Shown here one piece after another: positions 1 to 64,000 of a stretch of 64,000 nucleotides of DNA. The position numbers and the translations under genes are program-made. Origin of the DNA: Burkholderiaceae bacterium (GTDB lineage Bacteria > Pseudomonadota > Gammaproteobacteria > Burkholderiales > Burkholderiaceae_B); assembly GCA_023653055.1 (NCBI GenBank), contig JAMNXR010000009.1:62001-126000 (forward strand). The letters are read 5' to 3'. Numbering within the stretch: position 1 is the stretch's first letter; every line of letters begins with the position of its first letter. The notes under the pieces were generated by a model. That model was not told the DNA's origin. It made no database searches and saw only the letters and a list, made by a program, of their open reading frames with translations.

Positions 1-712
1 TTTCCATGACACCGGTATGCTCGGCGTGTTTGTTGACGAACAACATGCAAAATTGCGCGAGGGACAGATCGGCGAAGGTGGTTTGATGTCTGCCCGTGAA
101 CTAGGCTCGACCTTTTCATTTCTGCGCCCGAATGAACTGGTATGGAATTATGTTGTTTCTAATTATTTAAAAGGTCAAACGCCTGTCGCTTTTGATTTGT
201 TATTCTGGAATAGCGACGGTACGAATTTACCGGGTCCTTTTTTTACTTGGTATTTCCGTCATACTTATTTGGAAAACAAACTCTGTCAGCCGGATGTTCT
301 GACCTGTTGCGGCGTACCGATTGATATGCGCAGAGTCAATATCCCGGCGTTTATTTACGCTTCACGCGAGGATCACATCGTGCCTTGGCGCTCAGCCTTT
401 GCGACCTTGTCCTTATTTTCCGGTGACAAGACATTTGTCTTGGGTGCCTCTGGGCATATTGCAGGCGTGATTAATCCGCCTGCTAAACATAAACGAAGTT
501 ATTGGGTAGGGACGCCAAAGGCTGACATCAATGATCCGGACAAGTGGGATCAGCAGTCCGTCGAAAAGCCAGGTAGTTGGTGGCCCACTTGGGTCGAGTG
601 GCTGAGCATGCACAGCGGTAAGCGCGTGCGGGCACCAAAACTAGCCGGGCGAGCACCGTATCAAATCATTGAGGCGGCACCGGGGTCTTACGTTAAAGTT
701 AGAGCAGTCTAA
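1..712 (+). CDS. phaC: PHA synthase class I, C-terminal part (cut by window start)
   Basis: Polymerises (R)-3-hydroxyacyl-CoA into polyhydroxyalkanoate at the granule surface. Only the last ~236 codons are present; the reading frame is open from base 2, so the N-terminal half and the catalytic Cys (lipase-like box) lie outside the window. Visible family landmarks are LVWNYVVSNYL, the NSDGTNLPGP block holding the catalytic Asp, and GASGHIAGVINP holding the catalytic His. The order phaC-phaB-phaR supports the call. The next gene starts 45 bases downstream, so cotranscription with phaB is likely. Confidence 0.96.
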   Translation, partial: FHDTGMLGVFVDEQHAKLREGQIGEGGLMSARELGSTFSFLRPNELVWNYVVSNYLKGQTPVAFDLLFWNSDGTNLPGPFFTWYFRHTYLENKLCQPDVLTCCGVPIDMRRVNIPAFIYASREDHIVPWRSAFATLSLFSGDKTFVLGASGHIAGVINPPAKHKRSYWVGTPKADINDPDKWDQQSVEKPGSWWPTWVEWLSMHSGKRVRAPKLAGRAPYQIIEAAPGSYVKVRAV

Positions 713-757
713 GTTCAGTTCAATGCATTTCACGCAGGATAACTTTGGAGAGTCAAT

Positions 758-1495
758 ATGAGTGCAAAGATTGCGTATGTCACAGGTGGAATGGGTGGGA
801 TTGGTACTGCGATTTGCCAACGTTTGGCCAAAGAAGGGATGACAGTGATTGCGGGTTGTGGACCGAGTCGTGATCACCAGCAGTGGATCGACGAACAAGC
901 GGCGCTGGGCTATACCTTTTATGCTTCTGTAGGAAATGTCTCTGATTGGAACTCCTGCGAAGCCGCCTTTAAAAAAGTGGTGGCCGAGCATGGTCCTATC
1001 GATATATTGGTCAATAACGCGGGTATCACGCGAGATGGTGTGTTTCGTAAAATGACCGCGGATGATTGGCGCGCTGTGATGGATACCAACCTCAACAGCT
1101 TATTTAACGTGACCAAGCAAGTCATCGATGGCATGGCGGATCGTGGTTTTGGACGTATTATCAATATCAGTTCTGTGAACGGCCAAAAGGGACAGTTTGG
1201 TCAGTGCAACTATGCAACAGCCAAAGCCGCGATTCATGGATTTACGATGTCGCTGGCACTTGAGGTCGCGAGCAAAGGTGTCACGGTCAATACCGTCTCA
1301 CCGGGTTATATCGGAACGGATATGGTACGGGCGATTCGCCCAGATGTGCTTGAGAAGATTGTGTCTACGATTCCGGTCAAGCGTCTGGGACGACCAGAGG
1401 AAATCGCTTCGATTATCAACTGGATCGCCTCTGAGGAGTCTGGATTTTCGACCGGTGCAGACTTTTCTCTCAATGGTGGTTTGCACATGGGTTAA
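758..1495 (+). CDS. phaB: Acetoacetyl-CoA reductase (NADPH), PHA precursor supply
   Basis: Reduces acetoacetyl-CoA to (R)-3-hydroxybutyryl-CoA for PhaC. It is a 245-residue classical SDR: the Rossmann glycine motif GGMGGIG is at residues 10-16, NNAG at 86-89, and the catalytic Ser-Tyr-Lys set is S138/139, Y152 and K156 (YATAK). The length matches PhaB proteins. A GGAGAG ribosome site lies 5 bases before the ATG. It lies between phaC and phaR. A FabG role is possible from sequence alone, but the context favours PhaB. Confidence 0.95.
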   Translation: MSAKIAYVTGGMGGIGTAICQRLAKEGMTVIAGCGPSRDHQQWIDEQAALGYTFYASVGNVSDWNSCEAAFKKVVAEHGPIDILVNNAGITRDGVFRKMTADDWRAVMDTNLNSLFNVTKQVIDGMADRGFGRIINISSVNGQKGQFGQCNYATAKAAIHGFTMSLALEVASKGVTVNTVSPGYIGTDMVRAIRPDVLEKIVSTIPVKRLGRPEEIASIINWIASEESGFSTGADFSLNGGLHMG

Positions 1496-1496
1496 G

Positions 1497-1547
1497 CTAT
1501 TTAACTGACAAAGTGTTGAGTTACTAACAAATAAAGTAGTTAAATAG
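1497..1547. promoter_or_regulatory. Inverted repeat between phaB and phaR
   Basis: CTATTTAACT (1497-1506) is matched perfectly by AGTTAAATAG (1538-1547), giving 10-base arms around a 31-base loop. It begins right after the phaB stop and ends 21 bases before phaR. The arms are AT-rich and no T-run follows, so it does not look like a Rho-independent terminator. An operator for PhaR autoregulation or another regulator is inference. Confidence 0.45.
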
Positions 1548-1568
1548 ACGATAGATCTGGGGACAGGA

Positions 1569-2138
1569 ATGACTGAAGCAGCAGCAGGCGTCCCCGTACG
1601 CCTGATTAAAAAATATCCAAATCGACGCTTGTACGATACGCAAACGAGCACTTACATTACGCTTGCGGACGTCAAGCAACTCGTATTGGAAAATGAGTTG
1701 TTCAAAGTGGTGGATGCCAAGTCAGCCGAGGATTTGACGCGCAGCATTCTCCTCCAGATCATTCTCGAAGAGGAGAGCGGTGGCATGCCAATGTTCTCTT
1801 CAACGATGTTGGCGCAAGTGATTCGCTTTTATGGTCACGCCATGCAGGGCATGATGGGGACCTATCTTGAGAAAAATATCCAAGGGTTTATGGAGATTCA
1901 AGACCGGATGGCAGATCAGTCAAAAGGCTTGTATGGCACCAATCAGTTTGCGCCTGAGGCATGGTCGCAATTTATGACTGCTCAGACCCCAATGGTACAA
2001 AACATGATGAACAGCTATGTTGAACAGAGCAAGAGCCTGTTTTCTCAGATGCAGGACAAAATGCAGGATCAGTCTCGTGCCATGTTCTCGACCTTTCCTT
2101 TCCCACCCGCAACCTCGGGAGAGAAAGGAAAAAAGTAA
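1569..2138 (+). CDS. phaR: PHA synthesis repressor
   Basis: PhaR binds both DNA and nascent PHA, repressing phasin genes and its own gene until granules form. The 189-residue protein starts with the PHB-accumulation regulatory N-terminal domain (residues ~10-70, with KKYPNRRLYDTQTSTYITL) and continues with the granule-associated region rich in Met and Gln (residues ~75-180). Length and domain order match PhaR of Cupriavidus and Bordetella type. It lies 73 bases after phaB and ends 5 bases before the convergent cphA stop. Confidence 0.95.
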   Translation: MTEAAAGVPVRLIKKYPNRRLYDTQTSTYITLADVKQLVLENELFKVVDAKSAEDLTRSILLQIILEEESGGMPMFSSTMLAQVIRFYGHAMQGMMGTYLEKNIQGFMEIQDRMADQSKGLYGTNQFAPEAWSQFMTAQTPMVQNMMNSYVEQSKSLFSQMQDKMQDQSRAMFSTFPFPPATSGEKGKK

Positions 2139-2143
2139 AGGTC

Positions 2144-4714
2144 TTAGCCCTGCTTGACGCGCAGGGCAATATGATCCAACGCCTCTTGTACCTGGTCGAT
2201 CAAAATCAAACACAGATCACCAGGTTCTAATTTTGCAAGCGCGGTATCAATCGCTAAAAACTCGCCCCTGATCTCGATGATGTCTTTTGTACGCGAGACA
2301 TTGACCAGCCCTTGTTGCAAAAGTGCGAGGACCTCACCGTCCTCACGACCACGCTGGCATTGATCCTGATACAAAATCGCTTGATCAAAAGCCTCACCAA
2401 GAATCTCGGTCTGACGTACGATGTCTTCGTCACGTCGATCGCCTGCGCCACTGATTACGACCATCCTGCGCTTGGCAGGCATTGTCTCAATTGCTTGGAT
2501 CAGCGCTTGAATGGCATCTGGATTGTGTCCATAGTCAGCCACGACCGTCGCACCACGATAATCAAACACATTAAAGCGTCCTGGGGCGGTTTGTGCATCG
2601 TTGACAAAGGTTGAAAGGCCTGTGGCGATTGTCTGCCAGCTGATGCCGAGGGCCCAAGCCGCGGCAATCGAAGCCATTGCATTTTCGTTTTGAAATGTGA
2701 TGCTGCCATTGCGGGTAAGTGGAATCGCTTTTAAAGGCAAGCGATATTCCATGGTGCCCTCTGCGGCAACAATATTGTCTCCATCGACAAAGACAACACG
2801 CTTGCCTTGGGCACGATGTGTATTGAGAGCGGGGAGTTGACGGTCACTGGAAAATAAGGTGACTGCACCAGGGCAGGCCTCCGCCATTTTGATGACCATG
2901 GGGTCCAGCGCATTGAGTACAGCAGTGCCATGTGGCGCCACGTTTTGAACGATCACGCGTTTGACCAACGCAAGCGAATCGACCGTCGTAATAAAATTCA
3001 TGCCGAGGTGATCGCCAACGCCGATATTCGTCACAATGGCGACATCACACTTATCAAAGGCGAGGCCTTCTCGCAAAATGCCACCGCGTGCTGTTTCAAA
3101 TACAGCGGCATCTACATCGGGGTGCATCAGGACGTTGCGAGCGCTCCGCGGTCCGCTACAGTCACCAGTATCGATACAGCGATGCTCGATATAGACGCCA
3201 TCTGAATTGGTCATGCCGACACGCTTACCGCTTTCCTTGAGTAAGTGTGCCGTTAATCTAACTGTCGTGGTTTTACCATTGGTGCCTGAGACGGCAACCA
3301 CGGGAATACGTGCATTATCGCCTTCTGCAAACATCGTCGAGACGATGGCCTCACCGACGGGACGTGCTTTGCCAAACGAAGGACTGAGGTGCATACGTAA
3401 GCCGGGGGCGGCATTGATTTCGACAATGCCGGCGCGCTGTTCTTCCATGGGTTTGACCACGGTTTCTGCCACAAGGTCGACGCCCGCAATATCGAGTCCG
3501 ACCATTTGCGCCGCGGTAACCATGCGAGCAGCAAGTTCAGGATGCACTTCATCTGTGACGTCCGTGGCGCTGCCACCTGTACTAAGGTTGGCGTTGTTAC
3601 GCAGCAATATGCGTTGGCCATTCTCCGGAACCGACTGAGCGTTTAATCCTTGATTAGCGAGCGTCGCGAGTGCAATATCATCCAGACGGATCTTAGTCAG
3701 CGCCGTGGCATGACCATCGCCGCGCAAGGGATCTAAATTGACCGAATCAATAAGTTGCGCAATCGTGTGTTGACCATCACCAATGACGCTGGGTGGGTCG
3801 CGTCTAGCGGCTGCAATTAACTGGTTGCCAATCACGAGCATTCTGAAATCATGGCCAGGAATATATTGCTCAATGATCACATCACTGCTGATCGTACAGG
3901 CTACCTCAAAGGCTTTGTTTAATTGCTCACGCGTCTCAATGTTGACTGCGACGCCCTTGCCCTGATTACCGTCGCGTGGCTTGACCACGACGGGAAAGCC
4001 GATTTGGTTGGCGATCTCCCAAGCCTCGTCTGGATCGGTTGCAACGTGTCCTTGGGGGACAGGCACGCCCGCAGCTTGTAACAACATTTTGGTGAGATCT
4101 TTATCTTGTGCAATCGCTTCTGCAATGGCACTGGTGCCGCTTGTTTCTGCTGCTTGAATGCGTTTTTGTTTGCTGCCCCAGCCAAACTGAACTAGGCTGC
4201 CTTCAGTCAAACGGCGATAAGGAACGCCTCGTGCAACAGCAGCATCCACAATAGATCCTGTGCTAGGTCCGAGGCGAACGTCTTCGTCTAGTTCGCGCAG
4301 CTCTGACAGGGCGCGTTTGATATCAAACGGGCTATCATCGAGCGCAGCCTGGCACAAGCTTTCTGCGAGCTCGAGTGCGCGACGGCCAACGGGCTCTTCG
4401 GTATATTGAAAAACAATTTGAAACACATGTTGTTCAGCTGTTGAGGTCGTTTGGCCAAAGGCGACTGGGCATCCGGCTGCAGCCTGCAAACCAAGAGCGA
4501 TCGCCTCTAGTGCGTGCGCAACTGTAATTGGCTCTTTATGGCCGAAAGGACGCAGGGGCTTTATCTCTGGAAATCGTGCGCGCAGTCTTGTGACGAAGCC
4601 GGGCATTTGATCTAAATCTGCCTCATCTCCTGCACACGTCACGACCGCTTCGATGGCGGTGTGGCGACTCCACAGGTTTGGACCACGTAGCGCGCGAATT
4701 CTAGAAACTTCCAT
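2144..4714 (-). CDS. cphA: Cyanophycin synthetase
   Basis: Makes the nitrogen-storage polymer cyanophycin by adding Asp to the backbone and Arg to its side chains, each with ATP. The 856 residues match full-length CphA: an N-terminal domain (~1-160), an ATP-grasp domain (~205-460, with KPRDGNQGKGV at 245-255 and VEINAAPGLRMHL near 431) and a Mur-ligase domain (~470-850). The Mur part has an intact P-loop GTNGKTTT (477-484), an ARGG motif near 542, GDHLG near 567 and the C-terminal DYGHNPD near 727. It lies downstream of cphA' with 50 bases between them. AGGA lies about 8 bases before the ATG. No cyanophycinase gene is in the window. Confidence 0.95.
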   Translation of the reverse strand: MEVSRIRALRGPNLWSRHTAIEAVVTCAGDEADLDQMPGFVTRLRARFPEIKPLRPFGHKEPITVAHALEAIALGLQAAAGCPVAFGQTTSTAEQHVFQIVFQYTEEPVGRRALELAESLCQAALDDSPFDIKRALSELRELDEDVRLGPSTGSIVDAAVARGVPYRRLTEGSLVQFGWGSKQKRIQAAETSGTSAIAEAIAQDKDLTKMLLQAAGVPVPQGHVATDPDEAWEIANQIGFPVVVKPRDGNQGKGVAVNIETREQLNKAFEVACTISSDVIIEQYIPGHDFRMLVIGNQLIAAARRDPPSVIGDGQHTIAQLIDSVNLDPLRGDGHATALTKIRLDDIALATLANQGLNAQSVPENGQRILLRNNANLSTGGSATDVTDEVHPELAARMVTAAQMVGLDIAGVDLVAETVVKPMEEQRAGIVEINAAPGLRMHLSPSFGKARPVGEAIVSTMFAEGDNARIPVVAVSGTNGKTTTVRLTAHLLKESGKRVGMTNSDGVYIEHRCIDTGDCSGPRSARNVLMHPDVDAAVFETARGGILREGLAFDKCDVAIVTNIGVGDHLGMNFITTVDSLALVKRVIVQNVAPHGTAVLNALDPMVIKMAEACPGAVTLFSSDRQLPALNTHRAQGKRVVFVDGDNIVAAEGTMEYRLPLKAIPLTRNGSITFQNENAMASIAAAWALGISWQTIATGLSTFVNDAQTAPGRFNVFDYRGATVVADYGHNPDAIQALIQAIETMPAKRRMVVISGAGDRRDEDIVRQTEILGEAFDQAILYQDQCQRGREDGEVLALLQQGLVNVSRTKDIIEIRGEFLAIDTALAKLEPGDLCLILIDQVQEALDHIALRVKQG

Positions 4715-4764
4715 TTAGATTCCTAAGGATAAGGAGGTGGGACGAGTTTAATAGGTGAATGAGA

Positions 4765-6921
4765 TTAGTTCTGTTCAAAAGCGATCAGACCGGCTTCGAT
4801 TAATTCGGGTGTTACACCAAGAGACCACGCTGCAGCCGCCGCGGCAAGGATACTGCCGATGTGGTCTTGGCCAGTCTCTGGCTGCGATACTGGGATGGAT
4901 GTCATCGTGCAGAGGTTTCTGCGAACAGACCCCTCAGCCAAAATAAGTTGCCCGTGATCGATAAAGACCGCGCGCTGTCCGTTGGCGATATGTGTGATAA
5001 GGGCGGGCAGGCTTGCTTGGCTGCCAAACAGCGTGACATGACCGTCACAAAATTGCGACAACGCCATCACGCGATGATCATCGGCGTTCAGGACGGCCAT
5101 GCCATGTGGGAGCACCACGTCCATTTGGGTACGGTAAATATTAATCAGATCAAGCTCATCGCAGATCTCATACGCAGCCAAATCTTCAGTCCAGTCAACG
5201 TTGGTAATAATCCCTACCTCGCACCGCTCGTAGGCAAGGCCTTCGGTCAAAATTTGTTTGCAACCGTTTTCGATGATGACCGCTTCGACTTCGCGGTTTA
5301 ACAGAATGCGTTTGCCGTTTGCATGATCTGCGCAGTTGCCGGCGTGCAGTCGGCGGTGATTGACAAACAGACCATCACTGCAGGCGAGTCCAGTTTTCCA
5401 GCCGTGCAGGGAAAGAAGCTTGAACAGCAGTTTGCTCGTGAGCGTTTTTCCGCGTGTGCCAGTGATGCCCACGACAGGAACCCTCGCCATATCGCCGGGC
5501 GGAAAGGTATAGCCAACGATATCGCGGCCGACTTGACGTGCTCTGCCTTGCGCAGGCTTGAGGTGCATCAGCAACCCTGGCCCCGCATTGACCTCAACAA
5601 TGGCGCCAAGTTGCGCACCCAGAGGTTTAGAAATGTCTTCAACGACTAAGTCAATCCCTGCAATATCGAGTCCAACGATACGGGCTGCCGTGCATGCAAC
5701 GGCAGCAACCTCTGGATGAACGTCGTCGGTGCAGTCAAAGGCGACGTTTCCAATGCGCTGAATCGTTATTTCTTGGCCAGGTAGGGGCACATCATCAGGT
5801 GTAAAACCTTGTCGTTCTATTTCAAGTGTGGCGGCAGCGTCGAGTTTGATAAAGTTCAGCGGCTGATCTTCTTCGTGTCCACGGCGTTGATCTGCATTGA
5901 GTTGGGTATCAATTAATGTTCGGATGCTTTGTTTACCATCGCCCGTGACACATGCGTATCGACCTTTTGCAGCCGCCACGAGTTTGCCGCCTACCACTAG
6001 GAGTCGGTGTTCATGGCCACGGATGAACTGCTCAACGAGAACGCCTGAGCCTTCCTCAATCGCAACCAAATAGGCCCGCGTGATCTCATCGCGGGTGGAC
6101 AAGTTTGTAAAAACACCTCGGCCATGATTGCCATCAGTGGGTTTGACGACGACAGGCAGTCCTAAATCTTGTGCCGCGTCCCAGGCGTCCTCGGCACTCA
6201 CGACTTCTCGACCGACTGGGACGGGTACACCACAGGATTGAAGCAAGTGCTTTGTGAGGTCTTTATCGCGAGAGATAGTCTCCGCGATGGCACCTGTATT
6301 GTCAGTTTCTGCAGTCCAGATTCGGCGTTGATTGACGCCGTAGCCCAGTTGTAAAAGATTGCCTGCACTCAGTCTGATCGCAGGAATATCACGGTCATCC
6401 GCGGCATCGACAATGCAAGCGGTGCTAGGACCCAGACAATGACGCAGGCGCAGCGCATGCAGGGTATGAATCATGCTGTCGACGTCGAGCGGTTGATCAC
6501 TAAGGGCATCAAGGATCAGCGTTCGCGCAAACTTGAGCGCTTGCTGCGTCACGATTTCGTGCCAGGCACGAACGACGACCTTGTAGAGCCCGGGCTTTGA
6601 GGTGGCACGTGTTTGGCCAAACCCTCCAGGCATGCCAGCACATTGCTGCAAAACGAGTGTGAGGTGCTCGAGCAGGTGGGGAGACCACATGCCAGCGGCC
6701 AGCAAAGAAGGTGTGTCTTTGGACGCTTCGATGCCGGGCCCTGGACGGGTGAGTGCGGGGAGGGCTCGACACAGGCGTTCGTAGGCCGCGCGCATTAAAG
6801 GAGGAGGTAGGGCCTGAAAGCCATCAAACTGTATCCAAGCCTCGATTACTGGGCGGTAGGTCCAGATATTCGGCCCGCGCAAATGAATCGTGCGCAGAGT
6901 CGAGAGGTTACATGTGCTCAT
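4765..6921 (-). CDS. cphA': Cyanophycin synthetase-like paralogue with decayed Mur-ligase half
   Basis: A paralogue of the neighbouring cphA, 718 residues from the ATG at 6921; an in-frame ATG at 6978 adds 19 residues unlike CphA, and neither start has a clear ribosome site. The ATP-grasp part is intact (KPTDGNHGRGV near 260, VEVNAGPGLLMHL near 442). A P-loop is kept as GTRGKTLT (488-495), but ARGG has become NGCK and GDHLG has become WTEDL. The protein stops where the third Mur-ligase subdomain begins in CphA, so about 135 residues, including DYGHNPD, are absent. Shortened second copies next to cphA are known in Burkholderiales. A supporting or priming role rather than full polymerase activity is inference. 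Confidence 0.88.
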   Translation of the reverse strand: MSTCNLSTLRTIHLRGPNIWTYRPVIEAWIQFDGFQALPPPLMRAAYERLCRALPALTRPGPGIEASKDTPSLLAAGMWSPHLLEHLTLVLQQCAGMPGGFGQTRATSKPGLYKVVVRAWHEIVTQQALKFARTLILDALSDQPLDVDSMIHTLHALRLRHCLGPSTACIVDAADDRDIPAIRLSAGNLLQLGYGVNQRRIWTAETDNTGAIAETISRDKDLTKHLLQSCGVPVPVGREVVSAEDAWDAAQDLGLPVVVKPTDGNHGRGVFTNLSTRDEITRAYLVAIEEGSGVLVEQFIRGHEHRLLVVGGKLVAAAKGRYACVTGDGKQSIRTLIDTQLNADQRRGHEEDQPLNFIKLDAAATLEIERQGFTPDDVPLPGQEITIQRIGNVAFDCTDDVHPEVAAVACTAARIVGLDIAGIDLVVEDISKPLGAQLGAIVEVNAGPGLLMHLKPAQGRARQVGRDIVGYTFPPGDMARVPVVGITGTRGKTLTSKLLFKLLSLHGWKTGLACSDGLFVNHRRLHAGNCADHANGKRILLNREVEAVIIENGCKQILTEGLAYERCEVGIITNVDWTEDLAAYEICDELDLINIYRTQMDVVLPHGMAVLNADDHRVMALSQFCDGHVTLFGSQASLPALITHIANGQRAVFIDHGQLILAEGSVRRNLCTMTSIPVSQPETGQDHIGSILAAAAAAWSLGVTPELIEAGLIAFEQN

Positions 6922-7161
6922 AGGAAACAGTTTAGGCTGCAGAAATAATATTTTGTTGCGCTGCACAACGCCGTGCATGACTCATTATCGCAGCAAAAAG
7001 GACGGTTTGGCAGGGCCCAATCCACAGATGCTTCAATGCAAGAGTCATATGCTAGTTATACTTGCGCTATGTACACATTTTGAGCTCAGCCAAATTTCCC
7101 CAATGAACAGCTTTCTGTTGCAGTCGGCGTTCCAGACTGACGAGCCCCTTCTGTTGCAGCG
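6922..7161. promoter_or_regulatory. Divergent intergenic region between cphA' and the ABC exporter
   Basis: The longest noncoding stretch in the window (240 bases). It must hold promoters for the leftward cphA'-cphA pair and the rightward ABC-DUF1854 pair. TATACT at 7057-7062 resembles a -10 box for the plus strand, but no good -35 element is spaced to it. An 11-base direct repeat, TTCTGTTGCAG, occurs at 7113-7123 and 7149-7159, the second copy ending 2 bases before the ABC start codon. No reliable ribosome site is visible before 7162. Confidence 0.4.
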
Positions 7162-9441
7162 ATGACACCTCTCGCATCCCCTGAGCACGCACTCAGCCCA
7201 TCCATACCCAGCAGCTGGTCAGACACACTGACCGCGATGTTGGAGCCGGGTGAGCTCGTGATTGCCTGTTTAGAGCCTGATTTAGACGATCGTCTTTACT
7301 TCGCCTCTGGTGCGCTGGTGCTGTCCTCTCAGCGTGTGTTTGCTCGCGCGCCCGGTGCCGCGGATTGGCTGGTTTGGAACGTATCAACCACCCAGTCGCT
7401 TCAGCATCGCGACCATGCCGGTGTGGGGGCAATTGAGTTGTTTGATGGATCGACCCGGTTGGGCATTTGGCGTCATACGCTTGGTATGGTGCCCGCTGTG
7501 GCACGCATGGTCGAATTATTTAGTAATTTGCAAACAAAGCTGCGCGACCCCCAAGCTGAAATTGTTGTGGACGCCGCTGCCTGCCCTGCCTGTGGAACGC
7601 CTTTCGCGCCCGATCAAGACGAGTGCGCAGTGTGCGAAGCCACACCAACGGGACCCAGTGACACGTGGGCGTTGCTCCGCCTCGCCAGGTTTGCCAAGCC
7701 CTATCGCGTACCCTTGTTGGTAGGTTTGTTGTTGACGTTAATGTCCACCGCCGCTTCGCTCGTCCCACCTTATCTCACGATGCCGTTGATGGACGATGTA
7801 CTGATTCCTTTTCAGAATGGCAAGCCCATTGACTACGATTTGGTCACGCTTTACCTGACTGGCTTAGTTGTTGCGGCTTTACTAGCTTGGTTGCTTGGGT
7901 GGGCCCGTACCTATTTACTTTCTTGGGTGAGTGAGCGCATGGGTGCCGATTTGCGCACCACCACCTTCAATCACTTGCAGACATTATCTCTACAGTTTTT
8001 TGGCGGAAAACGTACAGGTGATTTGATGGCGCGCATCGGCAGTGAAACCGATCGCATCAATTTGTTTTTATCTTTGCACTTGCTGGATTTCGTCAATGAT
8101 GTGTTGATGATTTTGATGACGGCTGTCATTCTTTTATCGATTGACCCTTGGCTCGCCGTCACGACGTTGGTGCCCTTGCCGGTCATCATCTGGATGATTC
8201 ATCTTGTCAGGGACCGTTTGCGTTTTGGTTTTGAAAAAGTCGATCGTTCTTGGAGCGAATTGACCAACGTCTTGGCCGATACCATTCCAGGCATTCGCGT
8301 GGTCAAGGCGTTTGCGCAGGAAAAGCGTGAAGTCGCTCGTTTTCGCGAGGCCAATGATCGTTATTTGACCGTGAACGATCGCATCAACAAGGTCTGGGCG
8401 TTGTTTGCGCCAACAGTGACATTTTTGACTGAGATCGGTTTGCTGGTAGTGTGGATTTTCGGTATTACCCAGGTTGCTTCAAGTGCAATCAGCGTGGGGG
8501 TGTTGGCCGCCTTTCTCGCATATATCGGTCGGTTTTATACACGATTGGATTCCATGAGCCGGATTGTGACCTACACCCAACAGGCGGCAGCCGGCGCCAA
8601 GCGTATCTTTGATATTTTGGATCATGTCTCAAGCGTCCCGGATGCACAGCGCCCGGTTCCGCTCACGCGCATGGAAGGTCGCATCGAAATCCGCAATGTG
8701 GGTTTTCGCTACGGTAGCCGCACGGTGTTGCGTAACGTCAATCTGAGCATTGGTGCCGGTGAGATGATTGGTCTTGTGGGGCATAGCGGCTCAGGCAAGA
8801 GTTCACTGGTCAATCTGATTTGCCGTTTTTATGATGTCACCGAAGGTGGCATTCGTGTGGACGGGGTCGACATTCGCTCCTATTCGCTCAACTCGTTCCG
8901 AAGCAATATTGGTTTGGTGCTACAAGAGCCGTTTTTGTTTTTTGGGACGATTGCTGAAAATATCGCTTACGGTAAACCAAGTGCGACCCGCGAAGAAGTG
9001 ATCGCAGCGGCCAGAGCGGCACGTGCACACGAGTTTATTTTGAGATTGCCACAAGGCTACGACTCTCTGGTCGGTGAGCGTGGCCAGGCCTTGTCGGGTG
9101 GTGAACGTCAACGTATCTCTATCGCACGTGCGTTGCTCATCGACCCCCGCATTTTGATTCTGGATGAAGCGACCTCGTCAGTTGATACGACAACGGAAAT
9201 GGAAATTCAGGAAGCGCTGGATAATCTGATTCAGGGTCGCACAACTATTGCGATTGCGCACAGACTGAGCACTTTACGCAAAGCCGATCGCCTGGTCGTG
9301 CTTGATCGCGGACAAGTGGTTGAGATCGGCAATCATGAGGATTTGCTCGCCCGCGGTGGTGCTTACCATGCGTTGTATGAGGCGCAAACGCGACAGGTGG
9401 ATGCGGAGCCTCCACTCGCTGCAGCGAGCGAGGTCAAGTAA
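7162..9441 (+). CDS. Cyanophycin-associated ABC transporter (fused membrane and ATPase domains)
   Basis: A 759-residue exporter-type ABC half-transporter. Residues ~1-135 are a soluble N-terminal domain, followed by a zinc-ribbon-like CPAC/CAVC set (Cys 141, 144, 155, 158). A six-helix membrane domain spans ~175-480 and the nucleotide-binding domain ~505-745, with Walker A GHSGSGKS (540-547), signature LSGGERQ (644-650) and Walker B LILDEA (665-670). The next gene encodes DUF1854 and overlaps by one base (TAATG). This pair is recurrently found beside cphA in Burkholderiales and is annotated there as cyanophycin-metabolism-associated; its substrate is not known to me. The zinc ribbon and extra N-terminus are unusual for an exporter. 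Confidence 0.88.
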   Translation: MTPLASPEHALSPSIPSSWSDTLTAMLEPGELVIACLEPDLDDRLYFASGALVLSSQRVFARAPGAADWLVWNVSTTQSLQHRDHAGVGAIELFDGSTRLGIWRHTLGMVPAVARMVELFSNLQTKLRDPQAEIVVDAAACPACGTPFAPDQDECAVCEATPTGPSDTWALLRLARFAKPYRVPLLVGLLLTLMSTAASLVPPYLTMPLMDDVLIPFQNGKPIDYDLVTLYLTGLVVAALLAWLLGWARTYLLSWVSERMGADLRTTTFNHLQTLSLQFFGGKRTGDLMARIGSETDRINLFLSLHLLDFVNDVLMILMTAVILLSIDPWLAVTTLVPLPVIIWMIHLVRDRLRFGFEKVDRSWSELTNVLADTIPGIRVVKAFAQEKREVARFREANDRYLTVNDRINKVWALFAPTVTFLTEIGLLVVWIFGITQVASSAISVGVLAAFLAYIGRFYTRLDSMSRIVTYTQQAAAGAKRIFDILDHVSSVPDAQRPVPLTRMEGRIEIRNVGFRYGSRTVLRNVNLSIGAGEMIGLVGHSGSGKSSLVNLICRFYDVTEGGIRVDGVDIRSYSLNSFRSNIGLVLQEPFLFFGTIAENIAYGKPSATREEVIAAARAARAHEFILRLPQGYDSLVGERGQALSGGERQRISIARALLIDPRILILDEATSSVDTTTEMEIQEALDNLIQGRTTIAIAHRLSTLRKADRLVVLDRGQVVEIGNHEDLLARGGAYHALYEAQTRQVDAEPPLAAASEVK

Positions 9442-9905
9442 TGGATGATTTTCAACTTACGCGTAACTTGGCCGGACGGCTGGTGTTGACCCTTGCCGAT
9501 GGCACCATGCATGAAGGGGTCATTCCTGTGCGTGCCTATCCCGTTCAGTCGCCCAAAGAGTTTGTTGCGTTGATGAGCACCGAGGGTAAAGAAGTGCTCT
9601 GGATTGAACGTCTCGCTGAGGTGCCTGAAGACGTCTGCGCGCTGATCAACGAAGAAATCGCCTCGCGCGATGTGATGCCTGTTATCCAGTCCCTTACCAA
9701 GGTCTCGACTTACTCAACGCCGAGTACTTGGGACGTTGTCACGGATCGAGGACCGACTAAATTTATCCTGAAAGGCGAGGAAGATATCCGTCGCTTGAGT
9801 GGTGGCACGCTCATCATCACGGATAGCCACGGACTGCGCTTTTATGTGGCAGACATGCAGCAACTCGACAAGCATAGTCGCCGCATTTTGGATCGTTTCC
9901 TTTAA
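9441..9905 (+). CDS. DUF1854 protein, partner of the cyanophycin-associated ABC transporter
   Basis: A 154-residue soluble protein of the DUF1854 family with no signal peptide or membrane helix. Its ATG uses the last A of the ABC gene's TAA stop, so translation is probably coupled. The middle (residues ~90-140) carries the family's conserved TSTWDVVTDRGPTKFILKGE-like region and a DSHGLRFYV segment. Biochemical function is unknown. The coupling suggests a cytosolic subunit or regulator of the transporter. Confidence 0.85.
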   Translation: MDDFQLTRNLAGRLVLTLADGTMHEGVIPVRAYPVQSPKEFVALMSTEGKEVLWIERLAEVPEDVCALINEEIASRDVMPVIQSLTKVSTYSTPSTWDVVTDRGPTKFILKGEEDIRRLSGGTLIITDSHGLRFYVADMQQLDKHSRRILDRFL

Positions 9906-9930
9906 AGAACTGCTTCCTATCAAACACGCC

Positions 9931-10923
9931 TCAAGTCAGTTTAATCAGCTGCTTACCAAAATTTTCACCTTTTAACAGGCCGACAAAGGCTTGTGGTGCA
10001 TTGACAAGTCCTTCTGTAATTGATTCCCGAAACTTGAGCTTTCCCTCAACGACTAACGCATAGAGGTTTTCTCTAATGGCGGGCCACGTTTGAAGTTTGT
10101 CCGACACAATAAAGCCTTGAATACGGATGCGGTTGATCAAAATGGAGCGAAGCGTGCGATAGGCATGCGGCGCGCGGTTGAACTCAGACACCATGCCGCA
10201 AAGCGCAATGCGCGAGGCAACGTTCATGTGCGTCAGCAGTGTTTCAAAAATTTCTCCGCCTACATTTTCAAACAAGCAGTCGATGCCAGCAGGTAATGCC
10301 GCTGCAAGTTCAGTGGCAAAATGCGCAGAACGATGATCGATACAGGTATCAAAGCCGAGCGCTTGCGTGACATAGCGGCATTTTTCTGGTCCACCCGCGA
10401 TGCCGACGACGCGACAGCCGTTCAACTTGGCGAGTTGTCCCACGACGCTACCTACAGCGCCGGATGCGGCATCTACCACCACGGTTTCGCCTTTTTGAGG
10501 TTGGCAAATATCAATGAGTCCGGTCCAGGCTGTAATGCCTGGCATACCGAGCACGCCCAAATAGGCGGAGGGGCTGACATGATCGGTACGAATCAAGGTG
10601 ACTGCACTGGCATCCACGGCCGCAAATAATTGCCAGCCAGTCGCCGCGAGCACAAAGTCGCCGACGCTGAAAGTAGGCGTATTGGAGGAGATGACCTGAC
10701 CGACGGTTGATCCCACCATGCATTCGCCCACATTGACGCTACGCGCGTAGGATTTAGCCTCTGAAATTCGACCTCGCATATAGGGGTCAAGCGACAGCCA
10801 ATGGTTTTGAATCAGGACTTGACCGGGCCTCGGGGAGGGGATGTCTGTTTCTATCAATGAAAAGTTGGCGGGTGTGACCCATCCATCGGGTCGGCTGACA
10901 AGGATGATTTGTTGGTTGCGCAT
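9931..10923 (-). CDS. NADP-dependent oxidoreductase, zinc-independent MDR family
   Basis: A 330-residue medium-chain reductase like leukotriene B4 12-hydroxydehydrogenase/CurA/YncB enzymes, which reduce the double bond of alpha,beta-unsaturated ketones or aldehydes with NADPH. Visible motifs include the N-terminal LSLDPYMRGRI, LGMPGITAW, and the nucleotide-binding segment VVDAASGAVGSVVGQLAK. No zinc-ligand Cys cluster is present. The ATG at 10923 gives the family's usual start; the frame remains open upstream to 11037. It converges on the DUF1854 gene, 25 bases apart. Confidence 0.88.
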   Translation of the reverse strand: MRNQQIILVSRPDGWVTPANFSLIETDIPSPRPGQVLIQNHWLSLDPYMRGRISEAKSYARSVNVGECMVGSTVGQVISSNTPTFSVGDFVLAATGWQLFAAVDASAVTLIRTDHVSPSAYLGVLGMPGITAWTGLIDICQPQKGETVVVDAASGAVGSVVGQLAKLNGCRVVGIAGGPEKCRYVTQALGFDTCIDHRSAHFATELAAALPAGIDCLFENVGGEIFETLLTHMNVASRIALCGMVSEFNRAPHAYRTLRSILINRIRIQGFIVSDKLQTWPAIRENLYALVVEGKLKFRESITEGLVNAPQAFVGLLKGENFGKQLIKLT

Positions 10924-11063
10924 CGGAGCGATATGTTTAGTGAAATATAGGGTATGCACTAGGCGGTGTGAGGCGTCGCGGAGTAGTAACTTTATACATT
11001 GATAATTCAGTATTCGCTGCAACTCGTTTCGAGACAATTAAACACCACAATGGGAGTTCCCAA

Positions 11064-11516
11064 ATGGCTATAAACCTAACCGTCAATGGCAAATCACACA
11101 GCATTGATGTAGATCCAAGTACCCCATTGCTGTGGGCGATTCGTGAACAAGTGGGTTTGACTGGAACGAAATACGGCTGCGGCGTGGCGCAATGTGGCGC
11201 CTGTACAGTGATACTCGACGGCCAAGCCATTCGCTCCTGCGTGATTCCTGTCGCTGCTGCCGCGGGCAAAAGTGTGCAGACGATTGAAGGTCTTGCGACC
11301 GATGGCAAGCTCACAAAGCTGCAGCAAGCGTGGATCGATCACCAGGTGCCACAGTGTGGTTTTTGTCAGTCAGGGATGTTGATGGCTGCTACAGATTTAT
11401 TGGCCAAAAACCCAAAGCCTACTGATGCGGACATCGATAAGGCAGTCACAAATATTTGTCGTTGCGGAAGTTTTCAAGAAGTTCGCGCCGCGATTCACTC
11501 AGTTGCTAAAGCTTAA
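11064..11516 (+). CDS. iorA: [2Fe-2S] subunit of a molybdenum hydroxylase (IorA-like)
   Basis: Small electron-transfer subunit of a xanthine-oxidase-family hydroxylase, 150 residues. It has the plant-type ferredoxin cluster ([11 protein letters not shown] with a later Cys) and the helical second cluster (CGFCQSGM and NICRCGS), as in isoquinoline 1-oxidoreductase alpha and aldehyde-oxidase small subunits. The start at 11064 is chosen because GGGAG lies 7 bases upstream and MAINLTVNG is the family's normal beginning. It is followed 11 bases later by the large subunit and then by sox genes. The substrate is unknown; the symbol reflects homology only. Confidence 0.9.
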
Positions 11517-11527
11517 GGGGTCCTCAC

Positions 11528-13717
11528 ATGAATGCTCGCGTCCCGAATCCTTCCCGCAGACATTTTATTGTTGGCACAACTGCCGTCAGTACAGGTCTGG
11601 CTCTGGGCTTGCAGTTTCCTTTTAGTAGTCTGGCACAAGCTGCTGGCGCAACACCTGAAATCGGTGTGTGGGTCGTCATCAAGCCTGATGAAAAAGTCAT
11701 CGTGCGTGTTGTACGTTCAGAAATGGGTCAAGGCACGATTACAGGCTTGGCACAGATGGTTGCCGAAGAACTCGAATGTGACTGGAAAAATGTCACGACT
11801 GAATATCCGACCCCCGGTGAAAGTCTCAAGCTTAAAAACCCTTGGGGCTCATTTTCCACTGGCGGTAGTCGCGGTATTCGCACCTCTGAGCAGTATGTCC
11901 GTCAGGGCGGTGCCGCTGCCCGCATCATGCTTGTTCAGGCTGCCGCAGATGGCTGGAAAGTGCCGGTCGCCGAGTGTCAAGTGTCTGAGGGTGTGATTAC
12001 ACACAAGGCGACTGGACGTAAAACAACGTATGGCAAAGTCGCGGAAGCGGCCTCCAAGTTGTCCGTGCCCAAAGACATTCCTCTGAAAGATCCTAAAGAC
12101 TGGAAAATTATCGGTAAGTCGGTGCAGCGTATTGATACGTTTGCTGACAAAGTCACCGGCAAGCAGGTTTACGGGATGGACTTGGTGCTGCCGGGCATGT
12201 TGGTGGCCACCATTAAGCAGTCCCCCGTTTTTGGCGGCAAGATCAAAAGCTTTGATGCTAGCAAAGTATTGAGCATGAAAGGCGTCAAGAAAGTGGTGCA
12301 AGTCAGTGACTCGTCTGTCGCGGTTGTGGCCGATACGTTCTGGGTCGCCAAAACGGCAATGGATGCCTTGCCCATCGTTTGGGATGAGGGTCCAAATGCA
12401 AAAGTCTCGAGCGCTTCGATTGCAGCCATGCTCAAAGAGGGTTTGACGGCGGAACAGGCTTTTGTTGGCAATCAGCGTGGCGATACTAAAGCTGCATTGA
12501 CTGGCGCGGCTAAGAAAATCGAATCCACTTATTTCTATCCCTTCCTGAATCACGCTCCAATGGAAGTGATGAACGCGACGGCCAAGTGGACACCAGAGCG
12601 TTGCGAGGCCTGGGTCCCAACTCAGGATGGCGAGGCCTCATTGGCTGCGGTGATCGCGGCCTCTGGTTTGCCAGCGGATAAGTGCGATGTTTACAAAATC
12701 AATTTGGGCGGTGGTTTCGGTCGTCGAGGTGCCTTCCAGGACTACACTACACAGGCTGTCAATATCGCCAAGCAAATGCCTGGTGTGCCAGTCAAACTGA
12801 TCTGGACACGCGAAGAAGATATGACGCAGGGACGCTACCATCCCGTCATGATGTGCAAAATGACGGGCGCGTTTGATGCAAACAAAAAACTGACCGGTGT
12901 GCATATGCGTTTGTCTGGCCAGTCGATTTTGGCGGCTGTGCGTCCAGCGATTGTGGAAAAAGACAAAGGCCGTGATATTTTAGTTTTTCAGGGTCTCATG
13001 GAAGGCGGCGAGCACTCTATTGGTTATGAGTTCCCCAATCAGTTGATCGATCACGCGATGCGCAATACACACGTGCCTCCAGGCTTCTGGCGCGGTGTGA
13101 ACGTTAACCAAAACGCGATTTTCATCGAGTGCTTTATGGACGAGCTCGCGCATGAAGCCGGTATGGACCCCGTTGCATTCCGCCGTCAATACATGGCCAA
13201 GTTCCCCCGCAACTTAGCGGCGCTCAATGCTGTCGCCGATGGAATCGGTTGGAGCAAGCCAGCGCCTAAGGGTGTCCATCGCGGCGTGGCGCAAATGATG
13301 TCATTTGGCAGCTATGTGGCCGCAGCCTGCGAGCTTTCTGTGACGGACGGTACCAAAGTCAAGATCCACCGCATTGTGGCGGCAACTGATTGTGGTTATG
13401 CCGTCAATCCCGCTCAAATTGAACGTCAAGTTTCGGGATCTTTTGTCTACGGCTTGTCCGCTTTGTTTGAAGAAGAGTGCACAATCAAAGACGGGCGCGT
13501 TGAACAAAAGAACTTTGATACCTTTAATTCAATTCGCCTCAAACAGATGCCTAAGGTTGAAACGATCATTATTCAAGGTGGTGGTAAGGCTTGGGGCGGT
13601 ATTGGTGAGCCAACCATCAGCGTGGCTGCTCCTGCCGTATTGAATGCAATCTTTGCCGCAACGGGTAAGCGTTTGCGTGACGTACCTTTGAAAAATAGTG
13701 GCATGACGTTGGTATGA
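11528..13717 (+). CDS. iorB: Molybdopterin-binding large subunit (IorB-like), Tat-exported
   Basis: Catalytic subunit of a molybdenum hydroxylase, 729 residues, single-polypeptide form lacking an FAD domain. The N-terminus has a twin-arginine signal (SRRHFIVG followed by a hydrophobic stretch), so the complex should act in the periplasm. Molybdopterin-contact motifs include GGGFGRRG and the C-terminal GGIGEPT, whose Glu is the usual active-site base. Relatives hydroxylate N-heterocycles or oxidise aldehydes and pass electrons to a cytochrome c. Here soxX starts inside its stop codon (ATGA, 13714-13717), so a SoxAX-type cytochrome is a plausible electron acceptor. That pairing is inference. 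Confidence 0.9.
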   Translation: MNARVPNPSRRHFIVGTTAVSTGLALGLQFPFSSLAQAAGATPEIGVWVVIKPDEKVIVRVVRSEMGQGTITGLAQMVAEELECDWKNVTTEYPTPGESLKLKNPWGSFSTGGSRGIRTSEQYVRQGGAAARIMLVQAAADGWKVPVAECQVSEGVITHKATGRKTTYGKVAEAASKLSVPKDIPLKDPKDWKIIGKSVQRIDTFADKVTGKQVYGMDLVLPGMLVATIKQSPVFGGKIKSFDASKVLSMKGVKKVVQVSDSSVAVVADTFWVAKTAMDALPIVWDEGPNAKVSSASIAAMLKEGLTAEQAFVGNQRGDTKAALTGAAKKIESTYFYPFLNHAPMEVMNATAKWTPERCEAWVPTQDGEASLAAVIAASGLPADKCDVYKINLGGGFGRRGAFQDYTTQAVNIAKQMPGVPVKLIWTREEDMTQGRYHPVMMCKMTGAFDANKKLTGVHMRLSGQSILAAVRPAIVEKDKGRDILVFQGLMEGGEHSIGYEFPNQLIDHAMRNTHVPPGFWRGVNVNQNAIFIECFMDELAHEAGMDPVAFRRQYMAKFPRNLAALNAVADGIGWSKPAPKGVHRGVAQMMSFGSYVAAACELSVTDGTKVKIHRIVAATDCGYAVNPAQIERQVSGSFVYGLSALFEEECTIKDGRVEQKNFDTFNSIRLKQMPKVETIIIQGGGKAWGGIGEPTISVAAPAVLNAIFAATGKRLRDVPLKNSGMTLV

Positions 13718-14169
13718 CGTTTAGAGTGATTGGGTGGTGGCTAAAGATTGGCCTTGTTTTTTTAGTACCCCCCATCACTCTTGCTCAGCCAGTCGGATCA
13801 AACACGGTTGAGGGGGAGGTCATTGTTGACTCCCTCTCGGGTGTGCCAGGAGATCCCGTACGTGGCCGAGCGATTGTCCTAAGCCGTCAAAGCGGGCTGT
13901 GTATTTTGTGTCATAGTGGTCCATTCCCTGAGGAACGTTTTCAAGGCAATCTGGCACCCGATTTAGCGATAAGTGCTGCTAGACTGTCTGAAAGTCAGTT
14001 GCGGGCGAGGCTGGTAGATGCCCGCCGTTTTAATCCAGACACGATCATGCCGCCTTATTTCACCAAGGATCATGGCACGCGGGTTGCGCCTCAATTCGCC
14101 GACAAGACCTTGTTAAGTGCGCAGGAAATCGAGGATGTTTTGGCATTCTTAATGAGTTTAAAACCATGA
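13714..14169 (+). CDS. soxX: SoxX-like monoheme cytochrome c
   Basis: Periplasmic c-type cytochrome of 151 residues: a hydrophobic N-terminal signal (cleavage near LAQP), one heme site CILCH (63-67), and the DTIMPPYF segment supplying a Met ligand near residue 112, followed by the SoxX-like C-terminus LSAQEIEDVLAFLMSLKP. In the sulfur-oxidising system SoxX pairs with SoxA to attach thiosulfate to SoxY. It overlaps iorB by 4 bases and soxY by 4 bases. A generic class I cytochrome was considered, but soxY, soxZ and soxA follow at once. Confidence 0.88.
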   Translation: MTFRVIGWWLKIGLVFLVPPITLAQPVGSNTVEGEVIVDSLSGVPGDPVRGRAIVLSRQSGLCILCHSGPFPEERFQGNLAPDLAISAARLSESQLRARLVDARRFNPDTIMPPYFTKDHGTRVAPQFADKTLLSAQEIEDVLAFLMSLKP

Positions 14170-14618
14170 GCACAAACCGTAGAACCTTTATCGCTGCAAT
14201 CGGGACCGTCAGCCTCATCCCTTGGCTCAAGACGCATGCAACGGTCTCCGAAGCATCCGAAGCCATTCAAAAAATAGTTGGAAACAAACCGCTGCAAGAC
14301 GGTCGTGTCACGCTCGATATCTCCCCTTTAGTAGAAAATGGCAATCTTGTCCCCATCAGCGTATTGGTGGATAGCCCAATGACGCAGGCAGACCATGTCA
14401 AAGCGGTGCATGTGATTTCCGAAGGCAATCCTCTTCCTAGTGTGGTGAGCTTTTATTTCGGTGCACGTGCTGGCCGCGCTGTGGTTAGTACGCGGATACG
14501 GTTATTGACGTCTCAGCGCTTGTGGGCGATTGCCGAAATGAATGATGGCTCATTTTGGCAGGGGCATGCCAATACACTCGTTACGCTTGCTGCCTGTACA
14601 GAGGACATATTGATATGA
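14166..14618 (+). CDS. soxY: SoxY-like sulfur carrier subunit with atypical C-terminus
   Basis: 150-residue SoxY homologue with a Tat signal (NRRTFIA plus hydrophobic segment), the conserved NLVPISVLVDSPM region and the beta-sandwich core. Canonical SoxY ends in GGCGG, where the flexible-arm Cys carries the sulfur substrate. Here the tail reads TLAACTEDILI: one Cys remains at the matching place, but the flanking glycines are Ala and Thr and six residues follow. Sulfur-carrier function is therefore uncertain. The start overlaps soxX by 4 bases and the stop overlaps soxZ by 4 (ATGA at 14615). Confidence 0.85.
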   Translation: MSTNRRTFIAAIGTVSLIPWLKTHATVSEASEAIQKIVGNKPLQDGRVTLDISPLVENGNLVPISVLVDSPMTQADHVKAVHVISEGNPLPSVVSFYFGARAGRAVVSTRIRLLTSQRLWAIAEMNDGSFWQGHANTLVTLAACTEDILI

Positions 14619-14947
14619 GTAAAACTTCGCGCACAGTCGTCTCCATGGCAAAGACCGCGACGCGGGGCGAGGTTGTTCCGATTCGCGTGATTGTCCAGCA
14701 CGATATGGAGTCTGGCTTTAGACACACCGATCGAGGCGTGCGGGTCCCCAGAGATATCATCCGTGACTTTGTCTGCACCTATGATGGCGTAGAGGTATTT
14801 CGTGCTGAGTTGCATCCTGCTGTTGGCGCGAACCCGACTTTCAGTTTTTTCACTGTCGCGACCCAAACTGGAACGCTTGAGTTTAAATGGAAGGGCGACA
14901 ACGGCTATGCCTCCAGTGTGTCTAGCCAACTGACGGTCACGGGATAG
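14615..14947 (+). CDS. soxZ: SoxZ, partner of SoxY
   Basis: 110-residue SoxZ protein, leaderless as usual because it is co-exported with Tat-dependent SoxY. The diagnostic HDMESGFR segment near residue 30 and the C-terminal FKWKGDNG region are present. The ATG overlaps the soxY stop (ATGA), which decides the start over an upstream in-frame ATG at 14555 that lies deep in soxY. Forms the SoxYZ carrier complex. Confidence 0.92.
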   Translation: MSKTSRTVVSMAKTATRGEVVPIRVIVQHDMESGFRHTDRGVRVPRDIIRDFVCTYDGVEVFRAELHPAVGANPTFSFFTVATQTGTLEFKWKGDNGYASSVSSQLTVTG

Positions 14948-14975
14948 CGTGCGTCTGTTTTCAAGGGCGGCGGTC

Positions 14976-15782
14976 ATGCGCGCGTTGGGGTTATTCTTAC
15001 TCTTGGCCTACGTTTTTTTAGGTGGGCAAACGGTACAAGCTCAAACATCGCTTGATTCTGCATCAGCAAGCTTGTCAAAGACGCCAGATAAACGCCAATC
15101 TAGTTATTGGCTGATGTCACCTCAAACCCGTGCGATGCAGGACGATGAAGCACTCAATCCCGCAACCTTTTGGGTATTGGACGGGCAAACGCTTTGGAAT
15201 ACGCCTGCAGGCAATAAAAATATCTCCTGTGCGCAGTGCCATGGAGATGCTGCCGTCTCAATGAAGGGCGTTGCCGCGAGTTTTCCAAAAATGGTGCATA
15301 AAACATTGTTGAGCCTGGAAGGTCAAATCAACATGTGTCGCCAAAACAAGCAAGAGGCTGCTCCGTTTGCGCTTGAAAGCAAACCCTTATTATCGATGGC
15401 AAGTTATCTGGGCAATGTTTCCAAAGGCATGCCGATTACAGTCGAACGAACAGCTAGCAATGCCGTTGATCTCGATGCAGGTCAGCGTTTATTTGAGCAG
15501 CGTATTGGGCAGCTCAATTTATCTTGTGCACAATGCCACGCAGAGCGGGCGGGCCTCAAACTCGGTGGCAATCTCATTCCCGAAGCGCATCCCAACGGCT
15601 ATCCGATTTACAGGCTCGAATGGCAGACAGTCGGATCGTTACAGCGGCGTTTGCGAAACTGCATGACCGGCGTGCGTGCTGAGCCATACGCTTTAGGTGC
15701 TCAGGAGTTAGTGCAGCTTGAACTCTTTTTGATGTGGCGCGCACGTGGAATGCCGCTTGAAACGCCTGGTGTGCGGCCTTAG
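14976..15782 (+). CDS. soxA: SoxA diheme cytochrome c
   Basis: Catalytic subunit of the SoxAX L-cysteine S-thiosulfotransferase. It has a signal peptide ending near VQAQ and two heme sites (CAQCH twice, at 15228-15242 and 15525-15539). RNCMTGVRAEP near the C-terminus carries the conserved active-site Cys. The ATG at 14976 has AAGGG 8 bases upstream; a GTG start at 14949 would add nine residues. This is the diheme type. It is the last gene of the iorAB-soxXYZA operon and overlaps the convergent phosphatase gene by 4 bases. No soxB, soxC or soxD lies in the window. Confidence 0.92.
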   Translation: MRALGLFLLLAYVFLGGQTVQAQTSLDSASASLSKTPDKRQSSYWLMSPQTRAMQDDEALNPATFWVLDGQTLWNTPAGNKNISCAQCHGDAAVSMKGVAASFPKMVHKTLLSLEGQINMCRQNKQEAAPFALESKPLLSMASYLGNVSKGMPITVERTASNAVDLDAGQRLFEQRIGQLNLSCAQCHAERAGLKLGGNLIPEAHPNGYPIYRLEWQTVGSLQRRLRNCMTGVRAEPYALGAQELVQLELFLMWRARGMPLETPGVRP

Positions 15783-16393
15783 CCACCCGACAGGCTGTGT
15801 TCACCCTCGGCGAGTCCAGTACCCACCAGATGCACCGTGCAGTTCACAAGCTCAGCTCGATGGGGCGAATGCGCGGAGACTGTTGTCAGCGAAGTGTTAC
15901 CAATGCGCTCTGGAATGCGGTGATGACCGAGCTCGATATTGTTTTCTAGCAGTGCTTTGATGACTAAGCCGTGGCTGACGACAACAAGGGGTCCATCCAG
16001 ACGCGCTCTAAGTTCGGCTGCAAAGCGCAATGCTTGGGTAGCACGCGCGTGAAAGTCGGCCATCGACTCTCCATTGGCAGGCGCTTCGAGCATTTCCATT
16101 GCGTTAAAGCTTAATGAGTCATGCGGACGTCCGCGCAGGTCGCCAAAATTACGCTCCCATAATAATTCTGTAGGGACGGGCGTGAGTCCGGTGTGACGGC
16201 TAATCGCCTCTGCCGTCTGCCATGCGCGCGGCATATCGCTCGCTAAGATCGCAGCGGGTTTGAGTGCGCACACGCGTTTAGCCATATGCTCCGCTTGCTC
16301 CAGGCCGCGTGGGGCCAAGGGTGTGTCGGCAGGCTGTATCGTACGTGCTGCGTTGAGCAGTGTTTCACCGTGGCGAATAAAGATAATCGACAT
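15779..16393 (-). CDS. Histidine phosphatase family protein
   Basis: 204-residue phosphoglycerate-mutase-like phosphatase with the N-terminal phosphohistidine motif IRHGETL (His 8), the second Arg region (DMPRAWQTA) and the C-terminal VVSHGLVIK carrying the second His. The ATG at 16393 has AAGGAAG 5 bases upstream. The substrate is unknown; relatives include CobC-type phosphatases and broad-specificity GpmB. It lies last in a minus-strand run behind an M23 peptidase and dsbB. Confidence 0.9.
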   Translation of the reverse strand: MSIIFIRHGETLLNAARTIQPADTPLAPRGLEQAEHMAKRVCALKPAAILASDMPRAWQTAEAISRHTGLTPVPTELLWERNFGDLRGRPHDSLSFNAMEMLEAPANGESMADFHARATQALRFAAELRARLDGPLVVVSHGLVIKALLENNIELGHHRIPERIGNTSLTTVSAHSPHRAELVNCTVHLVGTGLAEGEHSLSGG

Positions 16394-16424
16394 TGCTTCT
16401 TCCTTGAGCTCACTGCGTTGAGGA

Positions 16425-17297
16425 TTAGGGCGTAAACATACCGATAAAAATTGCAGGATCAACGCGTGCATCATTGAGGCTGACGTTCCAGTGGAGATGC
16501 GCGCCGGTTACACGGCCCGTTGCTCCGACTTTACCCAGTACTTGACCGCGCGCCAACGATGCTCCGGGTTTAACATCGATTGACGATAAGTGACAAAACA
16601 TACTGATCATGCCTTGACCGTGATCGACAAATACAGTTTTGCCATTAAAAAAATAATCACCGACCAAAATGACGCGTCCAGCAGCGGGCGCTTGAACAGG
16701 TGTGCCTGTTGGTACGGCAAAATCAAGTCCAGAGTGCGGCGCACGGGGTTGATCATTAAAAAAACGCTTGAGTCCAAACGGGCTTGATAATGGGCCTTTG
16801 ACCGGTTTATCTAACAGTAAATTGCTGGGCTGCTGTGCGCTAAATACTTGATAGGCATCGTCTTGCAGTTTTTTCTCACGTTCGTATCGCGCGAGGTCTG
16901 CTGGACTGAGGTCGACATGCTTATTTGTTTTGAGCGTAATGCGCTGCTCACGATATTTTTTGTCGCCGACAGTAAAGGAGAATGTCGATTTTTTCCCGCC
17001 CTGTAGAACCTCAAGATTTTGGGATCCTAGAGGGGCTGAAAGCGGGATACCCACTACGGCAACCCAACTTCCTGTTTCTGTACGTGAGACGAGCACAGGT
17101 TTGTCCAAGTAGCGGGCGGTGGGCGGAGGAGCGTTGTTGCTTTGTTTGGCTCCGGCAATCTCGACGATTGCAACACCCCCGGGCACGGGCTGATGTAATA
17201 GCTGGCGCTGAGCAGCAGTTAAGATTTCAGCGCGAGCGCACAGCGGTGACAGGATCGCTGCAAAGGCAACGAGTAACCACAGCACGCGAGTGTTCAT
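16425..17297 (-). CDS. Periplasmic M23-family peptidase (LytM domain)
   Basis: 290-residue exported zinc endopeptidase-like protein. The ATG at 17297 starts a good Sec signal peptide ending in ARA. The N-terminal half (~25-150) is a beta-rich domain seen in M23 proteins that act on peptidoglycan. The C-terminal domain has the metal ligands HSGLDFAVP (HxxxD), VFVDHGQG and AHLHW (HxH), so it should be catalytically active. The gene overlaps no neighbour when started here, ending 32 bases before the phosphatase. Confidence 0.9.
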   Translation of the reverse strand: MNTRVLWLLVAFAAILSPLCARAEILTAAQRQLLHQPVPGGVAIVEIAGAKQSNNAPPPTARYLDKPVLVSRTETGSWVAVVGIPLSAPLGSQNLEVLQGGKKSTFSFTVGDKKYREQRITLKTNKHVDLSPADLARYEREKKLQDDAYQVFSAQQPSNLLLDKPVKGPLSSPFGLKRFFNDQPRAPHSGLDFAVPTGTPVQAPAAGRVILVGDYFFNGKTVFVDHGQGMISMFCHLSSIDVKPGASLARGQVLGKVGATGRVTGAHLHWNVSLNDARVDPAIFIGMFTP

Positions 17298-17311
17298 GAC
17301 GGAAACAAAAC

Positions 17312-17908
17312 TCAAAACCAAAATTTCCAAAGATACTCTGTGGGGTTGTCAGGGCATGCACCAAACTGACACACCATGAGAGCGCTGATGAGATTGGCGA
17401 CGGCAATTAGCAAAAACAGACCAATTAAAACGGCAGCAATCCGTTTGTTCAGTTGCGGGGGGCTGGATAGTTGAACGCGGGGCTCAGAGAGTTGATTGCG
17501 ATCCAGACATAGCATTACAGCGCAAAACACCATCATGACGACAAAGGAAATAAAACCCCAGGTATAAAAGTGCAGTCCAAAGAGCGTCGAGCCGTAACCG
17601 GTATCACCCGGCGCAATATGCAGCAGGATTTGTCGGCCAGAGGCCGTAGCGCCTCCAAGCGCAGAGGCGAGAATGATGGCGTAGTGCACGGGAGATGCGC
17701 CAAAGCGAACATTGAGCATCATGCCGATGCCTGCGAGCGTCAGCGCGACGCGTTGCAGTTGGCAGAGCGGGCAGGGGAGTTCATTGAAAACAATCTGCCA
17801 GTACAGCGCTTCGAGCAGGGAGCCGCATACTGCCGCCAACGCAAAGGCGTTGAGCCAGAAAGACAGGCCTTGGCCGGAGGAGTTTTGTGAACGACTTGAA
17901 TAGTCCAT
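17312..17908 (-). CDS. dsbB: DsbB-type disulfide bond formation protein, variant
   Basis: 198-residue inner-membrane protein with about four helices plus a fifth hydrophobic stretch near 158-178. The first periplasmic Cys pair is PCPLCQ (Cys 46 and 49), as in DsbB, which passes electrons from DsbA to quinone. The second periplasmic loop (~95-115) has no Cys; instead a Cys pair sits at the extreme C-terminus (CQFGAC, 180 and 185). This layout and the adjacent DUF5993 gene mark a DsbB subfamily seen in Burkholderiales. Whether it oxidises a general DsbA is unclear. Confidence 0.85.
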   Translation of the reverse strand: MDYSSRSQNSSGQGLSFWLNAFALAAVCGSLLEALYWQIVFNELPCPLCQLQRVALTLAGIGMMLNVRFGASPVHYAIILASALGGATASGRQILLHIAPGDTGYGSTLFGLHFYTWGFISFVVMMVFCAVMLCLDRNQLSEPRVQLSSPPQLNKRIAAVLIGLFLLIAVANLISALMVCQFGACPDNPTEYLWKFWF

Positions 17909-17917
17909 GACCGACCT

Positions 17918-18076
17918 TTAAAGGGAAATGTTGAGCTTGTCTGTCATGTGGTACTGCAGCCACGCCAGAAAGATCAAAAAGGTAACGCCCCAACCGATGA
18001 TGGCAGGCATTCTTTGGCCCCGCATTGTCAAACCAATTGCGATGAGGGCAGTTAAAAAAGGCAGCATCATAATCAT
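17918..18076 (-). CDS. DUF5993 small membrane protein next to dsbB
   Basis: A 52-residue protein read from the ATG at 18076: it starts MIMMLPFLTALIA and ends LQYHMTDKLNISL. Two hydrophobic helices (~4-18 and ~25-41) are separated by a short basic turn (MRGQRMP), and the conserved-looking end has HMTDKLNISL. AGGAAG lies about 8 bases upstream of the start. It ends 9 bases before dsbB on the same strand. DUF5993 proteins repeatedly accompany this dsbB type; their role is unknown, and a small partner subunit is inference. Confidence 0.82.
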   Translation of the reverse strand: MIMMLPFLTALIAIGLTMRGQRMPAIIGWGVTFLIFLAWLQYHMTDKLNISL

Positions 18077-18183
18077 GGAGGGTGACTTCCTAGTAGGGCC
18101 TGTCAGGGGTAATACGCAACAAGCTTAACATTCAGCGGTGCAATAGAGATGACAGTTCTGATACAGATGATTGATATTTAAGA

Positions 18184-19044
18184 CTAAACAGCAAAGTCAG
18201 CTTCAAAAGGCTGTCCGACTCGCAAAGTTTGTCCGGCTCCAGAGCGAATAATGGCATTCATACCAAAGCAGACCGCATCATGCATGCGATCGAGTCGACG
18301 GTAAGCGGAGAGTGCATTCATGACCTCGGGAGTGCTTGTGGCGGTGTAGGGATCGATATTGGGAATCGGGCAGCGACCGCAGGGCTTGACGAGTCGAAGG
18401 TCGATCTTACCTACTGCGGTATGTAATAAAAGATGGGAGAGTTCGTCTTCGATGTGTGCATCCAACCCTTCTAGGACAAGGTTGGGTCTAAAGCGCAACA
18501 TATCCACCGCCTCGAAGCCCTCAGCCATGAGTCGCTCATTGAGCACCTCAAGTGCGCGCTGCGTCACGACAAGTAACGCAAAGCCATCGCTAAACATATT
18601 TGGGGCCTTGAGGTCGCCCGTCCATTCCTTGGCCGAGAGGCGGCTCGCTTGAGGTGAAAACCGAATCAGACGAAATTGCTTGCCTGGTACCGCCAAAAAG
18701 GCATCGAGCCATGCGGCGACCGCATCGCCCATATCGTCGCCCATGAGCGTATCGCGCCAGACGGTGACTTGTTTGGGCATGCCCACATCGTTAAAGGCAA
18801 CCCTGATCTCCTTGTGGTCGGGCGCGCTGAGGTACAGTGCCTCCGCAGTCAGTCTTGGTGTGATCCAGACCATATGTGGGATCTGACGTTGGGTGAGAAA
18901 CTGCCCCTCTTGATCCACGATCATCCACTCACGGTCGTGCATTAGACCCGTATGCAGGAGTGGCGACTCCGAAATTTCGATGCCGGCACACGACTTGATG
19001 GGGTAAATAAACATCTGGCTGATGACGCCCGTACAGTCTGCCAT
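18184..19044 (-). CDS. MOSC domain protein (YcbX-like)
   Basis: 286-residue protein with an N-terminal MOSC beta-barrel domain (IYPIKSC and HDREWMIVD early) and a C-terminal MOSC domain carrying the conserved Cys in KPCGRCPIPNID. Family members such as YcbX and mARC proteins bind molybdenum cofactor and reduce N-hydroxylated compounds. The ATG at 19044 has AGGAAG upstream; an ATG at 19065 is also in frame. It is divergent from yajQ. Unlike YcbX it has no C-terminal ferredoxin domain. Confidence 0.9.
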   Translation of the reverse strand: MADCTGVISQMFIYPIKSCAGIEISESPLLHTGLMHDREWMIVDQEGQFLTQRQIPHMVWITPRLTAEALYLSAPDHKEIRVAFNDVGMPKQVTVWRDTLMGDDMGDAVAAWLDAFLAVPGKQFRLIRFSPQASRLSAKEWTGDLKAPNMFSDGFALLVVTQRALEVLNERLMAEGFEAVDMLRFRPNLVLEGLDAHIEDELSHLLLHTAVGKIDLRLVKPCGRCPIPNIDPYTATSTPEVMNALSAYRRLDRMHDAVCFGMNAIIRSGAGQTLRVGQPFEADFAV

Positions 19045-19114
19045 GCTGGTCTTCCTATTTGTCAAAGGTCGATCTATTCTAAAATGAAGCTCTTACTTCT
19101 GTCAGGATTTCGTT

Positions 19115-19597
19115 ATGCCTTCATTTGATGTGGTTTCAGAGGTCGATAAACACGAGCTGACCAATGCCGTGGATCAGGCCAATCGTGAGCTTTCGACACG
19201 CTTTGACTTCAAGGGCACGGATGCTAAGTTCGAACTGGACGAGTTTGTTGTAACCCAAGTGGCTTCGAGTGCCTTTCAGCTCAAACAGATGCTGGATATT
19301 CTGCGCAGTCGCTTGAGTGCGCGGGGCATTGACGTGCGCTCAATGGACGTCGCAGATCCCTTGGAAAACTTGGGCGGCGCGCGTCAAAAAGTGACGATCA
19401 AACAGGGCATCGAACAGCCGATTTCTAAAAAACTGATCGCGGCGATGAAAGAAGCTAAGCTCAAAGTTGAGACGCAGATTACCGGTGAAAAACTACGTGT
19501 CACAGGTAAAAAACGCGATGACCTGCAAGAAGCCATCGCGTTACTGAAAAAGGCGGATGTGCCCTTGCCGCTGCAATTCAACAATTTCCGGGATTAA
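19115..19597 (+). CDS. yajQ: YajQ-family nucleotide-binding protein
   Basis: 160-residue YajQ/UPF0234 protein: MPSFDVVSEVDKHEL start, TRFDFKGT near residue 30 and KVKVTIKQGI-type central segment, ending PLPLQFNNFRD. Family members bind cyclic di-GMP in some species and act with a LysR-type regulator in Xanthomonas; in E. coli the role is unclear. AGGA precedes the ATG. Single gene, divergent from the MOSC gene. Confidence 0.95.
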   Translation: MPSFDVVSEVDKHELTNAVDQANRELSTRFDFKGTDAKFELDEFVVTQVASSAFQLKQMLDILRSRLSARGIDVRSMDVADPLENLGGARQKVTIKQGIEQPISKKLIAAMKEAKLKVETQITGEKLRVTGKKRDDLQEAIALLKKADVPLPLQFNNFRD

Positions 19598-19655
19598 ATT
19601 CCAGATCTTGAAGTTTTGGCGACTCAGGCGGACGTTTTAAGCAAGCCGTTGAGCT

Positions 19656-20768
19656 TTATCTTCCGCCTGTCTTGGCATCACCAAATAACGTGGTCAAGCC
19701 GCGCGGCTGTGAGCGCCAATATTGTTTGGGTGCTTGAATGCTTGCTCCCAGCTCAGCTGCGGCATGCCAAGGCCAGCGTGGGTCGTACAGCATGCCGCGT
19801 GCGAGTGCGACCATGTCCGCTTCGCCTGTTGCAATGATTTCTTCCGCCTCTTTGGCCTCAGTAATCAGTCCCACCGCCATGGTGGGTAGGCCGGTGCCTT
19901 TTTTGATGGTGGTTGCCAAAGGAACCTGATACTTGGGTCCCAGCGGGATTTTTTGCTGAGAGGACACGCCACCACTCGACACGTCAATAAAGTCGCAGCC
20001 GCGTGCTTTCAAAATGTTACAAAATTCAACACTTTCTTCAGGGGTCCAGCCACCGTCGGCCCAATCGGTTGCGGAAATGCGAATTCCCAAGCTCGTCGTT
20101 TTTGGCGTGACAGCGCGGACGGCATCAAACACCTCAAGCGGAAAACGCATGCGATTGGCAAGCGAGCCGCCATATTCGTCGGTTCGTTGGTTGGCAATCG
20201 GAGAGAGGAATTGATGCAACAGGTAGCCATGCGCACCGTGCAGTTCAATGCCATCAAAACCAATACGCAGCGCCCGCTTGGCTGATTCAACAAAGGCGTC
20301 GCGAATCCGGATCAGCCCTGCTTTGTCTAACGCCAGGGGAGGTGTTTCGGTAGGCAGCTGTGGAATCGCAGAGGGGCCGACTGGCTGCCAGCCACCATGT
20401 TGTGGCGAGACGAGTTGACCGCCTTCCCAGGGGCGTGCGCTCGAGCCTTTGCGACCCGCGTGTGCCAGTTGAATCATGATTGGCATGGAGGCGTATTGAC
20501 GCACAGTATCAATCGTTTTTTTGAGCGCAGCTTCTGTTTCATCTGAATACAAGCCTACACAGCCATGCGTAATGCGACCAATGTCTTCAACGGCTGTCGC
20601 TTCAATAATCAACAAGCCGGCACCAGACAAAGCCATTTGACCCAGATGAATCACGTGCCAGTCAGTCGTTTTGCCTTCGTCTGCGGAGTACTGACACATC
20701 GGTGCAATCACGATTCGATTGGGAAGCTTAAGGGGGCCAATAGAGGTGGGCGTAAACAGCTGACTCAT
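19656..20768 (-). CDS. NADH:flavin oxidoreductase, Old Yellow Enzyme family (YqjM-like)
   Basis: 370-residue FMN-dependent ene-reductase. The start MSQLFTPTSIGPLKLPNRIV with Cys in APMCQYSA marks the YqjM/thermophilic-like OYE class. HGAHGYLLHQFLSP and RTDEYGGS give the substrate His region and FMN contacts. The ATG at 20768 has AAGGA 9 bases upstream. Reduces activated C=C bonds; the natural substrate is unknown. Confidence 0.93.
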   Translation of the reverse strand: MSQLFTPTSIGPLKLPNRIVIAPMCQYSADEGKTTDWHVIHLGQMALSGAGLLIIEATAVEDIGRITHGCVGLYSDETEAALKKTIDTVRQYASMPIMIQLAHAGRKGSSARPWEGGQLVSPQHGGWQPVGPSAIPQLPTETPPLALDKAGLIRIRDAFVESAKRALRIGFDGIELHGAHGYLLHQFLSPIANQRTDEYGGSLANRMRFPLEVFDAVRAVTPKTTSLGIRISATDWADGGWTPEESVEFCNILKARGCDFIDVSSGGVSSQQKIPLGPKYQVPLATTIKKGTGLPTMAVGLITEAKEAEEIIATGEADMVALARGMLYDPRWPWHAAAELGASIQAPKQYWRSQPRGLTTLFGDAKTGGR

Positions 20769-20843
20769 GTGTCTGTATCCTTGTTTTTGTGTAAGACTGC
20801 AAAGAGATAATGTCGAAATTGAGTATGAAAGAATCGCCAAATG

Positions 20844-21380
20844 CTAACGGGCGGCGTGAGAGACTGCAAGTTCACTGGCTTCCCAGGCAAGCATTTGAGC
20901 TTTGACCTCGGCGCCCCAGCGAAACTGCCCCGTTTCCCCTGAAGCACGAATCACGCGATGGCAGGGGACGAGGTAGGCCAGTTTATTGGCCGCAATGGCC
21001 GTTCCGACCGCACGCGCAGCGCCTGGATGACCCAGATTTGCAGCAAGCGCACCATAGCTGCGGACCTCCCCAAAGGGAATATCCCTTAAGCCCTGCCAGA
21101 CCTTAAGCTGAAAAGGACTCCCTGTCAGTGCAAGTTTGAGACTTGGCTTGGAATAGTCAGGTCTGCCTTGTTGAAACACCTGCTCAAGTAAGTCGCTTGC
21201 TTTTAGGTCGTCACGGACAAATGCGCCGTCCGGAAATTCCGAAGCCAATACATTCCGAGCTTGAAGGATTTCTGTTTGCTGCAGATGCAGTAGGACGATT
21301 CCCTCTTCAGTCCACCCGATCAGTCCGAAACCAAAGGGCGATGGTGCATGTCCATAATGAACGGTCGTAAGCGTATGCAT
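20844..21380 (-). CDS. ogt: Methylated-DNA-[protein]-cysteine S-methyltransferase
   Basis: Direct-reversal repair protein that removes O6-methylguanine damage. The 178-residue protein has the acceptor motif PCHRV (Cys 140) and the preceding DNA-binding helix segment with GHPGAARAVGTA, which carries the conserved Arg finger. The start at 21380 gives the usual length for Ogt; upstream in-frame ATGs exist to 21479 with no better ribosome site. Divergent from otnK. Confidence 0.94.
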   Translation of the reverse strand: MHTLTTVHYGHAPSPFGFGLIGWTEEGIVLLHLQQTEILQARNVLASEFPDGAFVRDDLKASDLLEQVFQQGRPDYSKPSLKLALTGSPFQLKVWQGLRDIPFGEVRSYGALAANLGHPGAARAVGTAIAANKLAYLVPCHRVIRASGETGQFRWGAEVKAQMLAWEASELAVSHAAR

Positions 21381-21514
21381 AGTGATGAACCCAATGAAAA
21401 AGGGTGGGCGGACGCAATGAAATATCATCATCAGTGTAATGTGTCTGTATGGCATGCGAAAGCCAGACAGCTCGGGCATATAATTTCCTGAAACCCAAAG
21501 AGGCAGGACAATCC

Positions 21515-22801
21515 ATGAAGCAGGTGTTGTTAGGTTGCATTGCAGATGACTTTACTGGTGCGACAGACTTGGCGAACAATCTCGTGCGCGCAGGGATGCG
21601 CGTTCTGCAGACGATTGGAGTGCCCACTAAGCCTGTCGACGCGGAGGTGGATGCAGTGGTCGTATCGCTGAAAAGTCGAACGATTGCGCCCGCTGAGGCG
21701 ATTGCGCAATCTCTGAAGGCATGCAAATGGCTTCGCGCGCAAGGCACGCAACAAATTTACTTTAAATACTGCTCAACCTTTGATTCGACACCTCAGGGCA
21801 ATATTGGCCCAGTCATCGATGCTTTGATGGAAGAACTGAAGACGGACTTCACGATCGCCACACCGGCCTTTCCGGATATGGGCCGGACAGTCTTTAAGGG
21901 GCATTTGTTTGTGGGGGAGGTATTGCTCAATGAAAGTGGCATGCAAAATCATCCTCTGACACCGATGAAGGATCCCAATTTATTGCGAGTGTTGTCTCCC
22001 CAGACCGCGCATCGTGTGGGCTTGATTGATCATGCGGTCGTGGCGCAGGGACAGGAGGCGGTGCGCACACGCATTGCTGATTTGCGCCGGCAAGGGGTTG
22101 GGGTGGCGATTGTCGATGCCGTCAGTAACGCGGATTTGTATCGTCTCGCGCCTGCATTGGCCGACATGCCTTTAGTGACGGCCGGCTCAGGTGTCGCCAT
22201 TGGTTTGCCCGCTAACTTTTCGATCCAACCTAATGCCCATTCAGCCGAGCTTCCTCCTGCAGCGGGTTCAAAAGCGATTTTGTCGGGTAGTTGTTCACGC
22301 GCGACAAATGCGCAAGTGGCCGATTTTGTTGCCGGGGGTGGGGCGAGTTTTGCGATTAATCCGATGGGCTTGGTAGATGGGACAGAGTCAGTCGCGGCAG
22401 TGGCGCAACAAGCGTTGGACTGGGCTCGCCCGAGGCTTGGTCAACAACCGATCTTGATCTATTCAACGGCCACCCCTGAGGCCTTGCAAGCCGTGCAGAA
22501 CCGATTAGGGGTTGAGCAAGCTGGTGCGCGTGTCGAAGCCACGCTCGCCAAGATCTCACAAGGCTTGGTTGAGGCGGGTGTTGGTCAGTTGATTGTTGCC
22601 GGAGGCGAAACGTCAGGCGCTGTCGTCCAGGCACTAGGTATGACACAACTGCAAATTGGTGCACAAATTGACCCAGGTGTGCCATGGTGTGCAGGACGTA
22701 CGCAACCCGCAAACAAGCTCATCCATGTGACGCTCAAATCCGGCAATTTTGGTCGTCTCGAGTTTTTCACTCAGGCCTTTGAACGGATCCAGGCGTCATG
22801 A
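21515..22801 (+). CDS. otnK: 3-oxo-tetronate kinase (four-carbon acid sugar kinase family)
   Basis: 428-residue DUF1537-type kinase that phosphorylates 3-oxo-tetronates at O4 in catabolism of D-erythronate or L-threonate. The N-terminal domain has GCIADDFTGATDLAN, and the C-terminal nucleotide-binding domain (~270-425) has LSGSCSRATNAQV and VAGGETSGAV. The ATG at 21515 lies 4 bases after AGGCAGGA; an upstream in-frame ATG is at 21449. It overlaps otnC by 4 bases. Together with denD this defines the pathway, though otnI (isomerase) and a transporter are not seen nearby. Confidence 0.92.
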   Translation: MKQVLLGCIADDFTGATDLANNLVRAGMRVLQTIGVPTKPVDAEVDAVVVSLKSRTIAPAEAIAQSLKACKWLRAQGTQQIYFKYCSTFDSTPQGNIGPVIDALMEELKTDFTIATPAFPDMGRTVFKGHLFVGEVLLNESGMQNHPLTPMKDPNLLRVLSPQTAHRVGLIDHAVVAQGQEAVRTRIADLRRQGVGVAIVDAVSNADLYRLAPALADMPLVTAGSGVAIGLPANFSIQPNAHSAELPPAAGSKAILSGSCSRATNAQVADFVAGGGASFAINPMGLVDGTESVAAVAQQALDWARPRLGQQPILIYSTATPEALQAVQNRLGVEQAGARVEATLAKISQGLVEAGVGQLIVAGGETSGAVVQALGMTQLQIGAQIDPGVPWCAGRTQPANKLIHVTLKSGNFGRLEFFTQAFERIQAS

Positions 22802-23481
22802 GTTTTTCTCCTCAGCCCTCAGAGGCACAGCTTCGTGACCAACTGTGCCAAGTTGGACGCAGCTTGTTTGAGCGCGGTTATGTTCACGGTACAACCGGCA
22901 ATATCAGTGTCAGGTTACCTGGGCCGGCAGGTGGCTTTCTTATTACACCGACAGATGCGTGCCTAGGTTTTTTAGAGCCAGAAAAATTGGCTCGCGTAGA
23001 TGCAAGTGGCGCACAAATCTCGGGCGATCGTGCCAGCAAAACACTGGCCTTGCATCGACGCATTTATCAACATGCACCCGAAGCCAATTGTGTCATTCAC
23101 ACACACTCTTCATGGCTGGTGGATTTGACACTTAGAGGGGTATGGCGCGATGACGATATCGTGCCGCCCCTCACGCCTTATTTTGTGATGAAAGTCGGTC
23201 ATGTCCCGCTCGTGCCTTATTTCAGACCGGGAGATGTTCGCGTTGCGGACTATATTGCAACGCTCATCGAAACGTATCGTGCGCGCGGCCTTAGCTTACG
23301 TGCGGTCATGTGCGATCGCTTAGGGCCACAAGTCTGGGGCGCAAACTTAGTGTCGACGATGGCCATACTCGAAGAGCTCGAAGAAACGGCGCGACTCTGG
23401 TTGAGGAGTGGTCGCGAGGCGCTACCACTTTCAGAGGCAGCGATTGAGGAATGTCGACAACACTTTAAGGCGGAATGGTAA
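22798..23481 (+). CDS. otnC: 3-oxo-tetronate 4-phosphate decarboxylase (class II aldolase fold)
   Basis: 227-residue class II aldolase/adducin-family enzyme that decarboxylates 3-oxo-tetronate 4-phosphate to dihydroxyacetone phosphate. Seen are TTGNISVR near residue 31, the zinc-ligand HTHSSW segment near 101 and a later His. Length and fold match OtnC. Start overlaps otnK (ATGA). Confidence 0.92.
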   Translation: MSFSPQPSEAQLRDQLCQVGRSLFERGYVHGTTGNISVRLPGPAGGFLITPTDACLGFLEPEKLARVDASGAQISGDRASKTLALHRRIYQHAPEANCVIHTHSSWLVDLTLRGVWRDDDIVPPLTPYFVMKVGHVPLVPYFRPGDVRVADYIATLIETYRARGLSLRAVMCDRLGPQVWGANLVSTMAILEELEETARLWLRSGREALPLSEAAIEECRQHFKAEW

Positions 23482-24467
23482 AGATGAATATTCTCATCAC
23501 CGGTGGTGCGGGATTTTTGGGGACCTTGCTCGCGAGCGAATTATTGAAACGCGACCACTTGCGCGGCCGTCCCCTGACGACGTTGACGCTCACGGATTTA
23601 GTCGCACCCGCGCGGCAGGAGATCGTCCATCATCCCAAAGTCCGTATAGACAAGGGAGATTTGCTCAATCGTTTACCTGAGTTGTTTAAAGATGATTACG
23701 ACGCAGTCTTTCATTTGGCCTCGGCGGTATCAGGGGAGTGCGAAGCGGACTTCGAACTTGGCTTGCGTTCAAACTTGGAGGCGACCCGCACCGTATTAGA
23801 GGGACTGCGTGCGCAGCACACACGCACAGGTCAAGCACCCGTTATGTTCTTTGCGAGCTCTGTTGCGGTATTTGGCTCAGACCCCGCGATCGCTATGCCC
23901 TCGGTTGTAACGGATGCCACCCTGCCGACCCCTCAGTCGAGCTACGGGATTCACAAGTTCATCTGCGAACAGTTAATTGCGGATTACACGCGTAAAGGCT
24001 TTATTGACGGTCGTGTTGCGCGTTTGATGACGGTCTCGGTGCGTCCAGGACGCCCCAATGGTGCAGCATCCAGTTTTCTTTCAGGGATTGTGCGGGAACC
24101 GCTCGCAGGTGTTGCCATGCGCTGCCCCGTCAGCCTTGATACCCCTGTGGCGTTGTCCTCGCCTCTCACATCGATCTCTGGCGTGTTAGCGGTGGTCGAG
24201 GCGACGCGTGAAGCATTTGGTGGTCGAACTGCGTTCAATCTACCTGCGCTGACCGTGACGGTCGGAGAAATGTTGCAAGCTTTGCGAGAAGTGGCGGGCG
24301 AGCAGGTCGCTGCGCGCGTCACCGTCGAGCCCGATGAACAGATCGCACGTATCGTGGGAGGCTGGCCGTCAAAGTTTGATTGCCAGCGCACCCATCGACT
24401 CGGACTCAAGGGGGACGCCTCCTATCAGGATATCATCAGACAATATCTTGATATGACGCGTGCCTAA
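23475..24467 (+). CDS. denD: D-erythronate dehydrogenase (NAD-dependent, epimerase fold)
   Basis: 330-residue extended SDR with the NAD motif ITGGAGFLG near the start, and SYGIHK providing the catalytic Tyr-Lys. In the Otn pathway DenD oxidises D-erythronate to 2-oxo-tetronate. The first ATG (23475) overlaps otnC by 7 bases; an ATG at 23484 gives a start closer to relatives. The otnK-otnC-denD order supports the substrate assignment over a sugar-nucleotide epimerase. Ends 13 bases before a convergent gene. Confidence 0.88.
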   Translation: MVKMNILITGGAGFLGTLLASELLKRDHLRGRPLTTLTLTDLVAPARQEIVHHPKVRIDKGDLLNRLPELFKDDYDAVFHLASAVSGECEADFELGLRSNLEATRTVLEGLRAQHTRTGQAPVMFFASSVAVFGSDPAIAMPSVVTDATLPTPQSSYGIHKFICEQLIADYTRKGFIDGRVARLMTVSVRPGRPNGAASSFLSGIVREPLAGVAMRCPVSLDTPVALSSPLTSISGVLAVVEATREAFGGRTAFNLPALTVTVGEMLQALREVAGEQVAARVTVEPDEQIARIVGGWPSKFDCQRTHRLGLKGDASYQDIIRQYLDMTRA

Positions 24468-24480
24468 AGGGCCTGTCGCT

Positions 24481-25281
24481 TTAGACGACGCATGGGTGTG
24501 CGGCACCGTCCATCGTGATAATCGCACCGGTGACATAACTGGCACGATTAGACGCGAGATAAGCAACCGTATCCGCAACTTCCTCTGGGCTGGCCAGTCG
24601 ACCCATGGGCACCTGCGCGGTCATGCGCTTAAGGACTTCTTCTTGGCTAATCTTTTCATGATCGGCATTCACCTTTAAGCCCTCGACCAGTCGATCGGTC
24701 AAGGTGCCTGCCGGATTGACTGCATTGATACGTACGCCTTTCGAGCCGTAGGCCGCCGCCAGTCCAGCGGTAGTAAGCATGAGCGCCGCATTGGCGCTGC
24801 CGCCCGCGATGTGGGCTGTGCTGGGGACTTTTCCACCTGAGCCGATCACGTTGACGATGACACCAGTCCCTCTTGCACCCATGCGCTTGACCACGGGATC
24901 AATCATGTTGATATAAGTAAAAAACTTGGCATCCATGGCTTCGCGAAAGAAAACAGGCGAGAGGCTTTCGGCGGGCGTCCGTTTCGCAGCACCTGCAGAA
25001 TTGACCAACACATCGACGGCACCAAAGGTTTTTTCTGCTGCGTTGAGGGCGCCCTCAGCCGACTCCGCATTTTGCATATCAGCCGAAAACGAAGCGATAC
25101 GGTCCTGGCTGCCGGGGACTTGAGTGGAGAGTTGTTGTTTAGCCGACTCAAGTGTGGCCGGATTGCGTGACACCAGACTAACTTTGCAGCCTTCTTCGAG
25201 AAACACCTTGGCGCAGGCGAGACCAATGCCTTTGCTTCCGCCTGTAATGAGAACATGCTTGTGGGTAAGATTTAATTCCAT
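24481..25281 (-). CDS. SDR-family protein lacking the catalytic YxxxK motif
   Basis: 266-residue short-chain dehydrogenase-like protein. The dinucleotide motif TGGSKGIG (14-21) and VNSAG are normal, and the C-terminus ends with the usual YVTGAIITMDGG-like segment. At the catalytic site the expected Tyr-x-x-x-Lys is GGSAN: the Tyr position is Gly and the Lys position is Asn. Some SDR subgroups do lack the full catalytic tetrad, so it may be a binding protein or use other residues. It overlaps the upstream CoA-transferase gene by 10 bases, implying an operon. Confidence 0.85.
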   Translation of the reverse strand: MELNLTHKHVLITGGSKGIGLACAKVFLEEGCKVSLVSRNPATLESAKQQLSTQVPGSQDRIASFSADMQNAESAEGALNAAEKTFGAVDVLVNSAGAAKRTPAESLSPVFFREAMDAKFFTYINMIDPVVKRMGARGTGVIVNVIGSGGKVPSTAHIAGGSANAALMLTTAGLAAAYGSKGVRINAVNPAGTLTDRLVEGLKVNADHEKISQEEVLKRMTAQVPMGRLASPEEVADTVAYLASNRASYVTGAIITMDGAAHPCVV

Positions 25282-26477
25282 GTTACGACTCCGTTGTCTT
25301 TAAGGGCTGAGATTTCTTCTTGGGTATAGCCAATGCTGTGTAAAAGCGCGATCGTATCGGCACCAATTTTTGGAGGGGCTTTGCGCACTTGCAGGCGTTC
25401 ACCTTGCAGCGCGATCGGTAAAAGGGCGACCCGCGTTTCGATTTCACGTCCAGCACCCGTGTTATCGGCCGCAATCGTGACAGGTGCTAAACCACCTGTG
25501 GCGAGTAGATGTGGATCGTCAAACAAGTCATGGGGACGCGTAATTGGCGCATATGGCAGGCCACATTGCTCAAAGCGACTACTGAGTTCTTTTGCACTCA
25601 GTACGCCAAACCTTTCACGCAAGATGGGGATGAGCCAGCTACGTGCTTTAACGCGATCATTGTTCGTCACCAGTCTGTCATCAGCCTTAAGGTCATCAAA
25701 GCCGAACTCTTTACACAAGATTGTCCACTGGGTATCACTGACGGCCGATAGGAAAATTTGCTCACCATCCTTGACGGTAAATACGTCGTAGACGGCCCAG
25801 GCACTTAAGCGGTTAGGCATGGGATTGGCGGGCGCACCTGTCACTGCAAATTGCATCATGTGTTGCGCGACTAAAAAGACATTGTTTTCAAACAAGGCGC
25901 TTGCGACCTCTTGGCCCTTGCCTGTGCGATGCCTTTTTTGTAATGACGCCAAGACGCCAATCGCGCCAAACATACCGCCCATAATGTCGTTCACGCTCGC
26001 TCCCGCGCGCAAGGGCTGTCCCACTGGACCCGTCATATAAGCCAGACCACCCATCATCTGCACGACCTCATCGAGAGCGGTGCGGTGTTCATACGGTCCT
26101 GGCAAAAAACCTTTGTGAGACACATAAATTAGGGCAGGGTTGAGCTTGGATAAAGCCTCGTAACCAAAACCCAGCTTGTCCATGGTGCCGCTTTTGAAGT
26201 TCTCACTAAAAACGTCGGCTGAACCGAGCAGCTTCAGGACAATTTCTTTTCCCGCAGGATGTTTGACATCGACCGCAATACTTTTCTTGTTGCGGTTAAA
26301 CATTGGGAAAAAACCCGAGCCTGAGCCCAGGAGCTTACGCGTGTTGTCACCCGCGAGCGGTTCGACTTTGATCACTTCGGCGCCGAGATCGCCAAGAATC
26401 ATCCCGCAGGTGGGGCCCATGACCATATGTGTAAATTCAACCACGCGAATGCCTTCAAGGGGCAGGGAGTCTGACAT
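25272..26477 (-). CDS. CaiB/BaiF family CoA-transferase (type III)
   Basis: 401-residue family III CoA-transferase that moves CoA between carboxylic acids through an aspartyl-CoA anhydride. N-terminal LEGIRVVEFTHMVMGPTCG and GDLGAEVIKVEP are diagnostic; the catalytic Asp is in ASVNDIMGG. The ATG at 26477 has GAAGG 7 bases upstream and fits the family start, unlike the open frame reaching 26588. Substrate unknown. It forms an operon with the SDR. Confidence 0.92.
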   Translation of the reverse strand: MSDSLPLEGIRVVEFTHMVMGPTCGMILGDLGAEVIKVEPLAGDNTRKLLGSGSGFFPMFNRNKKSIAVDVKHPAGKEIVLKLLGSADVFSENFKSGTMDKLGFGYEALSKLNPALIYVSHKGFLPGPYEHRTALDEVVQMMGGLAYMTGPVGQPLRAGASVNDIMGGMFGAIGVLASLQKRHRTGKGQEVASALFENNVFLVAQHMMQFAVTGAPANPMPNRLSAWAVYDVFTVKDGEQIFLSAVSDTQWTILCKEFGFDDLKADDRLVTNNDRVKARSWLIPILRERFGVLSAKELSSRFEQCGLPYAPITRPHDLFDDPHLLATGGLAPVTIAADNTGAGREIETRVALLPIALQGERLQVRKAPPKIGADTIALLHSIGYTQEEISALKDNGVVTWN

Positions 26478-26574
26478 CGTGTACCTTCGATTTGGGTCTG
26501 CAAACGAGTTGTTATACCATCGGACAAGGGGCGACAGGCGTGCGAGCTTGTGCCGGGTTTGAGGAGCGGTTTTC

Positions 26575-27063
26575 ATGCAGTGCAACATTGTCGTAAAAGT
26601 TGTAAATTTTCTTGACTCTAATGATCGTCAGGCCCTCCTCGCCATGCTTGACATGTATGCCAGGGACCCCATGGGTGGCGGCGAACCTTTACCTTTAGAC
26701 ACCCACGTGCGTTTATGTGACGACTTGGCTAAGTTTTCTGGAGCGATCAGTTGGCTCGCGTACAAGGACGGCAAGCCTGTTGGGTTGTTAAATGCCTTGC
26801 CCGGCTACTCGACCTTTAAAGCCCGCCCACTGATCAACGTGCACGATATTGCCGTAGACCCTGCTCATCGCGGCCAAGGCGTGGGTCAGGCGCTGTTGAT
26901 GGCGATGGAAGCGTATGCGCGCGAGGCAGGATGCTGCAAGGTGACGCTTGAGGTTTTGAGTGGCAATACCCAAGCGCAACGTGCCTACCAACGGTTTGGC
27001 TTTGAACAATATTCCCTCAGTCCGGAAACGGGGCAGGCCCTCTTTATGCAGAAGTGGTTGTAG
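26575..27063 (+). CDS. GNAT-family N-acetyltransferase
   Basis: 162-residue GNAT protein. The acetyl-CoA binding segment VHDIAVDPAHRGQGVGQALL (~85-104) and the later NTQAQRAYQRFGFE are clear. GAGGAG at 26561-26566 sets the start. It is the first gene of a plus-strand run leading into folE and the BLUF gene, with only 3 bases to the next gene. Substrate unknown. Confidence 0.92.
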   Translation: MQCNIVVKVVNFLDSNDRQALLAMLDMYARDPMGGGEPLPLDTHVRLCDDLAKFSGAISWLAYKDGKPVGLLNALPGYSTFKARPLINVHDIAVDPAHRGQGVGQALLMAMEAYAREAGCCKVTLEVLSGNTQAQRAYQRFGFEQYSLSPETGQALFMQKWL

Positions 27064-27066
27064 ATT

Positions 27067-27456
27067 ATGGTTTTTATGGATTCCGCCTCTGTGAAAGCAA
27101 ATAATCAAGTGACTGTGTATTTTGATGGCTCCTGTCCGCTCTGCCGGCGTGAAATTGGCTTTTATAAAAACAGTGCTGGCTCGGACCAGATTCTTTGGCA
27201 GGACGTCAGTCGCGTTTCTGATGGACAGGTTGCAGGCGATTTGAGTTGTCAGCAAGCGATGGCACGCTTTCATGTGCGAGGCACGGATGGCCGCCTCAAA
27301 AGCGGGGCGGCGGCATTTGTCGAGCTCTGGCTAAGCCTAAAGTACTGGCATTGGTTCGGGCGCTTGTTTGCACATCCACCCGGGCTATGGCTGCTGGAAA
27401 AGTGTTATGTTGGTTTTTTGCGGATTCGTCCCGCGATACAACGCCGAATTAAGTAG
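27067..27456 (+). CDS. DUF393 (DCC) thiol-disulfide oxidoreductase family protein
   Basis: 129-residue protein of the DCC family with the defining VYFDGSCPLC motif (Cys 23 and 26) in a glutaredoxin-like context. No signal peptide. Lies between the GNAT gene and folE and is probably cotranscribed with them. Family function is not established; a redox or repair-linked role is suggested only by the motif and the neighbourhood. Confidence 0.88.
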   Translation: MVFMDSASVKANNQVTVYFDGSCPLCRREIGFYKNSAGSDQILWQDVSRVSDGQVAGDLSCQQAMARFHVRGTDGRLKSGAAAFVELWLSLKYWHWFGRLFAHPPGLWLLEKCYVGFLRIRPAIQRRIK

Positions 27457-27541
27457 CGCTTAGCCAATTGATGCTGAGGTGAGTCCTTTATTTTTAGTTT
27501 CCCCAATACAAGACACGCACACCACGATTAAACTGAACCTT

Positions 27542-28249
27542 ATGAATCCTAAAGACCAAGACCAAGACACAGGCATACCTATTTCGGTATCCATCCGCAA
27601 TCGCTTGAAAACGGCGCGTAAGCGCTTTCATGCCAATGACAACATCTCCGACTTTATTGAGCCTGGCGAACTGGCCCTGTTGCTTGACGAAGTCGAAGGC
27701 AAAATGAAGGGCGTATTGGAAAGTCTGGTGATTGACACCGTGTCCGATCACAACACCAATGACACCGCGCGACGCGTGGCCAAAATGTACCTCCAAGAGG
27801 TCTTTGGAGGGCGTTACCGTCCCCAGCCAGCGATTACAGAATTTCCCAACGTCGAACATTTGAGCGAGTTGATGATTGTCGGACCGATGACCGTGCGTAG
27901 CGCATGTAGTCACCACTTTTGTCCGGTAATCGGCAAGGTTTGGATCGGTGTCATGCCAAACGAGCACACCAACGTCATCGGTCTCTCCAAATACGTTCGC
28001 CTTGCGGAGTGGATCATGAGCCGTCCTCAGATCCAAGAAGAAGCTGTGGTCCAGCTTGCGGATTTGATTCAAGAAAAAACCCAGCCCGATGGTTTGGCGG
28101 TCGTGATGAGCGCCACACACTTTTGCATGTCTTGGCGCGGTGTCAAGGACATGGATAGCCGTATGATCAACTCAGTGATGCGAGGGGCCTTTTTAAAGGA
28201 TCCTAATTTGCGTCGCGAGTTCTTGTCCCTGATTCCTCGAGAGGTATAG
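27542..28249 (+). CDS. folE: GTP cyclohydrolase I, FolE family, in a photorepair locus
   Basis: Converts GTP to 7,8-dihydroneopterin triphosphate, first step of folate and pterin synthesis. The 235-residue protein has the zinc site in CSHHFCP (Cys 122, His 125) and HFC (Cys 195), and GLSKYVRL of the active site. It is divergent from the usual housekeeping form (CEHHLLP type; MTMRGV is MSWRGV here), so it may be a second, specialised copy. The ATG at 27542 is chosen over a GTG at 27479; ribosome site is weak. It is followed 2 bases later by a BLUF gene and later by a pterin dehydratase gene. Confidence 0.9.
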   Translation: MNPKDQDQDTGIPISVSIRNRLKTARKRFHANDNISDFIEPGELALLLDEVEGKMKGVLESLVIDTVSDHNTNDTARRVAKMYLQEVFGGRYRPQPAITEFPNVEHLSELMIVGPMTVRSACSHHFCPVIGKVWIGVMPNEHTNVIGLSKYVRLAEWIMSRPQIQEEAVVQLADLIQEKTQPDGLAVVMSATHFCMSWRGVKDMDSRMINSVMRGAFLKDPNLRREFLSLIPREV

Positions 28250-28251
28250 CC

Positions 28252-28677
28252 ATGTTGGTACGTTTGTTATATGTCAGCCGTGCACTAGACCCAAAGGCCA
28301 GCGAGGAGACGGACGCAATCTTAGATTCCTCCCGTCAACACAATATTGCCAACGGGATTACCGGCATTCTTTGTTATGGCGGTGGGATTTACCTGCAGGC
28401 TATTGAGGGAGGCCGTAACCAAGTCAACGATTTATATGGTCACATTTTGCGTGATGCACGTCACAAAGACGTTGTCTTGTTGCACTATGAGGAAATCACT
28501 GAAAGACGTTTTGGTGGTTGGACGATGGGTAAGGTCAATCTTTCCAAACTCAACACCTCAATTGTTCTCAAGTATTCTGAAACGCCTGAGTTGGATCCAT
28601 ACTCGGTGTCAGGTGCGGTGTCTCTCGCACTGCTCGAAGAGTTAATGTTGACAGCCTCCATTATTGGTCGCGCCTAA
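28252..28677 (+). CDS. Stand-alone BLUF blue-light photoreceptor
   Basis: 141-residue BLUF-domain protein that should bind FAD noncovalently. The key residues are present: Tyr 7 (LLYVSRA), Asn 34 in the NGITGIL segment, Gln 49 (YLQAIEG) and Trp 90 (FGGWTMG), so the photocycle residues are intact. Residues ~100-141 form a short helical cap and no output enzyme domain is fused, as in PixD- and BlrB-type proteins. It starts 2 bases after folE and 21 bases before an MFS gene. Its output partner is unknown. Confidence 0.95.
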   Translation: MLVRLLYVSRALDPKASEETDAILDSSRQHNIANGITGILCYGGGIYLQAIEGGRNQVNDLYGHILRDARHKDVVLLHYEEITERRFGGWTMGKVNLSKLNTSIVLKYSETPELDPYSVSGAVSLALLEELMLTASIIGRA

Positions 28678-28698
28678 ACACCAAGGAATACAAATCAG

Positions 28699-29913
28699 AT
28701 GAGCGCAACTGACGCCACTTTAAAAGTACAAGATCACTCGTTGGCGGTTCGGTTGTTGCTCAATGTGGGACATGGTTTGGATCACATGTTCTTGCTGATT
28801 TTTGCGGCATCGGTTGGGGTCATTGCAATAGATTTTGGCTTCGACAGTTGGGAGGACCTCATGCCTTATGGTGTCGGTGCTTTCGTGCTGTTTGGTTTGG
28901 GCTCAATTCCTTCCGGTCGCTTGGGTGACTTGTGGGGACGCCGTCGCATGATGGTGGTGTTTTTTGTAGGGATTGGCGCCTCTACGTTGATCGCCGCGTT
29001 GAGCCAAAATGCTTGGCAGCTTGCCGCAGCGCTGACGCTGGTGGGGGCCTTTGCCTCCATTTATCACCCTGTCGGCATTCCCTTTTTGGTGCAAAAGTCG
29101 GTCAACCCTGGTTATGCGATTGGTATCAATGGGTTGGCGGGTAACTTAGGGGTTGCACTGGCCGCTGTCGTGAGTGGATTTTTAATTAAATGGCTGGGAT
29201 GGCGCGCAGCGTTTGCCATTCCAGCCGTGTTGTCGATTGGCTGTGGCGTGTGGTTCGCGTATATTTGCCCGCCCGAGTCTGAGGCACCTGCCAAACGTAA
29301 AACAACGGCCAAAGTTAAATTTCCGCCGGCCTTGATTGCACGGGTGTTAGCCGTCATGACAGTCAGTGCCGCGACCGGGAGCGTACTGTTTAACTTTACA
29401 ACGAATGGCAATGGCCAGCTTTTACTCGAGCGCTTCAAAGGCATCGTTGAGGATCCTGCGACGCTCGGAATTATGTTGGCCATCATTTACGTCGTGGCGT
29501 CGCTCATGCAAGTGATTGTTGGAAAACTGCTCGATCGCTTTGCTATCCGTCCGATTTTCCTAGGGATTGTGCTGTTGCAGATCCCGCTCTTCTTACTCGC
29601 TTCACAAGCACAGGGCTGGTGGTTGTTTGCAGCGCTGCTTGGTGTGATGGTGTTTATTTTTGGCGCAGTCCCTTTCGTTGACGTGATGGTGGTGCGCTAT
29701 GTTGACGATCGCATGCGCTCGCGTGTGGCGGGTATCCGCTTAGCTGTCTCACTGGGTTTGAGTTCGATTGCGGTGTGGGCGCTCGGCCCTGCGGTCAAGA
29801 GCTTCGGTTTTGATGTGATGTTATTAGTGATGGCGGGTTTTGCAGCGTGTACGGCTTTGGTGGTGATGTTGCTCCCGAGCGAGTCTAGCTCGTCTAATAC
29901 ACAGATTTCCTAA
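28699..29913 (+). CDS. MFS transporter
   Basis: 404-residue major facilitator protein with about 12 membrane helices. The loop 2-3 signature GRLGDLWGRRRMMV and a Lys/Arg-rich central loop (AKRKTTAKVK) are visible. It resembles fosmidomycin-resistance-type and related MFS exporters by eye, but the substrate cannot be told. Its place between BLUF and pterin dehydratase genes makes a pterin or flavin-related substrate conceivable, which is speculation. Confidence 0.88.
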   Translation: MSATDATLKVQDHSLAVRLLLNVGHGLDHMFLLIFAASVGVIAIDFGFDSWEDLMPYGVGAFVLFGLGSIPSGRLGDLWGRRRMMVVFFVGIGASTLIAALSQNAWQLAAALTLVGAFASIYHPVGIPFLVQKSVNPGYAIGINGLAGNLGVALAAVVSGFLIKWLGWRAAFAIPAVLSIGCGVWFAYICPPESEAPAKRKTTAKVKFPPALIARVLAVMTVSAATGSVLFNFTTNGNGQLLLERFKGIVEDPATLGIMLAIIYVVASLMQVIVGKLLDRFAIRPIFLGIVLLQIPLFLLASQAQGWWLFAALLGVMVFIFGAVPFVDVMVVRYVDDRMRSRVAGIRLAVSLGLSSIAVWALGPAVKSFGFDVMLLVMAGFAACTALVVMLLPSESSSSNTQIS

Positions 29914-29929
29914 CTGAGGAGCATTGCAA

Positions 29930-30229
29930 ATGAGTATTGCCCGACTACAGTCTAGTGAGCTTGAGGCAGCGTGTGCAACCTGTCCAGCCTGGCAATTCGA
30001 TGCGACAGCCGGTGGACGCCTGTCTCGCACCTGGCATTTCAAGGATTTTAGTGAGGCCTTTGCCTTTATGACGCGCGTCGCGATTTTGGCAGAAAAATTA
30101 GATCACCACCCTGAGTGGTCTAACGTCTACAACAAGGTCTCGATCGTGCTGACCACCCATGACGCGGACGGACTGTCGACACGCGACATCATGATGGCCT
30201 GCGCGATTGACCGACTCAGTACGTATTGA
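29930..30229 (+). CDS. phhB: 4a-hydroxytetrahydrobiopterin dehydratase (pterin carbinolamine dehydratase)
   Basis: 99-residue PCD/DCoH-family enzyme that dehydrates 4a-hydroxytetrahydropterins. The active-site motif is DHHPEW (His pair plus Pro-Glu-Trp), followed by [23 protein letters not shown] at 29916-29921 supports the ATG at 29930. No phenylalanine hydroxylase gene is nearby, which normally provides the substrate, so a role in another pterin pathway is likely. Its 3' end overlaps the convergent photolyase gene by 14 bases. Confidence 0.93.
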
Positions 30230-31745
30230 GCGAGGCTTTAATTTCCTGAGCTTTTTCTTTGATGCCCTCGACGGCGGCGTCACTCATTTTTTCAATATTT
30301 CTGTATACCATTCCAAGCCGGAAATTCTTTGAGAGTTTCTCTTCGTGCCGGATAAAAAAGTCCCAGTACAAGGCATTGTAGGGACATGCACGCTCACCCT
30401 CGCGCAATTTTTTGTCGTAGTGACAGCCTTTGCAATAGTCGCTCATCCGATCGACGTAGGCCGCGCTTGACACATAGGGTTTGGTGGCGAGCAGCCCGTC
30501 ATCGGCAAATTGACTCATGCCAATCACATTAGGTAGCTCTACCCACTCAAACGCATCGATATAAATTCCGAGATACCAGCGATGCAACGCCGCGGGATCG
30601 AGTCCGGCAAGCAGAGAAAAATTGCCAATGACCATGAGACGCTGAATATGGTGCCCATACGCATGCTCTAAAGATTGTCCAATAGAGTCGGAGAGGCAGC
30701 GCATCTTGGTCTGGCCGGTCCAAAACCAGTCTGGCAAGGGTGTCGTATGGTTAAACGTATTGTGCTTGTCATAGCCAGGCATATGGTGCCAGTACATGCC
30801 ACGGATGTATTCGCGCCAGCCAAGTATTTGTCTGATAAAGCCCTCAGCCGTCGCGATCGATACGTTGCCAGCCTGCCATGCTTGTTCGGCACGACCTACC
30901 ACCTCTTGCGGTTTGAGCATCTTGGTGTTGAGCGAAAAAGACAATAGCGAGTGAAACATCCGCCAGTGTCCTGCACGCATGGCGTCTTGAAAGTCACCAA
31001 AGTTAGGCAAAATATATTCGATGAAATGATTCAGATCTGCGAGTGCCTCCTCGCGGTTCAAGGGCCAGGCAAACTTTGCGGCCTGCGGCGCTCCCATCGA
31101 GCGGACACCTGAAGTTTCAATCACCTTCCACAAGGCAGAGTGATCGTGTTGAGTACGTTGGTCTTTAGGCTCTGGAGGGGTACCGGTCCAGCGCTTGCGG
31201 TTCTCGTGATCAAAGTTCCATTGACCCTCAACGGGTTTCTTGGCATCGAGCATCAGGACCTTATGTTTGGTCCGCATCTGGCGATAAAAGCGTTCCATCA
31301 GCCAGCTTTTCTGACCTTTAAAGATTTCGCCAGCCTCGTGACGGGTGGTAAAAAAATGCTCGCTATCGCACATCTCCACGGCGATCTTTACGCTTTTGCC
31401 AAATGTTTCCAGTTGCGCATCGAGACGCCACTCATCAGGCTGTTGATATTCAAAACGCTTACAGGCGTATTGTTTGATTGACTGTTCAAGATTGCGCGTC
31501 AGAGATTGGGTGTTTTGAGGGTCGTCGATGGCGAGATAGTGCACACGGTGACCCTGAGTTTTAAGCCGCGACGCGAGATCGCGCAGACCTGCAAAAATCG
31601 CGATGATCTTTTGTGCGTGATGCACCACGTAGTCTGTTTCTTGACGCATCTCCATCAAGGTGTAAACGATATTTGGATCAACGTTTGAAAACCAACTGTG
31701 CGTGGGATTGAGTTGATCACCCAGTATCAAACGAAGCGTAGTCAT
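30216..31745 (-). CDS. phrB: Iron-sulfur bacterial cryptochrome/photolyase (PhrB/CryB, FeS-BCP)
   Basis: 509-residue member of the FeS-BCP family; characterised members repair (6-4) photoproducts and carry FAD, a [4Fe-4S] cluster and a lumazine antenna. Four Cys at 350 (MRCLSDS), 438, 441 (YCKGC) and 454 (RACPYN) fall exactly where the Agrobacterium PhrB cluster ligands are. The N-terminal [11 protein letters not shown] and C-terminal all-helical FAD domain ([19 protein letters not shown]) agree. The ATG at 31745 overlaps the cry-DASH stop by 4 bases. It is the last gene of the photolyase operon. Confidence 0.95.
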
Positions 31746-33046
31746 GTTTGTGCCCATTGTTTGCGATAGAACCCCTTGGGGTCATGTTCCAGCGCTTGTT
31801 TATCCAAATTCATTCGACGACCGCCTCTTGGGTCCGTGCCCAAGCCTGCGATGTAGAGCCAGTTTCCCTGATTGCTGTAGACGTCGTAATCTAAGAGTTG
31901 GGATTCAAACCACGCCGCACCCGCTCTCCAGTCGATTCTCAAGTCATAAATCAAATAACTCGCCACAATCTGTCGCATGCGATTGGATAGTATTCCAGTC
32001 GCTGCGAGTTCGTTCATCCCCGCATTGACGAGGGCATTTTTTGTCTTACCCTCTGTCCATTGCTCAAAAAGCTTGAGGGCGATACCGCTCGTGGGTACGG
32101 CAAGTCTTTGCGCGTCAGCAAGAGAGTCAGGCTGGCGCAGACCCTCGCGTAAGTAAAGCGCGCGTCCGTATTTCAAATGCAAGAAACGAAAGTAATCTCG
32201 CCAAACGAGTTCAAACCAGATCCAGTAGGTGCCGTCATTAGCGCCTCGTGCGGACTCGTACTGCGTGAGTCGTTCAACAATCATCGAGGCAGACAGTGCA
32301 CCGGTCGCTAACCATGCTGAAAAGTGTGTCGAATAGTCTGGACCAGAAAGCTGATTACGGGTTTCTTTATAGGTGTGTGGAAGTTCGTCTGCGAAGTAGT
32401 GGTCTAAATGTTGCAGACCTTGAGAGGTACCTGCTTGTAATGGCGTGTTTGCCTCTGGGCGTGATCCCAGAAGATCGAGCCGCTGCGCCAGGGAGAGACT
32501 TTCAGCCGGTACGTGATCAGGCAAACTGGGCAGGCGCTCAGGGCGCGGCAATACGGCCCGGGCGCGTAGCCCTTTAGATTCCAGCTTTTGCCTGAACTGC
32601 GTAAACATATCCGGCATCTGCCGAGGGGTAAAGGGTAAAGCGGCTAGGTCCAGCATCGTGGACTGCCAAAAGTATTGAACTTTGATGCCTTGCGCCCTGA
32701 GTTGCTCGACTTCAGCTTCTTCTTCGGGGGCGGCGATTTGTTCACAGACAATACCGTCTGCACGGGTGGACTCGACCAGTGACGCAAGTGCTGTCGCTGC
32801 GTCGCCTTGCAACACCAGCAGCCGACTCCCCAGTTCTCGACACTGTGCATCCAGAGCTGCAAGTGTTTCGGCTACATAGCGTTTTCTTTGCGTACTCACA
32901 CGCGCAAAACCCCAGCGACTCATGATTGCATCTGGCGGCAGTACGTAAACAGGAATCAGGTGCGTCGCCTCGCGACAGACTTTGTTGAGTGCGGGAGAGT
33001 CCAGCAGTCTGAGATCGTTTCTAAACCAATAAATCAAGGTGCTCAC
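31742..33046 (-). CDS. cryB: DASH-family cryptochrome/photolyase
   Basis: 434-residue cry-DASH protein: N-terminal photolyase alpha/beta domain ([15 protein letters not shown]) and C-terminal FAD domain with [28 protein letters not shown] and [20 protein letters not shown], the typical DASH set. DASH proteins bind FAD and usually the folate antenna MTHF, and repair CPDs mainly in single-stranded DNA. The start is GTG at 33046, overlapping the DUF2256 stop as GTGA; its end overlaps phrB as ATGA. Confidence 0.94.
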
Positions 33047-33210
33047 TTCGATACTCCTGAGGTATCCCTGCAGCGGTCAGAACAAAACTTAACGTTATCC
33101 CAGTCGCGCTCCCATTTTTTTCTCCACGTAAACGGACGTGTACAACGTTGACAGATTTTGCTGGGGAGGTCTGCTTTTTTGCGTCCACGCATGGGGGAGG
33201 GAGTGGTCAT
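33043..33210 (-). CDS. DUF2256 zinc-ribbon-like small protein in the photolyase operon
   Basis: A 55-residue protein from the ATG at 33210 (a second in-frame ATG is at 33192). It contains [16 protein letters not shown], then [13 protein letters not shown]: two Cys pairs (CxxC and CxxxC) forming a likely zinc site, plus many Arg, Lys and Trp. This is the DUF2256 pattern, often found beside photolyase genes. It overlaps the upstream photolyase stop by ATGA and the downstream cry-DASH start by GTGA. Function unknown; a DNA- or protein-binding accessory is inference. Confidence 0.88.
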
Positions 33211-34763
33211 GAAAAATCCAATGCATGCTGGGTAGGTGGGGGCGTTTGAGTGGGACTGGTGACACGCCTGCGGCTTGAGGTGTGGGTCTGGCCCGAACGT
33301 TTGCGGGAGGCATGCTTTTCAACAATCGCTTTTTTACCCGCTTTGACATCGGTATCACTACGTCTGTCGTACAACCGACGTTTTGATTCGCGTGTGGCCG
33401 CTTCCAGATCCACGACAGGCGTCGGGAGCCGGTGAGCTGCTTGGATACCAAACTGTTGTTGCATCTCAGACGTCAAGTGCCAGGGTTCAAATAACCAGGT
33501 ATCGGGGACTTTTTTTAGCGCGGGAATCCAGCGTCTGACAAACACGCCGTTCGGATCGTGGTCGCGTGCCTGTTTGATTGGGTTGTAGATGCGTGGAATA
33601 TTGATGCCTGTGGTGCCTGCCTGCATCTGCATCTGGCTCCAGTGAATGCCGGGCTCATAGTCAAGAAAATGCCTCGCGAGCCATTGACCGACTCCGCGCC
33701 AGTGCAGCCAAAGTGGGTAGGCGGCGGTGGAGACGATCATCGCCCGCATCCGAAAGTTGATCCAACCTGTGTCTTTGAGCATCAGGACGCAGGCGTCCAC
33801 CAGTGGCCAACCCGTACGTCCCTCACTCAGTGCGGCGAAATGTGCCTCGTTCCAATCCTCTTCACGCAGACCATCATAGCCACGATGCACGTTTTGATAC
33901 TCAAGCTCAGGTTCAGACTCTAACTTCTGAATAAAGTGACAGTGCCAATACAACCGGCTCATGAGTGCACGGAGCCCTTTTGATTTGCGACTCTCTCTGG
34001 AGCTTTCGCGATCCATGACCTCCACCATCGCATGGACGACTTCGCGCATGCTGATACAGCCGTAGGTAAAGTAGGGTGAGATGCGTGAGCATGCTGTGGG
34101 TGCAGATAACGGCGAGGAAATGCCCCCCCGATATTGCTCGCTTCGGATTTCTAAAAAATCGCCAAGAACTTCCAGACCAAGCGTACGACCCCCTTTTTGT
34201 CTGTGTGGAGGATTGAGCGGATCAATGCCAAGCGCTGCTGCGCTCAGTGGGCGAGGCTCAGTCCAGGGCAAGGGTAGCGGATTGATTTGCGTAGGGGCAG
34301 GGAGGAGGTCTTGCTGCATGTGCTCTTCCCAAGCGGCTTGCCAGAGGTTGCGATTGTGCAGGCGTCGCACGACGCCAAACTGGATCGGCTCATGCCAGGT
34401 AATACCTTGTTGGCGGCACCAGTTTCCGACAGCTTTGTCGCGCGCGTAGCTCGGTGCGTTGCCTGTTTCCTGGTGGGAATACAGCGCATCAAACGGCATC
34501 AGTGCATGCAACCGCTGAAAGACATCGAGTGCCTCGCCGGTGACAACATGTAATTGTCCACCGAGTCGTTTAATTGCAACATAGAGATCGCGAAGACTTT
34601 CGATCGTAAATTCGTAGTGCTGAGTCGAGGCATCTGGACTGCGCCAGAGACTCGGCTCGATAATATAAATGCAACAGACACGACCGCGTTTGACCGCGGC
34701 AGTCAAGGCAGCGTGATCATGGACGCGCAAGTCCTTTTTAAACCACACTACGCTGTTGTACAT
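33207..34763 (-). CDS. Cryptochrome/deoxyribodipyrimidine photolyase-family protein with basic C-terminal tail
   Basis: 518-residue flavoprotein of the photolyase/cryptochrome superfamily. The start [19 protein letters not shown] is the antenna-type Rossmann domain (~1-160). The FAD domain (~200-450) contains [41 protein letters not shown] and [13 protein letters not shown]. It differs from both DASH and FeS-BCP neighbours; the subclass (plant-cry-like or class III-like) cannot be fixed by eye. Residues ~455-518 are an Arg/Lys/Ser/Thr-rich tail. It is the first gene of the four-gene photolyase run and starts 38 bases after a PrpD-family gene on the same strand. Confidence 0.9.
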
Positions 34764-34801
34764 GACACTCCGTTGACGACATCACCAGCCTGTGCAGGCC
34801 T

Positions 34802-36175
34802 CTATTTGCCAAATAGACGTTGCACACTGGTGAGATTCTCTAGACCGGCAATACGGTCATAGAGTCCATCGTCCGCCCCATGCATCGCTGGATTTTCTGC
34901 TTTGCCAGTCGCAATGCAATCCATGAATTTCGCTTTTAAGCCTGCAGCGTCGATTGGATTTTTTGCATTCCCCAGCGGGAAACGAATTTCACCAGAGTCA
35001 AATTTTTTCCCTTTTTTTGTTTCAATCACGACACGGTCTGTGAACGCAAAGGCAGGCTCTAACGGACATGCCGTATCAACTGTCGTGACAGTGACCTTGC
35101 CGTAGAGTGCCGATACATCTGGTCGCGTAGCAAACGCGTCTGTCAATTGGGACAAGCCGACTTGGCGCGCTACTACGGCGGAGGCCACTGCAAACTGGGC
35201 ACTGAATTTAGCCTCGAGGCCTGTGACAGGGTGTTTGTTGCGCAACATTGAGGCTTGCGCAGGGCCCATCGTCAAGTGAACGTGACCAATGTCTTCAGCC
35301 TTGAGATTTTCGCGTTCGACAATCTCCAGCACGCCGTCAATGGTTCGGTGACTCGAATAGCAGACAGGGTAACGCTTGATCGATAAGCCGCTATCTAAAA
35401 TCCGCAAGGTCTTACCGAGTGTGTCTGCTGGGCGCGTGAGGTCGGCCCGACCAGATAGGGAAAGTGCAAACAAATAGCCAGCAGGATGCTCAAACACATC
35501 GGGGGCAGAGGTGAGGCCGAGTTTAGATAGACGCACAGCGTCAATGCCGTGCGAGGCGGCACGACCCGCGTGGAAGGGCTTGGTCATCGTGCCAAAGTTG
35601 GCGACCAGACCACTTGCAAGACTGGCGGAGATGGCGAGCGCTTGACGCGCCTGATCTACTGAAAGCTTGTTTAGGTAAGCCACAGCTGCGGCGGCACCGA
35701 CCGCACCAAAGACGCCAGTTGGATGCCAGCCCTTCAAGTGGTATTGCTCGGGCTCTCGGCTGACGAGTTCACCCCAGACTTCATAGCCCACGATATAGGC
35801 ACGGACTGCATCGAGTCCGGAGCTGTTGAGTTTGTGGCCCTCGGCCAAAATAGCAGGTACCAGCACGGTGCTGGGGTGGCCAGAGATCGCGACATCGTCA
35901 TAGTCCAGTGCGTGACCCGCGACCGCATTGATGAAGGCCGCTTGTGCCGCAGGGTGCATCGTACCCAAAAAGGGGACGGGCGCCTCGGCAGGCGTCGTCG
36001 CTTGCGCGAAAAACTGTCGCACGATGTCGACCACGGGCTCGCGATGCCCTGCCATCATCGTGGCAATGGTATCGATGAAGCCTGTTTTTGCAACAGCATA
36101 GGCTGCCTGTTCCTGATCGCCAAAGGTCGGGTTGGCAACAAACGCTGCCAGTGCTTGAGTTAATCCTGTTGTCAT
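34802..36175 (-). CDS. MmgE/PrpD family protein
   Basis: 457-residue protein of the 2-methylcitrate dehydratase/cis-aconitate decarboxylase fold. Seen are GHALDYDDVAISGHPSTV near residue 90 and KRYPVCYSSHRTIDG near 270. Members dehydrate or decarboxylate tricarboxylic or related acids; the substrate here is unknown. It follows the acyl-CoA dehydrogenase gene by 59 bases in a catabolic run and precedes the photolyase operon by 38. Confidence 0.9.
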   Translation of the reverse strand: MTTGLTQALAAFVANPTFGDQEQAAYAVAKTGFIDTIATMMAGHREPVVDIVRQFFAQATTPAEAPVPFLGTMHPAAQAAFINAVAGHALDYDDVAISGHPSTVLVPAILAEGHKLNSSGLDAVRAYIVGYEVWGELVSREPEQYHLKGWHPTGVFGAVGAAAAVAYLNKLSVDQARQALAISASLASGLVANFGTMTKPFHAGRAASHGIDAVRLSKLGLTSAPDVFEHPAGYLFALSLSGRADLTRPADTLGKTLRILDSGLSIKRYPVCYSSHRTIDGVLEIVERENLKAEDIGHVHLTMGPAQASMLRNKHPVTGLEAKFSAQFAVASAVVARQVGLSQLTDAFATRPDVSALYGKVTVTTVDTACPLEPAFAFTDRVVIETKKGKKFDSGEIRFPLGNAKNPIDAAGLKAKFMDCIATGKAENPAMHGADDGLYDRIAGLENLTSVQRLFGK

Positions 36176-36234
36176 TTTTTGTCTCCTACAGATTCAGTCT
36201 CAGCAGGGATACGCGCGGCATCCTTGCGTGCGGA

Positions 36235-37419
36235 TTAGAACGAACGTGGCATGCCCATCATGTGTTCGCCAATATAGGACAGCACCAAATTAGTCGAGAT
36301 CGGCGCAATCTGGAATAAGCGCGTTTCGCGCCACTTGCGCTCGACGTCGTATTCTTTTGCATAACCAAAGCCGCCATGGCACTGCAGGCAGGCCTCCGCC
36401 GCATGCCAAGTGGCATCGGAGGCAAGCAACTTACCCATGTTGGCATCATCGCCGCAAGGCAAGCCTGCATCAAAAAGAGCAGCCGCTCGGCGCAACACGA
36501 GGTCTGCCGCATCCGTTTCAGCATGTGCCCGTGCAATCGGAAACTGTACCGCCTGATTTTGACCGATCGGACGGTCAAAAACGCGACGCTCATTCACATA
36601 GGCAACCGCTGTTTTGGCAAACCAGCGCGCATCGCCAATCGCTTCGGCCGAAACCAAAATACGCTCAGCGTTCATGCCGTCGAGGATGTACTTAAAGCCT
36701 TTGCCTTCTTCGCCGATCAAATTGTCCGCAGGGATTTTCAGATTATCGAAAAATACTTCAGTCGCGTGGTGATTCACCATGGCCTTCAGTGGGCGAATAT
36801 CCAACCCTTTGCCCAAACCGTCACGGATGTCGAGTAAAAACACGGACAAGCCTTCACTTTTTTTCTTGCACTGATCAAGTGGTGTGGTGCGTGCCAAGAG
36901 CAACATTAAATCAGAGTGCAGGGCGCGCGAAGTCCATACTTTCTGGCCGTTAATCACGTAATGATCACCTTGGCGCTCCGCACGTGTTTTGAGTTTGGTC
37001 GTGTCAGTCCCAGAGGTCGGCTCGGTCACGCCAAAAGCTTGCAGACGGACTTTTCCAGAAGCGATGTCAGGCAAATACTTTTTCTTTTGTGCTTCGCTGC
37101 CATGACGTAGAACCGTACCCATGGTGTACATCTGCGCATGACACGCACCGGCATTGCAGCCTGACGCATGGATCGTTTCGAGAATAACGGCTGCTGCACG
37201 CAAAGGCATGCCGCTGCCACCGTACTCTTCTGGAATCAATGCGCCAAGATAACCAGAGGCTGTCAACGCCTGCACAAATTCAGTAGGGTAGTCTAAGTTT
37301 TCTTCGAGGCCGCGCCAGTATGAACCGGGAAAGTCCGCGCACACGCGTTTGACGCCTTCGCGGATTTCTGGATAGTCCTCACCCGTTTCGATGGAGATAT
37401 TTTGTTTTGGGTTTGCCAT
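36235..37419 (-). CDS. Acyl-CoA dehydrogenase family protein
   Basis: 394-residue flavoenzyme. Typical ACAD features are AFGVTEPTSGTDTTKLKT (FAD/substrate region, ~130-147), LDGMNAERI (~240), and QCHGGFGYAKEYDVERKWRE (~345). The C-terminus ends IAPISTNLVLSYIGEH rather than the EGT-type motif bearing Glu in medium-chain enzymes, so the base may be the Glu of the NAERI segment. Substrate unknown; flanked by enoyl-CoA hydratase and MmgE/PrpD genes in the same direction. Confidence 0.93.
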   Translation of the reverse strand: MANPKQNISIETGEDYPEIREGVKRVCADFPGSYWRGLEENLDYPTEFVQALTASGYLGALIPEEYGGSGMPLRAAAVILETIHASGCNAGACHAQMYTMGTVLRHGSEAQKKKYLPDIASGKVRLQAFGVTEPTSGTDTTKLKTRAERQGDHYVINGQKVWTSRALHSDLMLLLARTTPLDQCKKKSEGLSVFLLDIRDGLGKGLDIRPLKAMVNHHATEVFFDNLKIPADNLIGEEGKGFKYILDGMNAERILVSAEAIGDARWFAKTAVAYVNERRVFDRPIGQNQAVQFPIARAHAETDAADLVLRRAAALFDAGLPCGDDANMGKLLASDATWHAAEACLQCHGGFGYAKEYDVERKWRETRLFQIAPISTNLVLSYIGEHMMGMPRSF

Positions 37420-37431
37420 GTGATGCTCCGC

Positions 37432-38232
37432 TTAACAGCCTTTGAAGTTTGCTTTTCGTTTTTCGTTAAATGCCGCGACACCTTCCATCCGGTCTTCGGT
37501 GTCAATGAGGTGGTTGTAGGCTTCGATTTCGAAACGGAAAGCTGTACGCAGCTCCATTTGACCGCCATAACGCACAGATTTCTTGATCTGCCTGACAGAA
37601 AGTGGGGCATTAGCCGCAATCACTTCAGCCGTTTCAAGCGCTTTACCTAAGACCTCAGCGGGTTCTAGGATGGCGTTGATCAAGCCATACTCGCTCGCTT
37701 GTTGTGCACTAAAGGGCTTGCCTGTCATCAAGATCTCTTTGGCACGGCGCTCACCAATCGCACGTGGCAGATTTTGTGTGCCACCCGCGCCTGGCATGAT
37801 GCCGAGCGTGACTTCGGTCAGCGCAAAGCGTGCAGCATTGCTGGCGTAAATAAAGTCGCAGGACAGCGCCAGTTCTAGGCCGCCTGCGTAGGCGTGACCG
37901 TTGACGGCCGCAATGACAGGAACTGGCAGGTCCACTAGCGTCCAGTACATACGCTCAAACAGCTCGTGCTGCAGCGTCCACTGGCGTTTAGTCATGCCGT
38001 TGCGCTCTTTCAAGTCTCCGCCCGCACAGAAAATCTTTTCACCAGCGCCCGTCAAGACGATACAGCGGACTTCACCAGCATCCGCGGTCAGCCGATTCCA
38101 GAGGTCCAGTAAGTCGTGGCCAGTTTGCGTATTGATCGCGTTGCCGACTTGTGGACGATTGAGGGTGACTTTAAGCACATGGGTGCTGACCATTTCAGTC
38201 GCAATGGTTTCGTAAGTAGGAAAAGTACTCAT
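37432..38232 (-). CDS. Enoyl-CoA hydratase/isomerase family protein
   Basis: 266-residue crotonase-fold enzyme. Oxyanion-hole segment CAGGDLKER and both catalytic glutamates of hydratases are present (YAGGLELALSCD and LTEVTLGIMPGAGGTQ), so hydratase activity is expected. It overlaps the upstream CoA-transferase gene by 4 bases (ATGA) and ends 12 bases before the acyl-CoA dehydrogenase. Confidence 0.93.
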   Translation of the reverse strand: MSTFPTYETIATEMVSTHVLKVTLNRPQVGNAINTQTGHDLLDLWNRLTADAGEVRCIVLTGAGEKIFCAGGDLKERNGMTKRQWTLQHELFERMYWTLVDLPVPVIAAVNGHAYAGGLELALSCDFIYASNAARFALTEVTLGIMPGAGGTQNLPRAIGERRAKEILMTGKPFSAQQASEYGLINAILEPAEVLGKALETAEVIAANAPLSVRQIKKSVRYGGQMELRTAFRFEIEAYNHLIDTEDRMEGVAAFNEKRKANFKGC

Positions 38233-39395
38233 GTTGCCTTCCTTTTGGAGATCAATGTAGAGTGTTCGCCGAGTTTGGGCGGGGCGGCGTAGGGCTTAGG
38301 CCGAACGCCATCAAAACTAATTGGCAGGCCAATGAACCGCATGCCCGTGCCTGGGACGTCTTGCATCAGTCCAAGTGCTTCAGTTTGTGGGTGCGCGACC
38401 ATTTGCGCGAGATTATTGACCGGCGCGCAGGGCACACCCGCTGCTTCAAGTTGCTCGACCCAATAGTCGGTGGGTTTGGTGGCAATGATGGCGTCGAGCA
38501 TGGCATAAAGCGCTTGCTGATGTTCCACGCGACGAGGGTTGTCAATAAAGCGGGCGTCTGCCACCCACTCGGGCTTGCCAACTGTCGAAGAGAGGGCTTT
38601 AAAAAGCGCATCGCTGCCCGCAGCGATCACGAGTTCGCCATCGCTCGTCATATAGCCTTTGTAAGGCACAATGCCTGAGGCTCCCGAGCCTTGTTTGGCC
38701 GCAACTTCACCGTTGGAGAGATATTGTGCGGCGAGTAGTGAGACCCACGTGGTGGCGGTCTCATAGAGCGAGACGTCGATGACTTTGCCGACACCAGTTT
38801 GTTGACGCTCAAGCAGTGCAGTCAGGATGCCGATGATCCCCCACATGCCCGTACCCATGTCAACGATCGAGGCGCCTACACGAACGGATGGTCGGCCAGG
38901 CTCGCCCGTTGTGCTCATAATGCCGCCAAAAGCTTGCATCAGCGGGTCGTAGCCGGGGCGATCCTTAAGCGGTCCGACTTTGCCAAACGCTCCAAGATTA
39001 CAATAAATTAATCGAGGCTGAATGGCCAAGAGGCTTGCGGCATCAAGACCCAGTTTTTCGACATGGCCTGGACGAAGATTTTGAATCACAATATCTGCAT
39101 GTTCGCAGATGTATTGTCTCAGCTCTTCAATTTGCTGGGGATCACGCAGATCGCACACGACCGATTTTTTGTTACGATTTAAGGCTTGAAAAAAAGGAGA
39201 AGCTCCCTCCCAAAAAGGAGGCCCCCAGCGACGTGCATCGTCACCGTCGGCTTTTTCAATTTTGATGACTCGGGCACCGAGTTCACCGAGAATTTGCCCC
39301 GCAAACGGCGCGGCAACGCTATTGCCTAGTTCGATGACCACGAGACCGGCAAAAGGGCCGGTCCCAAGACTTTCTTGCTGCGTAGAGTCAGACAT
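38229..39395 (-). CDS. CaiB/BaiF family CoA-transferase (type III)
   Basis: 388-residue family III CoA-transferase: FAGLVVIELGNSVAAPFAGQ and GELGARVIKIEKADGD at the start, and the catalytic Asp in SIVDMGTGMWG (~170). It would activate the acid that the next genes (hydratase, dehydrogenase) process. This is a second, distinct copy from the one at 25272. First gene of a probable four-gene catabolic transcription unit. Confidence 0.93.
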   Translation of the reverse strand: MSDSTQQESLGTGPFAGLVVIELGNSVAAPFAGQILGELGARVIKIEKADGDDARRWGPPFWEGASPFFQALNRNKKSVVCDLRDPQQIEELRQYICEHADIVIQNLRPGHVEKLGLDAASLLAIQPRLIYCNLGAFGKVGPLKDRPGYDPLMQAFGGIMSTTGEPGRPSVRVGASIVDMGTGMWGIIGILTALLERQQTGVGKVIDVSLYETATTWVSLLAAQYLSNGEVAAKQGSGASGIVPYKGYMTSDGELVIAAGSDALFKALSSTVGKPEWVADARFIDNPRRVEHQQALYAMLDAIIATKPTDYWVEQLEAAGVPCAPVNNLAQMVAHPQTEALGLMQDVPGTGMRFIGLPISFDGVRPKPYAAPPKLGEHSTLISKRKAT

Positions 39396-39487
39396 TGTTG
39401 ATTTACTTTTTGAATGGATTGTCCCTTCAAAATTATGTCATGAATTTCTCTGCGCTTTGCCCCGCCCAGCCCCCTAATTGAGTGAAT

Positions 39488-40177
39488 CTAGCGCAAAATC
39501 AGTTCGATCGAAGGCGGTTCGTCCCAGATCCAGTTGCCATTGCGTTTAAAAATCTCAGGAAAGTGCCCCGGTACGACAATATCGGTCCCTTCGCAGATCT
39601 CCGCAATGGAGCGCTTGGAGTCCTCAGTCGAGCCAAAACACATATCGCCGACTTGTGCGAGCACTTCTTTGGGATACTTGACGGCATCGCCAGCCAGAAC
39701 CACGCGCCGACCGTCTTCTTGCGTAAAACGTAGTGCCTGACAGCCCGTGGTGTGACCCGGCACCTCAAAGTGCTCAATGCCAGGGGCAATCAGACCTCTT
39801 TTGGGGAGGACACGCAAGTCAAATTCTGCCAACAAGTCATGAATTTTCCAGGGAATAAACAGATCCTCAGGGTGTGGGTTGCGGGCATAGCCGAGCTCTG
39901 TTTCGCCAACCGCCACTGGAACGCCTTTAAACAAGTCCAGATTCTGACAATGATCAAAATGTAGGTGAGACAAAAATACGAGATCAATATCGGTCGGTGC
40001 AAGACCGCGCTCTTTTAAACCATTGATCAAGCCTTTGCGTACGCAGTAGTGACCGGTATCAAACAAAATGCGCGTGCCATCCTCGGCTGTGACAAGGGCA
40101 ACGTTACACAAGCCAAAAAAACCACCGCGAAAGCTCAGGCTGTTGCCTTTAATGAGTAGTTCATAACGCGCATTCAA
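39488..40177 (-). CDS. MBL-fold metallo-hydrolase
   Basis: 229-residue metallo-beta-lactamase-fold protein with the metal motif LSHLHFDHCQN, a further His in VPGHTTGCQ, Asp in VLAGDAVKY and a last His near VVPGHFPEI. Probably binds two metals. Similar proteins include lactonases and thioester hydrolases; the substrate is not clear. Lies between the tartrate-type dehydrogenase and CoA-transferase genes on the same strand. Confidence 0.9.
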   Translation of the reverse strand: MNARYELLIKGNSLSFRGGFFGLCNVALVTAEDGTRILFDTGHYCVRKGLINGLKERGLAPTDIDLVFLSHLHFDHCQNLDLFKGVPVAVGETELGYARNPHPEDLFIPWKIHDLLAEFDLRVLPKRGLIAPGIEHFEVPGHTTGCQALRFTQEDGRRVVLAGDAVKYPKEVLAQVGDMCFGSTEDSKRSIAEICEGTDIVVPGHFPEIFKRNGNWIWDEPPSIELILR

Positions 40178-40228
40178 TACCGTTCTCCAAAAAGTACCAC
40201 CCCAGGTGTACCGGGTGACCTGAACGCG

Positions 40229-41296
40229 TTAACCGTTCAACTGCTCGCAAATTGCTGCGGTGACTTGCGCTGTCGTGGCCAGGCCACCGAGATCGCGTGT
40301 GTGCAGACGGGGATTCGCGGTAACAGATTCGATCGCTTTCATGAGGCGATCTGCAGCAACCTGTTCGCCAAGGTGCTCCAGCATCATGACAACGGACCAA
40401 AAGGTGCCAATCGGATTGGCTAGGCCCTTGCCCATGATGTCGAATGCAGAACCGTGAATCGGTTCAAACATAGAGGGGTAACGGCGCTCGGGATCAATGT
40501 TGCCCGTCGGAGCAATACCAAGGCTACCTGCCAAGGCCGCCGCCAGATCGCTCAGGATGTCCGCATGCAGGTTGGTCGCAACAAGTGTATCGAGCGTAGC
40601 GGGGCGGTTCACCATGCGCGCGGTGGCGGCATCGACTAACTCTTTGTCCCACTTTACATCGGGAAACTCTTTGCTGATCTGAACGGCAATTTCATCCCAC
40701 ATCACCATTGCATGGCGCTGCGCGTTTGACTTGGTCACGACAGTTAAAAGCTTGCGTGGACGGGACTGCGCGAGTGTAAAGGCGTAGCGCATGATGCGCT
40801 CGACACCCGCACGCGTCATCATGCTGACATCCGTGGCGACTTCGATAGGATGGCCTTGGTGGGCACGACCGCCTACGCCAGAGTATTCGCCTTCTGAGTT
40901 TTCGCGCACGATCACCCAGTCGAGTTGTGCGGGCGTGCAACGCTTAAGCGGTGCATCGATACCAGGCAAGATGCGGGTCGGGCGCACGTTGGCATATTGG
41001 TCAAAACCCTGGCAGATCTTGAGGCGTAAGCCCCACAAGGTAATGTGGTCAGGGATGTGTGGATCGCCTGCGGAGCCAAACAAAATGGCGTCTTTATTGC
41101 GCAGCGCATCAAGTCCGTTTTCCGGCATCATCACGCCGTGTTGGCGATAGTAGTCACCGCCCCAGTCAAAGCTTTCAAACTCAAATTTGAGTGATTGATC
41201 TTTGGCTGCGATGGCGTGAAGTACTTTTTGGCCCTCAGGAATCACTTCTTTGCCGATGCCGTCACCGGGAATAGCGGCGATACGATATGTCTTCAT
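40229..41296 (-). CDS. ttuC: Tartrate/D-malate dehydrogenase (isopropylmalate dehydrogenase family)
   Basis: 355-residue beta-decarboxylating dehydrogenase. IAAIPGDGIGKEVIPEG starts the family fold; RENSEGEYSGVGGR is the substrate loop typical of tartrate/D-malate enzymes, and the NAD site includes GSAFDIMGKGLANPIG. The ATG at 41296 has AAGGA upstream. Oxidises tartrate, D-malate or a related 2-hydroxy acid with NAD. Context with an isocitrate-lyase-family enzyme fits hydroxyacid catabolism. Confidence 0.9.
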   Translation of the reverse strand: MKTYRIAAIPGDGIGKEVIPEGQKVLHAIAAKDQSLKFEFESFDWGGDYYRQHGVMMPENGLDALRNKDAILFGSAGDPHIPDHITLWGLRLKICQGFDQYANVRPTRILPGIDAPLKRCTPAQLDWVIVRENSEGEYSGVGGRAHQGHPIEVATDVSMMTRAGVERIMRYAFTLAQSRPRKLLTVVTKSNAQRHAMVMWDEIAVQISKEFPDVKWDKELVDAATARMVNRPATLDTLVATNLHADILSDLAAALAGSLGIAPTGNIDPERRYPSMFEPIHGSAFDIMGKGLANPIGTFWSVVMMLEHLGEQVAADRLMKAIESVTANPRLHTRDLGGLATTAQVTAAICEQLNG

Positions 41297-41380
41297 GGTC
41301 TGATCCTTAGCGATGCTTTTAATTTGTGCTTGGTAATGTACAACGTGTCCCATGCTCTTGGCACCTGACACACTTGAGCG

Positions 41381-42256
41381 TCAAGATTTATCGCCATTTT
41401 CATAGCGCTTGCCACGTGCAAGCAGTGCTGGTGTGCCGATCACTGCGTTTAAACCGTCAAAATCCAGCATGGATCCTTGAAAGGCACGGGTACTGCCGGT
41501 CGCTTTGAGACTGGCGTAATAGTTTTGTAGCAACAAGGCAACCGCCCGAACCGTCCCGCCCGGAAAAATCGCAATCGAATACCCAAGCGCCTGAAGCTCT
41601 TCGGCAGATTTAACGGGTGTTTTGCCACCCTCAACCATGTTAGCGAGCAGCGGGACGCGACCCGCAAAGCGTTTGTTGACGATTTGCATCTGGTCATCGC
41701 TGCGAACGGCTTCGATAAACAAAATGTCGGCACCCGCTTCCAGATAGTGTTCGGCGCGGTCTAAAGCCGCTTCGAAGCCTTCGACTGCGACGGCATCCGT
41801 GCGTGCCATAATCAGAGTGTCTGCTGAGTGTCGCGACGCAGACGCGGCGTGTAGTTTTCCCACCATTTCAGTTGTTGAAACTAGTGACTTTCCTTCGAGA
41901 TGACCACAACGCTTTGGAAAAGACTGGTCCTCAAGTTGAATGATGTTGGCACCGCTGCGTTCAAAGCCGCGCACCGTACGCTCCGTGTTGAGTGCATTGC
42001 CAAAACCAGTATCTGCATCCACGATCAAGGGAATTTGAACGCGATCCCTGAGTTGTGCAATGCGTTCGCTCACTTCGGTGAATGTTGTCAGACCAATATC
42101 AGAGCGCCCGAGTGCGGTGTAGGCGATCGAGGCACCTGAAAGATAGAGTGCCTCAAAACCTGCCTCTTCGGCTAATGCAGCAGAAAGAGCATCATAGACG
42201 CCGGGTGCGAGCAAGATTTCCGGACGCGCTAATCTGGCTTTAATTGAGTCCATCAC
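41381..42256 (-). CDS. Isocitrate lyase/PEP mutase family protein
   Basis: 291-residue TIM-barrel lyase of the PEP mutase/isocitrate lyase superfamily. VDADTGFGNA gives the Mg ligands and FPKRCGHLEGK carries the lyase-type catalytic Cys, so C-C bond cleavage of a 2-hydroxy di- or tricarboxylate (methylisocitrate, dimethylmalate or oxaloacetate type) is more likely than phosphonate chemistry. Start has two adjacent ATGs (42256, 42253). Next to ttuC. Confidence 0.88.
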   Translation of the reverse strand: MMDSIKARLARPEILLAPGVYDALSAALAEEAGFEALYLSGASIAYTALGRSDIGLTTFTEVSERIAQLRDRVQIPLIVDADTGFGNALNTERTVRGFERSGANIIQLEDQSFPKRCGHLEGKSLVSTTEMVGKLHAASASRHSADTLIMARTDAVAVEGFEAALDRAEHYLEAGADILFIEAVRSDDQMQIVNKRFAGRVPLLANMVEGGKTPVKSAEELQALGYSIAIFPGGTVRAVALLLQNYYASLKATGSTRAFQGSMLDFDGLNAVIGTPALLARGKRYENGDKS

Positions 42257-42273
42257 GAATATCCTTTTAGAAC

Positions 42274-43905
42274 TTATTGGCCGGAACGAAAAACGTTAGC
42301 GGGTTCGTCGAACCAGTTTCTGTTTTTACGCAAACGTGCTGTCATCTCAAGCGCATAGGGTGCAGCTTCGCACAGGACTTCCATCAATGCGTCATCCAGT
42401 TTGAGCCCCGCATTCGAGGCCATGCGTGCGGCAAAAGCACGGGTCTGCGCGTCACAATGCGAAGTGTCCGGAGTGAGGTCAGGCGCAACAAGCGCCGGAG
42501 CGGGCTGACCCGGCTTGAGCACCGGGCGCTTATGACGCAGATCCCTTGCGTGTTCAAAGGCATGACCCACCTTTAATACGAGTGCATCTGCCTGAGGCGC
42601 CCCCACAATTTGTAGCCCCATCGGTAAACCCGCATTATTAAAGCCACAATTGACCGAGACGGCTGGACCACCCGTAATGTTGGCGAGCACTTGTGCGTTG
42701 GGTTTGCGCCAAAAGCTAATTGGGCGATGTGCCGTGATCGGCTGGGCCGGACCGAAGCCTGGCATCACGAGCACATCAAACTTTTCGTAGATCGGCTGCA
42801 TTTCCTCAAGCATGCGCTTGTGTTCTCGCGTGGCAGCGAGAAAATCGAGTGATTGAAACATCACAGCCGGCAAAATACGCGTTAAAAAGTCACGGCCATA
42901 GTCATGGGGACGTTCGGTGAGTCCTTGCTGTTGCACGCCGAAAATTTCTGTCTCAGCCAAAACGACCTTGACGTCCATGTAGTCTTGCATGGGACGCAGA
43001 CGACAGTCTTGAACGGTCGCACCGAGTTTCTTGAAAATTTCTACCGCATGGTCGAGGGCATGACGGTGCTCCTCATTCGCAACAAGATCCTCTTCCCATA
43101 CATAACGCAACACTCCGACACGCAGACCCTTGAGGTCCTGACCAAGACTATCTGCGTAGTTGGGAATAGGCTGTTCAAAGCTGTTGCCATCTGCAGGATC
43201 ATGTCCCGCCATCGCTTGGAGCATCAGCGCACAATCCTCAACCGTCCGCGCCATCGGTCCACAGTGATCTAGCGTAAAAGAGTTCGGCATGACGCCTACG
43301 CGACTGACTAGACCCGAGCTCGGCATAAATCCTGCAATGCCACACAAAGAGGCAGGTCCTCGAATCGAGCCCCCCGTATCGGTGCCCAGGGCAGCGCCCA
43401 CAAAACCTGCCGCAACTGCAGCGCCTGATCCACTGGAGGATCCGCCGCTAAAACGTGAGAGATCCCAGGGATTACGCACAGGAGGCCATGGTAGATCTAA
43501 AGAAGGACCTCCATGAGCAAACTCGTGTGTGTTGAGCTTGCCCATCAACAAAGCGCCCGCCTCGTAGAGCTTGGCCACGACAGCACAATCGTTGGCAGGT
43601 ACGTGCTTTTGTCCAATGCGCGAACCCCCTGTGGTCAAAATACCGGCCGTCTCATAAATGTCTTTGGCACCAAACGGAATGCCGTGCATCGGACCGAGGT
43701 ATCGCCCAGCCATGATTTCGCTTTCAGCCGCTTTGGCTTGCTGACGTGCCAGCCCGAAGGTCGGCGTGATGAATGCACTAAGTTGATCATCCAGCGACTC
43801 AATGCGCGCACTCAGATGATCCACATACTCAAGGGGTGAAAGTTTTTTGGCTTTGATCTGCCGCCCAGCTTCGGCAATGCTTAGGAAATGCAGGTCTGCG
43901 GTCAT
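42274..43905 (-). CDS. Amidase (amidase-signature family)
   Basis: 543-residue amidase with the Ser-cis-Ser-Lys triad: Lys 81 (FGAKDIYE), cis-Ser in GGSSSGSG (~156-158) and nucleophile Ser 180 (DTGGSIRG). Hydrolyses a carboxamide; substrate unknown. Longer than GatA by a C-terminal segment. Overlaps the upstream binding-protein gene by 4 bases (ATGA). Confidence 0.92.
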   Translation of the reverse strand: MTADLHFLSIAEAGRQIKAKKLSPLEYVDHLSARIESLDDQLSAFITPTFGLARQQAKAAESEIMAGRYLGPMHGIPFGAKDIYETAGILTTGGSRIGQKHVPANDCAVVAKLYEAGALLMGKLNTHEFAHGGPSLDLPWPPVRNPWDLSRFSGGSSSGSGAAVAAGFVGAALGTDTGGSIRGPASLCGIAGFMPSSGLVSRVGVMPNSFTLDHCGPMARTVEDCALMLQAMAGHDPADGNSFEQPIPNYADSLGQDLKGLRVGVLRYVWEEDLVANEEHRHALDHAVEIFKKLGATVQDCRLRPMQDYMDVKVVLAETEIFGVQQQGLTERPHDYGRDFLTRILPAVMFQSLDFLAATREHKRMLEEMQPIYEKFDVLVMPGFGPAQPITAHRPISFWRKPNAQVLANITGGPAVSVNCGFNNAGLPMGLQIVGAPQADALVLKVGHAFEHARDLRHKRPVLKPGQPAPALVAPDLTPDTSHCDAQTRAFAARMASNAGLKLDDALMEVLCEAAPYALEMTARLRKNRNWFDEPANVFRSGQ

Positions 43906-44612
43906 ACTGGATCCAATCCTTGTTGTGCAAAGGCGCGCATGGCATCACTGGTCTGTAAAAATTGAATCAATCTAGTGACGGCAGCCCCCTGTGTGCTTTC
44001 CTTAAAGACACCCACAGAAAAAACGGTAGATTGTTGGACTGCGGGGGGCAGCTTGCCGAAAATATTGATGCCCGGCACCTGCATGAGTTCGCTCATTTGT
44101 TGCACCGCCAATTCCACTTCGCCATTTGCAACCAAGGCCCCTGTCAAACCCTCAGGTAGCACGGTCGCCTTGGCGCGCACTTCCTCATCGAGTCCGAGTC
44201 GTTTAATCAGGCTTGCAAAATACATGCCGCTAGCACCCTGTTTAGAAAAGGCGATGGAGCGTGCTGCTTTGAGTGTGGCGATAAAAGCATCCTGTGAAGA
44301 GATATCGGGCACGGGGGCTGATAGCGCAACGGCCATTGCAACGTCTGAGCTCACCAAATCCACTCTGCTGCCCGTTTTTAAAATATCTTCATTGATCAGT
44401 TCGTCCACCGAACCGGCAACCGCGAGCAGTAAATCGCCGCGCGCGCCTGCGCGGATACGTTCGCTCAGGTGGGCTGTTGCGCCATACTCAATCTCAACCT
44501 GGATACCGGAGGCTGCAGTAAAAGTCGGGATTAGTTCGTTGAGTGCGTGACGTAACGCCATGGTTGAAAGAATGTTCAAGCGTGGTGTTGTAGAGAGCGG
44601 TTGCGTTGCCAT
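43902..44612 (-). CDS. ModA-like substrate-binding-domain protein without signal peptide
   Basis: 236-residue protein of the periplasmic-binding-protein type II fold, closest by eye to molybdate-binding ModA (LNILSTMALRHALNELIP, IEYGATAHLSERIRAGARGDLLL, GVFKESTQGAAV). The start MATQPLSTTPR at 44612 has no hydrophobic leader, nor does the longer frame from 44648. No permease or ATPase gene is adjacent; it sits between a LysR gene and an amidase. It may be a cytosolic ligand-binding or regulatory protein. Function unknown. Confidence 0.8.
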   Translation of the reverse strand: MATQPLSTTPRLNILSTMALRHALNELIPTFTAASGIQVEIEYGATAHLSERIRAGARGDLLLAVAGSVDELINEDILKTGSRVDLVSSDVAMAVALSAPVPDISSQDAFIATLKAARSIAFSKQGASGMYFASLIKRLGLDEEVRAKATVLPEGLTGALVANGEVELAVQQMSELMQVPGINIFGKLPPAVQQSTVFSVGVFKESTQGAAVTRLIQFLQTSDAMRAFAQQGLDPV

Positions 44613-44676
44613 AATGATTGTGTCTCGTTTTAATTTGAAATTTTGCAATGAATCATATTGATTGTTCTGCTAATCG

Positions 44677-45618
44677 CTATTGCTCGATTTTGCTGAGCGC
44701 TTGTGGATCAATATCCTCAACAATGGTCTTGAGATAGTCCACAAATACTCTGACCTTTGCTGCCAGAGTGCTGCGGGGCAGGTGAACAATAGACACCGAT
44801 GGTCCCGCAACCACGTAGTCGGACAAGATACGTTGAATCTTGCCGGAGCGCAGTGCATGTCCCGCGATAAAGTCACTCACCATCACAATTCCTGCACCCG
44901 CGATTGCGGCTTCTAAAAGTGACTCTGCATTGTTGATGTTTAGCGTACCGGAGACGACTCTGGAAAAGTCTTTTCCGTTTTTAGTAAAGTGCCATTCGCG
45001 ATGATCTCCACGCATCGGTAGCAAATAACCCATGCACTGATGGTGATCTAAGTCATCGGGAGTTTTCGGGGTGCCATGCTTGGCTAAATAGTCTGGCGAG
45101 GCATAGGCCGCAAAACTTAGGTTGCAGAGCTTATGTGCGATCACGCGTTCGTCTGTGACCTCGCCGATATGGATCATGGCATCGACAGATTCGTAAGTAA
45201 GATCAACTTGACGATCACTTAATTCGATATCGACACTGAGTTCTGGATATCGTTGCGTAAATTCCCATATTTTTGGTACGACCACCTGGCGTCCAAAGCC
45301 AACTGGCATTTGGAGGCGAAGCCTTCCTTTAGGTGTGGCCGTGGCGGACGTCACTGCGGTTTCCGCGTCTTCAATTTCTGTGAGAATTTGCTGGCAACGT
45401 TCAAAAAAGCTTGCGCCTTCGCCCGTCAAGCTCACCAAGCGGGTTGAGCGGGTCAACAGTTTGACGCCGAGCTCTTGTTCGAGACGGGCGATTGATTTGC
45501 TGATGGCCGAAGAGGTCAGCCCGAGTCGTTGGGCGGCAAGGGTAAAGCTGCGGGTTTCTGCAACTTTGACAAAAACGAGTAGAGCATTAAGGTTTCGCAT
45601 GGCAAAGAGTGTACTCAT
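44677..45618 (-). CDS. LysR-family transcriptional regulator
   Basis: 313-residue LysR regulator: N-terminal winged helix (residues ~7-65, RSFTLAAQRLGLTSSAISKSIARLE) and a C-terminal effector-binding domain (~95-300). A start at the second Met (45600) matches the family better; neither has a clear ribosome site. It is head of the minus-strand catabolic run and divergent from a PrpD-family gene, so it likely controls one or both. No convincing T-N11-A operator could be fixed in the 101-base gap. Confidence 0.93.
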   Translation of the reverse strand: MSTLFAMRNLNALLVFVKVAETRSFTLAAQRLGLTSSAISKSIARLEQELGVKLLTRSTRLVSLTGEGASFFERCQQILTEIEDAETAVTSATATPKGRLRLQMPVGFGRQVVVPKIWEFTQRYPELSVDIELSDRQVDLTYESVDAMIHIGEVTDERVIAHKLCNLSFAAYASPDYLAKHGTPKTPDDLDHHQCMGYLLPMRGDHREWHFTKNGKDFSRVVSGTLNINNAESLLEAAIAGAGIVMVSDFIAGHALRSGKIQRILSDYVVAGPSVSIVHLPRSTLAAKVRVFVDYLKTIVEDIDPQALSKIEQ

Positions 45619-45719
45619 GAATCAAATTCAGTAATAGTCTTTTATTCTAGCGAATTGACCCGGCAAACATCCATCGTTAGCATCAGGACTTCTACTTAGC
45701 GCAACACACCCGTAAAAAT

Positions 45720-47129
45720 ATGGAAAATCATCCCGCTTCCCTTCTGCCCGGTGCCACACAGGCGCTGGCTGAGTTTGCAACCTCCATTCAATATGCCGAT
45801 ATCCCCGCAGAGGTGATTCAGCGTATGAAGACGAGCTTTCTGGATAGCGTGGGATGCTGTTTGTTTGGCGCAACCCTGCCGTGGACCCATTATGTACAAG
45901 CCATGATTGAAGAAGAGGGCGCGCGTGGGGTGGCCTCGATCTTTGGCGGCGGCGTTAAAACCTCAGTCGCAGGGGCTGTGCTGGTCAACGCGACCGCTGG
46001 TCATGCCTTTGAGCTAGATGATATTCACAAAGAATCCATTGTTCATGCGGGCTCCATTGCGACGCCGGTCGTGGTGGCCTTGGCCGAACAGATGGGTTGT
46101 CGTAGCGGTCAGACGCTTTTAACGGCAATGACCACAGGCTATGAAATTGGCACGCGGGTTGGTAATGCCGCCACAATGGGTTTGTTTTTTCGGGGCTTTC
46201 ATCCGCAAGGCGCTTCGGGTGTGTTCGTCGCCGCCGCAAGTGCCGGGAAAATGCTGGAATTGAATGCGGCACGGATGCAACATGCGCTCGGTATCGTCGG
46301 CTCTCAAGCGGGTGGTCTGATGGCCGCCCAAGAGGGCGCAATGGTCAAGCGTTTTCATTCTGGTCGTGCCGCGCAGAGCGGTGTTTACTCTGCTTTTCTG
46401 GCAAAACGTGATTTCACGGGCATCACTGACGTACTTGAGGCAGGCTATGGCGGGTATCTGAGTTCTTATTCCAATACCCCTAATGCCAAACGACTGACGG
46501 AAGACCTCGGTCAGGTATGGGAAACAGCCAAGGTCGGCTACAAACCTCACGCTTGTGTGACCAGTATCCACTCTGCCTTGGACGCCTTTGCGCATTTACT
46601 GCGCGAACATCACCTCACGCCTGACGATGTGTCCGCAGTCGATATTGGCATGAGTCCCATGACCTATACGCATTGCGCTTGGGAATATAAAGCGCAGGGC
46701 GTGACAGCCGCGCAGATGAATCTGTATTACGGTATTGCGGTGATTGGTTTTGATGGCAAGGCCTTTGTCGCCCAGTATGCAGAAGACCGTCTGGCAGATC
46801 CAAAAATTATGGATTTCATTAAAAGAATTCATGCGCGCATCGATCCTGAGATCGAGGCAATGGGACCAGCCTATCGACATGCCGCACGTGTGGCCATTAC
46901 GACACGCGATGGTCGACAGTTCAAGCATGAAATTTTGAATCGTCGCGGTAGTCCAGAAAATCCACTTTCTCACGACGATGTCGTTTATAAATTCCGTAAC
47001 GTTGTAGAGTCATGCTTGTCCAAGCGTGACATTGACCGCGTGATCGCGTTAACAGAGCGGTTAGATAAAACTGAAGACACCCGTGAACTCTTTGGCTTGT
47101 TGGCGGCTGCCCGCCCTCAAGCCTCATGA
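45720..47129 (+). CDS. MmgE/PrpD family protein (second copy)
   Basis: 469-residue MmgE/PrpD-fold protein with NATAGHAFELDDIHKESIVH near residue 90 and YKPHACVTSIHSALDA near 275. It differs clearly from the copy at 34802, so it is not a recent duplicate. Divergent from the LysR gene. Its stop overlaps the start of the zinc-related zevA-like gene (ATGA), though that pairing seems functionally unrelated. Substrate unknown. Confidence 0.9.
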   Translation: MENHPASLLPGATQALAEFATSIQYADIPAEVIQRMKTSFLDSVGCCLFGATLPWTHYVQAMIEEEGARGVASIFGGGVKTSVAGAVLVNATAGHAFELDDIHKESIVHAGSIATPVVVALAEQMGCRSGQTLLTAMTTGYEIGTRVGNAATMGLFFRGFHPQGASGVFVAAASAGKMLELNAARMQHALGIVGSQAGGLMAAQEGAMVKRFHSGRAAQSGVYSAFLAKRDFTGITDVLEAGYGGYLSSYSNTPNAKRLTEDLGQVWETAKVGYKPHACVTSIHSALDAFAHLLREHHLTPDDVSAVDIGMSPMTYTHCAWEYKAQGVTAAQMNLYYGIAVIGFDGKAFVAQYAEDRLADPKIMDFIKRIHARIDPEIEAMGPAYRHAARVAITTRDGRQFKHEILNRRGSPENPLSHDDVVYKFRNVVESCLSKRDIDRVIALTERLDKTEDTRELFGLLAAARPQAS

Positions 47130-47824
47130 ACAGACAAGTTGAAATAATGATGCTTAAAAAAATGTGTGCGGCTTTAACACTGATCGTGTCGCAGTGGTGG
47201 ATCCTTCCAGTGGCTCAGGCGCACCCCCATATTTATATTGAGGGTGGCATTGAGCTTGTTTTTAATTTTCAAGGACAGGCCACAGGCGTGCGCCAGTCTT
47301 GGCTCTTTGATGATTTGTTTTCGACCTACGCCTTACAAGGCATGCCACGCGATCAAGCGGGTCAAGTACAGAGCGCTGAACTCGACAAAATCACCGGTGA
47401 GTGGATGACTGCACTTGCAGATCCAGAGTCACATTTTTTTACTAAGATCACACTTGCGGGTCAGCCCTTGAAATTAGGTGCACCTCTCAATGCACGCAGC
47501 ATCTGGGATCCCAAGGCCAGTCAACTTGTCCTCTCTTTTGATTTGCCGATCGAACCTCCAATCAATATTGATGCAAAAGGACTTGAGGTTGATATTCAGG
47601 ATCCCAGCTATTTTGTTGCGTTTAATTACAAAGGGGGTGTTAAAGCTTTAAAGGGCATCGACGCACCCGCCCAATGTAAGTTTGGCTACATGCCCCCCAG
47701 GCCGCTTGATCCAAAAACAGAACGCTTGCTCTGGTCGATCCCTCCGTCACAAAAAGAGTTGCCGGAGAATTTACGCGAAGCGGTTCGCCAGCTTTCACAT
47801 CAATTCACGGTGAAGTGTCCATGA
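47126..47824 (+). CDS. zevA: DUF1007 periplasmic protein, ZevA-like
   Basis: 232-residue exported protein: a hydrophobic leader ends at AQA, and the mature part starts HPHIYIEGG, with the DUF1007 core (WLFDDLFSTYALQG). In Haemophilus the DUF1007 protein ZevA works with the NicO-family ZevB in zinc acquisition. The ATG at 47126 overlaps the previous stop; ATGs at 47147 and 47150 would give a more ordinary leader. Overlaps zevB by 4 bases. Confidence 0.82.
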   Translation: MNRQVEIMMLKKMCAALTLIVSQWWILPVAQAHPHIYIEGGIELVFNFQGQATGVRQSWLFDDLFSTYALQGMPRDQAGQVQSAELDKITGEWMTALADPESHFFTKITLAGQPLKLGAPLNARSIWDPKASQLVLSFDLPIEPPINIDAKGLEVDIQDPSYFVAFNYKGGVKALKGIDAPAQCKFGYMPPRPLDPKTERLLWSIPPSQKELPENLREAVRQLSHQFTVKCP

Positions 47825-48945
47825 TGCAGGACTGCCACTCAACATACCGTCTGACACACTGGCGTTTGCAGGCATTATTTGTCCTGTTGATGCTGATGTG
47901 TTGCGTCGTGTTTGCCGAAGGGGCATTCGCCCAAGCTGCACATCCCTTTGCCACGCCAGAGCAACGCTTAGCCGTCCCGTCGACGGGTTGGTTTGCCGAG
48001 TTCAGTGGTCAGATGGCGGCCTGGCAGGGACATTTTTATCGCCAATTGACCGGAGCGGTACGTGCCTGGAAACAAGATGGCTGGGCGGCATGGTTATTGT
48101 TGGCACTCTCCTTTGGTTATGGTGTGTTTCATGCCATGGGCCCTGGTCACGGAAAGGCTGTTTTGACGGCCTATGTGTTAGCGAACAGGGAGACCATTCG
48201 CAATGGTGCCTTGTTGGCGATGCTCTCCGCATTTTTGCAGGCGTTCGTCGCCATCGCGCTTGTTGCGATTGCTGCGGGCGTCCTACAGATTTCTGGTGTG
48301 GCGATGAACCGTGCCACCTGGTGGTTGGAGCTCGCCTCTTATGCCATGATGGCTGCGTTGGGTGCTTGGCTTGTCTACAAGCATGTATTCAAACCATTCA
48401 TTCATTTGATTCGAGAAAAGTTAAAAGCCGGGCAGGGGCGACATATCCAACAGGCGCACGCCATGCATGGCGACCACGCTTGCAGCCATGATCATGACCA
48501 CACGCATCATCATCATCCCCATCATGCTCCTTCAACTCCAGGTCATGTTCATGATGAAAGTTGCGGTCACGTGCATATGCCTGATCCCAATCTAATCGCA
48601 GGCCCGCTCAATTGGAGTAAAGCGATCTCAGCGGTGTTGGCGGTAGGCCTCAGGCCCTGCTCAGGAGCGGTCTTTGTGCTGGTGTTTTCACTTGCGCAAG
48701 GATTTTTTATTGCGGGTATCGCAGCGGCTCTCGCGATGGGTTTGGGCACAGGGCTGACGGTTGCTGCGCTCGCCTCAGCTTCTCTCTGGGTGAGTCAAGT
48801 CACGGTCTCCGCGACCGGTGGCGCTCAGCGCATCTGGGGAAAGGTTTTCTTGGTGGGTTTACAAGCGCTTGCTTCATTTGCAGTATTGGCGCTCGGCTTA
48901 TTATTGCTCAGTGCAGCCATAGGCACTGGTACGGCTGGCACTTAA
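47821..48945 (+). CDS. zevB: NicO-family nickel/cobalt/zinc transporter, ZevB-like
   Basis: 374-residue inner-membrane protein with a leader and about six helices. The NicO motif HAMGPGHGKAVL (~105-116) and the later VGLRPCSGAV are diagnostic. A cytosolic or periplasmic His/Asp-rich stretch (~215-260, many His runs) would bind metal. The ATG at 47821 overlaps the zevA stop (ATGA) and is preferred to a GTG 6 bases earlier. Its neighbours are zur (1 base away, convergent) and znu genes, so zinc is the likely metal. Confidence 0.85.
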   Translation: MMQDCHSTYRLTHWRLQALFVLLMLMCCVVFAEGAFAQAAHPFATPEQRLAVPSTGWFAEFSGQMAAWQGHFYRQLTGAVRAWKQDGWAAWLLLALSFGYGVFHAMGPGHGKAVLTAYVLANRETIRNGALLAMLSAFLQAFVAIALVAIAAGVLQISGVAMNRATWWLELASYAMMAALGAWLVYKHVFKPFIHLIREKLKAGQGRHIQQAHAMHGDHACSHDHDHTHHHHPHHAPSTPGHVHDESCGHVHMPDPNLIAGPLNWSKAISAVLAVGLRPCSGAVFVLVFSLAQGFFIAGIAAALAMGLGTGLTVAALASASLWVSQVTVSATGGAQRIWGKVFLVGLQALASFAVLALGLLLLSAAIGTGTAGT

Positions 48946-48946
48946 A

Positions 48947-49312
48947 TCAACAGTCTTTGCAGCGCCCATAAAGGGTTAAGTCGTGATCTTCGACTTTGAA
49001 ACCCTTGGGTGCCAGCATGGCGAGATCAGATGGGCACGAATGAATGTCAAAGACCTTTTGACAGTGCTTGCACTGAAAATGATGATGATGTCCGTGATTG
49101 CCAAGCTCAAATCTTGGATTTTCACCCGGCAATACGACCAGACGTAACGCACCGTCTTCCACCATGGCCTTTAGATTGCGATAAACGGTTGCAATGCCTA
49201 AGTTAGGGACGGTGTTGCCTGCGAGCTCAAGTACCTCTTGCGCGAGCAAAGGGCGTCCCGCCGTTTGCAAGGCATCTTTAATCGCTGACCGTTGTCGTGT
49301 AGCACGTTCCAT
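48947..49312 (-). CDS. zur: Fur-family regulator, probable Zur
   Basis: 121-residue Fur-superfamily repressor. The winged-helix part (1-75) has GIATVYRNLKAM as recognition helix; HGHHHHFQC supplies regulatory metal ligands, and structural zinc Cys pairs are CKHC (81, 84) and CKDC (118, 121). Its position between zev and znu genes, and divergence from the znu operon over a 69-base gap with dyad repeats, point to Zur rather than Fur or PerR. Confidence 0.88.
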   Translation of the reverse strand: MERATRQRSAIKDALQTAGRPLLAQEVLELAGNTVPNLGIATVYRNLKAMVEDGALRLVVLPGENPRFELGNHGHHHHFQCKHCQKVFDIHSCPSDLAMLAPKGFKVEDHDLTLYGRCKDC

Positions 49313-49321
49313 AGACTCTAA

Positions 49322-49347
49322 TGATAGTGTATTATCAATATCGATAA
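49322..49347. promoter_or_regulatory. Candidate Zur operator, two overlapping dyads
   Basis: In the gap between zur and the znu operon, TGATAGTGTATTATCA (49322-49337) has 5-base arms TGATA/TATCA, and TTATCAATATCGATAA (49332-49347) has arms TTATC/GATAA. The two dyads share 6 bases. Such AT-rich dyads suit a Fur-family dimer pair. The site is placed to control both divergent genes. Zur binding is inference from position. Confidence 0.6.
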
Positions 49348-49381
49348 CACCTCTAACTTTACACTTGTTTTAGAGACTTGA

Positions 49382-49621
49382 ATGCAATCCAATTCAAATC
49401 AAGCGCATTCGCATTCTCATGGTCATTCGCATGATCACGCGCTCGGTCACGCCCATACGCATACCCATATGCATGACGCTGACTCCCTGCTGCCTCCTCA
49501 GCCGGCTAAGGATCTTAAAAGCCCTGTCTTGAGCGGGCTTGCACAGCGCTTGCTTTGGGTGACCTCTTTGCTAGTCTTATTGTGGTTGGCCGTATTTTGG
49601 GCGTTGCGCACACATGGCTGA
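49382..49621 (+). CDS. Small His-rich single-helix membrane protein
   Basis: 79-residue protein: residues ~8-33 are a His-rich stretch (HSHSHGHSHDH, then HAHTHTHMHD), followed by a linker and one membrane helix (~55-74) near the C-terminus. No family recognised. It is the first gene of the putative Zur-controlled znu operon and overlaps the ATPase gene by 8 bases. The ribosome site is weak. A metal-buffering or metal-delivery subunit is inference from His content and context. Confidence 0.75.
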   Translation: MQSNSNQAHSHSHGHSHDHALGHAHTHTHMHDADSLLPPQPAKDLKSPVLSGLAQRLLWVTSLLVLLWLAVFWALRTHG

Positions 49622-50417
49622 GCTTGACGTCATGCCCTCGCGTTCAAAGGCGATCGAGCTTCGCAACTTGACGCTCGCCTATCAAGGGCATCCCGCTGTG
49701 CACCATCTCAGCGGCGCCTTCGAGTCTGGTTCTCTCACCGCTATCGTCGGCCCCAATGGTGCAGGTAAAAGTACTTTGCTTTCAGCATTGTCCGGTCAAA
49801 AAAGTGGCATAGAGGGTTCGATTGATTTTGCGCCTGCAATACAGTCTGCGCATGGGCGCGCCTCTAAACTTGCATACCTGCCCCAACAATCCGCCATTGA
49901 TCGTGAATTCCCGGTGCGCGTGCTGGATGTGGTGTCGCTCGGCGCATGGCGGGAACTAGGAAGTTTCCGCTCCGTTTCTGCGGACATCCGGGCCCGAGCC
50001 TCAGAGGTACTCGCCGCGGTTGGGTTGATTGGTTTCGAACGCCGCTACATCGGCGAGCTCTCTGTCGGACAATTGCAGCGTGTCTTGTTTGCCAGACTAT
50101 TGATGCAAGATGCACAGATCATTTTGCTTGATGAGCCTTTTAATGCATTGGACACGCGTACAGCTGAGGACTTGCTCGGTGTCGTGCTTAATTGGCATCG
50201 ACAATCGCGCACGGTGATCGCGGTCCTCCATGATCTGGAGATGGTCCGTCAATATTTCCCTCAGACCTTGTTGCTTGCGCGTGAAGTGATTGCGTGGGGG
50301 AGTAGTGCTGAGGTTCTCACGACAGAAAACTTAGCGCGTGCACGTCAAACCGCCGAGTACTGGGACGATCGCGCACCATGGTGCGTCCGTCCACCCGAAA
50401 GTGGCAGCAGAGGTTGA
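49614..50417 (+). CDS. znuC: Zinc/manganese-type ABC transporter ATP-binding protein
   Basis: 267-residue ABC ATPase with Walker A GPNGAGKS (~47-54), signature LSVGQLQRVLFARL and Walker B IILLDEPFNALD, followed by the switch His in VLHDLEM. Clusters with a ZnuB-type permease and ZnuA-type binding protein. Alternative start at the Met of MPSRSK (49632). The C-terminus overlaps the permease start by one base (TGATG). Confidence 0.9.
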   Translation: MAELDVMPSRSKAIELRNLTLAYQGHPAVHHLSGAFESGSLTAIVGPNGAGKSTLLSALSGQKSGIEGSIDFAPAIQSAHGRASKLAYLPQQSAIDREFPVRVLDVVSLGAWRELGSFRSVSADIRARASEVLAAVGLIGFERRYIGELSVGQLQRVLFARLLMQDAQIILLDEPFNALDTRTAEDLLGVVLNWHRQSRTVIAVLHDLEMVRQYFPQTLLLAREVIAWGSSAEVLTTENLARARQTAEYWDDRAPWCVRPPESGSRG

Positions 50418-51310
50418 TGATGCTTGAATGGGGAACATTGCTATACAGCTGGATCATTTCGCCCTTTGCTGATTATGGGTTCATGAAGCGCGCATTAATT
50501 GCTTGCGTAGCAATCGGCTTAGCGTGCGGTCCGATTGGCACGATTTTGGTGTTGCGACGAATGAGTCTTGCCGGAGACGCCATCGCACATGCTGTCTTGC
50601 CGGGAGCGGCGGTTGGCTTTATCTTTTTTGGGCTCTCTTTGCCCGCCATGACGATTGGGAGTTTTATTGCAGCAGCCCTCATGGCTTTGGTAGCCAATGT
50701 TGTAACGCGATGGACGAGCCAAAAGGAAGATGCGAGTTTCGCTTCGTTTTATTTAATTGCCCTCGCGCTTGGTGTGCTGTTGATTTCCACCTCAGGGAGC
50801 AAGGTAGACCTTTTGCACTTCTTATTTGGAAGTGTGTTGGCCATTGACGCGGAATCATTGCTCATGATTGCCGGTGCGTCGACCGCCTCATTGTTATTGT
50901 TGACCGTACTTTGGCGTCCCCTCATGCTGGAGTGTTTTGATCCAGGCTTTTTGCGCTCTGTAGGTGGGCGAGGTGCTTTGGTTCATCAACTGTTCATGCT
51001 GATGGTCGTGCTCAATCTGGTGTCTGCCTTTCAGGCGCTTGGCACACTGATGGCGGTCGGACTTTTGATGTTACCCGCGACCGCGGCAAGATTTTGGTCC
51101 TATGGCGTGGTGTCTCGCTCATTGCTTGCCGCCGGATTCGGCGCGCTGAGCGGTTTCTTGGGACTGCTGGTTTCTTATCATGCTAATTTTCCCTCCGGCC
51201 CGTCTATTGTCTTAGTCGCAGGCGTTCTGTACTTGTTTTCGCTGTGCTTTGGGACCCGCGATAGCTTTAGATTAATTCTCTTTCCTACGCCTCAGCACAA
51301 GGAATCATGA
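50417..51310 (+). CDS. znuB: Metal ABC transporter permease, ZnuB type
   Basis: 297-residue permease of the ABC-3 family with about eight to nine helices. LRRMSLAGDAIAHAVLPG is the conserved cytoplasmic coupling region; GTLMAVGLLMLPAATARF is a late conserved block. Start at the ATG of 50417, within the ATPase stop (TGATG). Overlaps znuA by 4 bases. Confidence 0.92.
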   Translation: MMLEWGTLLYSWIISPFADYGFMKRALIACVAIGLACGPIGTILVLRRMSLAGDAIAHAVLPGAAVGFIFFGLSLPAMTIGSFIAAALMALVANVVTRWTSQKEDASFASFYLIALALGVLLISTSGSKVDLLHFLFGSVLAIDAESLLMIAGASTASLLLLTVLWRPLMLECFDPGFLRSVGGRGALVHQLFMLMVVLNLVSAFQALGTLMAVGLLMLPATAARFWSYGVVSRSLLAAGFGALSGFLGLLVSYHANFPSGPSIVLVAGVLYLFSLCFGTRDSFRLILFPTPQHKES

Positions 51311-52245
51311 TGATAAAAATTCTGCTGTTTAAAGCACAACTATTTATCGCAATTGTTATGTTCTGTGGCGTTGCCCCTGCAAGTGCAAGTGAACCATTAC
51401 CTGTCGTCGCGACTTTCTCCATCCTCGCGGATATGGTCAAGCAAGTCGGTGGTCCACATGTCAGCGTGACAAGTTTAGTGGGTCCCAATTCGGACGCCCA
51501 TATTTTTGATCCTACTCCCGCCGATGCGAAACGCCTAGCAGCTGCCAAACTCGTTGTCGTCAATGGGTTGGGTTTTGAGGGCTGGATGAACCGTCTCGTC
51601 AAATCCTCTGGCTACAAAGGGCCTGTTTTAGTGGCCAGTAAAGGCGTCAAGACGATTCCGATGGCAAAAAGCGATCACGATCACGGCCACAAACACGCGC
51701 ATGCCGTACCTGATCCGCATGCATGGCAGAGTTTGCTCAATGCACGCCAGTATGTTGAAAACATTAAGGTGGCGTTAAGTGTCGCGATGCCTGCACAGGC
51801 TGCGGACTTTCAATCGCGTGCGGAGGACTATCTCAAACAAATAGATGCGTTAGAAAAAAGTACCCAAGCGCGTATTGCAGTGATACCGATGGAGCGTCGC
51901 CGCGTCATCACCTCGCATGATGCATTCGGATATTTTGCGCGTGCCTACAAGGTGAGCTTTTATCCGCTGCAAGGTTTATCGACAGGCAGTGAGCCTTCGG
52001 CTGCGGATGTTGTGCGGATCGTCAATGAAATTAAAAAGAATAAAGTCACTGCGATTTTTGCCGAAAACATCTCTGATCCACGCGTGCTTGAGCGTGTGGC
52101 CAAAGATACGGGCGCCAAGATCGGTGGCACGCTCTTTGCAGATGCGTTATCCGCACCGGGTACTGACGCAGACACTTATCTCAAGATGTTCGAGCACAAC
52201 GTGTCTAACATTGTCGCGGGTATAGCAGCTACGACGCAGCCCTGA
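51307..52245 (+). CDS. znuA: Metal ABC transporter substrate-binding protein, ZnuA type
   Basis: 312-residue cluster-A-I binding protein with a Sec leader ending ASA. Metal ligands: His in NSDAHIFDPTP, His in DPHAWQS, and the C-terminal Glu/Asp region (FAENISDP, TDADTYLKM). A short His-rich loop (DHDHGHKHAHAVPDPH) before the second ligand is typical of zinc-specific ZnuA. Last gene of the znu run. Confidence 0.92.
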   Translation: MMIKILLFKAQLFIAIVMFCGVAPASASEPLPVVATFSILADMVKQVGGPHVSVTSLVGPNSDAHIFDPTPADAKRLAAAKLVVVNGLGFEGWMNRLVKSSGYKGPVLVASKGVKTIPMAKSDHDHGHKHAHAVPDPHAWQSLLNARQYVENIKVALSVAMPAQAADFQSRAEDYLKQIDALEKSTQARIAVIPMERRRVITSHDAFGYFARAYKVSFYPLQGLSTGSEPSAADVVRIVNEIKKNKVTAIFAENISDPRVLERVAKDTGAKIGGTLFADALSAPGTDADTYLKMFEHNVSNIVAGIAATTQP

Positions 52246-52298
52246 GGACGCCGATACGTTGTGTGCGTCCTATTTGCATTTTGTTGCAATTAATCGCT

Positions 52299-52317
52299 AC
52301 AAATGAGAATCGTTATC
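52299..52317. promoter_or_regulatory. Fur box upstream of hemP
   Basis: ACAAATGAGAATCGTTATC matches the 19-base Fur consensus at 14 positions by hand count. A TAGAAT sequence at 52321-52326 could be the -10 box just downstream, so bound Fur would block it. It precedes hemP by 15 bases and fits iron repression of the heme operon. Confidence 0.7.
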
Positions 52318-52332
52318 GTTTAGAATATTCTC

Positions 52333-52548
52333 ATGGTTAAACGATATTCTCAGCTTTATCTCACCGCTGCGCCCCAACGACATGGGATAACAGCCCCGTC
52401 CAAGAGGGGCCTTGATTCGCCAAGGCCTATGTTAAGTGTCACAAGTGAGGCACTTTTTGCGGGTGCTGACGAGCTTGAAATTACGCATCAGGGCGCTCAG
52501 TACCGTTTGCGTCAAACCGCCTTAGGCAAATTAATCTTGACCAAGTAA
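52333..52548 (+). CDS. hemP: Hemin uptake protein HemP
   Basis: 71-residue HemP/HmuP-family protein with the conserved C-terminal half LFAGADELEITHQGAQYRLR and QTALGKLILTK. In related bacteria HemP is a small activator needed for heme-receptor gene expression. It follows a Fur box and precedes the TonB receptor by 66 bases. Confidence 0.92.
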   Translation: MVKRYSQLYLTAAPQRHGITAPSKRGLDSPRPMLSVTSEALFAGADELEITHQGAQYRLRQTALGKLILTK

Positions 52549-52590
52549 TTTTATTTTTTCAATGCACGAGCCAGCCATCGCCAGCCAGTG

Positions 52591-52606
52591 CCTAAATTCA
52601 TTTAGG
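52591..52606 (+). promoter_or_regulatory. Hairpin overlapping the ribosome site of the heme receptor gene
   Basis: CCTAAAT and ATTTAGG form perfect 7-base arms with a 2-base spacer (TC), so the sequence is near-palindromic; in RNA the tight loop would open one or two pairs. The downstream arm contains AGG of the AGGA ribosome site (52604-52607) for the ATG at 52615. It could hide the site or be a DNA operator. Also nearby is a GCCAGCCA direct repeat (52570-52587 region). Confidence 0.45.
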
Positions 52607-52614
52607 ACACACGT

Positions 52615-54879
52615 ATGCGGCGTACCAAACATGCTGGCTCTCCTCGCTCTATTTACCTCCCACTCAATCGTTATATTTTTTCAGGGCTACTCGGTGGCCT
52701 GACTGCAAGTCTCACAGTAGGGTTATGTGCGGACCCCGTAATGGCGCAGTCCGCTCAGAGCACACAGGCTTCTCTCAAAGAAATGACGGTGAGTGCCACT
52801 CGGGGGGAGCGTCGCATAGACGAAGTGCCAGCTTCTGTCACAGTCATTACTTCTGAAACAATCGAGCGCGAAGGTGCACGCGATTTAAAAGATATATTCC
52901 GAAACGAACTTGACGTCACTGTTCCGACCGGACCGACGCGCTTTAGCAACGCCGGTACTTCGACAGGGCGGGCAGGTAACGAGGGCGTCAACATCAGAGG
53001 CCTGGGTGGTAATCAGGTGCTCATGCTGATTGATGGCATACGTGTCCCCAATGGTTTTGCCTTTGGCTCGTTTCAGACCGGTCGTGGTGATTATCTTGAT
53101 ATCGATGGAATCAGATCCGTCGAGGTACTTAGAGGACCCGCCTCGACACAATATGGTAGTGACGGTCTCGCGGGTGCAGTGAGCTTCCAAACCTTAAATC
53201 CTGCAGACTTGTACAAAAAAAATAAAGAGGGTGGAGGATTCCTGCGCACGGGTTATGCGAGTATCGATCGCTCATGGTCGAGTACGCTAGGACTTGCTGG
53301 AAAAAGCGGACCTTGGCAAGGGATGATCCTAGGCAGTTTTAGACTCGGCCATCAAACGATCAATCAAGGCAGCAATGACGTCAAAAATATAGATCGAACG
53401 TCGCCCAATCCAGTTGATTACAACAATCGCTATTTACTTGCCAAGGCGATTCTCACGATCAATCCGACTCAACAGTTAGGGCTGACGCTTGAGTCGCAGC
53501 ACCGTTCACAGGCGACCGAGGTGTATTCCGCTCGAGCCCTGCCTCCTTTCCGTCCATTCAGTACAACCAGTTTTTCAACTCAAGACCGTATCCGCCGAGA
53601 TCGTGTTTCCTTAGAGCACCGTTATACCGATCTCAACGCACCCATGATTCAAAAGTCTGAAACACGTATTTACTGGCAGGATGCACAGATCAATCAATTT
53701 GCAACCGAAGAACGTTATCGTGCGCGCGGGCGTACGCGTGACAACACCTATCAAACTAACGTGATAGGTTTGGCCACGCAATTTGAAAGCAATCTATCCG
53801 GAGTGTTAGATCAGCGATTGACCTATGGGTTGGATTGGAGCCAGGCCAATATCCAGGGCGTGCGCGATGGGACAGTCCCACCCTATGGAGGTGTATTTCC
53901 AGACAAGCCCTTTCCAAATACGGTTTACACGCTGAGCGGTGCCTTTCTGCAAAGCGAAATTGAACTCGGAGATTGGACGATTACGCCTGGCGTACGATTT
54001 GACTATTACCGAATCGCACCCTCTACCGCATACCTCGGTCAAGGAAAGGGTCGGTCTGAGCATCAAACTACAACAACAGATGGAAATGCCTTCACTCCAC
54101 GCCTGGGTGCCGTTTGGTCTTTGCATCCTACGTTTGCACCCTATGGACAATATGCGCAGGGATTTCGCGCACCAACGCCTGATCAGGTTAACAACGGCTT
54201 TAGAAACCTAGCTTCGGGCTACACCAGTATCGGCAATCCAAACCTCAAACCTGAGTATGCCGAGAGTCTAGAAATCGGTGTCAGAGGCAATAGCCAGAGC
54301 TTCAATTACGCGCTTTCAGCGTTTGACAATCGTTATAAAAACTTTATCAGTCAAGAAATTGTGGGTGGTCTTGGTCGCCCCTCAAATCCAACCATTTATC
54401 AGTATGTCAACTTAACCAACGCCCATATTCAAGGTATTGTTGCCAAAGCAAATTGGCGCTTTGATAAAAACTGGGGATTAGAAACTGGATTTGCCTATCT
54501 CAAAGGTGACTCCGTCATCAGAGGGAAAAAGCAACCCCTCAATTCCATTCAACCCCTTAATGTTTTGTTGGGCCTTCGTTACGACAGAGAAAACTGGGGG
54601 GCGCGCGCCAATTGGTTGTGGAATGCAGGAAAAAGCTCTGCACGTATCGCGATGTCCTCTCCTACTCAGTTTGTCCCCCACGCATATGGAACCTTAGATC
54701 TTGGCGCGTTTTGGAAGCCGCAGGCAAACATCACCCTCAACGCGAATGTCAACAACCTATTCAACACGCAATACTGGCGTTGGTCAGACGTGAGTGGTCT
54801 CGCAAGCAATAGTGCGATCAAAGATGCGTACACCGCACCAGGTCGCAACATTCAGCTGTCAATTCGTGTTGATTTTTAA
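52615..54879 (+). CDS. hmuR: TonB-dependent heme/hemoglobin receptor
   Basis: 754-residue outer-membrane receptor. Leader ends near VMAQ; TonB-box-like LKEMTVSATR follows; plug domain ~60-200 (VNIRGLGGNQVLMLIDGIR), then a 22-strand barrel ending in Phe (IQLSIRVDF). The heme-receptor motifs FRAP (GFRAPTPDQ) and NPNL (NPNLKPEY) are present with an intervening His-poor region. AGGA precedes the ATG. It leads the heme transport genes. Confidence 0.92.
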   Translation: MRRTKHAGSPRSIYLPLNRYIFSGLLGGLTASLTVGLCADPVMAQSAQSTQASLKEMTVSATRGERRIDEVPASVTVITSETIEREGARDLKDIFRNELDVTVPTGPTRFSNAGTSTGRAGNEGVNIRGLGGNQVLMLIDGIRVPNGFAFGSFQTGRGDYLDIDGIRSVEVLRGPASTQYGSDGLAGAVSFQTLNPADLYKKNKEGGGFLRTGYASIDRSWSSTLGLAGKSGPWQGMILGSFRLGHQTINQGSNDVKNIDRTSPNPVDYNNRYLLAKAILTINPTQQLGLTLESQHRSQATEVYSARALPPFRPFSTTSFSTQDRIRRDRVSLEHRYTDLNAPMIQKSETRIYWQDAQINQFATEERYRARGRTRDNTYQTNVIGLATQFESNLSGVLDQRLTYGLDWSQANIQGVRDGTVPPYGGVFPDKPFPNTVYTLSGAFLQSEIELGDWTITPGVRFDYYRIAPSTAYLGQGKGRSEHQTTTTDGNAFTPRLGAVWSLHPTFAPYGQYAQGFRAPTPDQVNNGFRNLASGYTSIGNPNLKPEYAESLEIGVRGNSQSFNYALSAFDNRYKNFISQEIVGGLGRPSNPTIYQYVNLTNAHIQGIVAKANWRFDKNWGLETGFAYLKGDSVIRGKKQPLNSIQPLNVLLGLRYDRENWGARANWLWNAGKSSARIAMSSPTQFVPHAYGTLDLGAFWKPQANITLNANVNNLFNTQYWRWSDVSGLASNSAIKDAYTAPGRNIQLSIRVDF

Positions 54880-54891
54880 GAGGAGAATTTC

Positions 54892-55974
54892 ATGATAGAA
54901 CCTAGTCAGCTTATACGAACAGCTTTTGCAACGATGCGTCGCAACGGACCACGCAGGCATCGAGACATTGCAAAAATCCTCTCTATTTCTGAAGCAGAGC
55001 TTCTAGCTGCGCATTGCGGTGAAGTATCACCCCAAGAAACTGTCACACTTGAGGCGACACGTCTGAGTCATCAATGGCCAGAGCAAATTTCAATATTAGA
55101 GAATTTTGGACCGCTGATGGCGTTAACGAGAAACGCATCATGTGTGCATGAAAAAACGGGTGTGTATCAACCTGTCACCCAAACGGGTGAGATTGGCATT
55201 GTGCTAGGAGAAGCGATTGATTTAAGAGTTTTTTACAACAATTGGCATTTAGGCTTTGCGGTGATTGAAAAAACAGCGCGAGGCTTACAGCACAGTATTC
55301 AGTATTTTGATGGCTCTGGCAGCGCAGTTCACAAGATTTTTTTGCTTCCTGACAGTCACATCAAAGCGTTTGTAGATTTTAAAAATCGCTTTGCTAAAAA
55401 AGATCAATCGTCGAGCGTGTCGGTTGCATCTACAGTCCTTACAAAAGGTGAGTGCGCTGATTGTGATGTTGATGTTGCCGGACTCCAGCGCGCGTGGAGT
55501 GAGATGGGCGATACGCATGATTTCTTTTTATTATTAAAAAAATATAGCGTTTCGAGATCACAGGCATTTCGGCTAGTTGGTACACATTTCGCTCAGGCTG
55601 TTCGGCCAGGTGAGTGTCGTCGCATCCTTAGCGTAGTCGCTGATAAAAAAATCCCCATCATGGTTTTTGTATCCAATCCCGGTGTGATTCAAATTCATAC
55701 GGGTTCCATTCAAAATCTCTCGGTGACAAAGGGCTGGCTCAATGTATTAGATCCTGATTTCAATATGCACCTGCGTCAAGATCAAATTGTGAGTGCTTGG
55801 GTCGTTCGAAAACCAACTGTAGATGGCGTTGTGACATCTTTAGAGTTATTTGATCACTCCGGTGCGTTGATTCTCATGTTATTTGGCCAACGCAAACAGG
55901 GGACACCAGAAAATATTCAGTGGAGATCTTTACTAGATCGTTTATTTGTAGCGAGTCGTTTATGCGCCGCATGA
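54892..55974 (+). CDS. hemS: Hemin-degrading/heme chaperone protein, HemS/ChuS family
   Basis: 360-residue two-repeat HemS-type protein. Each half is a structural repeat; the first has NFGPLMALTRNASCVHEKTG and the second begins near residue 180 and carries GVIQIHTGSIQNL. Members bind heme in the cytosol and release iron or pass heme on. GAGGAG lies 6 bases before the ATG. Overlaps hmuT by 4 bases. Confidence 0.92.
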   Translation: MIEPSQLIRTAFATMRRNGPRRHRDIAKILSISEAELLAAHCGEVSPQETVTLEATRLSHQWPEQISILENFGPLMALTRNASCVHEKTGVYQPVTQTGEIGIVLGEAIDLRVFYNNWHLGFAVIEKTARGLQHSIQYFDGSGSAVHKIFLLPDSHIKAFVDFKNRFAKKDQSSSVSVASTVLTKGECADCDVDVAGLQRAWSEMGDTHDFFLLLKKYSVSRSQAFRLVGTHFAQAVRPGECRRILSVVADKKIPIMVFVSNPGVIQIHTGSIQNLSVTKGWLNVLDPDFNMHLRQDQIVSAWVVRKPTVDGVVTSLELFDHSGALILMLFGQRKQGTPENIQWRSLLDRLFVASRLCAA

Positions 55975-56891
55975 CTCCAGCCCGTTTTCCCGAAACGCTG
56001 GCTTTTCTGATGCGCCGAAGAGCACTGAGTCGCTTGGGTGCAATGGGTGCTCTTGCCTTTAGTCAGAAAATACATTCAAGCAGTCACCCAGACCATAAAC
56101 AGCGGATCGTATGCATTGGCGCCGCCTTAACTGAAATTGTTTATGAGATAGGCGCTCAGTCTTATCTTGTCGGCGTGGATTCTACCTCTACCTTTCCAGC
56201 AGACGCGCAACGTTTCCCTCAGGTGGGCTATGCACGGAGTTTGTCTGCCGAAGGTATCCTGGCACTTGCACCTACAAGCGTTATTGTGACAGAGGAGGCT
56301 GGTCCACCAAGCGTTCTTCGTCAACTCTCTGCTGCGGGCGTTGCGGTGGAGGTGTTGGACTCTGAATATCGTTACGAAGGCTTGATTAAACGCATTGCGG
56401 TACTAGGACGTCTGCTCAATCACGAGGCCGCAGCAGTTAGCTTGATTGAACGTCTCAATCTTGAGTGGAACCGACTGCATTTACCGATTTCTGCTGAGAC
56501 ATCCATTATTTCTGCTCCGCGCAGGGTGTTATTTCTGTTTGCTCACAGCACCAGTCGACTTATGGCAGCGGGTGCCCAGACAGGGGCGAATGCCATGATC
56601 CATTACGCAGGGGCGACTAATGCGGCCCCTGGATATCTGGGTTATCGGCCCCTCACGCCCGAGTCGCTAGTTTCTGCACAGCCCGATGTTTTGCTTATGA
56701 CGGATCATGGATTTCGCACATTTGGAGACATTTCAGCCGTGCTAAAAATTCCCGGTGTCGCGCAGACACCGGCGGGTAAAAATCGCCATATCACTGCGAT
56801 GGATGCAGGTTTACTGCTCGGCTTTGGTCCGCGATTGCCTTTTGCGGTCAAGCACCTCAGATCGCAGTTTATGAGCGTACTGGATTCATGA
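55971..56891 (+). CDS. hmuT: Heme ABC transporter substrate-binding protein HmuT
   Basis: 306-residue periplasmic binding protein (helical-backbone type) with an N-terminal export signal containing RRRALSRLGAMGA. Core has IVCIGAALTEIVYEIG and the heme-ligand Tyr region (YLGYRPLTPE). The ATG at 55971 overlaps the hemS stop (ATGA); an ATG 9 bases earlier is also in frame. The Arg-rich leader resembles a Tat signal but lacks the full motif. Confidence 0.88.
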   Translation: MTPARFPETLAFLMRRRALSRLGAMGALAFSQKIHSSSHPDHKQRIVCIGAALTEIVYEIGAQSYLVGVDSTSTFPADAQRFPQVGYARSLSAEGILALAPTSVIVTEEAGPPSVLRQLSAAGVAVEVLDSEYRYEGLIKRIAVLGRLLNHEAAAVSLIERLNLEWNRLHLPISAETSIISAPRRVLFLFAHSTSRLMAAGAQTGANAMIHYAGATNAAPGYLGYRPLTPESLVSAQPDVLLMTDHGFRTFGDISAVLKIPGVAQTPAGKNRHITAMDAGLLLGFGPRLPFAVKHLRSQFMSVLDS

Positions 56892-57952
56892 AGTCTGTAC
56901 TGCATCATTTTAAAATTTCGATATTTTTTCTCTCATTATTATTCGTCTTGATTTTCGCATTGTGTGCATTGCAGTCTGGCGCTGTTGAGATCAATTGGTA
57001 TCACTGGTCCAAGCTTATTGCGTTTGGTCATTCGATGCTTTCATCTGAGGGCCTAGCGTATCCACTGGATGGTGAGACATACGTTCTTTGGCATTTACGT
57101 ATTCCGCGTGTATTACTGGGCGTATTGGTTGGTGCATCACTGGGTCTTTCTGGGGCGCTGGTGCAAGGGTTGTTTCGTAATCCGCTAGCAGATCCCAGTT
57201 TGTTGGGCGTCACAACAGGGGCAGCATGTGCAGCGGCGCTCACCATCGTATTGATTGCGGAACAACACATTCTTTTTTCTGTGGAGGCGAGGGCCTGGTT
57301 ACTTCCCCTTGTCTCCTTTATGGGGGCATTCTTAACCTGCATGTTTCTCAACATAGGTGCGACATGGTTGATCCCAAGCTCTTTCTCTGGTTTGCTTTTA
57401 CTCGGTATCGCCTTAAATGCGCTGGGTGTTGCAGTAATTGGTTTATGTACATACCTTGCGACAGATGAGCAGTTACGTAGCCTTTCTTTTTGGACACTTG
57501 GCTCTTTAGCCGGAGCAAATTGGACGATTGTGCCCGTGCTAGGACTCGTTCTGGTGGCAGTCTATCTTTGGTGTCGAACCCAAGTGCAGCGTCTCAATGC
57601 ACTGAATCTTGGTGAAGCAACGGCCGCATCTCTTGGTGTGTGTGTGCCTAGGTTGCGGTGGAATATTTCTGTGATGGTCGCCTTACTTGCTGGTTTGTCA
57701 GTTGCTTTTTGTGGCGTGATTGGGTTTATAGGATTAATTGCGCCTCATCTTGCCCGAGCACTTGTTGGGGCGGATTTGCGAGCACTCTTGCCGATCTCAA
57801 TGCTTCTAGGTGCATCTTTGATGCTTGTGGCGGATACCTTGGCACGTACGCTTGTGATTCCAGCTGAAATTCCTGTGGGAATTTTTACTGCGTTATTGGG
57901 TGGACCGTTTTTAATGCTGTTGTTGCGTACTAAACGTCATCGCATGGGGTAA
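56888..57952 (+). CDS. hmuU: Heme ABC transporter permease HmuU
   Basis: 354-residue FecCD/BtuC-type permease with about ten helices. Family segments are LRIPRVLLGVLVGASLGLSG and NPLADPSLLGVTTGA early, and GFIGLIAPHLARALVG late. Overlaps hmuT by 4 bases; followed 5 bases later by hmuV. Confidence 0.94.
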   Translation: MKSVLHHFKISIFFLSLLFVLIFALCALQSGAVEINWYHWSKLIAFGHSMLSSEGLAYPLDGETYVLWHLRIPRVLLGVLVGASLGLSGALVQGLFRNPLADPSLLGVTTGAACAAALTIVLIAEQHILFSVEARAWLLPLVSFMGAFLTCMFLNIGATWLIPSSFSGLLLLGIALNALGVAVIGLCTYLATDEQLRSLSFWTLGSLAGANWTIVPVLGLVLVAVYLWCRTQVQRLNALNLGEATAASLGVCVPRLRWNISVMVALLAGLSVAFCGVIGFIGLIAPHLARALVGADLRALLPISMLLGASLMLVADTLARTLVIPAEIPVGIFTALLGGPFLMLLLRTKRHRMG

Positions 57953-57957
57953 TAACG

Positions 57958-58746
57958 GTGATAAAGATGCGTGATGTGATGAAACAGCTTGGTGAGCGAA
58001 GGTTTGGTCCCTACTCACTGGATATTCGGAACGCCGAGACGATTGCTATCTTGGGACCTAATGGTGTTGGCAAGTCGACCTTGCTTAAAATTCTTTCGGG
58101 TACATACCAAGCGAGTTCTGGTCATATTTGTTTGAATGATCGTCCGTTAAACAGTTGGCCTGCCGATGTCCTGAGTCAACATCGCGCGGTATTAAATCAA
58201 TCGCAGGATATTGCCTTTGCCTTGACAGCAGGGCTTATCATCGGTCTGGGGCGCGTCTCAAGGGCGCGTGACATTGTTTGTGATCAAACTGTTGCCCGTG
58301 CAGCCGCGATGCTTGATGTGAGCCATTTGCTTGAGAGAACAGTTGACACATTGTCAGGAGGTGAACTTGCTCGCGTGCATTTAGCGCGGATCTGCGCGCA
58401 GCTGTGGGATGTTGAAAACGGATTTATTTTGATGGATGAGCCGATTGCTGCAGTCGATCCGGGCTTACAAGATCTGATGCTGGAGACCTTAATGAGATTT
58501 GCACGGATACGTCGTCATGCCGTGATTGCGATCGTGCATGATATTAATCATGCACTGAGATACTTCAGTCGCTTGATTTTGTTGCATTCCGACGGTCAGC
58601 TTGAGCATATAGCGAGTGGTCTTGAGGCAAAACGCGCATTGGAGCGATTGTATGGGATCCGTTTGTCTTGCCTTCACGACGAGCAAGGTGATCTCGTCAT
58701 GGTACCTCTCAGGAGAAACACTTCAGTATTTAAAACTGCCAAGTAA
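57958..58746 (+). CDS. hmuV: Heme ABC transporter ATP-binding protein HmuV
   Basis: 262-residue ABC ATPase: Walker A GPNGVGKS (~34-41), signature LSGGELARVHLARI, Walker B FILMDEPIAAVD and switch His in IVHDINH. GTG start at 57958; an ATG at 57967 is an alternative. Its 3' end overlaps the convergent outer-membrane gene by 17 bases. Confidence 0.93.
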   Translation: MIKMRDVMKQLGERRFGPYSLDIRNAETIAILGPNGVGKSTLLKILSGTYQASSGHICLNDRPLNSWPADVLSQHRAVLNQSQDIAFALTAGLIIGLGRVSRARDIVCDQTVARAAAMLDVSHLLERTVDTLSGGELARVHLARICAQLWDVENGFILMDEPIAAVDPGLQDLMLETLMRFARIRRHAVIAIVHDINHALRYFSRLILLHSDGQLEHIASGLEAKRALERLYGIRLSCLHDEQGDLVMVPLRRNTSVFKTAK

Positions 58747-59545
58747 TTCCAGACATGATTGACCAGTTGTATTCGCGGCTGGGACTTCCAAGCGCGCGAT
58801 TACCCATAAGACCTAAGCCGAGTTGAACATTTTTAATGGGTGCATAGACTGCACCGATCTGCGCATAGGCAATTTGTGCGCTCGTCGCATTCGGGTTTGT
58901 ATCCAAGCCTGCATCGACACCCAGCTTCCATTGATCATTCAGTACCCAGACTGGCGCAACGGAAACACCCCATAGGTGCTGCGCCTGTTGTTCTGCGGAA
59001 CCGCTGTAGGATAGATTACTGGTGTAACGTGCGTTGATATGCACTTCGTATTTTGGTTGAATGAATGAGGTAATGAGAGAAACTGTGCCGTTAGTTTTAC
59101 CGTTTCCTAGGCCAGATGCTTCCATGTTCCGAGTCACTGGGGTGAGAAGTGCAGGCTTGACAGCAAAGCTCCAGCCTTCTTCAGGATCGCCCGCAAACCT
59201 CCATTTCAAACCGATGCTAGAGTTCATCCAACCATTGGTCGGAGAGGTTTGACGAACCATCCCAACAAACACATCGAGGTCGTCTGTTAGACCGCGGGTG
59301 TAAGTGATTGGAAAGGCGTTTCTCGTGCCGTAGTCTCCAGGGTAGTAGGTCCCATCATCGGCTATGCCAACGCCTCGTTCCTTAGAGAAAACGTAGTTGA
59401 GCTCGAGCTGGTTGCCGCCTTCGCCTTGAGTGCCTGTGTCATCGGTAATAAACGGAAAGTAGGCATAGCTGGTCGATGACAGCAAGACCAGCGTGAGCGC
59501 TGCAAGTTTTACCAAGTAATGACGTTCAAAATTTAACAAGCTCAT
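58730..59545 (-). CDS. Outer-membrane beta-barrel protein (transporter family, MetA-phenol type)
   Basis: 271-residue exported protein: leader cleaved near SYAYFPF, then alternating amphipathic strands and a terminal Phe (ITWQF), as in small outer-membrane channels of the COG4313 group. It resembles putative phenol-pathway MetA-type transporters by its TDDTGTQGEGGNQLELNY opening. Substrate unknown. Convergent with and overlapping hmuV. Confidence 0.8.
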   Translation of the reverse strand: MSLLNFERHYLVKLAALTLVLLSSTSYAYFPFITDDTGTQGEGGNQLELNYVFSKERGVGIADDGTYYPGDYGTRNAFPITYTRGLTDDLDVFVGMVRQTSPTNGWMNSSIGLKWRFAGDPEEGWSFAVKPALLTPVTRNMEASGLGNGKTNGTVSLITSFIQPKYEVHINARYTSNLSYSGSAEQQAQHLWGVSVAPVWVLNDQWKLGVDAGLDTNPNATSAQIAYAQIGAVYAPIKNVQLGLGLMGNRALGSPSREYNWSIMSGITWQF

Positions 59546-59601
59546 GGCAATGCCACTCCAGTAATCTCTTTATTAACCTTCACATTATGTTATTGCACGA
59601 A

Positions 59602-60876
59602 TCAGAGGAACGTTACGGTATTGCGCCTCTCGATCCAGCCATCAATCAACATCTTAGGAATAATGAGTCCTAACGTCATCGCCATCACAATCAGAAAGAT
59701 GGTGGTGCCATTAGAGACAACGCTTGTCAACATCGCGAGTGTTGCATGGATGTCAGCGCGATAAACCTCTATCAGACCACTGGCGAGTTTTAAAACAAAA
59801 ATTCCGGGCATCATCGATACCACAGCACCAAAGGCGAGGGAGGCAAAGGGGAGTTTCAAGTATCTCGCCAAAATTGCGGTAATGGTGCCCGCGATTAGGC
59901 ATGCAACAAACGCACCCAGCACCACTCCACCACCATTTTCTAATATTAGCCAGCGACTCGCATGGCAAAGCATGCCCACCAGGATCGGTGCAATCAGGAT
60001 TCGCCAGGGGAGAGAATATAGGGCACCGAGGGATGCGACGGCGATGCCTGCAGAAACGATGTCAAGCCATAACGTAACTTGATCTGGTAGCGTCCTATCG
60101 GTTAAAGAGCCGTTTGTGATCGCAAGGCCTACCAGAAGTCCTGTGCAGATCGCCAAGAAAATCATGAGGCTATACGTGAAGCGTGCGATTCCTAGGGTTA
60201 AGCGACCTCTCGCCAAGTCGAGTGACGCATTTAATATATGCGCACCCGGCATAAGCATCATGCAGGGAGTGATGTCTACAAACTGTAATTGCATACCTGC
60301 AAAGAAATATTGCGAGGCTCCGCCCACCAGACCCGCGATCAAGGCCGCAGCAAGAGGCTGTACAAACAGATTTTCACCCGCCAGCGCTCGACGCAAGATT
60401 GCGCCTAAGGCAGCCGCAAAAAATATTAAAGTAAGCGTGAGGTAGCTTGTAACGCCGAAAATTAAACCAAGCGCCGCAGCACCCAAACCAGTCATTATCA
60501 CAAAGCGTATAAAACTGCTGGGTTTGAGGGCTTGGATCGCGGTGAGTTCAACATCAGCGCGAGAAACTTCCTCCTCAGTTAAGGGTGAGGGTAGGGCGGA
60601 TACGCGATCGATCAAATGGGTGGTTTGAGAGACCTTATTCATATCAACGCTAGTTGGCCGAACATGAACAGAGGCATCAAGCCATGGCGTAGACGCCTCA
60701 GCAGACCAAGGTCTAAAACGCAGAAGAATCAAATCCCATTGCGGTAAGACCATTGCCTCATAACCAAACGCACGCGCCAAACGAGTGGTCGCCTCGATGA
60801 CGCGTTGCGTCGTCTGGCCATTCGCATGAAGAAGTGTCGCGGCCCGGAGGATGCAAGCGATGCGGTCAGTCACCAT
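59602..60876 (-). CDS. Threonine/serine exporter family protein (ThrE type)
   Basis: 424-residue membrane protein combining the ThrE N-terminal domain (~1-250: cytosolic start, then five helices) and the C-terminal five-helix domain (~265-415). Typical segments are MLMPGAHILNASLDLARGR and VVSMMPGIFVLK. Exports Thr/Ser in characterised relatives. It overlaps the maeA stop by 11 bases. Confidence 0.9.
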   Translation of the reverse strand: MVTDRIACILRAATLLHANGQTTQRVIEATTRLARAFGYEAMVLPQWDLILLRFRPWSAEASTPWLDASVHVRPTSVDMNKVSQTTHLIDRVSALPSPLTEEEVSRADVELTAIQALKPSSFIRFVIMTGLGAAALGLIFGVTSYLTLTLIFFAAALGAILRRALAGENLFVQPLAAALIAGLVGGASQYFFAGMQLQFVDITPCMMLMPGAHILNASLDLARGRLTLGIARFTYSLMIFLAICTGLLVGLAITNGSLTDRTLPDQVTLWLDIVSAGIAVASLGALYSLPWRILIAPILVGMLCHASRWLILENGGGVVLGAFVACLIAGTITAILARYLKLPFASLAFGAVVSMMPGIFVLKLASGLIEVYRADIHATLAMLTSVVSNGTTIFLIVMAMTLGLIIPKMLIDGWIERRNTVTFL

Positions 60877-62494
60877 AGACGGGTTTGTAGGCTATTTCTT
60901 TGATGTGTGCAGCAATATCCGTTGGTCGGTCGACGCGCGCTAAGCCATGATCGAAAACGTAGGTTGCAACTTTCGCAGCGGTATATAAGGAGGCTGCAAG
61001 AATCTGTGATTGTGGGGGGTAAATCAGACCAGTATTCAAATCCTCTTGTGTCACTTGTTCTGCAACGGCTTTGGCTGCCACGATAAACATTTGTTGTGTG
61101 ACACGTTTGGATTGGGTGGCGAGTACCGCCATCCCCATCGCCGGGAAGATGTAAACGTTGTTACCTTGACCGGGGACGAACGTCTTTGCACCAAGTGTCA
61201 CGGGATCAAAGGGGCTACCACTTGCAAAAATTGCCTGACCGTTTGACCATTTGTAGGCCTCTTCAGCCGTACATTCTGAGCGAGAAGTCGGATTGGAGTA
61301 AGGGAAAATAATAGGCTGGGCATTGACCTTGGACATGGCCTCAATCACCGCCTGATTAAAGAGCTTAGGGACCGTACTGACGCCCACGATTCCGTTTGGC
61401 TTGATGGCGTTGATTGCATCAACAAAAGACTTGTAAGGCGCATGTTGGTGCGCAAACGGCTTTTGAAAATCAGCCAAGTCGGTACGGGAGGACTCCACGA
61501 GCCCATTGATGTCAAACAACCAGTTGCGCGCACGCGCCTCTTCGATTGTTAGACCTTCCATCACCATCGCCTCACTAATGAGCTCGGCAATGCCTGTGGC
61601 GGCTGAGCCTGCGCCCATAAAGAGAAAACGCTGATCCGTCAGTTTTTGACCCGTGATACGCAGAGCTGCATACAGACCTGCAAGCGCCACACCTGCAGTA
61701 CCTTGAATGTCATCGTTGTACGTACAGATCTTGTCTTTGTACGTCTCTAAAATTGGGACAGCATTAAAGTTTGCAAAATCTTCCCATTGCAAACAACATT
61801 TTGGATAGAGTGTTTGTACGGCATCGACAAACTCAGCAATAAAGGCATGGTAAGCATCACCGCGCACGCGCGGTTGACGCAAACCGAGATAGAGTGGGTC
61901 GTCTAGCAGTGTTTGGTTATTGGTGCCAACGTCTAGGGTAATCGGGAGTGTCAGCTCGGGCGGGACCCCAGCTACCGCTGTGTAAAGCGCCAGTTTACCG
62001 ATTGGGATGCCCATGCCACCCACACCCAGATCACCTAGACCCAGAATGCGTTCGCCGTCTGTGACCACGATAAAACGAATGTCTTTTTGCGGCCAGTTCG
62101 ACATCAGTTCTTTCAAGCGACCTTTGGCACTAATTGGCAAATAAAGTCCGCGCGTGGAGCGAAAGATATGATCAAATTTTTGGCAGGCCTCGCCCACTGT
62201 GGGCGTATAAACAAGCGGCATAAATTTGGCTGGATCAGACATCAGCACTGCATAAAACAATGTCTGATTACGACTTTGCAAATCCATCAAAAACAAATAG
62301 CGCTGCAAATCAGAGTCGAGAAGATCAAGTTGCGTATGTACACGGGCGATCTGCAGCTCCAAAGTATCCACGCCTGGAGGTAAAAGACCCTCTAAACCTG
62401 CAGCTTTTCTTTGTGCTTCAGTAAATGCTGTACCGCGATTCACAAGTGAGTCGTGCAGTACGGTATAGCCTTTGTTTTCAAGCGGCGTGGACAT
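60866..62494 (-). CDS. maeA: NAD-dependent malic enzyme
   Basis: 542-residue malic enzyme of the SfcA/MaeA type, without a phosphotransacetylase domain. Malate site segment PLVYTPTVGEACQKF (~80-94), catalytic Lys in the GIPIGKLALY region and the divalent-metal EDF motif (WEDFANFN); the NAD site is FMGAGSAATGIAE. The ATG at 62494 has GGAG 8 bases upstream. Oxidatively decarboxylates malate to pyruvate. A 19-base palindrome lies 30 bases upstream. Confidence 0.93.
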   Translation of the reverse strand: MSTPLENKGYTVLHDSLVNRGTAFTEAQRKAAGLEGLLPPGVDTLELQIARVHTQLDLLDSDLQRYLFLMDLQSRNQTLFYAVLMSDPAKFMPLVYTPTVGEACQKFDHIFRSTRGLYLPISAKGRLKELMSNWPQKDIRFIVVTDGERILGLGDLGVGGMGIPIGKLALYTAVAGVPPELTLPITLDVGTNNQTLLDDPLYLGLRQPRVRGDAYHAFIAEFVDAVQTLYPKCCLQWEDFANFNAVPILETYKDKICTYNDDIQGTAGVALAGLYAALRITGQKLTDQRFLFMGAGSAATGIAELISEAMVMEGLTIEEARARNWLFDINGLVESSRTDLADFQKPFAHQHAPYKSFVDAINAIKPNGIVGVSTVPKLFNQAVIEAMSKVNAQPIIFPYSNPTSRSECTAEEAYKWSNGQAIFASGSPFDPVTLGAKTFVPGQGNNVYIFPAMGMAVLATQSKRVTQQMFIVAAKAVAEQVTQEDLNTGLIYPPQSQILAASLYTAAKVATYVFDHGLARVDRPTDIAAHIKEIAYKPVYGD

Positions 62495-62523
62495 TTTAAA
62501 TACTCCGGGCAATCTTTATCATC

Positions 62524-62542
62524 ATTTAACAAAATGTTAAAT
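62524..62542. promoter_or_regulatory. 19-base perfect palindrome upstream of maeA
   Basis: ATTTAACA (62524-62531), spacer AAA, TGTTAAAT (62535-62542): perfect 8-base arms. It lies between maeA (start 62494) and the isochorismatase-family gene (end 62570) on the same strand. AT-rich with no T-run, so an operator is more likely than a terminator. The binding protein is unknown. Confidence 0.55.
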
Positions 62543-62569
62543 AAAAGTCTGGGTCATGCTAGCAGAGTT

Positions 62570-63259
62570 TTATGACGAAAATGAACGAATAAATCCCAAT
62601 GTTTCGTCTGTACTGGCGACCTGACAATAAATCCAGTTTATTGATCTGAGCTCGTGTTCGTGCAATGCATTTGTCGCAGCCGCGCAGGCGTCGTGACAAA
62701 CGATTACATCAAAACTTTCGTCAGCTAAGCTGCGTACAGTACTAGAAACACATTGGTCGGTAAAAATCCCTGCACAGATCACATGTTGGATACCCATGTT
62801 GTGTAACGTGAGCCGAAGACTTGTACCTGTGAGTGCGCTATCGGTTGTTTTTAGTACAACAATTTCATCTGGGTGCGGGGCAAGCGCATCAATAATCTGG
62901 CTGGCCCACTCATCTTTTGGTAATAAAAGATTGTTAAAACCGGGTTTGCGCTGTGAAAGAGAGCGATCGCGGCCATCGCTTAATTGGCAAGCAATGCGAG
63001 CAAAAATAACGTCGATCTTGCTTTCACGACACCTGTCAATCAGGCGTCGGGTGTTGGGGATGACTTGTTGCTGCATGCGTGTCATAAAGGGCGCCCAGCG
63101 CGTGCGCTCGGCCGAATCGGCTGACTCCGTCAAGTAGGCATTTTGTATGTCAATGACGAGTAATGCTGTTTTAGCTGGATCTAGCACCAACTCTTCAGGA
63201 ATTGGCGCGTGCTCGTAATAGAACGATCGATAGGCTGTTTTCCAGCTTTCGTCCGACAT
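62570..63259 (-). CDS. Isochorismatase-family cysteine hydrolase
   Basis: 229-residue hydrolase with the Asp-Lys-Cys triad: Asp 37 (VIDIQNAY), Lys 137 (VVLKTTDSAL) and Cys 170 (IFTDQCVSST), including the preceding residues of the family. Members hydrolyse amides such as N-carbamoyl compounds, ureidoacrylate or maleamate. The gene starts 3 bases after a TctC-family gene's end, so a shared substrate with that uptake system is possible. Substrate unknown. Confidence 0.88.
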   Translation of the reverse strand: MSDESWKTAYRSFYYEHAPIPEELVLDPAKTALLVIDIQNAYLTESADSAERTRWAPFMTRMQQQVIPNTRRLIDRCRESKIDVIFARIACQLSDGRDRSLSQRKPGFNNLLLPKDEWASQIIDALAPHPDEIVVLKTTDSALTGTSLRLTLHNMGIQHVICAGIFTDQCVSSTVRSLADESFDVIVCHDACAAATNALHEHELRSINWIYCQVASTDETLGFIRSFSS

Positions 63260-63262
63260 GAC

Positions 63263-64000
63263 TTAATCTGCTTGAATATTTTTAGTGCGAATGACGCGTT
63301 CCCACTTAGCAGTGTCTTTGGCAAGCAAGTCGGCAAGCTGCTGCGGGGTCGAGGCTGCAGGCTGAGCACCTGAGTTAGCAAGGCGCGTTTTGACCGCATC
63401 ATTGGCGAGTACGCGAGCGATCGCCTTGTTAATCCGCTCAATTTCAGCCGCAGGCGTACCTTTAGAGGTAAAAATTGCATACCAGTTGTCTGAGTCAACG
63501 CCCTTGATGCCCATTTCTTCGAAGGTTTGAACATCTGGCAAAAGAGGGTGGCGTTGTGTAGCCGCCAAACCCACTGGCTTGAGCTTGCCGGCTTTGACGT
63601 TGTTAATCAAACCAGGGATATCTCCAAAAAAACCGTCCACATGACCCGCCATCACATCTGTAATGGCTGGCGCGGCACCTTTGTAGGGGACATGCACTAA
63701 GTTTGCACCTGTCGCATCAGCAACTTGCTCCATGGCCAAGTGGGGCACACTGCCCGCACCAGAGGATGCCATTGTGGTGCGCTGTTTTTTTGCATTGGCG
63801 ACAAATTCGGCTGGGTTATTGGCTGGATTTTTAGGATTCACCACTAGCAGTTCTACGTTGTTCACAACAAGAGAGACGGGTGCGAGGTCTTGTTGTGGTT
63901 TATAGGACAGCTTAGGGTAGAGGCTAGGATTAATGGCGACTGCGCCCACACTCGTGAGCCAGAGTGTGTTGCCATCAGGAGCCGATTTGATCACGTAGTC
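63263..64000 (-). CDS. TctC/Bug-family tripartite tricarboxylate transporter binding protein (cut by window end)
   Basis: At least 245 residues of a Bug-type periplasmic binding protein; the N-terminus with the signal peptide lies beyond the window. Present are the APDGNTLWLTSVGAVAINPSLY ligand loop in shortened form, LVHVPYKGAAPAITDVMAGHVD and the C-terminal family end. Binds a carboxylate or related small molecule for uptake or sensing. Probably cotranscribed with the isochorismatase-family gene. Confidence 0.92.
   Translation of the reverse strand, partial: DYVIKSAPDGNTLWLTSVGAVAINPSLYPKLSYKPQQDLAPVSLVVNNVELLVVNPKNPANNPAEFVANAKKQRTTMASSGAGSVPHLAMEQVADATGANLVHVPYKGAAPAITDVMAGHVDGFFGDIPGLINNVKAGKLKPVGLAATQRHPLLPDVQTFEEMGIKGVDSDNWYAIFTSKGTPAAEIERINKAIARVLANDAVKTRLANSGAQPAASTPQQLADLLAKDTAKWERVIRTKNIQAD

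Follow-up and report, generated by a model that had tools for sequence, protein, structure and literature searches.

Six genes (iorA, iorB, soxX, soxY, soxZ and soxA) lie on the plus strand at positions 11,064-15,782 of a 64,000-nucleotide stretch from a Burkholderiaceae bacterium; the whole stretch analysed is called the window here. iorA (11,064-11,516) encodes the two-[2Fe-2S] small subunit of a xanthine dehydrogenase-family molybdenum hydroxylase, with Fer2 (PF00111) and Fer2_2 (PF01799) domains, and iorB (11,528-13,717) its molybdopterin large subunit (MoCoBD_1/MoCoBD_2, PF02738/PF20256). They are followed by the genes for a monohaem cytochrome c (soxX, 13,714-14,169), a SoxY of the AACIE-arm type (14,166-14,618), its partner SoxZ (14,615-14,947, the start being taken as an internal ATG of a longer ORF that runs from 14,555) and a dihaem SoxA (14,949-15,782, GTG start codon). 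The ORF coordinates leave 11 bases between iorA and iorB and 1 base between soxZ and soxA, and they confirm the tight run with 4-base overlaps of iorB/soxX, soxX/soxY and soxY/soxZ that had been described in the first-pass annotation. The statement that soxB and soxCD are missing was likewise borne out, as neither is present among the six genes. A sequence scan found 3 promoter-like sites (4.5 in shuffled sequence) and 9 terminator-like sites (6.4 in shuffled sequence); with counts this near the shuffle level, the limits of the operon are not definable from the scan.

All marks of the xanthine dehydrogenase-family enzymes of the IorAB/AldH type were present, including the molybdenum domains, the glutamate of the GxGEP motif, the two-[2Fe-2S] subunit and a Tat-type leader (SRRHF, residues 9-13 of IorB). 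Based on the enzyme family, E694 of the GIGEP motif (13,607-13,609) is presumably the active-site glutamate. Among 112 operon-linked IorB proteins with a full N-terminus, the leader pattern RRx[FILMV] was found in 108 and GxGEP in 111. The nearest solved protein is the large subunit of an aldehyde dehydrogenase (8gy3_C, E 8e-70; runner-up 6e-22). Against NCBIfam, IorB matched only xanthine dehydrogenase-family models, each below its cut-off, and did not match SoxC (TIGR04555). Judged from these sequence marks, IorAB is a molybdenum hydroxylase of the xanthine dehydrogenase family, IorAB/AldH type, and might hydroxylate an aldehyde or N-heterocycle.

The Sox proteins were assigned with different degrees of similarity to the thiosulfate system. 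SoxA (TIGR04484, 209 bits, cut-off 110; PDB 1h31, E 5e-36) and SoxX (TIGR04485, 73.7 bits, cut-off 61; no Pfam match at E 0.001) were above their cut-offs, a single CxxCH was observed in 115 of 116 operon-linked SoxX sequences, and both the haem CxxCH motifs and the Cys ligand of SoxXA are kept as in canonical Sox. SoxZ matched PF08770 (80.1 bits, cut-off 25) and fell below the SoxZ_true cut-off (68.3 vs 76). We also considered that soxXYZA might be a decayed remnant, which was ruled out by the retained catalytic residues. SoxY, which has a Tat-type leader (NRRTFI), belongs to TIGR04487, the 'SoxY-related AACIE arm protein' (SoxY_para_1; 192.8 bits, cut-off 172), and scored 82.8 bits with the thiosulfate SoxY model TIGR04488, below its cut-off of 125. 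Its tip reads AACTE and so lacks the Gly-Gly-Cys-Gly of that protein; residues A143-C144-T145-E146 (14,592-14,603), with the carrier Cys144, correspond to G-C-G-G in canonical SoxY.

This difference at the carrier tip separated SoxY loci according to their neighbours. Residue 143 was Ala in all 119 iorB-linked sequences and Gly in all 25 with soxB/soxC; residue 146 was Glu in 108 of the former and Gly in all of the latter. Among 166 SoxY loci, iorB was near 117 of the 128 with an x-Ala-Cys tip and none of the 34 with Gly-Gly-Cys, and soxB/soxC was near 0 and 25 of these, respectively. We reconstructed a SoxYZ tree for 102 of the 166 loci after removal of the carrier-tip columns. All 57 iorB-linked rows were on one side of a single branch (65 rows, SH-aLRT 93, with a 59-row core at SH-aLRT 98) and none elsewhere, and on this tree the iorB-linked SoxY loci are one lineage apart from the canonical one. 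Weaker SoxY matches were rejected as additional members: 34 loci with a GGC tip were retrieved, and iorB was near none of them. Four loci had an x-Ala-Cys tip with no iorAB nearby.

A second difference was found in SoxA. Its Cys haem ligand C238 (15,660-15,662) and the arginines R222 and R234 are kept here, and among 118 iorB-linked SoxA sequences they were present in 116, 115 and 113, respectively. E224 (15,618-15,620), 14 residues ahead of the Cys ligand, occupies the position of TsdA Arg109, where a basic or small residue would be expected of canonical SoxA. An acidic residue (Glu/Asp) was observed at this position in 110 of 115 readable iorB-linked sequences and in none of the canonical ones (K in 11, A in 3, S in 1 and R in 1), although the canonical set comprised only 16 sequences, and 11 SoxA columns in all, this one included, separate the two lineages. 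Arg109 of TsdA is described as a thiosulfate-binding residue whose R109A exchange affected thiosulfate oxidation only moderately, Arg119 being the stronger residue (PMC4423706). The counterpart of Arg119 is the retained R234. We counted the acidic residue as evidence for a substrate other than thiosulfate.

The operon is widely conserved. All 24 other genomes of the same genus that carry this SoxY have iorB followed by soxX-soxY-soxZ; one of these loci lies at a contig end and has no visible soxA, and another includes only the end of iorB. The gene order recurs in Alpha- and Betaproteobacteria, including freshwater Polynucleobacter and Zwartia relatives and many soil- or plant-associated Alphaproteobacteria, on chromosomes as well as megaplasmids. 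Thus, restriction to this genome, which the first-pass annotation had named as an outcome that would count against its proposal, was not observed, and a chance fusion in a single genome was ruled out. A different query retrieved three named alphaproteobacterial plasmids with iorAB and fccB around soxXYZA and with the SoxY tips PAC, AAC and GAC; as a held-out check, the position-224 equivalent of SoxA was Glu in all three. In a Roseomonas plasmid record, the SoxY of this operon is labelled 'thiosulfate oxidation carrier protein'. Three loci have retained soxXYZA and lost iorAB, and their genomes hold an IorB paralogue (53-54%) elsewhere; soxXYZA may therefore serve without this IorAB. One scan of viral contigs revealed no phage-borne relative.

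The gene neighbourhoods also included sulfur- and cofactor-related genes. fccB, encoding a sulfide-dehydrogenase flavoprotein, was present within 8 kb in 45 of 119 iorB-linked loci, often accompanied by a small cytochrome c gene in one gene run, and was missing from 74, including the operon of the window. The one FccB protein tested from such a locus matched PDB 5n1t (E 7e-147). In the genome studied here, an fccB copy (PF21706, PF09242) adjoins the canonical sox cluster and not this operon. Genes of the XdhC, MoaA, MoaE, MoaC and MoeA families were located downstream of soxA in one locus, and three others were alike. Altogether, 96 ORF families recurred in at least 3 of 43 loci. Among the 61 of these that were listed and inspected by eye, which include opposite-strand shadow ORFs, we recognised iorAB, fccB with the small cytochrome c, soxXYZA and the cofactor genes (four loci), and no accessory gene that names a substrate and no SoxH-like hydrolase.

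The first-pass annotation had also raised the question of a separate full sox cluster, and a canonical cluster was found on another contig of the genome (2.84 Mb, 30 contigs, 95% complete), with soxC, soxY (GGCGG), soxZ, soxA, soxX and soxB above their cut-offs. In our reading, a nearby ORF with cytochrome c domains and no NCBIfam match is a candidate soxD. Of 32 named operon-bearing genomes checked, 30 had SoxB. In a separate set of 40 genomes with iorB beside this soxY, it was present in 14 and below cut-off or absent in 26, four of which are single-contig assemblies. Within the genus, SoxB over the cut-off was absent from 7 of 25 genomes with the operon SoxY, including two that are 98-100% complete, and 6 more genomes have SoxB but not this SoxY. 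The occurrence of the operon in genomes without SoxB over the cut-off implies that SoxB is not needed, and it rules out that the operon is an obligate part of a distant thiosulfate cluster. SoxB may still contribute in the genomes that have it.

The first-pass annotation had suggested a distinct periplasmic system acting on an organosulfur, N-heterocyclic or aldehyde substrate. This proposal was supported in part. A distinct system is supported by the Tat-exported hydroxylase partnered with SoxXA and SoxYZ, the conserved order, the genomes without SoxB over the cut-off and the altered SoxY tip and SoxA site; as to substrate, we prefer an organosulfur compound, since the presence of SoxXA, SoxYZ and FccB makes an N-heterocycle or free aldehyde less likely. 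Our main reading, to which we assign a probability of roughly 0.4, is that the operon may be a self-standing Sox variant: SoxXA would charge SoxYZ with a thiol other than thiosulfate, probably an organic one, for oxidation by IorAB. The loading step would be oxidative, with SoxXA coupling a reduced sulfur compound (not thiosulfate; a small organic thiol is the most likely) to SoxY Cys144 as a disulfide. IorAB would then hydroxylate the organic moiety of this adduct, probably on the carbon adjacent to sulfur. Hydroxylation could open the C-S bond, so that the carbon part is released in oxidised form and SoxY keeps a persulfide; FccB, found in the operon of many relatives and here beside the canonical sox genes, might then oxidise or remove the sulfane or sulfide, and electrons from IorAB and SoxA would exit via SoxX to the cytochrome c pool. 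The presence of fccB in 45 loci was counted for sulfur chemistry and the aldehyde dehydrogenase as nearest relative of IorB for carbon chemistry. The full, previously undescribed periplasmic organosulfur pathway, with a thiol joined to an Ala-Cys-tip SoxYZ and carrier-bound carbon hydroxylated so that C-S breaks, is more speculative and somewhat unlikely as a whole; action of a xanthine dehydrogenase-family enzyme on a protein-bound substrate with C-S cleavage would be, to our knowledge, a new use of the family.

Other explanations should be considered. IorAB might be a new sulfane dehydrogenase that replaces SoxCD and converts the terminal sulfane of SoxY-S-S to sulfinate or sulfonate, so that sulfide or sulfur (with FccB) would yield sulfite or thiosulfate without SoxB. 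IorAB does occupy the place of SoxCD and is likewise a molybdenum enzyme, and the fccB association and the retained C238, R222 and R234 of SoxA would fit; however, the aldehyde dehydrogenase affinity of IorB points elsewhere, the members of its family known to us act on carbon, and release of the sulfonate from SoxY without SoxB is not accounted for, which makes this proposal unlikely. It is still less probable that an aldehyde is bound to SoxYZ in thiohemiacetal form for IorAB to convert to a thioester or acid, with SoxXA merely taking electrons, as may occur in clusters of SoxYZ-like proteins with PQQ alcohol dehydrogenases. This would agree with the nearest relative of IorB and with the SoxYZ-like carriers reported from alcohol dehydrogenase clusters (PMC12997753, PMC11237559), but SoxA with its Cys ligand and conserved arginines resembles a loading enzyme and not a wire alone, the listed neighbours included no recognised SoxH-like hydrolase, and FccB suggests sulfur.

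On the other hand, IorAB could be an ordinary N-heterocycle or aldehyde hydroxylase, that needs SoxX or SoxXA just to accept its electrons, SoxYZ being incidental. IorAB-type enzymes pass electrons to cytochromes, and soxX overlaps iorB in the window. Such an explanation is very unlikely, considering that soxY, soxZ and soxA remain linked across Alpha- and Betaproteobacteria, that the tip is altered with the carrier Cys kept, and that three genomes kept soxXYZA after losing iorAB from the locus. Least probable of all is that the operon supplies the thiosulfate pathway with a further loading module and acts with distant soxB/soxCD. SoxB does co-occur in nearly all named genomes, in the minority of the other set and in the genome studied here, but its absence over the cut-off from 26 of that set and from 7 of 25 genomes of the genus, the genus members that have SoxB without this SoxY, and the altered tip that canonical partners would meet all speak against it. 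In B. diazoefficiens, soxY1 of the canonical locus was alone reported as essential for thiosulfate oxidation and soxY2 as dispensable (PMC5748708), which also counts against it if, as we take to be probable, soxY2 is of the AACIE-arm type.

Compared with canonical Sox, the operon shares the haem motifs and Cys ligand of SoxXA, a SoxYZ with a C-terminal carrier Cys and exported proteins, and differs in the lack of SoxB/SoxCD, the Ala-Cys tip, the acidic SoxA site, IorAB and the frequent fccB neighbour. IorB matches the large subunit of the aldehyde dehydrogenase 8gy3 over nearly its whole length; that enzyme has a three-haem cytochrome subunit, which the operon lacks, and we know of no SoxXYZA with it. 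The counterpart of flavocytochrome c sulfide dehydrogenase (PDB 5n1t, 1fcd) is the FccB of the extended operons, absent from the operon of the window. Quinoprotein dehydrogenase-associated SoxYZ-like carriers (TIGR04557; SoxYZ-S2/S4, PMC11237559) are similarly encoded with a carbon-compound oxidoreductase, but are fused SoxYZ proteins that occur with PQQ enzymes and SoxH; the operon SoxY scored 53.4 bits with TIGR04557, below its cut-off of 140. The name of TIGR04487, of which this SoxY is a member, states no partner, operon or function (the comparison covered the name of the model). We found no description of iorAB with soxXYZA among the listed titles and abstract beginnings of the open-licence literature, and an earlier account elsewhere is possible. 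What the present analysis adds to the TIGR04487 name is the iorAB link and the SoxA change.

The soxX, soxY, soxZ and soxA genes are commonly taken as markers of thiosulfate oxidation. Here, they form a distinct lineage in which a good part of the carriers lacks SoxB, and which often co-occurs with ordinary thiosulfate-oxidising genes in many freshwater and soil bacteria. The residue before the SoxY carrier Cys and the residue 14 positions before the SoxA Cys ligand provide a sequence test that separates the two systems. If organic sulfur is indeed handled by this operon, some of the organosulfur cycling in freshwater and soil would be misassigned to thiosulfate.

The six genes that the first-pass annotation had placed in one run on a single strand were recovered from open reading frame (ORF) coordinates. 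Both iorA (11064-11516) and iorB (11528-13717) were assigned by ORF and family models and are followed by soxX (13714-14169), soxY (14166-14618), soxZ (14615-14947) and soxA (14949-15782), all on the + strand, and iorB/soxX, soxX/soxY and soxY/soxZ each overlap by 4 bases, as had been claimed. SoxX and SoxA scored above their own family cut-offs, and SoxZ scored 68.3 bits on the true-SoxZ model, under its cut-off of 76. SoxY belongs to TIGR04487, the 'SoxY-related AACIE arm protein' (192.8 bits, cut-off 172); it does not belong to the thiosulfate-carrier family (TIGR04488, 82.8 bits versus a cut-off of 125). A Tat-type leader and the GxGEP glutamate are both present in IorB, whose closest solved protein is an aldehyde dehydrogenase large subunit (8gy3_C, E 8e-70; next best 6e-22). 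Upstream of the operon, a cyanophycin-synthetase-like protein (4765-6978, - strand) and an ABC exporter (7162-9441, + strand) were tentatively read by eye.

The gene order, proposed initially from this one genome, recurs well beyond it. TIGR04487 was above cut-off in 25 of 268 family genomes, all 25 belonging to the genus of the window (25 of its 32 genomes), and iorB followed by soxX-soxY-soxZ was found in all 24 others besides the window's genome, iorB being judged as far as the short loci extend; soxA is visible in 23 of the 24, and locus L005 stops before it. A scan of named genomes retained 80 of 138 relatives, including Zwartia, Sheuella, Jezberella, many Polynucleobacter, Comamonadaceae and other MAGs, and this set overlaps the genus set in several genomes (Sheuella amnicola is G237, Jezberella montanilacus G239 and Zwartia panacis G240). 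iorB is present in the operon at 75 of the 80 named loci. Of the others, L111 and L140 are interrupted by a contig end, and L113, L123 and L130 keep soxXYZA with iorAB missing from the locus. In L123 (Polynucleobacter), 30 residues of the iorA start persist upstream of soxX (8390-8479, E 1.7e-4), a sign that iorAB was lost there. An IorB paralogue (53-54% identity) occurs elsewhere in the genomes of these three loci, and a second iorAB pair lies in tandem directly upstream at seven loci (L070, L073, L075-L078 and L084; IorB 53-56%). Four Polynucleobacter-type genomes have a second iorAB pair away from the operon (L154-L157), followed in L155 and L156 by the gene of a membrane protein that resembles MsrQ and in L156 has a ferric-reductase-like domain. 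The operon was also seen in two MAG records titled Bordetella parapertussis (L066, L080), whose species names are probably wrong.

At greater distance, TIGR04487 was above cut-off in 15 of 398 genomes of a phylum-level sample, in 21 of 385 from the class of genome G850 and, among 369 sampled from its own class, only in the window's genome. We read the class of G850 as Alphaproteobacteria, an assignment supported by named plasmid records carrying the operon, and one genus in the sample as Bradyrhizobium. A total of 86 loci were fetched (8 own-class places, 22 of 35 phylum matches and 61 of 82 matches in the class of G850, some shared), the weaker matches being partly picked for alignment past the carrier Cys, which biases the set towards variant members. 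The order iorA-iorB-fccB-soxX-soxY-soxZ-soxA, which includes the flavoprotein gene of flavocytochrome c sulfide dehydrogenase (FCSD), was found in ten Bradyrhizobium-like places and four of family f226. fccB is near 28 of 44 iorB-linked loci of the fetched set and after soxA in 17 of the 75 named loci with iorB. Compared with solved sulfide dehydrogenases, FccB of L168 matched 5n1t at E 7e-147, and among the Bradyrhizobium-like and f226 places a small one-haem cytochrome gene precedes fccB in four of five examined ORF by ORF (not in L174). In L179, soxA is followed by XdhC/MobA-like, MoaA-type, MoaE, molybdopterin-binding protein, MoaC and MoeA genes, and L180-L182 have gene families similar to these cofactor genes. 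L261 and L264 are more distant versions with iorAB (doubled in L261), fccB and soxXA downstream of soxYZ; their SoxY extends at the C-terminus beyond the usual tip, and an ORF with three CxxCH motifs lies upstream in L261.

A tblastn search of a plasmid collection with SoxY of L168 gave 62 records, mostly ordinary SoxY as judged by rank and names, the best four being from Neorhizobium galegae (two), Methylobacterium sp. NMS14P and Roseomonas marmotae. On pNgVX, pNMS14P1 and p1318-3, soxX-soxY-soxZ-soxA is flanked by matches to iorA, iorB and fccB, and no soxB or soxC match was found within 16 kb. fccB lies between iorB and soxX in pNgVX and pNMS14P1, and after soxA in Roseomonas, where the operon SoxY is recorded as 'thiosulfate oxidation carrier protein'. 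The iorB match of N. galegae pNgVX (L272) contains a frame change, and iorB is not in its incomplete gene table. By PLSDB typing pNgVX is a conjugative megaplasmid; the other two alphaproteobacterial plasmids (L273, L274) bear the operon as well.

The genome of the window, which lies on contig C19, has a separate canonical sox cluster on contig C27, with soxB (876.2 bits), soxC (625.6), soxY with a GGCGG tip (168.7), soxZ (123.4), soxA (250) and soxX (75.4), all above cut-off. The ORF adjoining soxC, with cytochrome c domains but no NCBIfam match, was read as soxD. Upstream of the cluster on the opposite strand, a flavoprotein contains both FCSD domains (PF21706 and PF09242) and is therefore FccB; a small protein, whose cytochrome match was sub-threshold, was read as its haem partner. 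The possibility, raised in the first-pass annotation, that the operon acts with a distant soxB/soxCD is opposed by its presence in genomes without SoxB above cut-off, which makes it independent of SoxB. Among the 32 genus genomes, 17 have both TIGR04487 SoxY and SoxB above cut-off and G259 has a SoxB fragment, seven have this SoxY without SoxB (G237, G239, G252, G256, G260, G261 and G265; the first two are 98-100% complete), six have SoxB without this SoxY, and one has neither. SoxB was found in 30 of the 32 named genomes examined out of 80, and not in S. amnicola and J. montanilacus. Of 44 presumed Alphaproteobacteria searched for SoxB, 40 have iorB beside TIGR04487 SoxY in the fetched loci, and SoxB was above cut-off in 14 of these and not in 26. 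Completeness is at least 95% for 22 of the 26, and G1224, G971, G869 and G1357 are single-contig. Six of the 26 have a distant SoxB-like hydrolase at 114-174 bits versus a cut-off of 550 (G1360, G1094, G1202, G1157, G1290 and G1357). In G1121 and G1306, which have the operon and lie outside this search, soxB is near a canonical soxY (L245, L246).

The residues around the SoxY carrier Cys144 follow the partner genes. We took the best SoxY and its 8 kb neighbourhood at 166 loci (80 named and 86 fetched); the loci were chosen by a TIGR04487 search and are related to one another, so the counts are not independent. An x-Ala-Cys tip was found at 128 loci, with iorB near 117 and soxB or soxC near none, and a Gly-Gly-Cys tip at 34, with iorB near none and soxB and/or soxC near 25. 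With the named loci left out, iorB is near 42 of 48 x-Ala-Cys and none of 34 Gly-Gly-Cys loci. The remaining four have SGC (L060) or longer C-termini (L247, L261, L264), L261 and L264 being iorB-linked. No iorB was seen at 11 x-Ala-Cys loci, four of which (L111, L140, L190 and L215) are interrupted by contig ends; the other seven (L113, L123, L130, L229, L238, L266 and L057) are true exceptions. The plasmid tips are PAC (pNgVX), AAC (pNMS14P1) and GAC (p1318-3). In a SoxY+SoxZ tree of 102 of the 166 loci (tip columns removed, quick method, midpoint root), all 57 iorB-linked rows and eight others fell on one side of a single branch, with SH-aLRT 93 (the program stars values of at least 95) and 98 for a 59-row core. 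L057 and L266, with GAC tips and no iorB nearby, lie outside this clade and appear to be separate tip changes. At least three changes are required on this tree for the tip and at least eight for the iorB label. The topology fits one joint origin followed by losses of iorAB, some of which are contig cuts, together with two GAC tips that arose separately. A system that lacks SoxB can do without Gly-Gly-Cys-Gly, in keeping with the loss of that tip.

SoxA is changed at its thiosulfate site. In TsdA, a model for SoxA, Arg109, Arg119 and Ser127 are described as holding thiosulfate, and the two arginines precede the Cys ligand by 14 and 4 residues; in SoxA, Arg119 is reported as invariant and Arg109 as replaced by lysine or serine (PMC4423706). 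With positions counted ungapped from the ligand Cys, 113 of 115 iorB-linked and 16 of 16 canonical SoxA retain the -4 Arg. The -14 position, unreadable in 3 of 118 iorB-linked SoxA, is Glu in 107 of 115 and Asp in three, versus K in 11, A in three, S in one and R in one of the 16 canonical proteins; it is also Glu on all three plasmids. The iorB-linked SoxA has kept its haem motifs and R222 as well as the Cys ligand. Under the chosen thresholds -14 is one of 11 SoxA columns separating both groups, so lineage alone produces differences; it stands out by its location at the thiosulfate site. The R109A change in TsdA is reported to raise Km moderately (PMC4423706), and an acidic -14 residue thus weakens, without abolishing, the case for thiosulfate.

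Published accounts touch on related genes. Thiosulfate oxidation in Bradyrhizobium diazoefficiens is stated to require a single soxY, the soxY1 of the canonical locus, and not soxY2 (PMC5748708, citing a 2010 paper); we infer that soxY2 is of the AACIE type because all ten fetched Bradyrhizobium-like genomes have SoxB above cut-off and the operon. A Polynucleobacter is described by Hahn and others as having three sox clusters, of which one has four genes (Pnuc_1154-1157) that we take to be soxXYZA of the operon type; the authors suggest energy gain from inorganic sulfur such as H2S, by their own account experimentally unconfirmed (PMC3308952). An insertion in an unspecified soxA gene of Bradyrhizobium guangxiense is reported to have raised the number of nodules on Vigna radiata (PMC7324677).

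The operon is distinguished in its sequences by gene composition, the changed tip, the changed SoxA site, the lack of SoxB and SoxCD alongside and recurrent fccB. In the proposed mechanism SoxXA would load a non-thiosulfate sulfur compound, IorAB, carbon-hydroxylating by family, would oxidise the carrier-bound group, FccB would handle sulfane or sulfide, and SoxX would pass electrons onward. The main rival is an inorganic reading in which IorAB is a new sulfane dehydrogenase; an organic thiol as substrate would explain every part together. The Sox carrier cycle as a kind and the NCBIfam name for the operon's SoxY were already known, and further SoxY variants, each with a different partner, have been published (PMC11237559); no description of the iorAB and soxXYZA combination was found among the papers listed by searches of open-licence full texts. 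As judged from sequence, the operon is a widespread Sox variant with a different catalytic partner, forming a single lineage in this sample.
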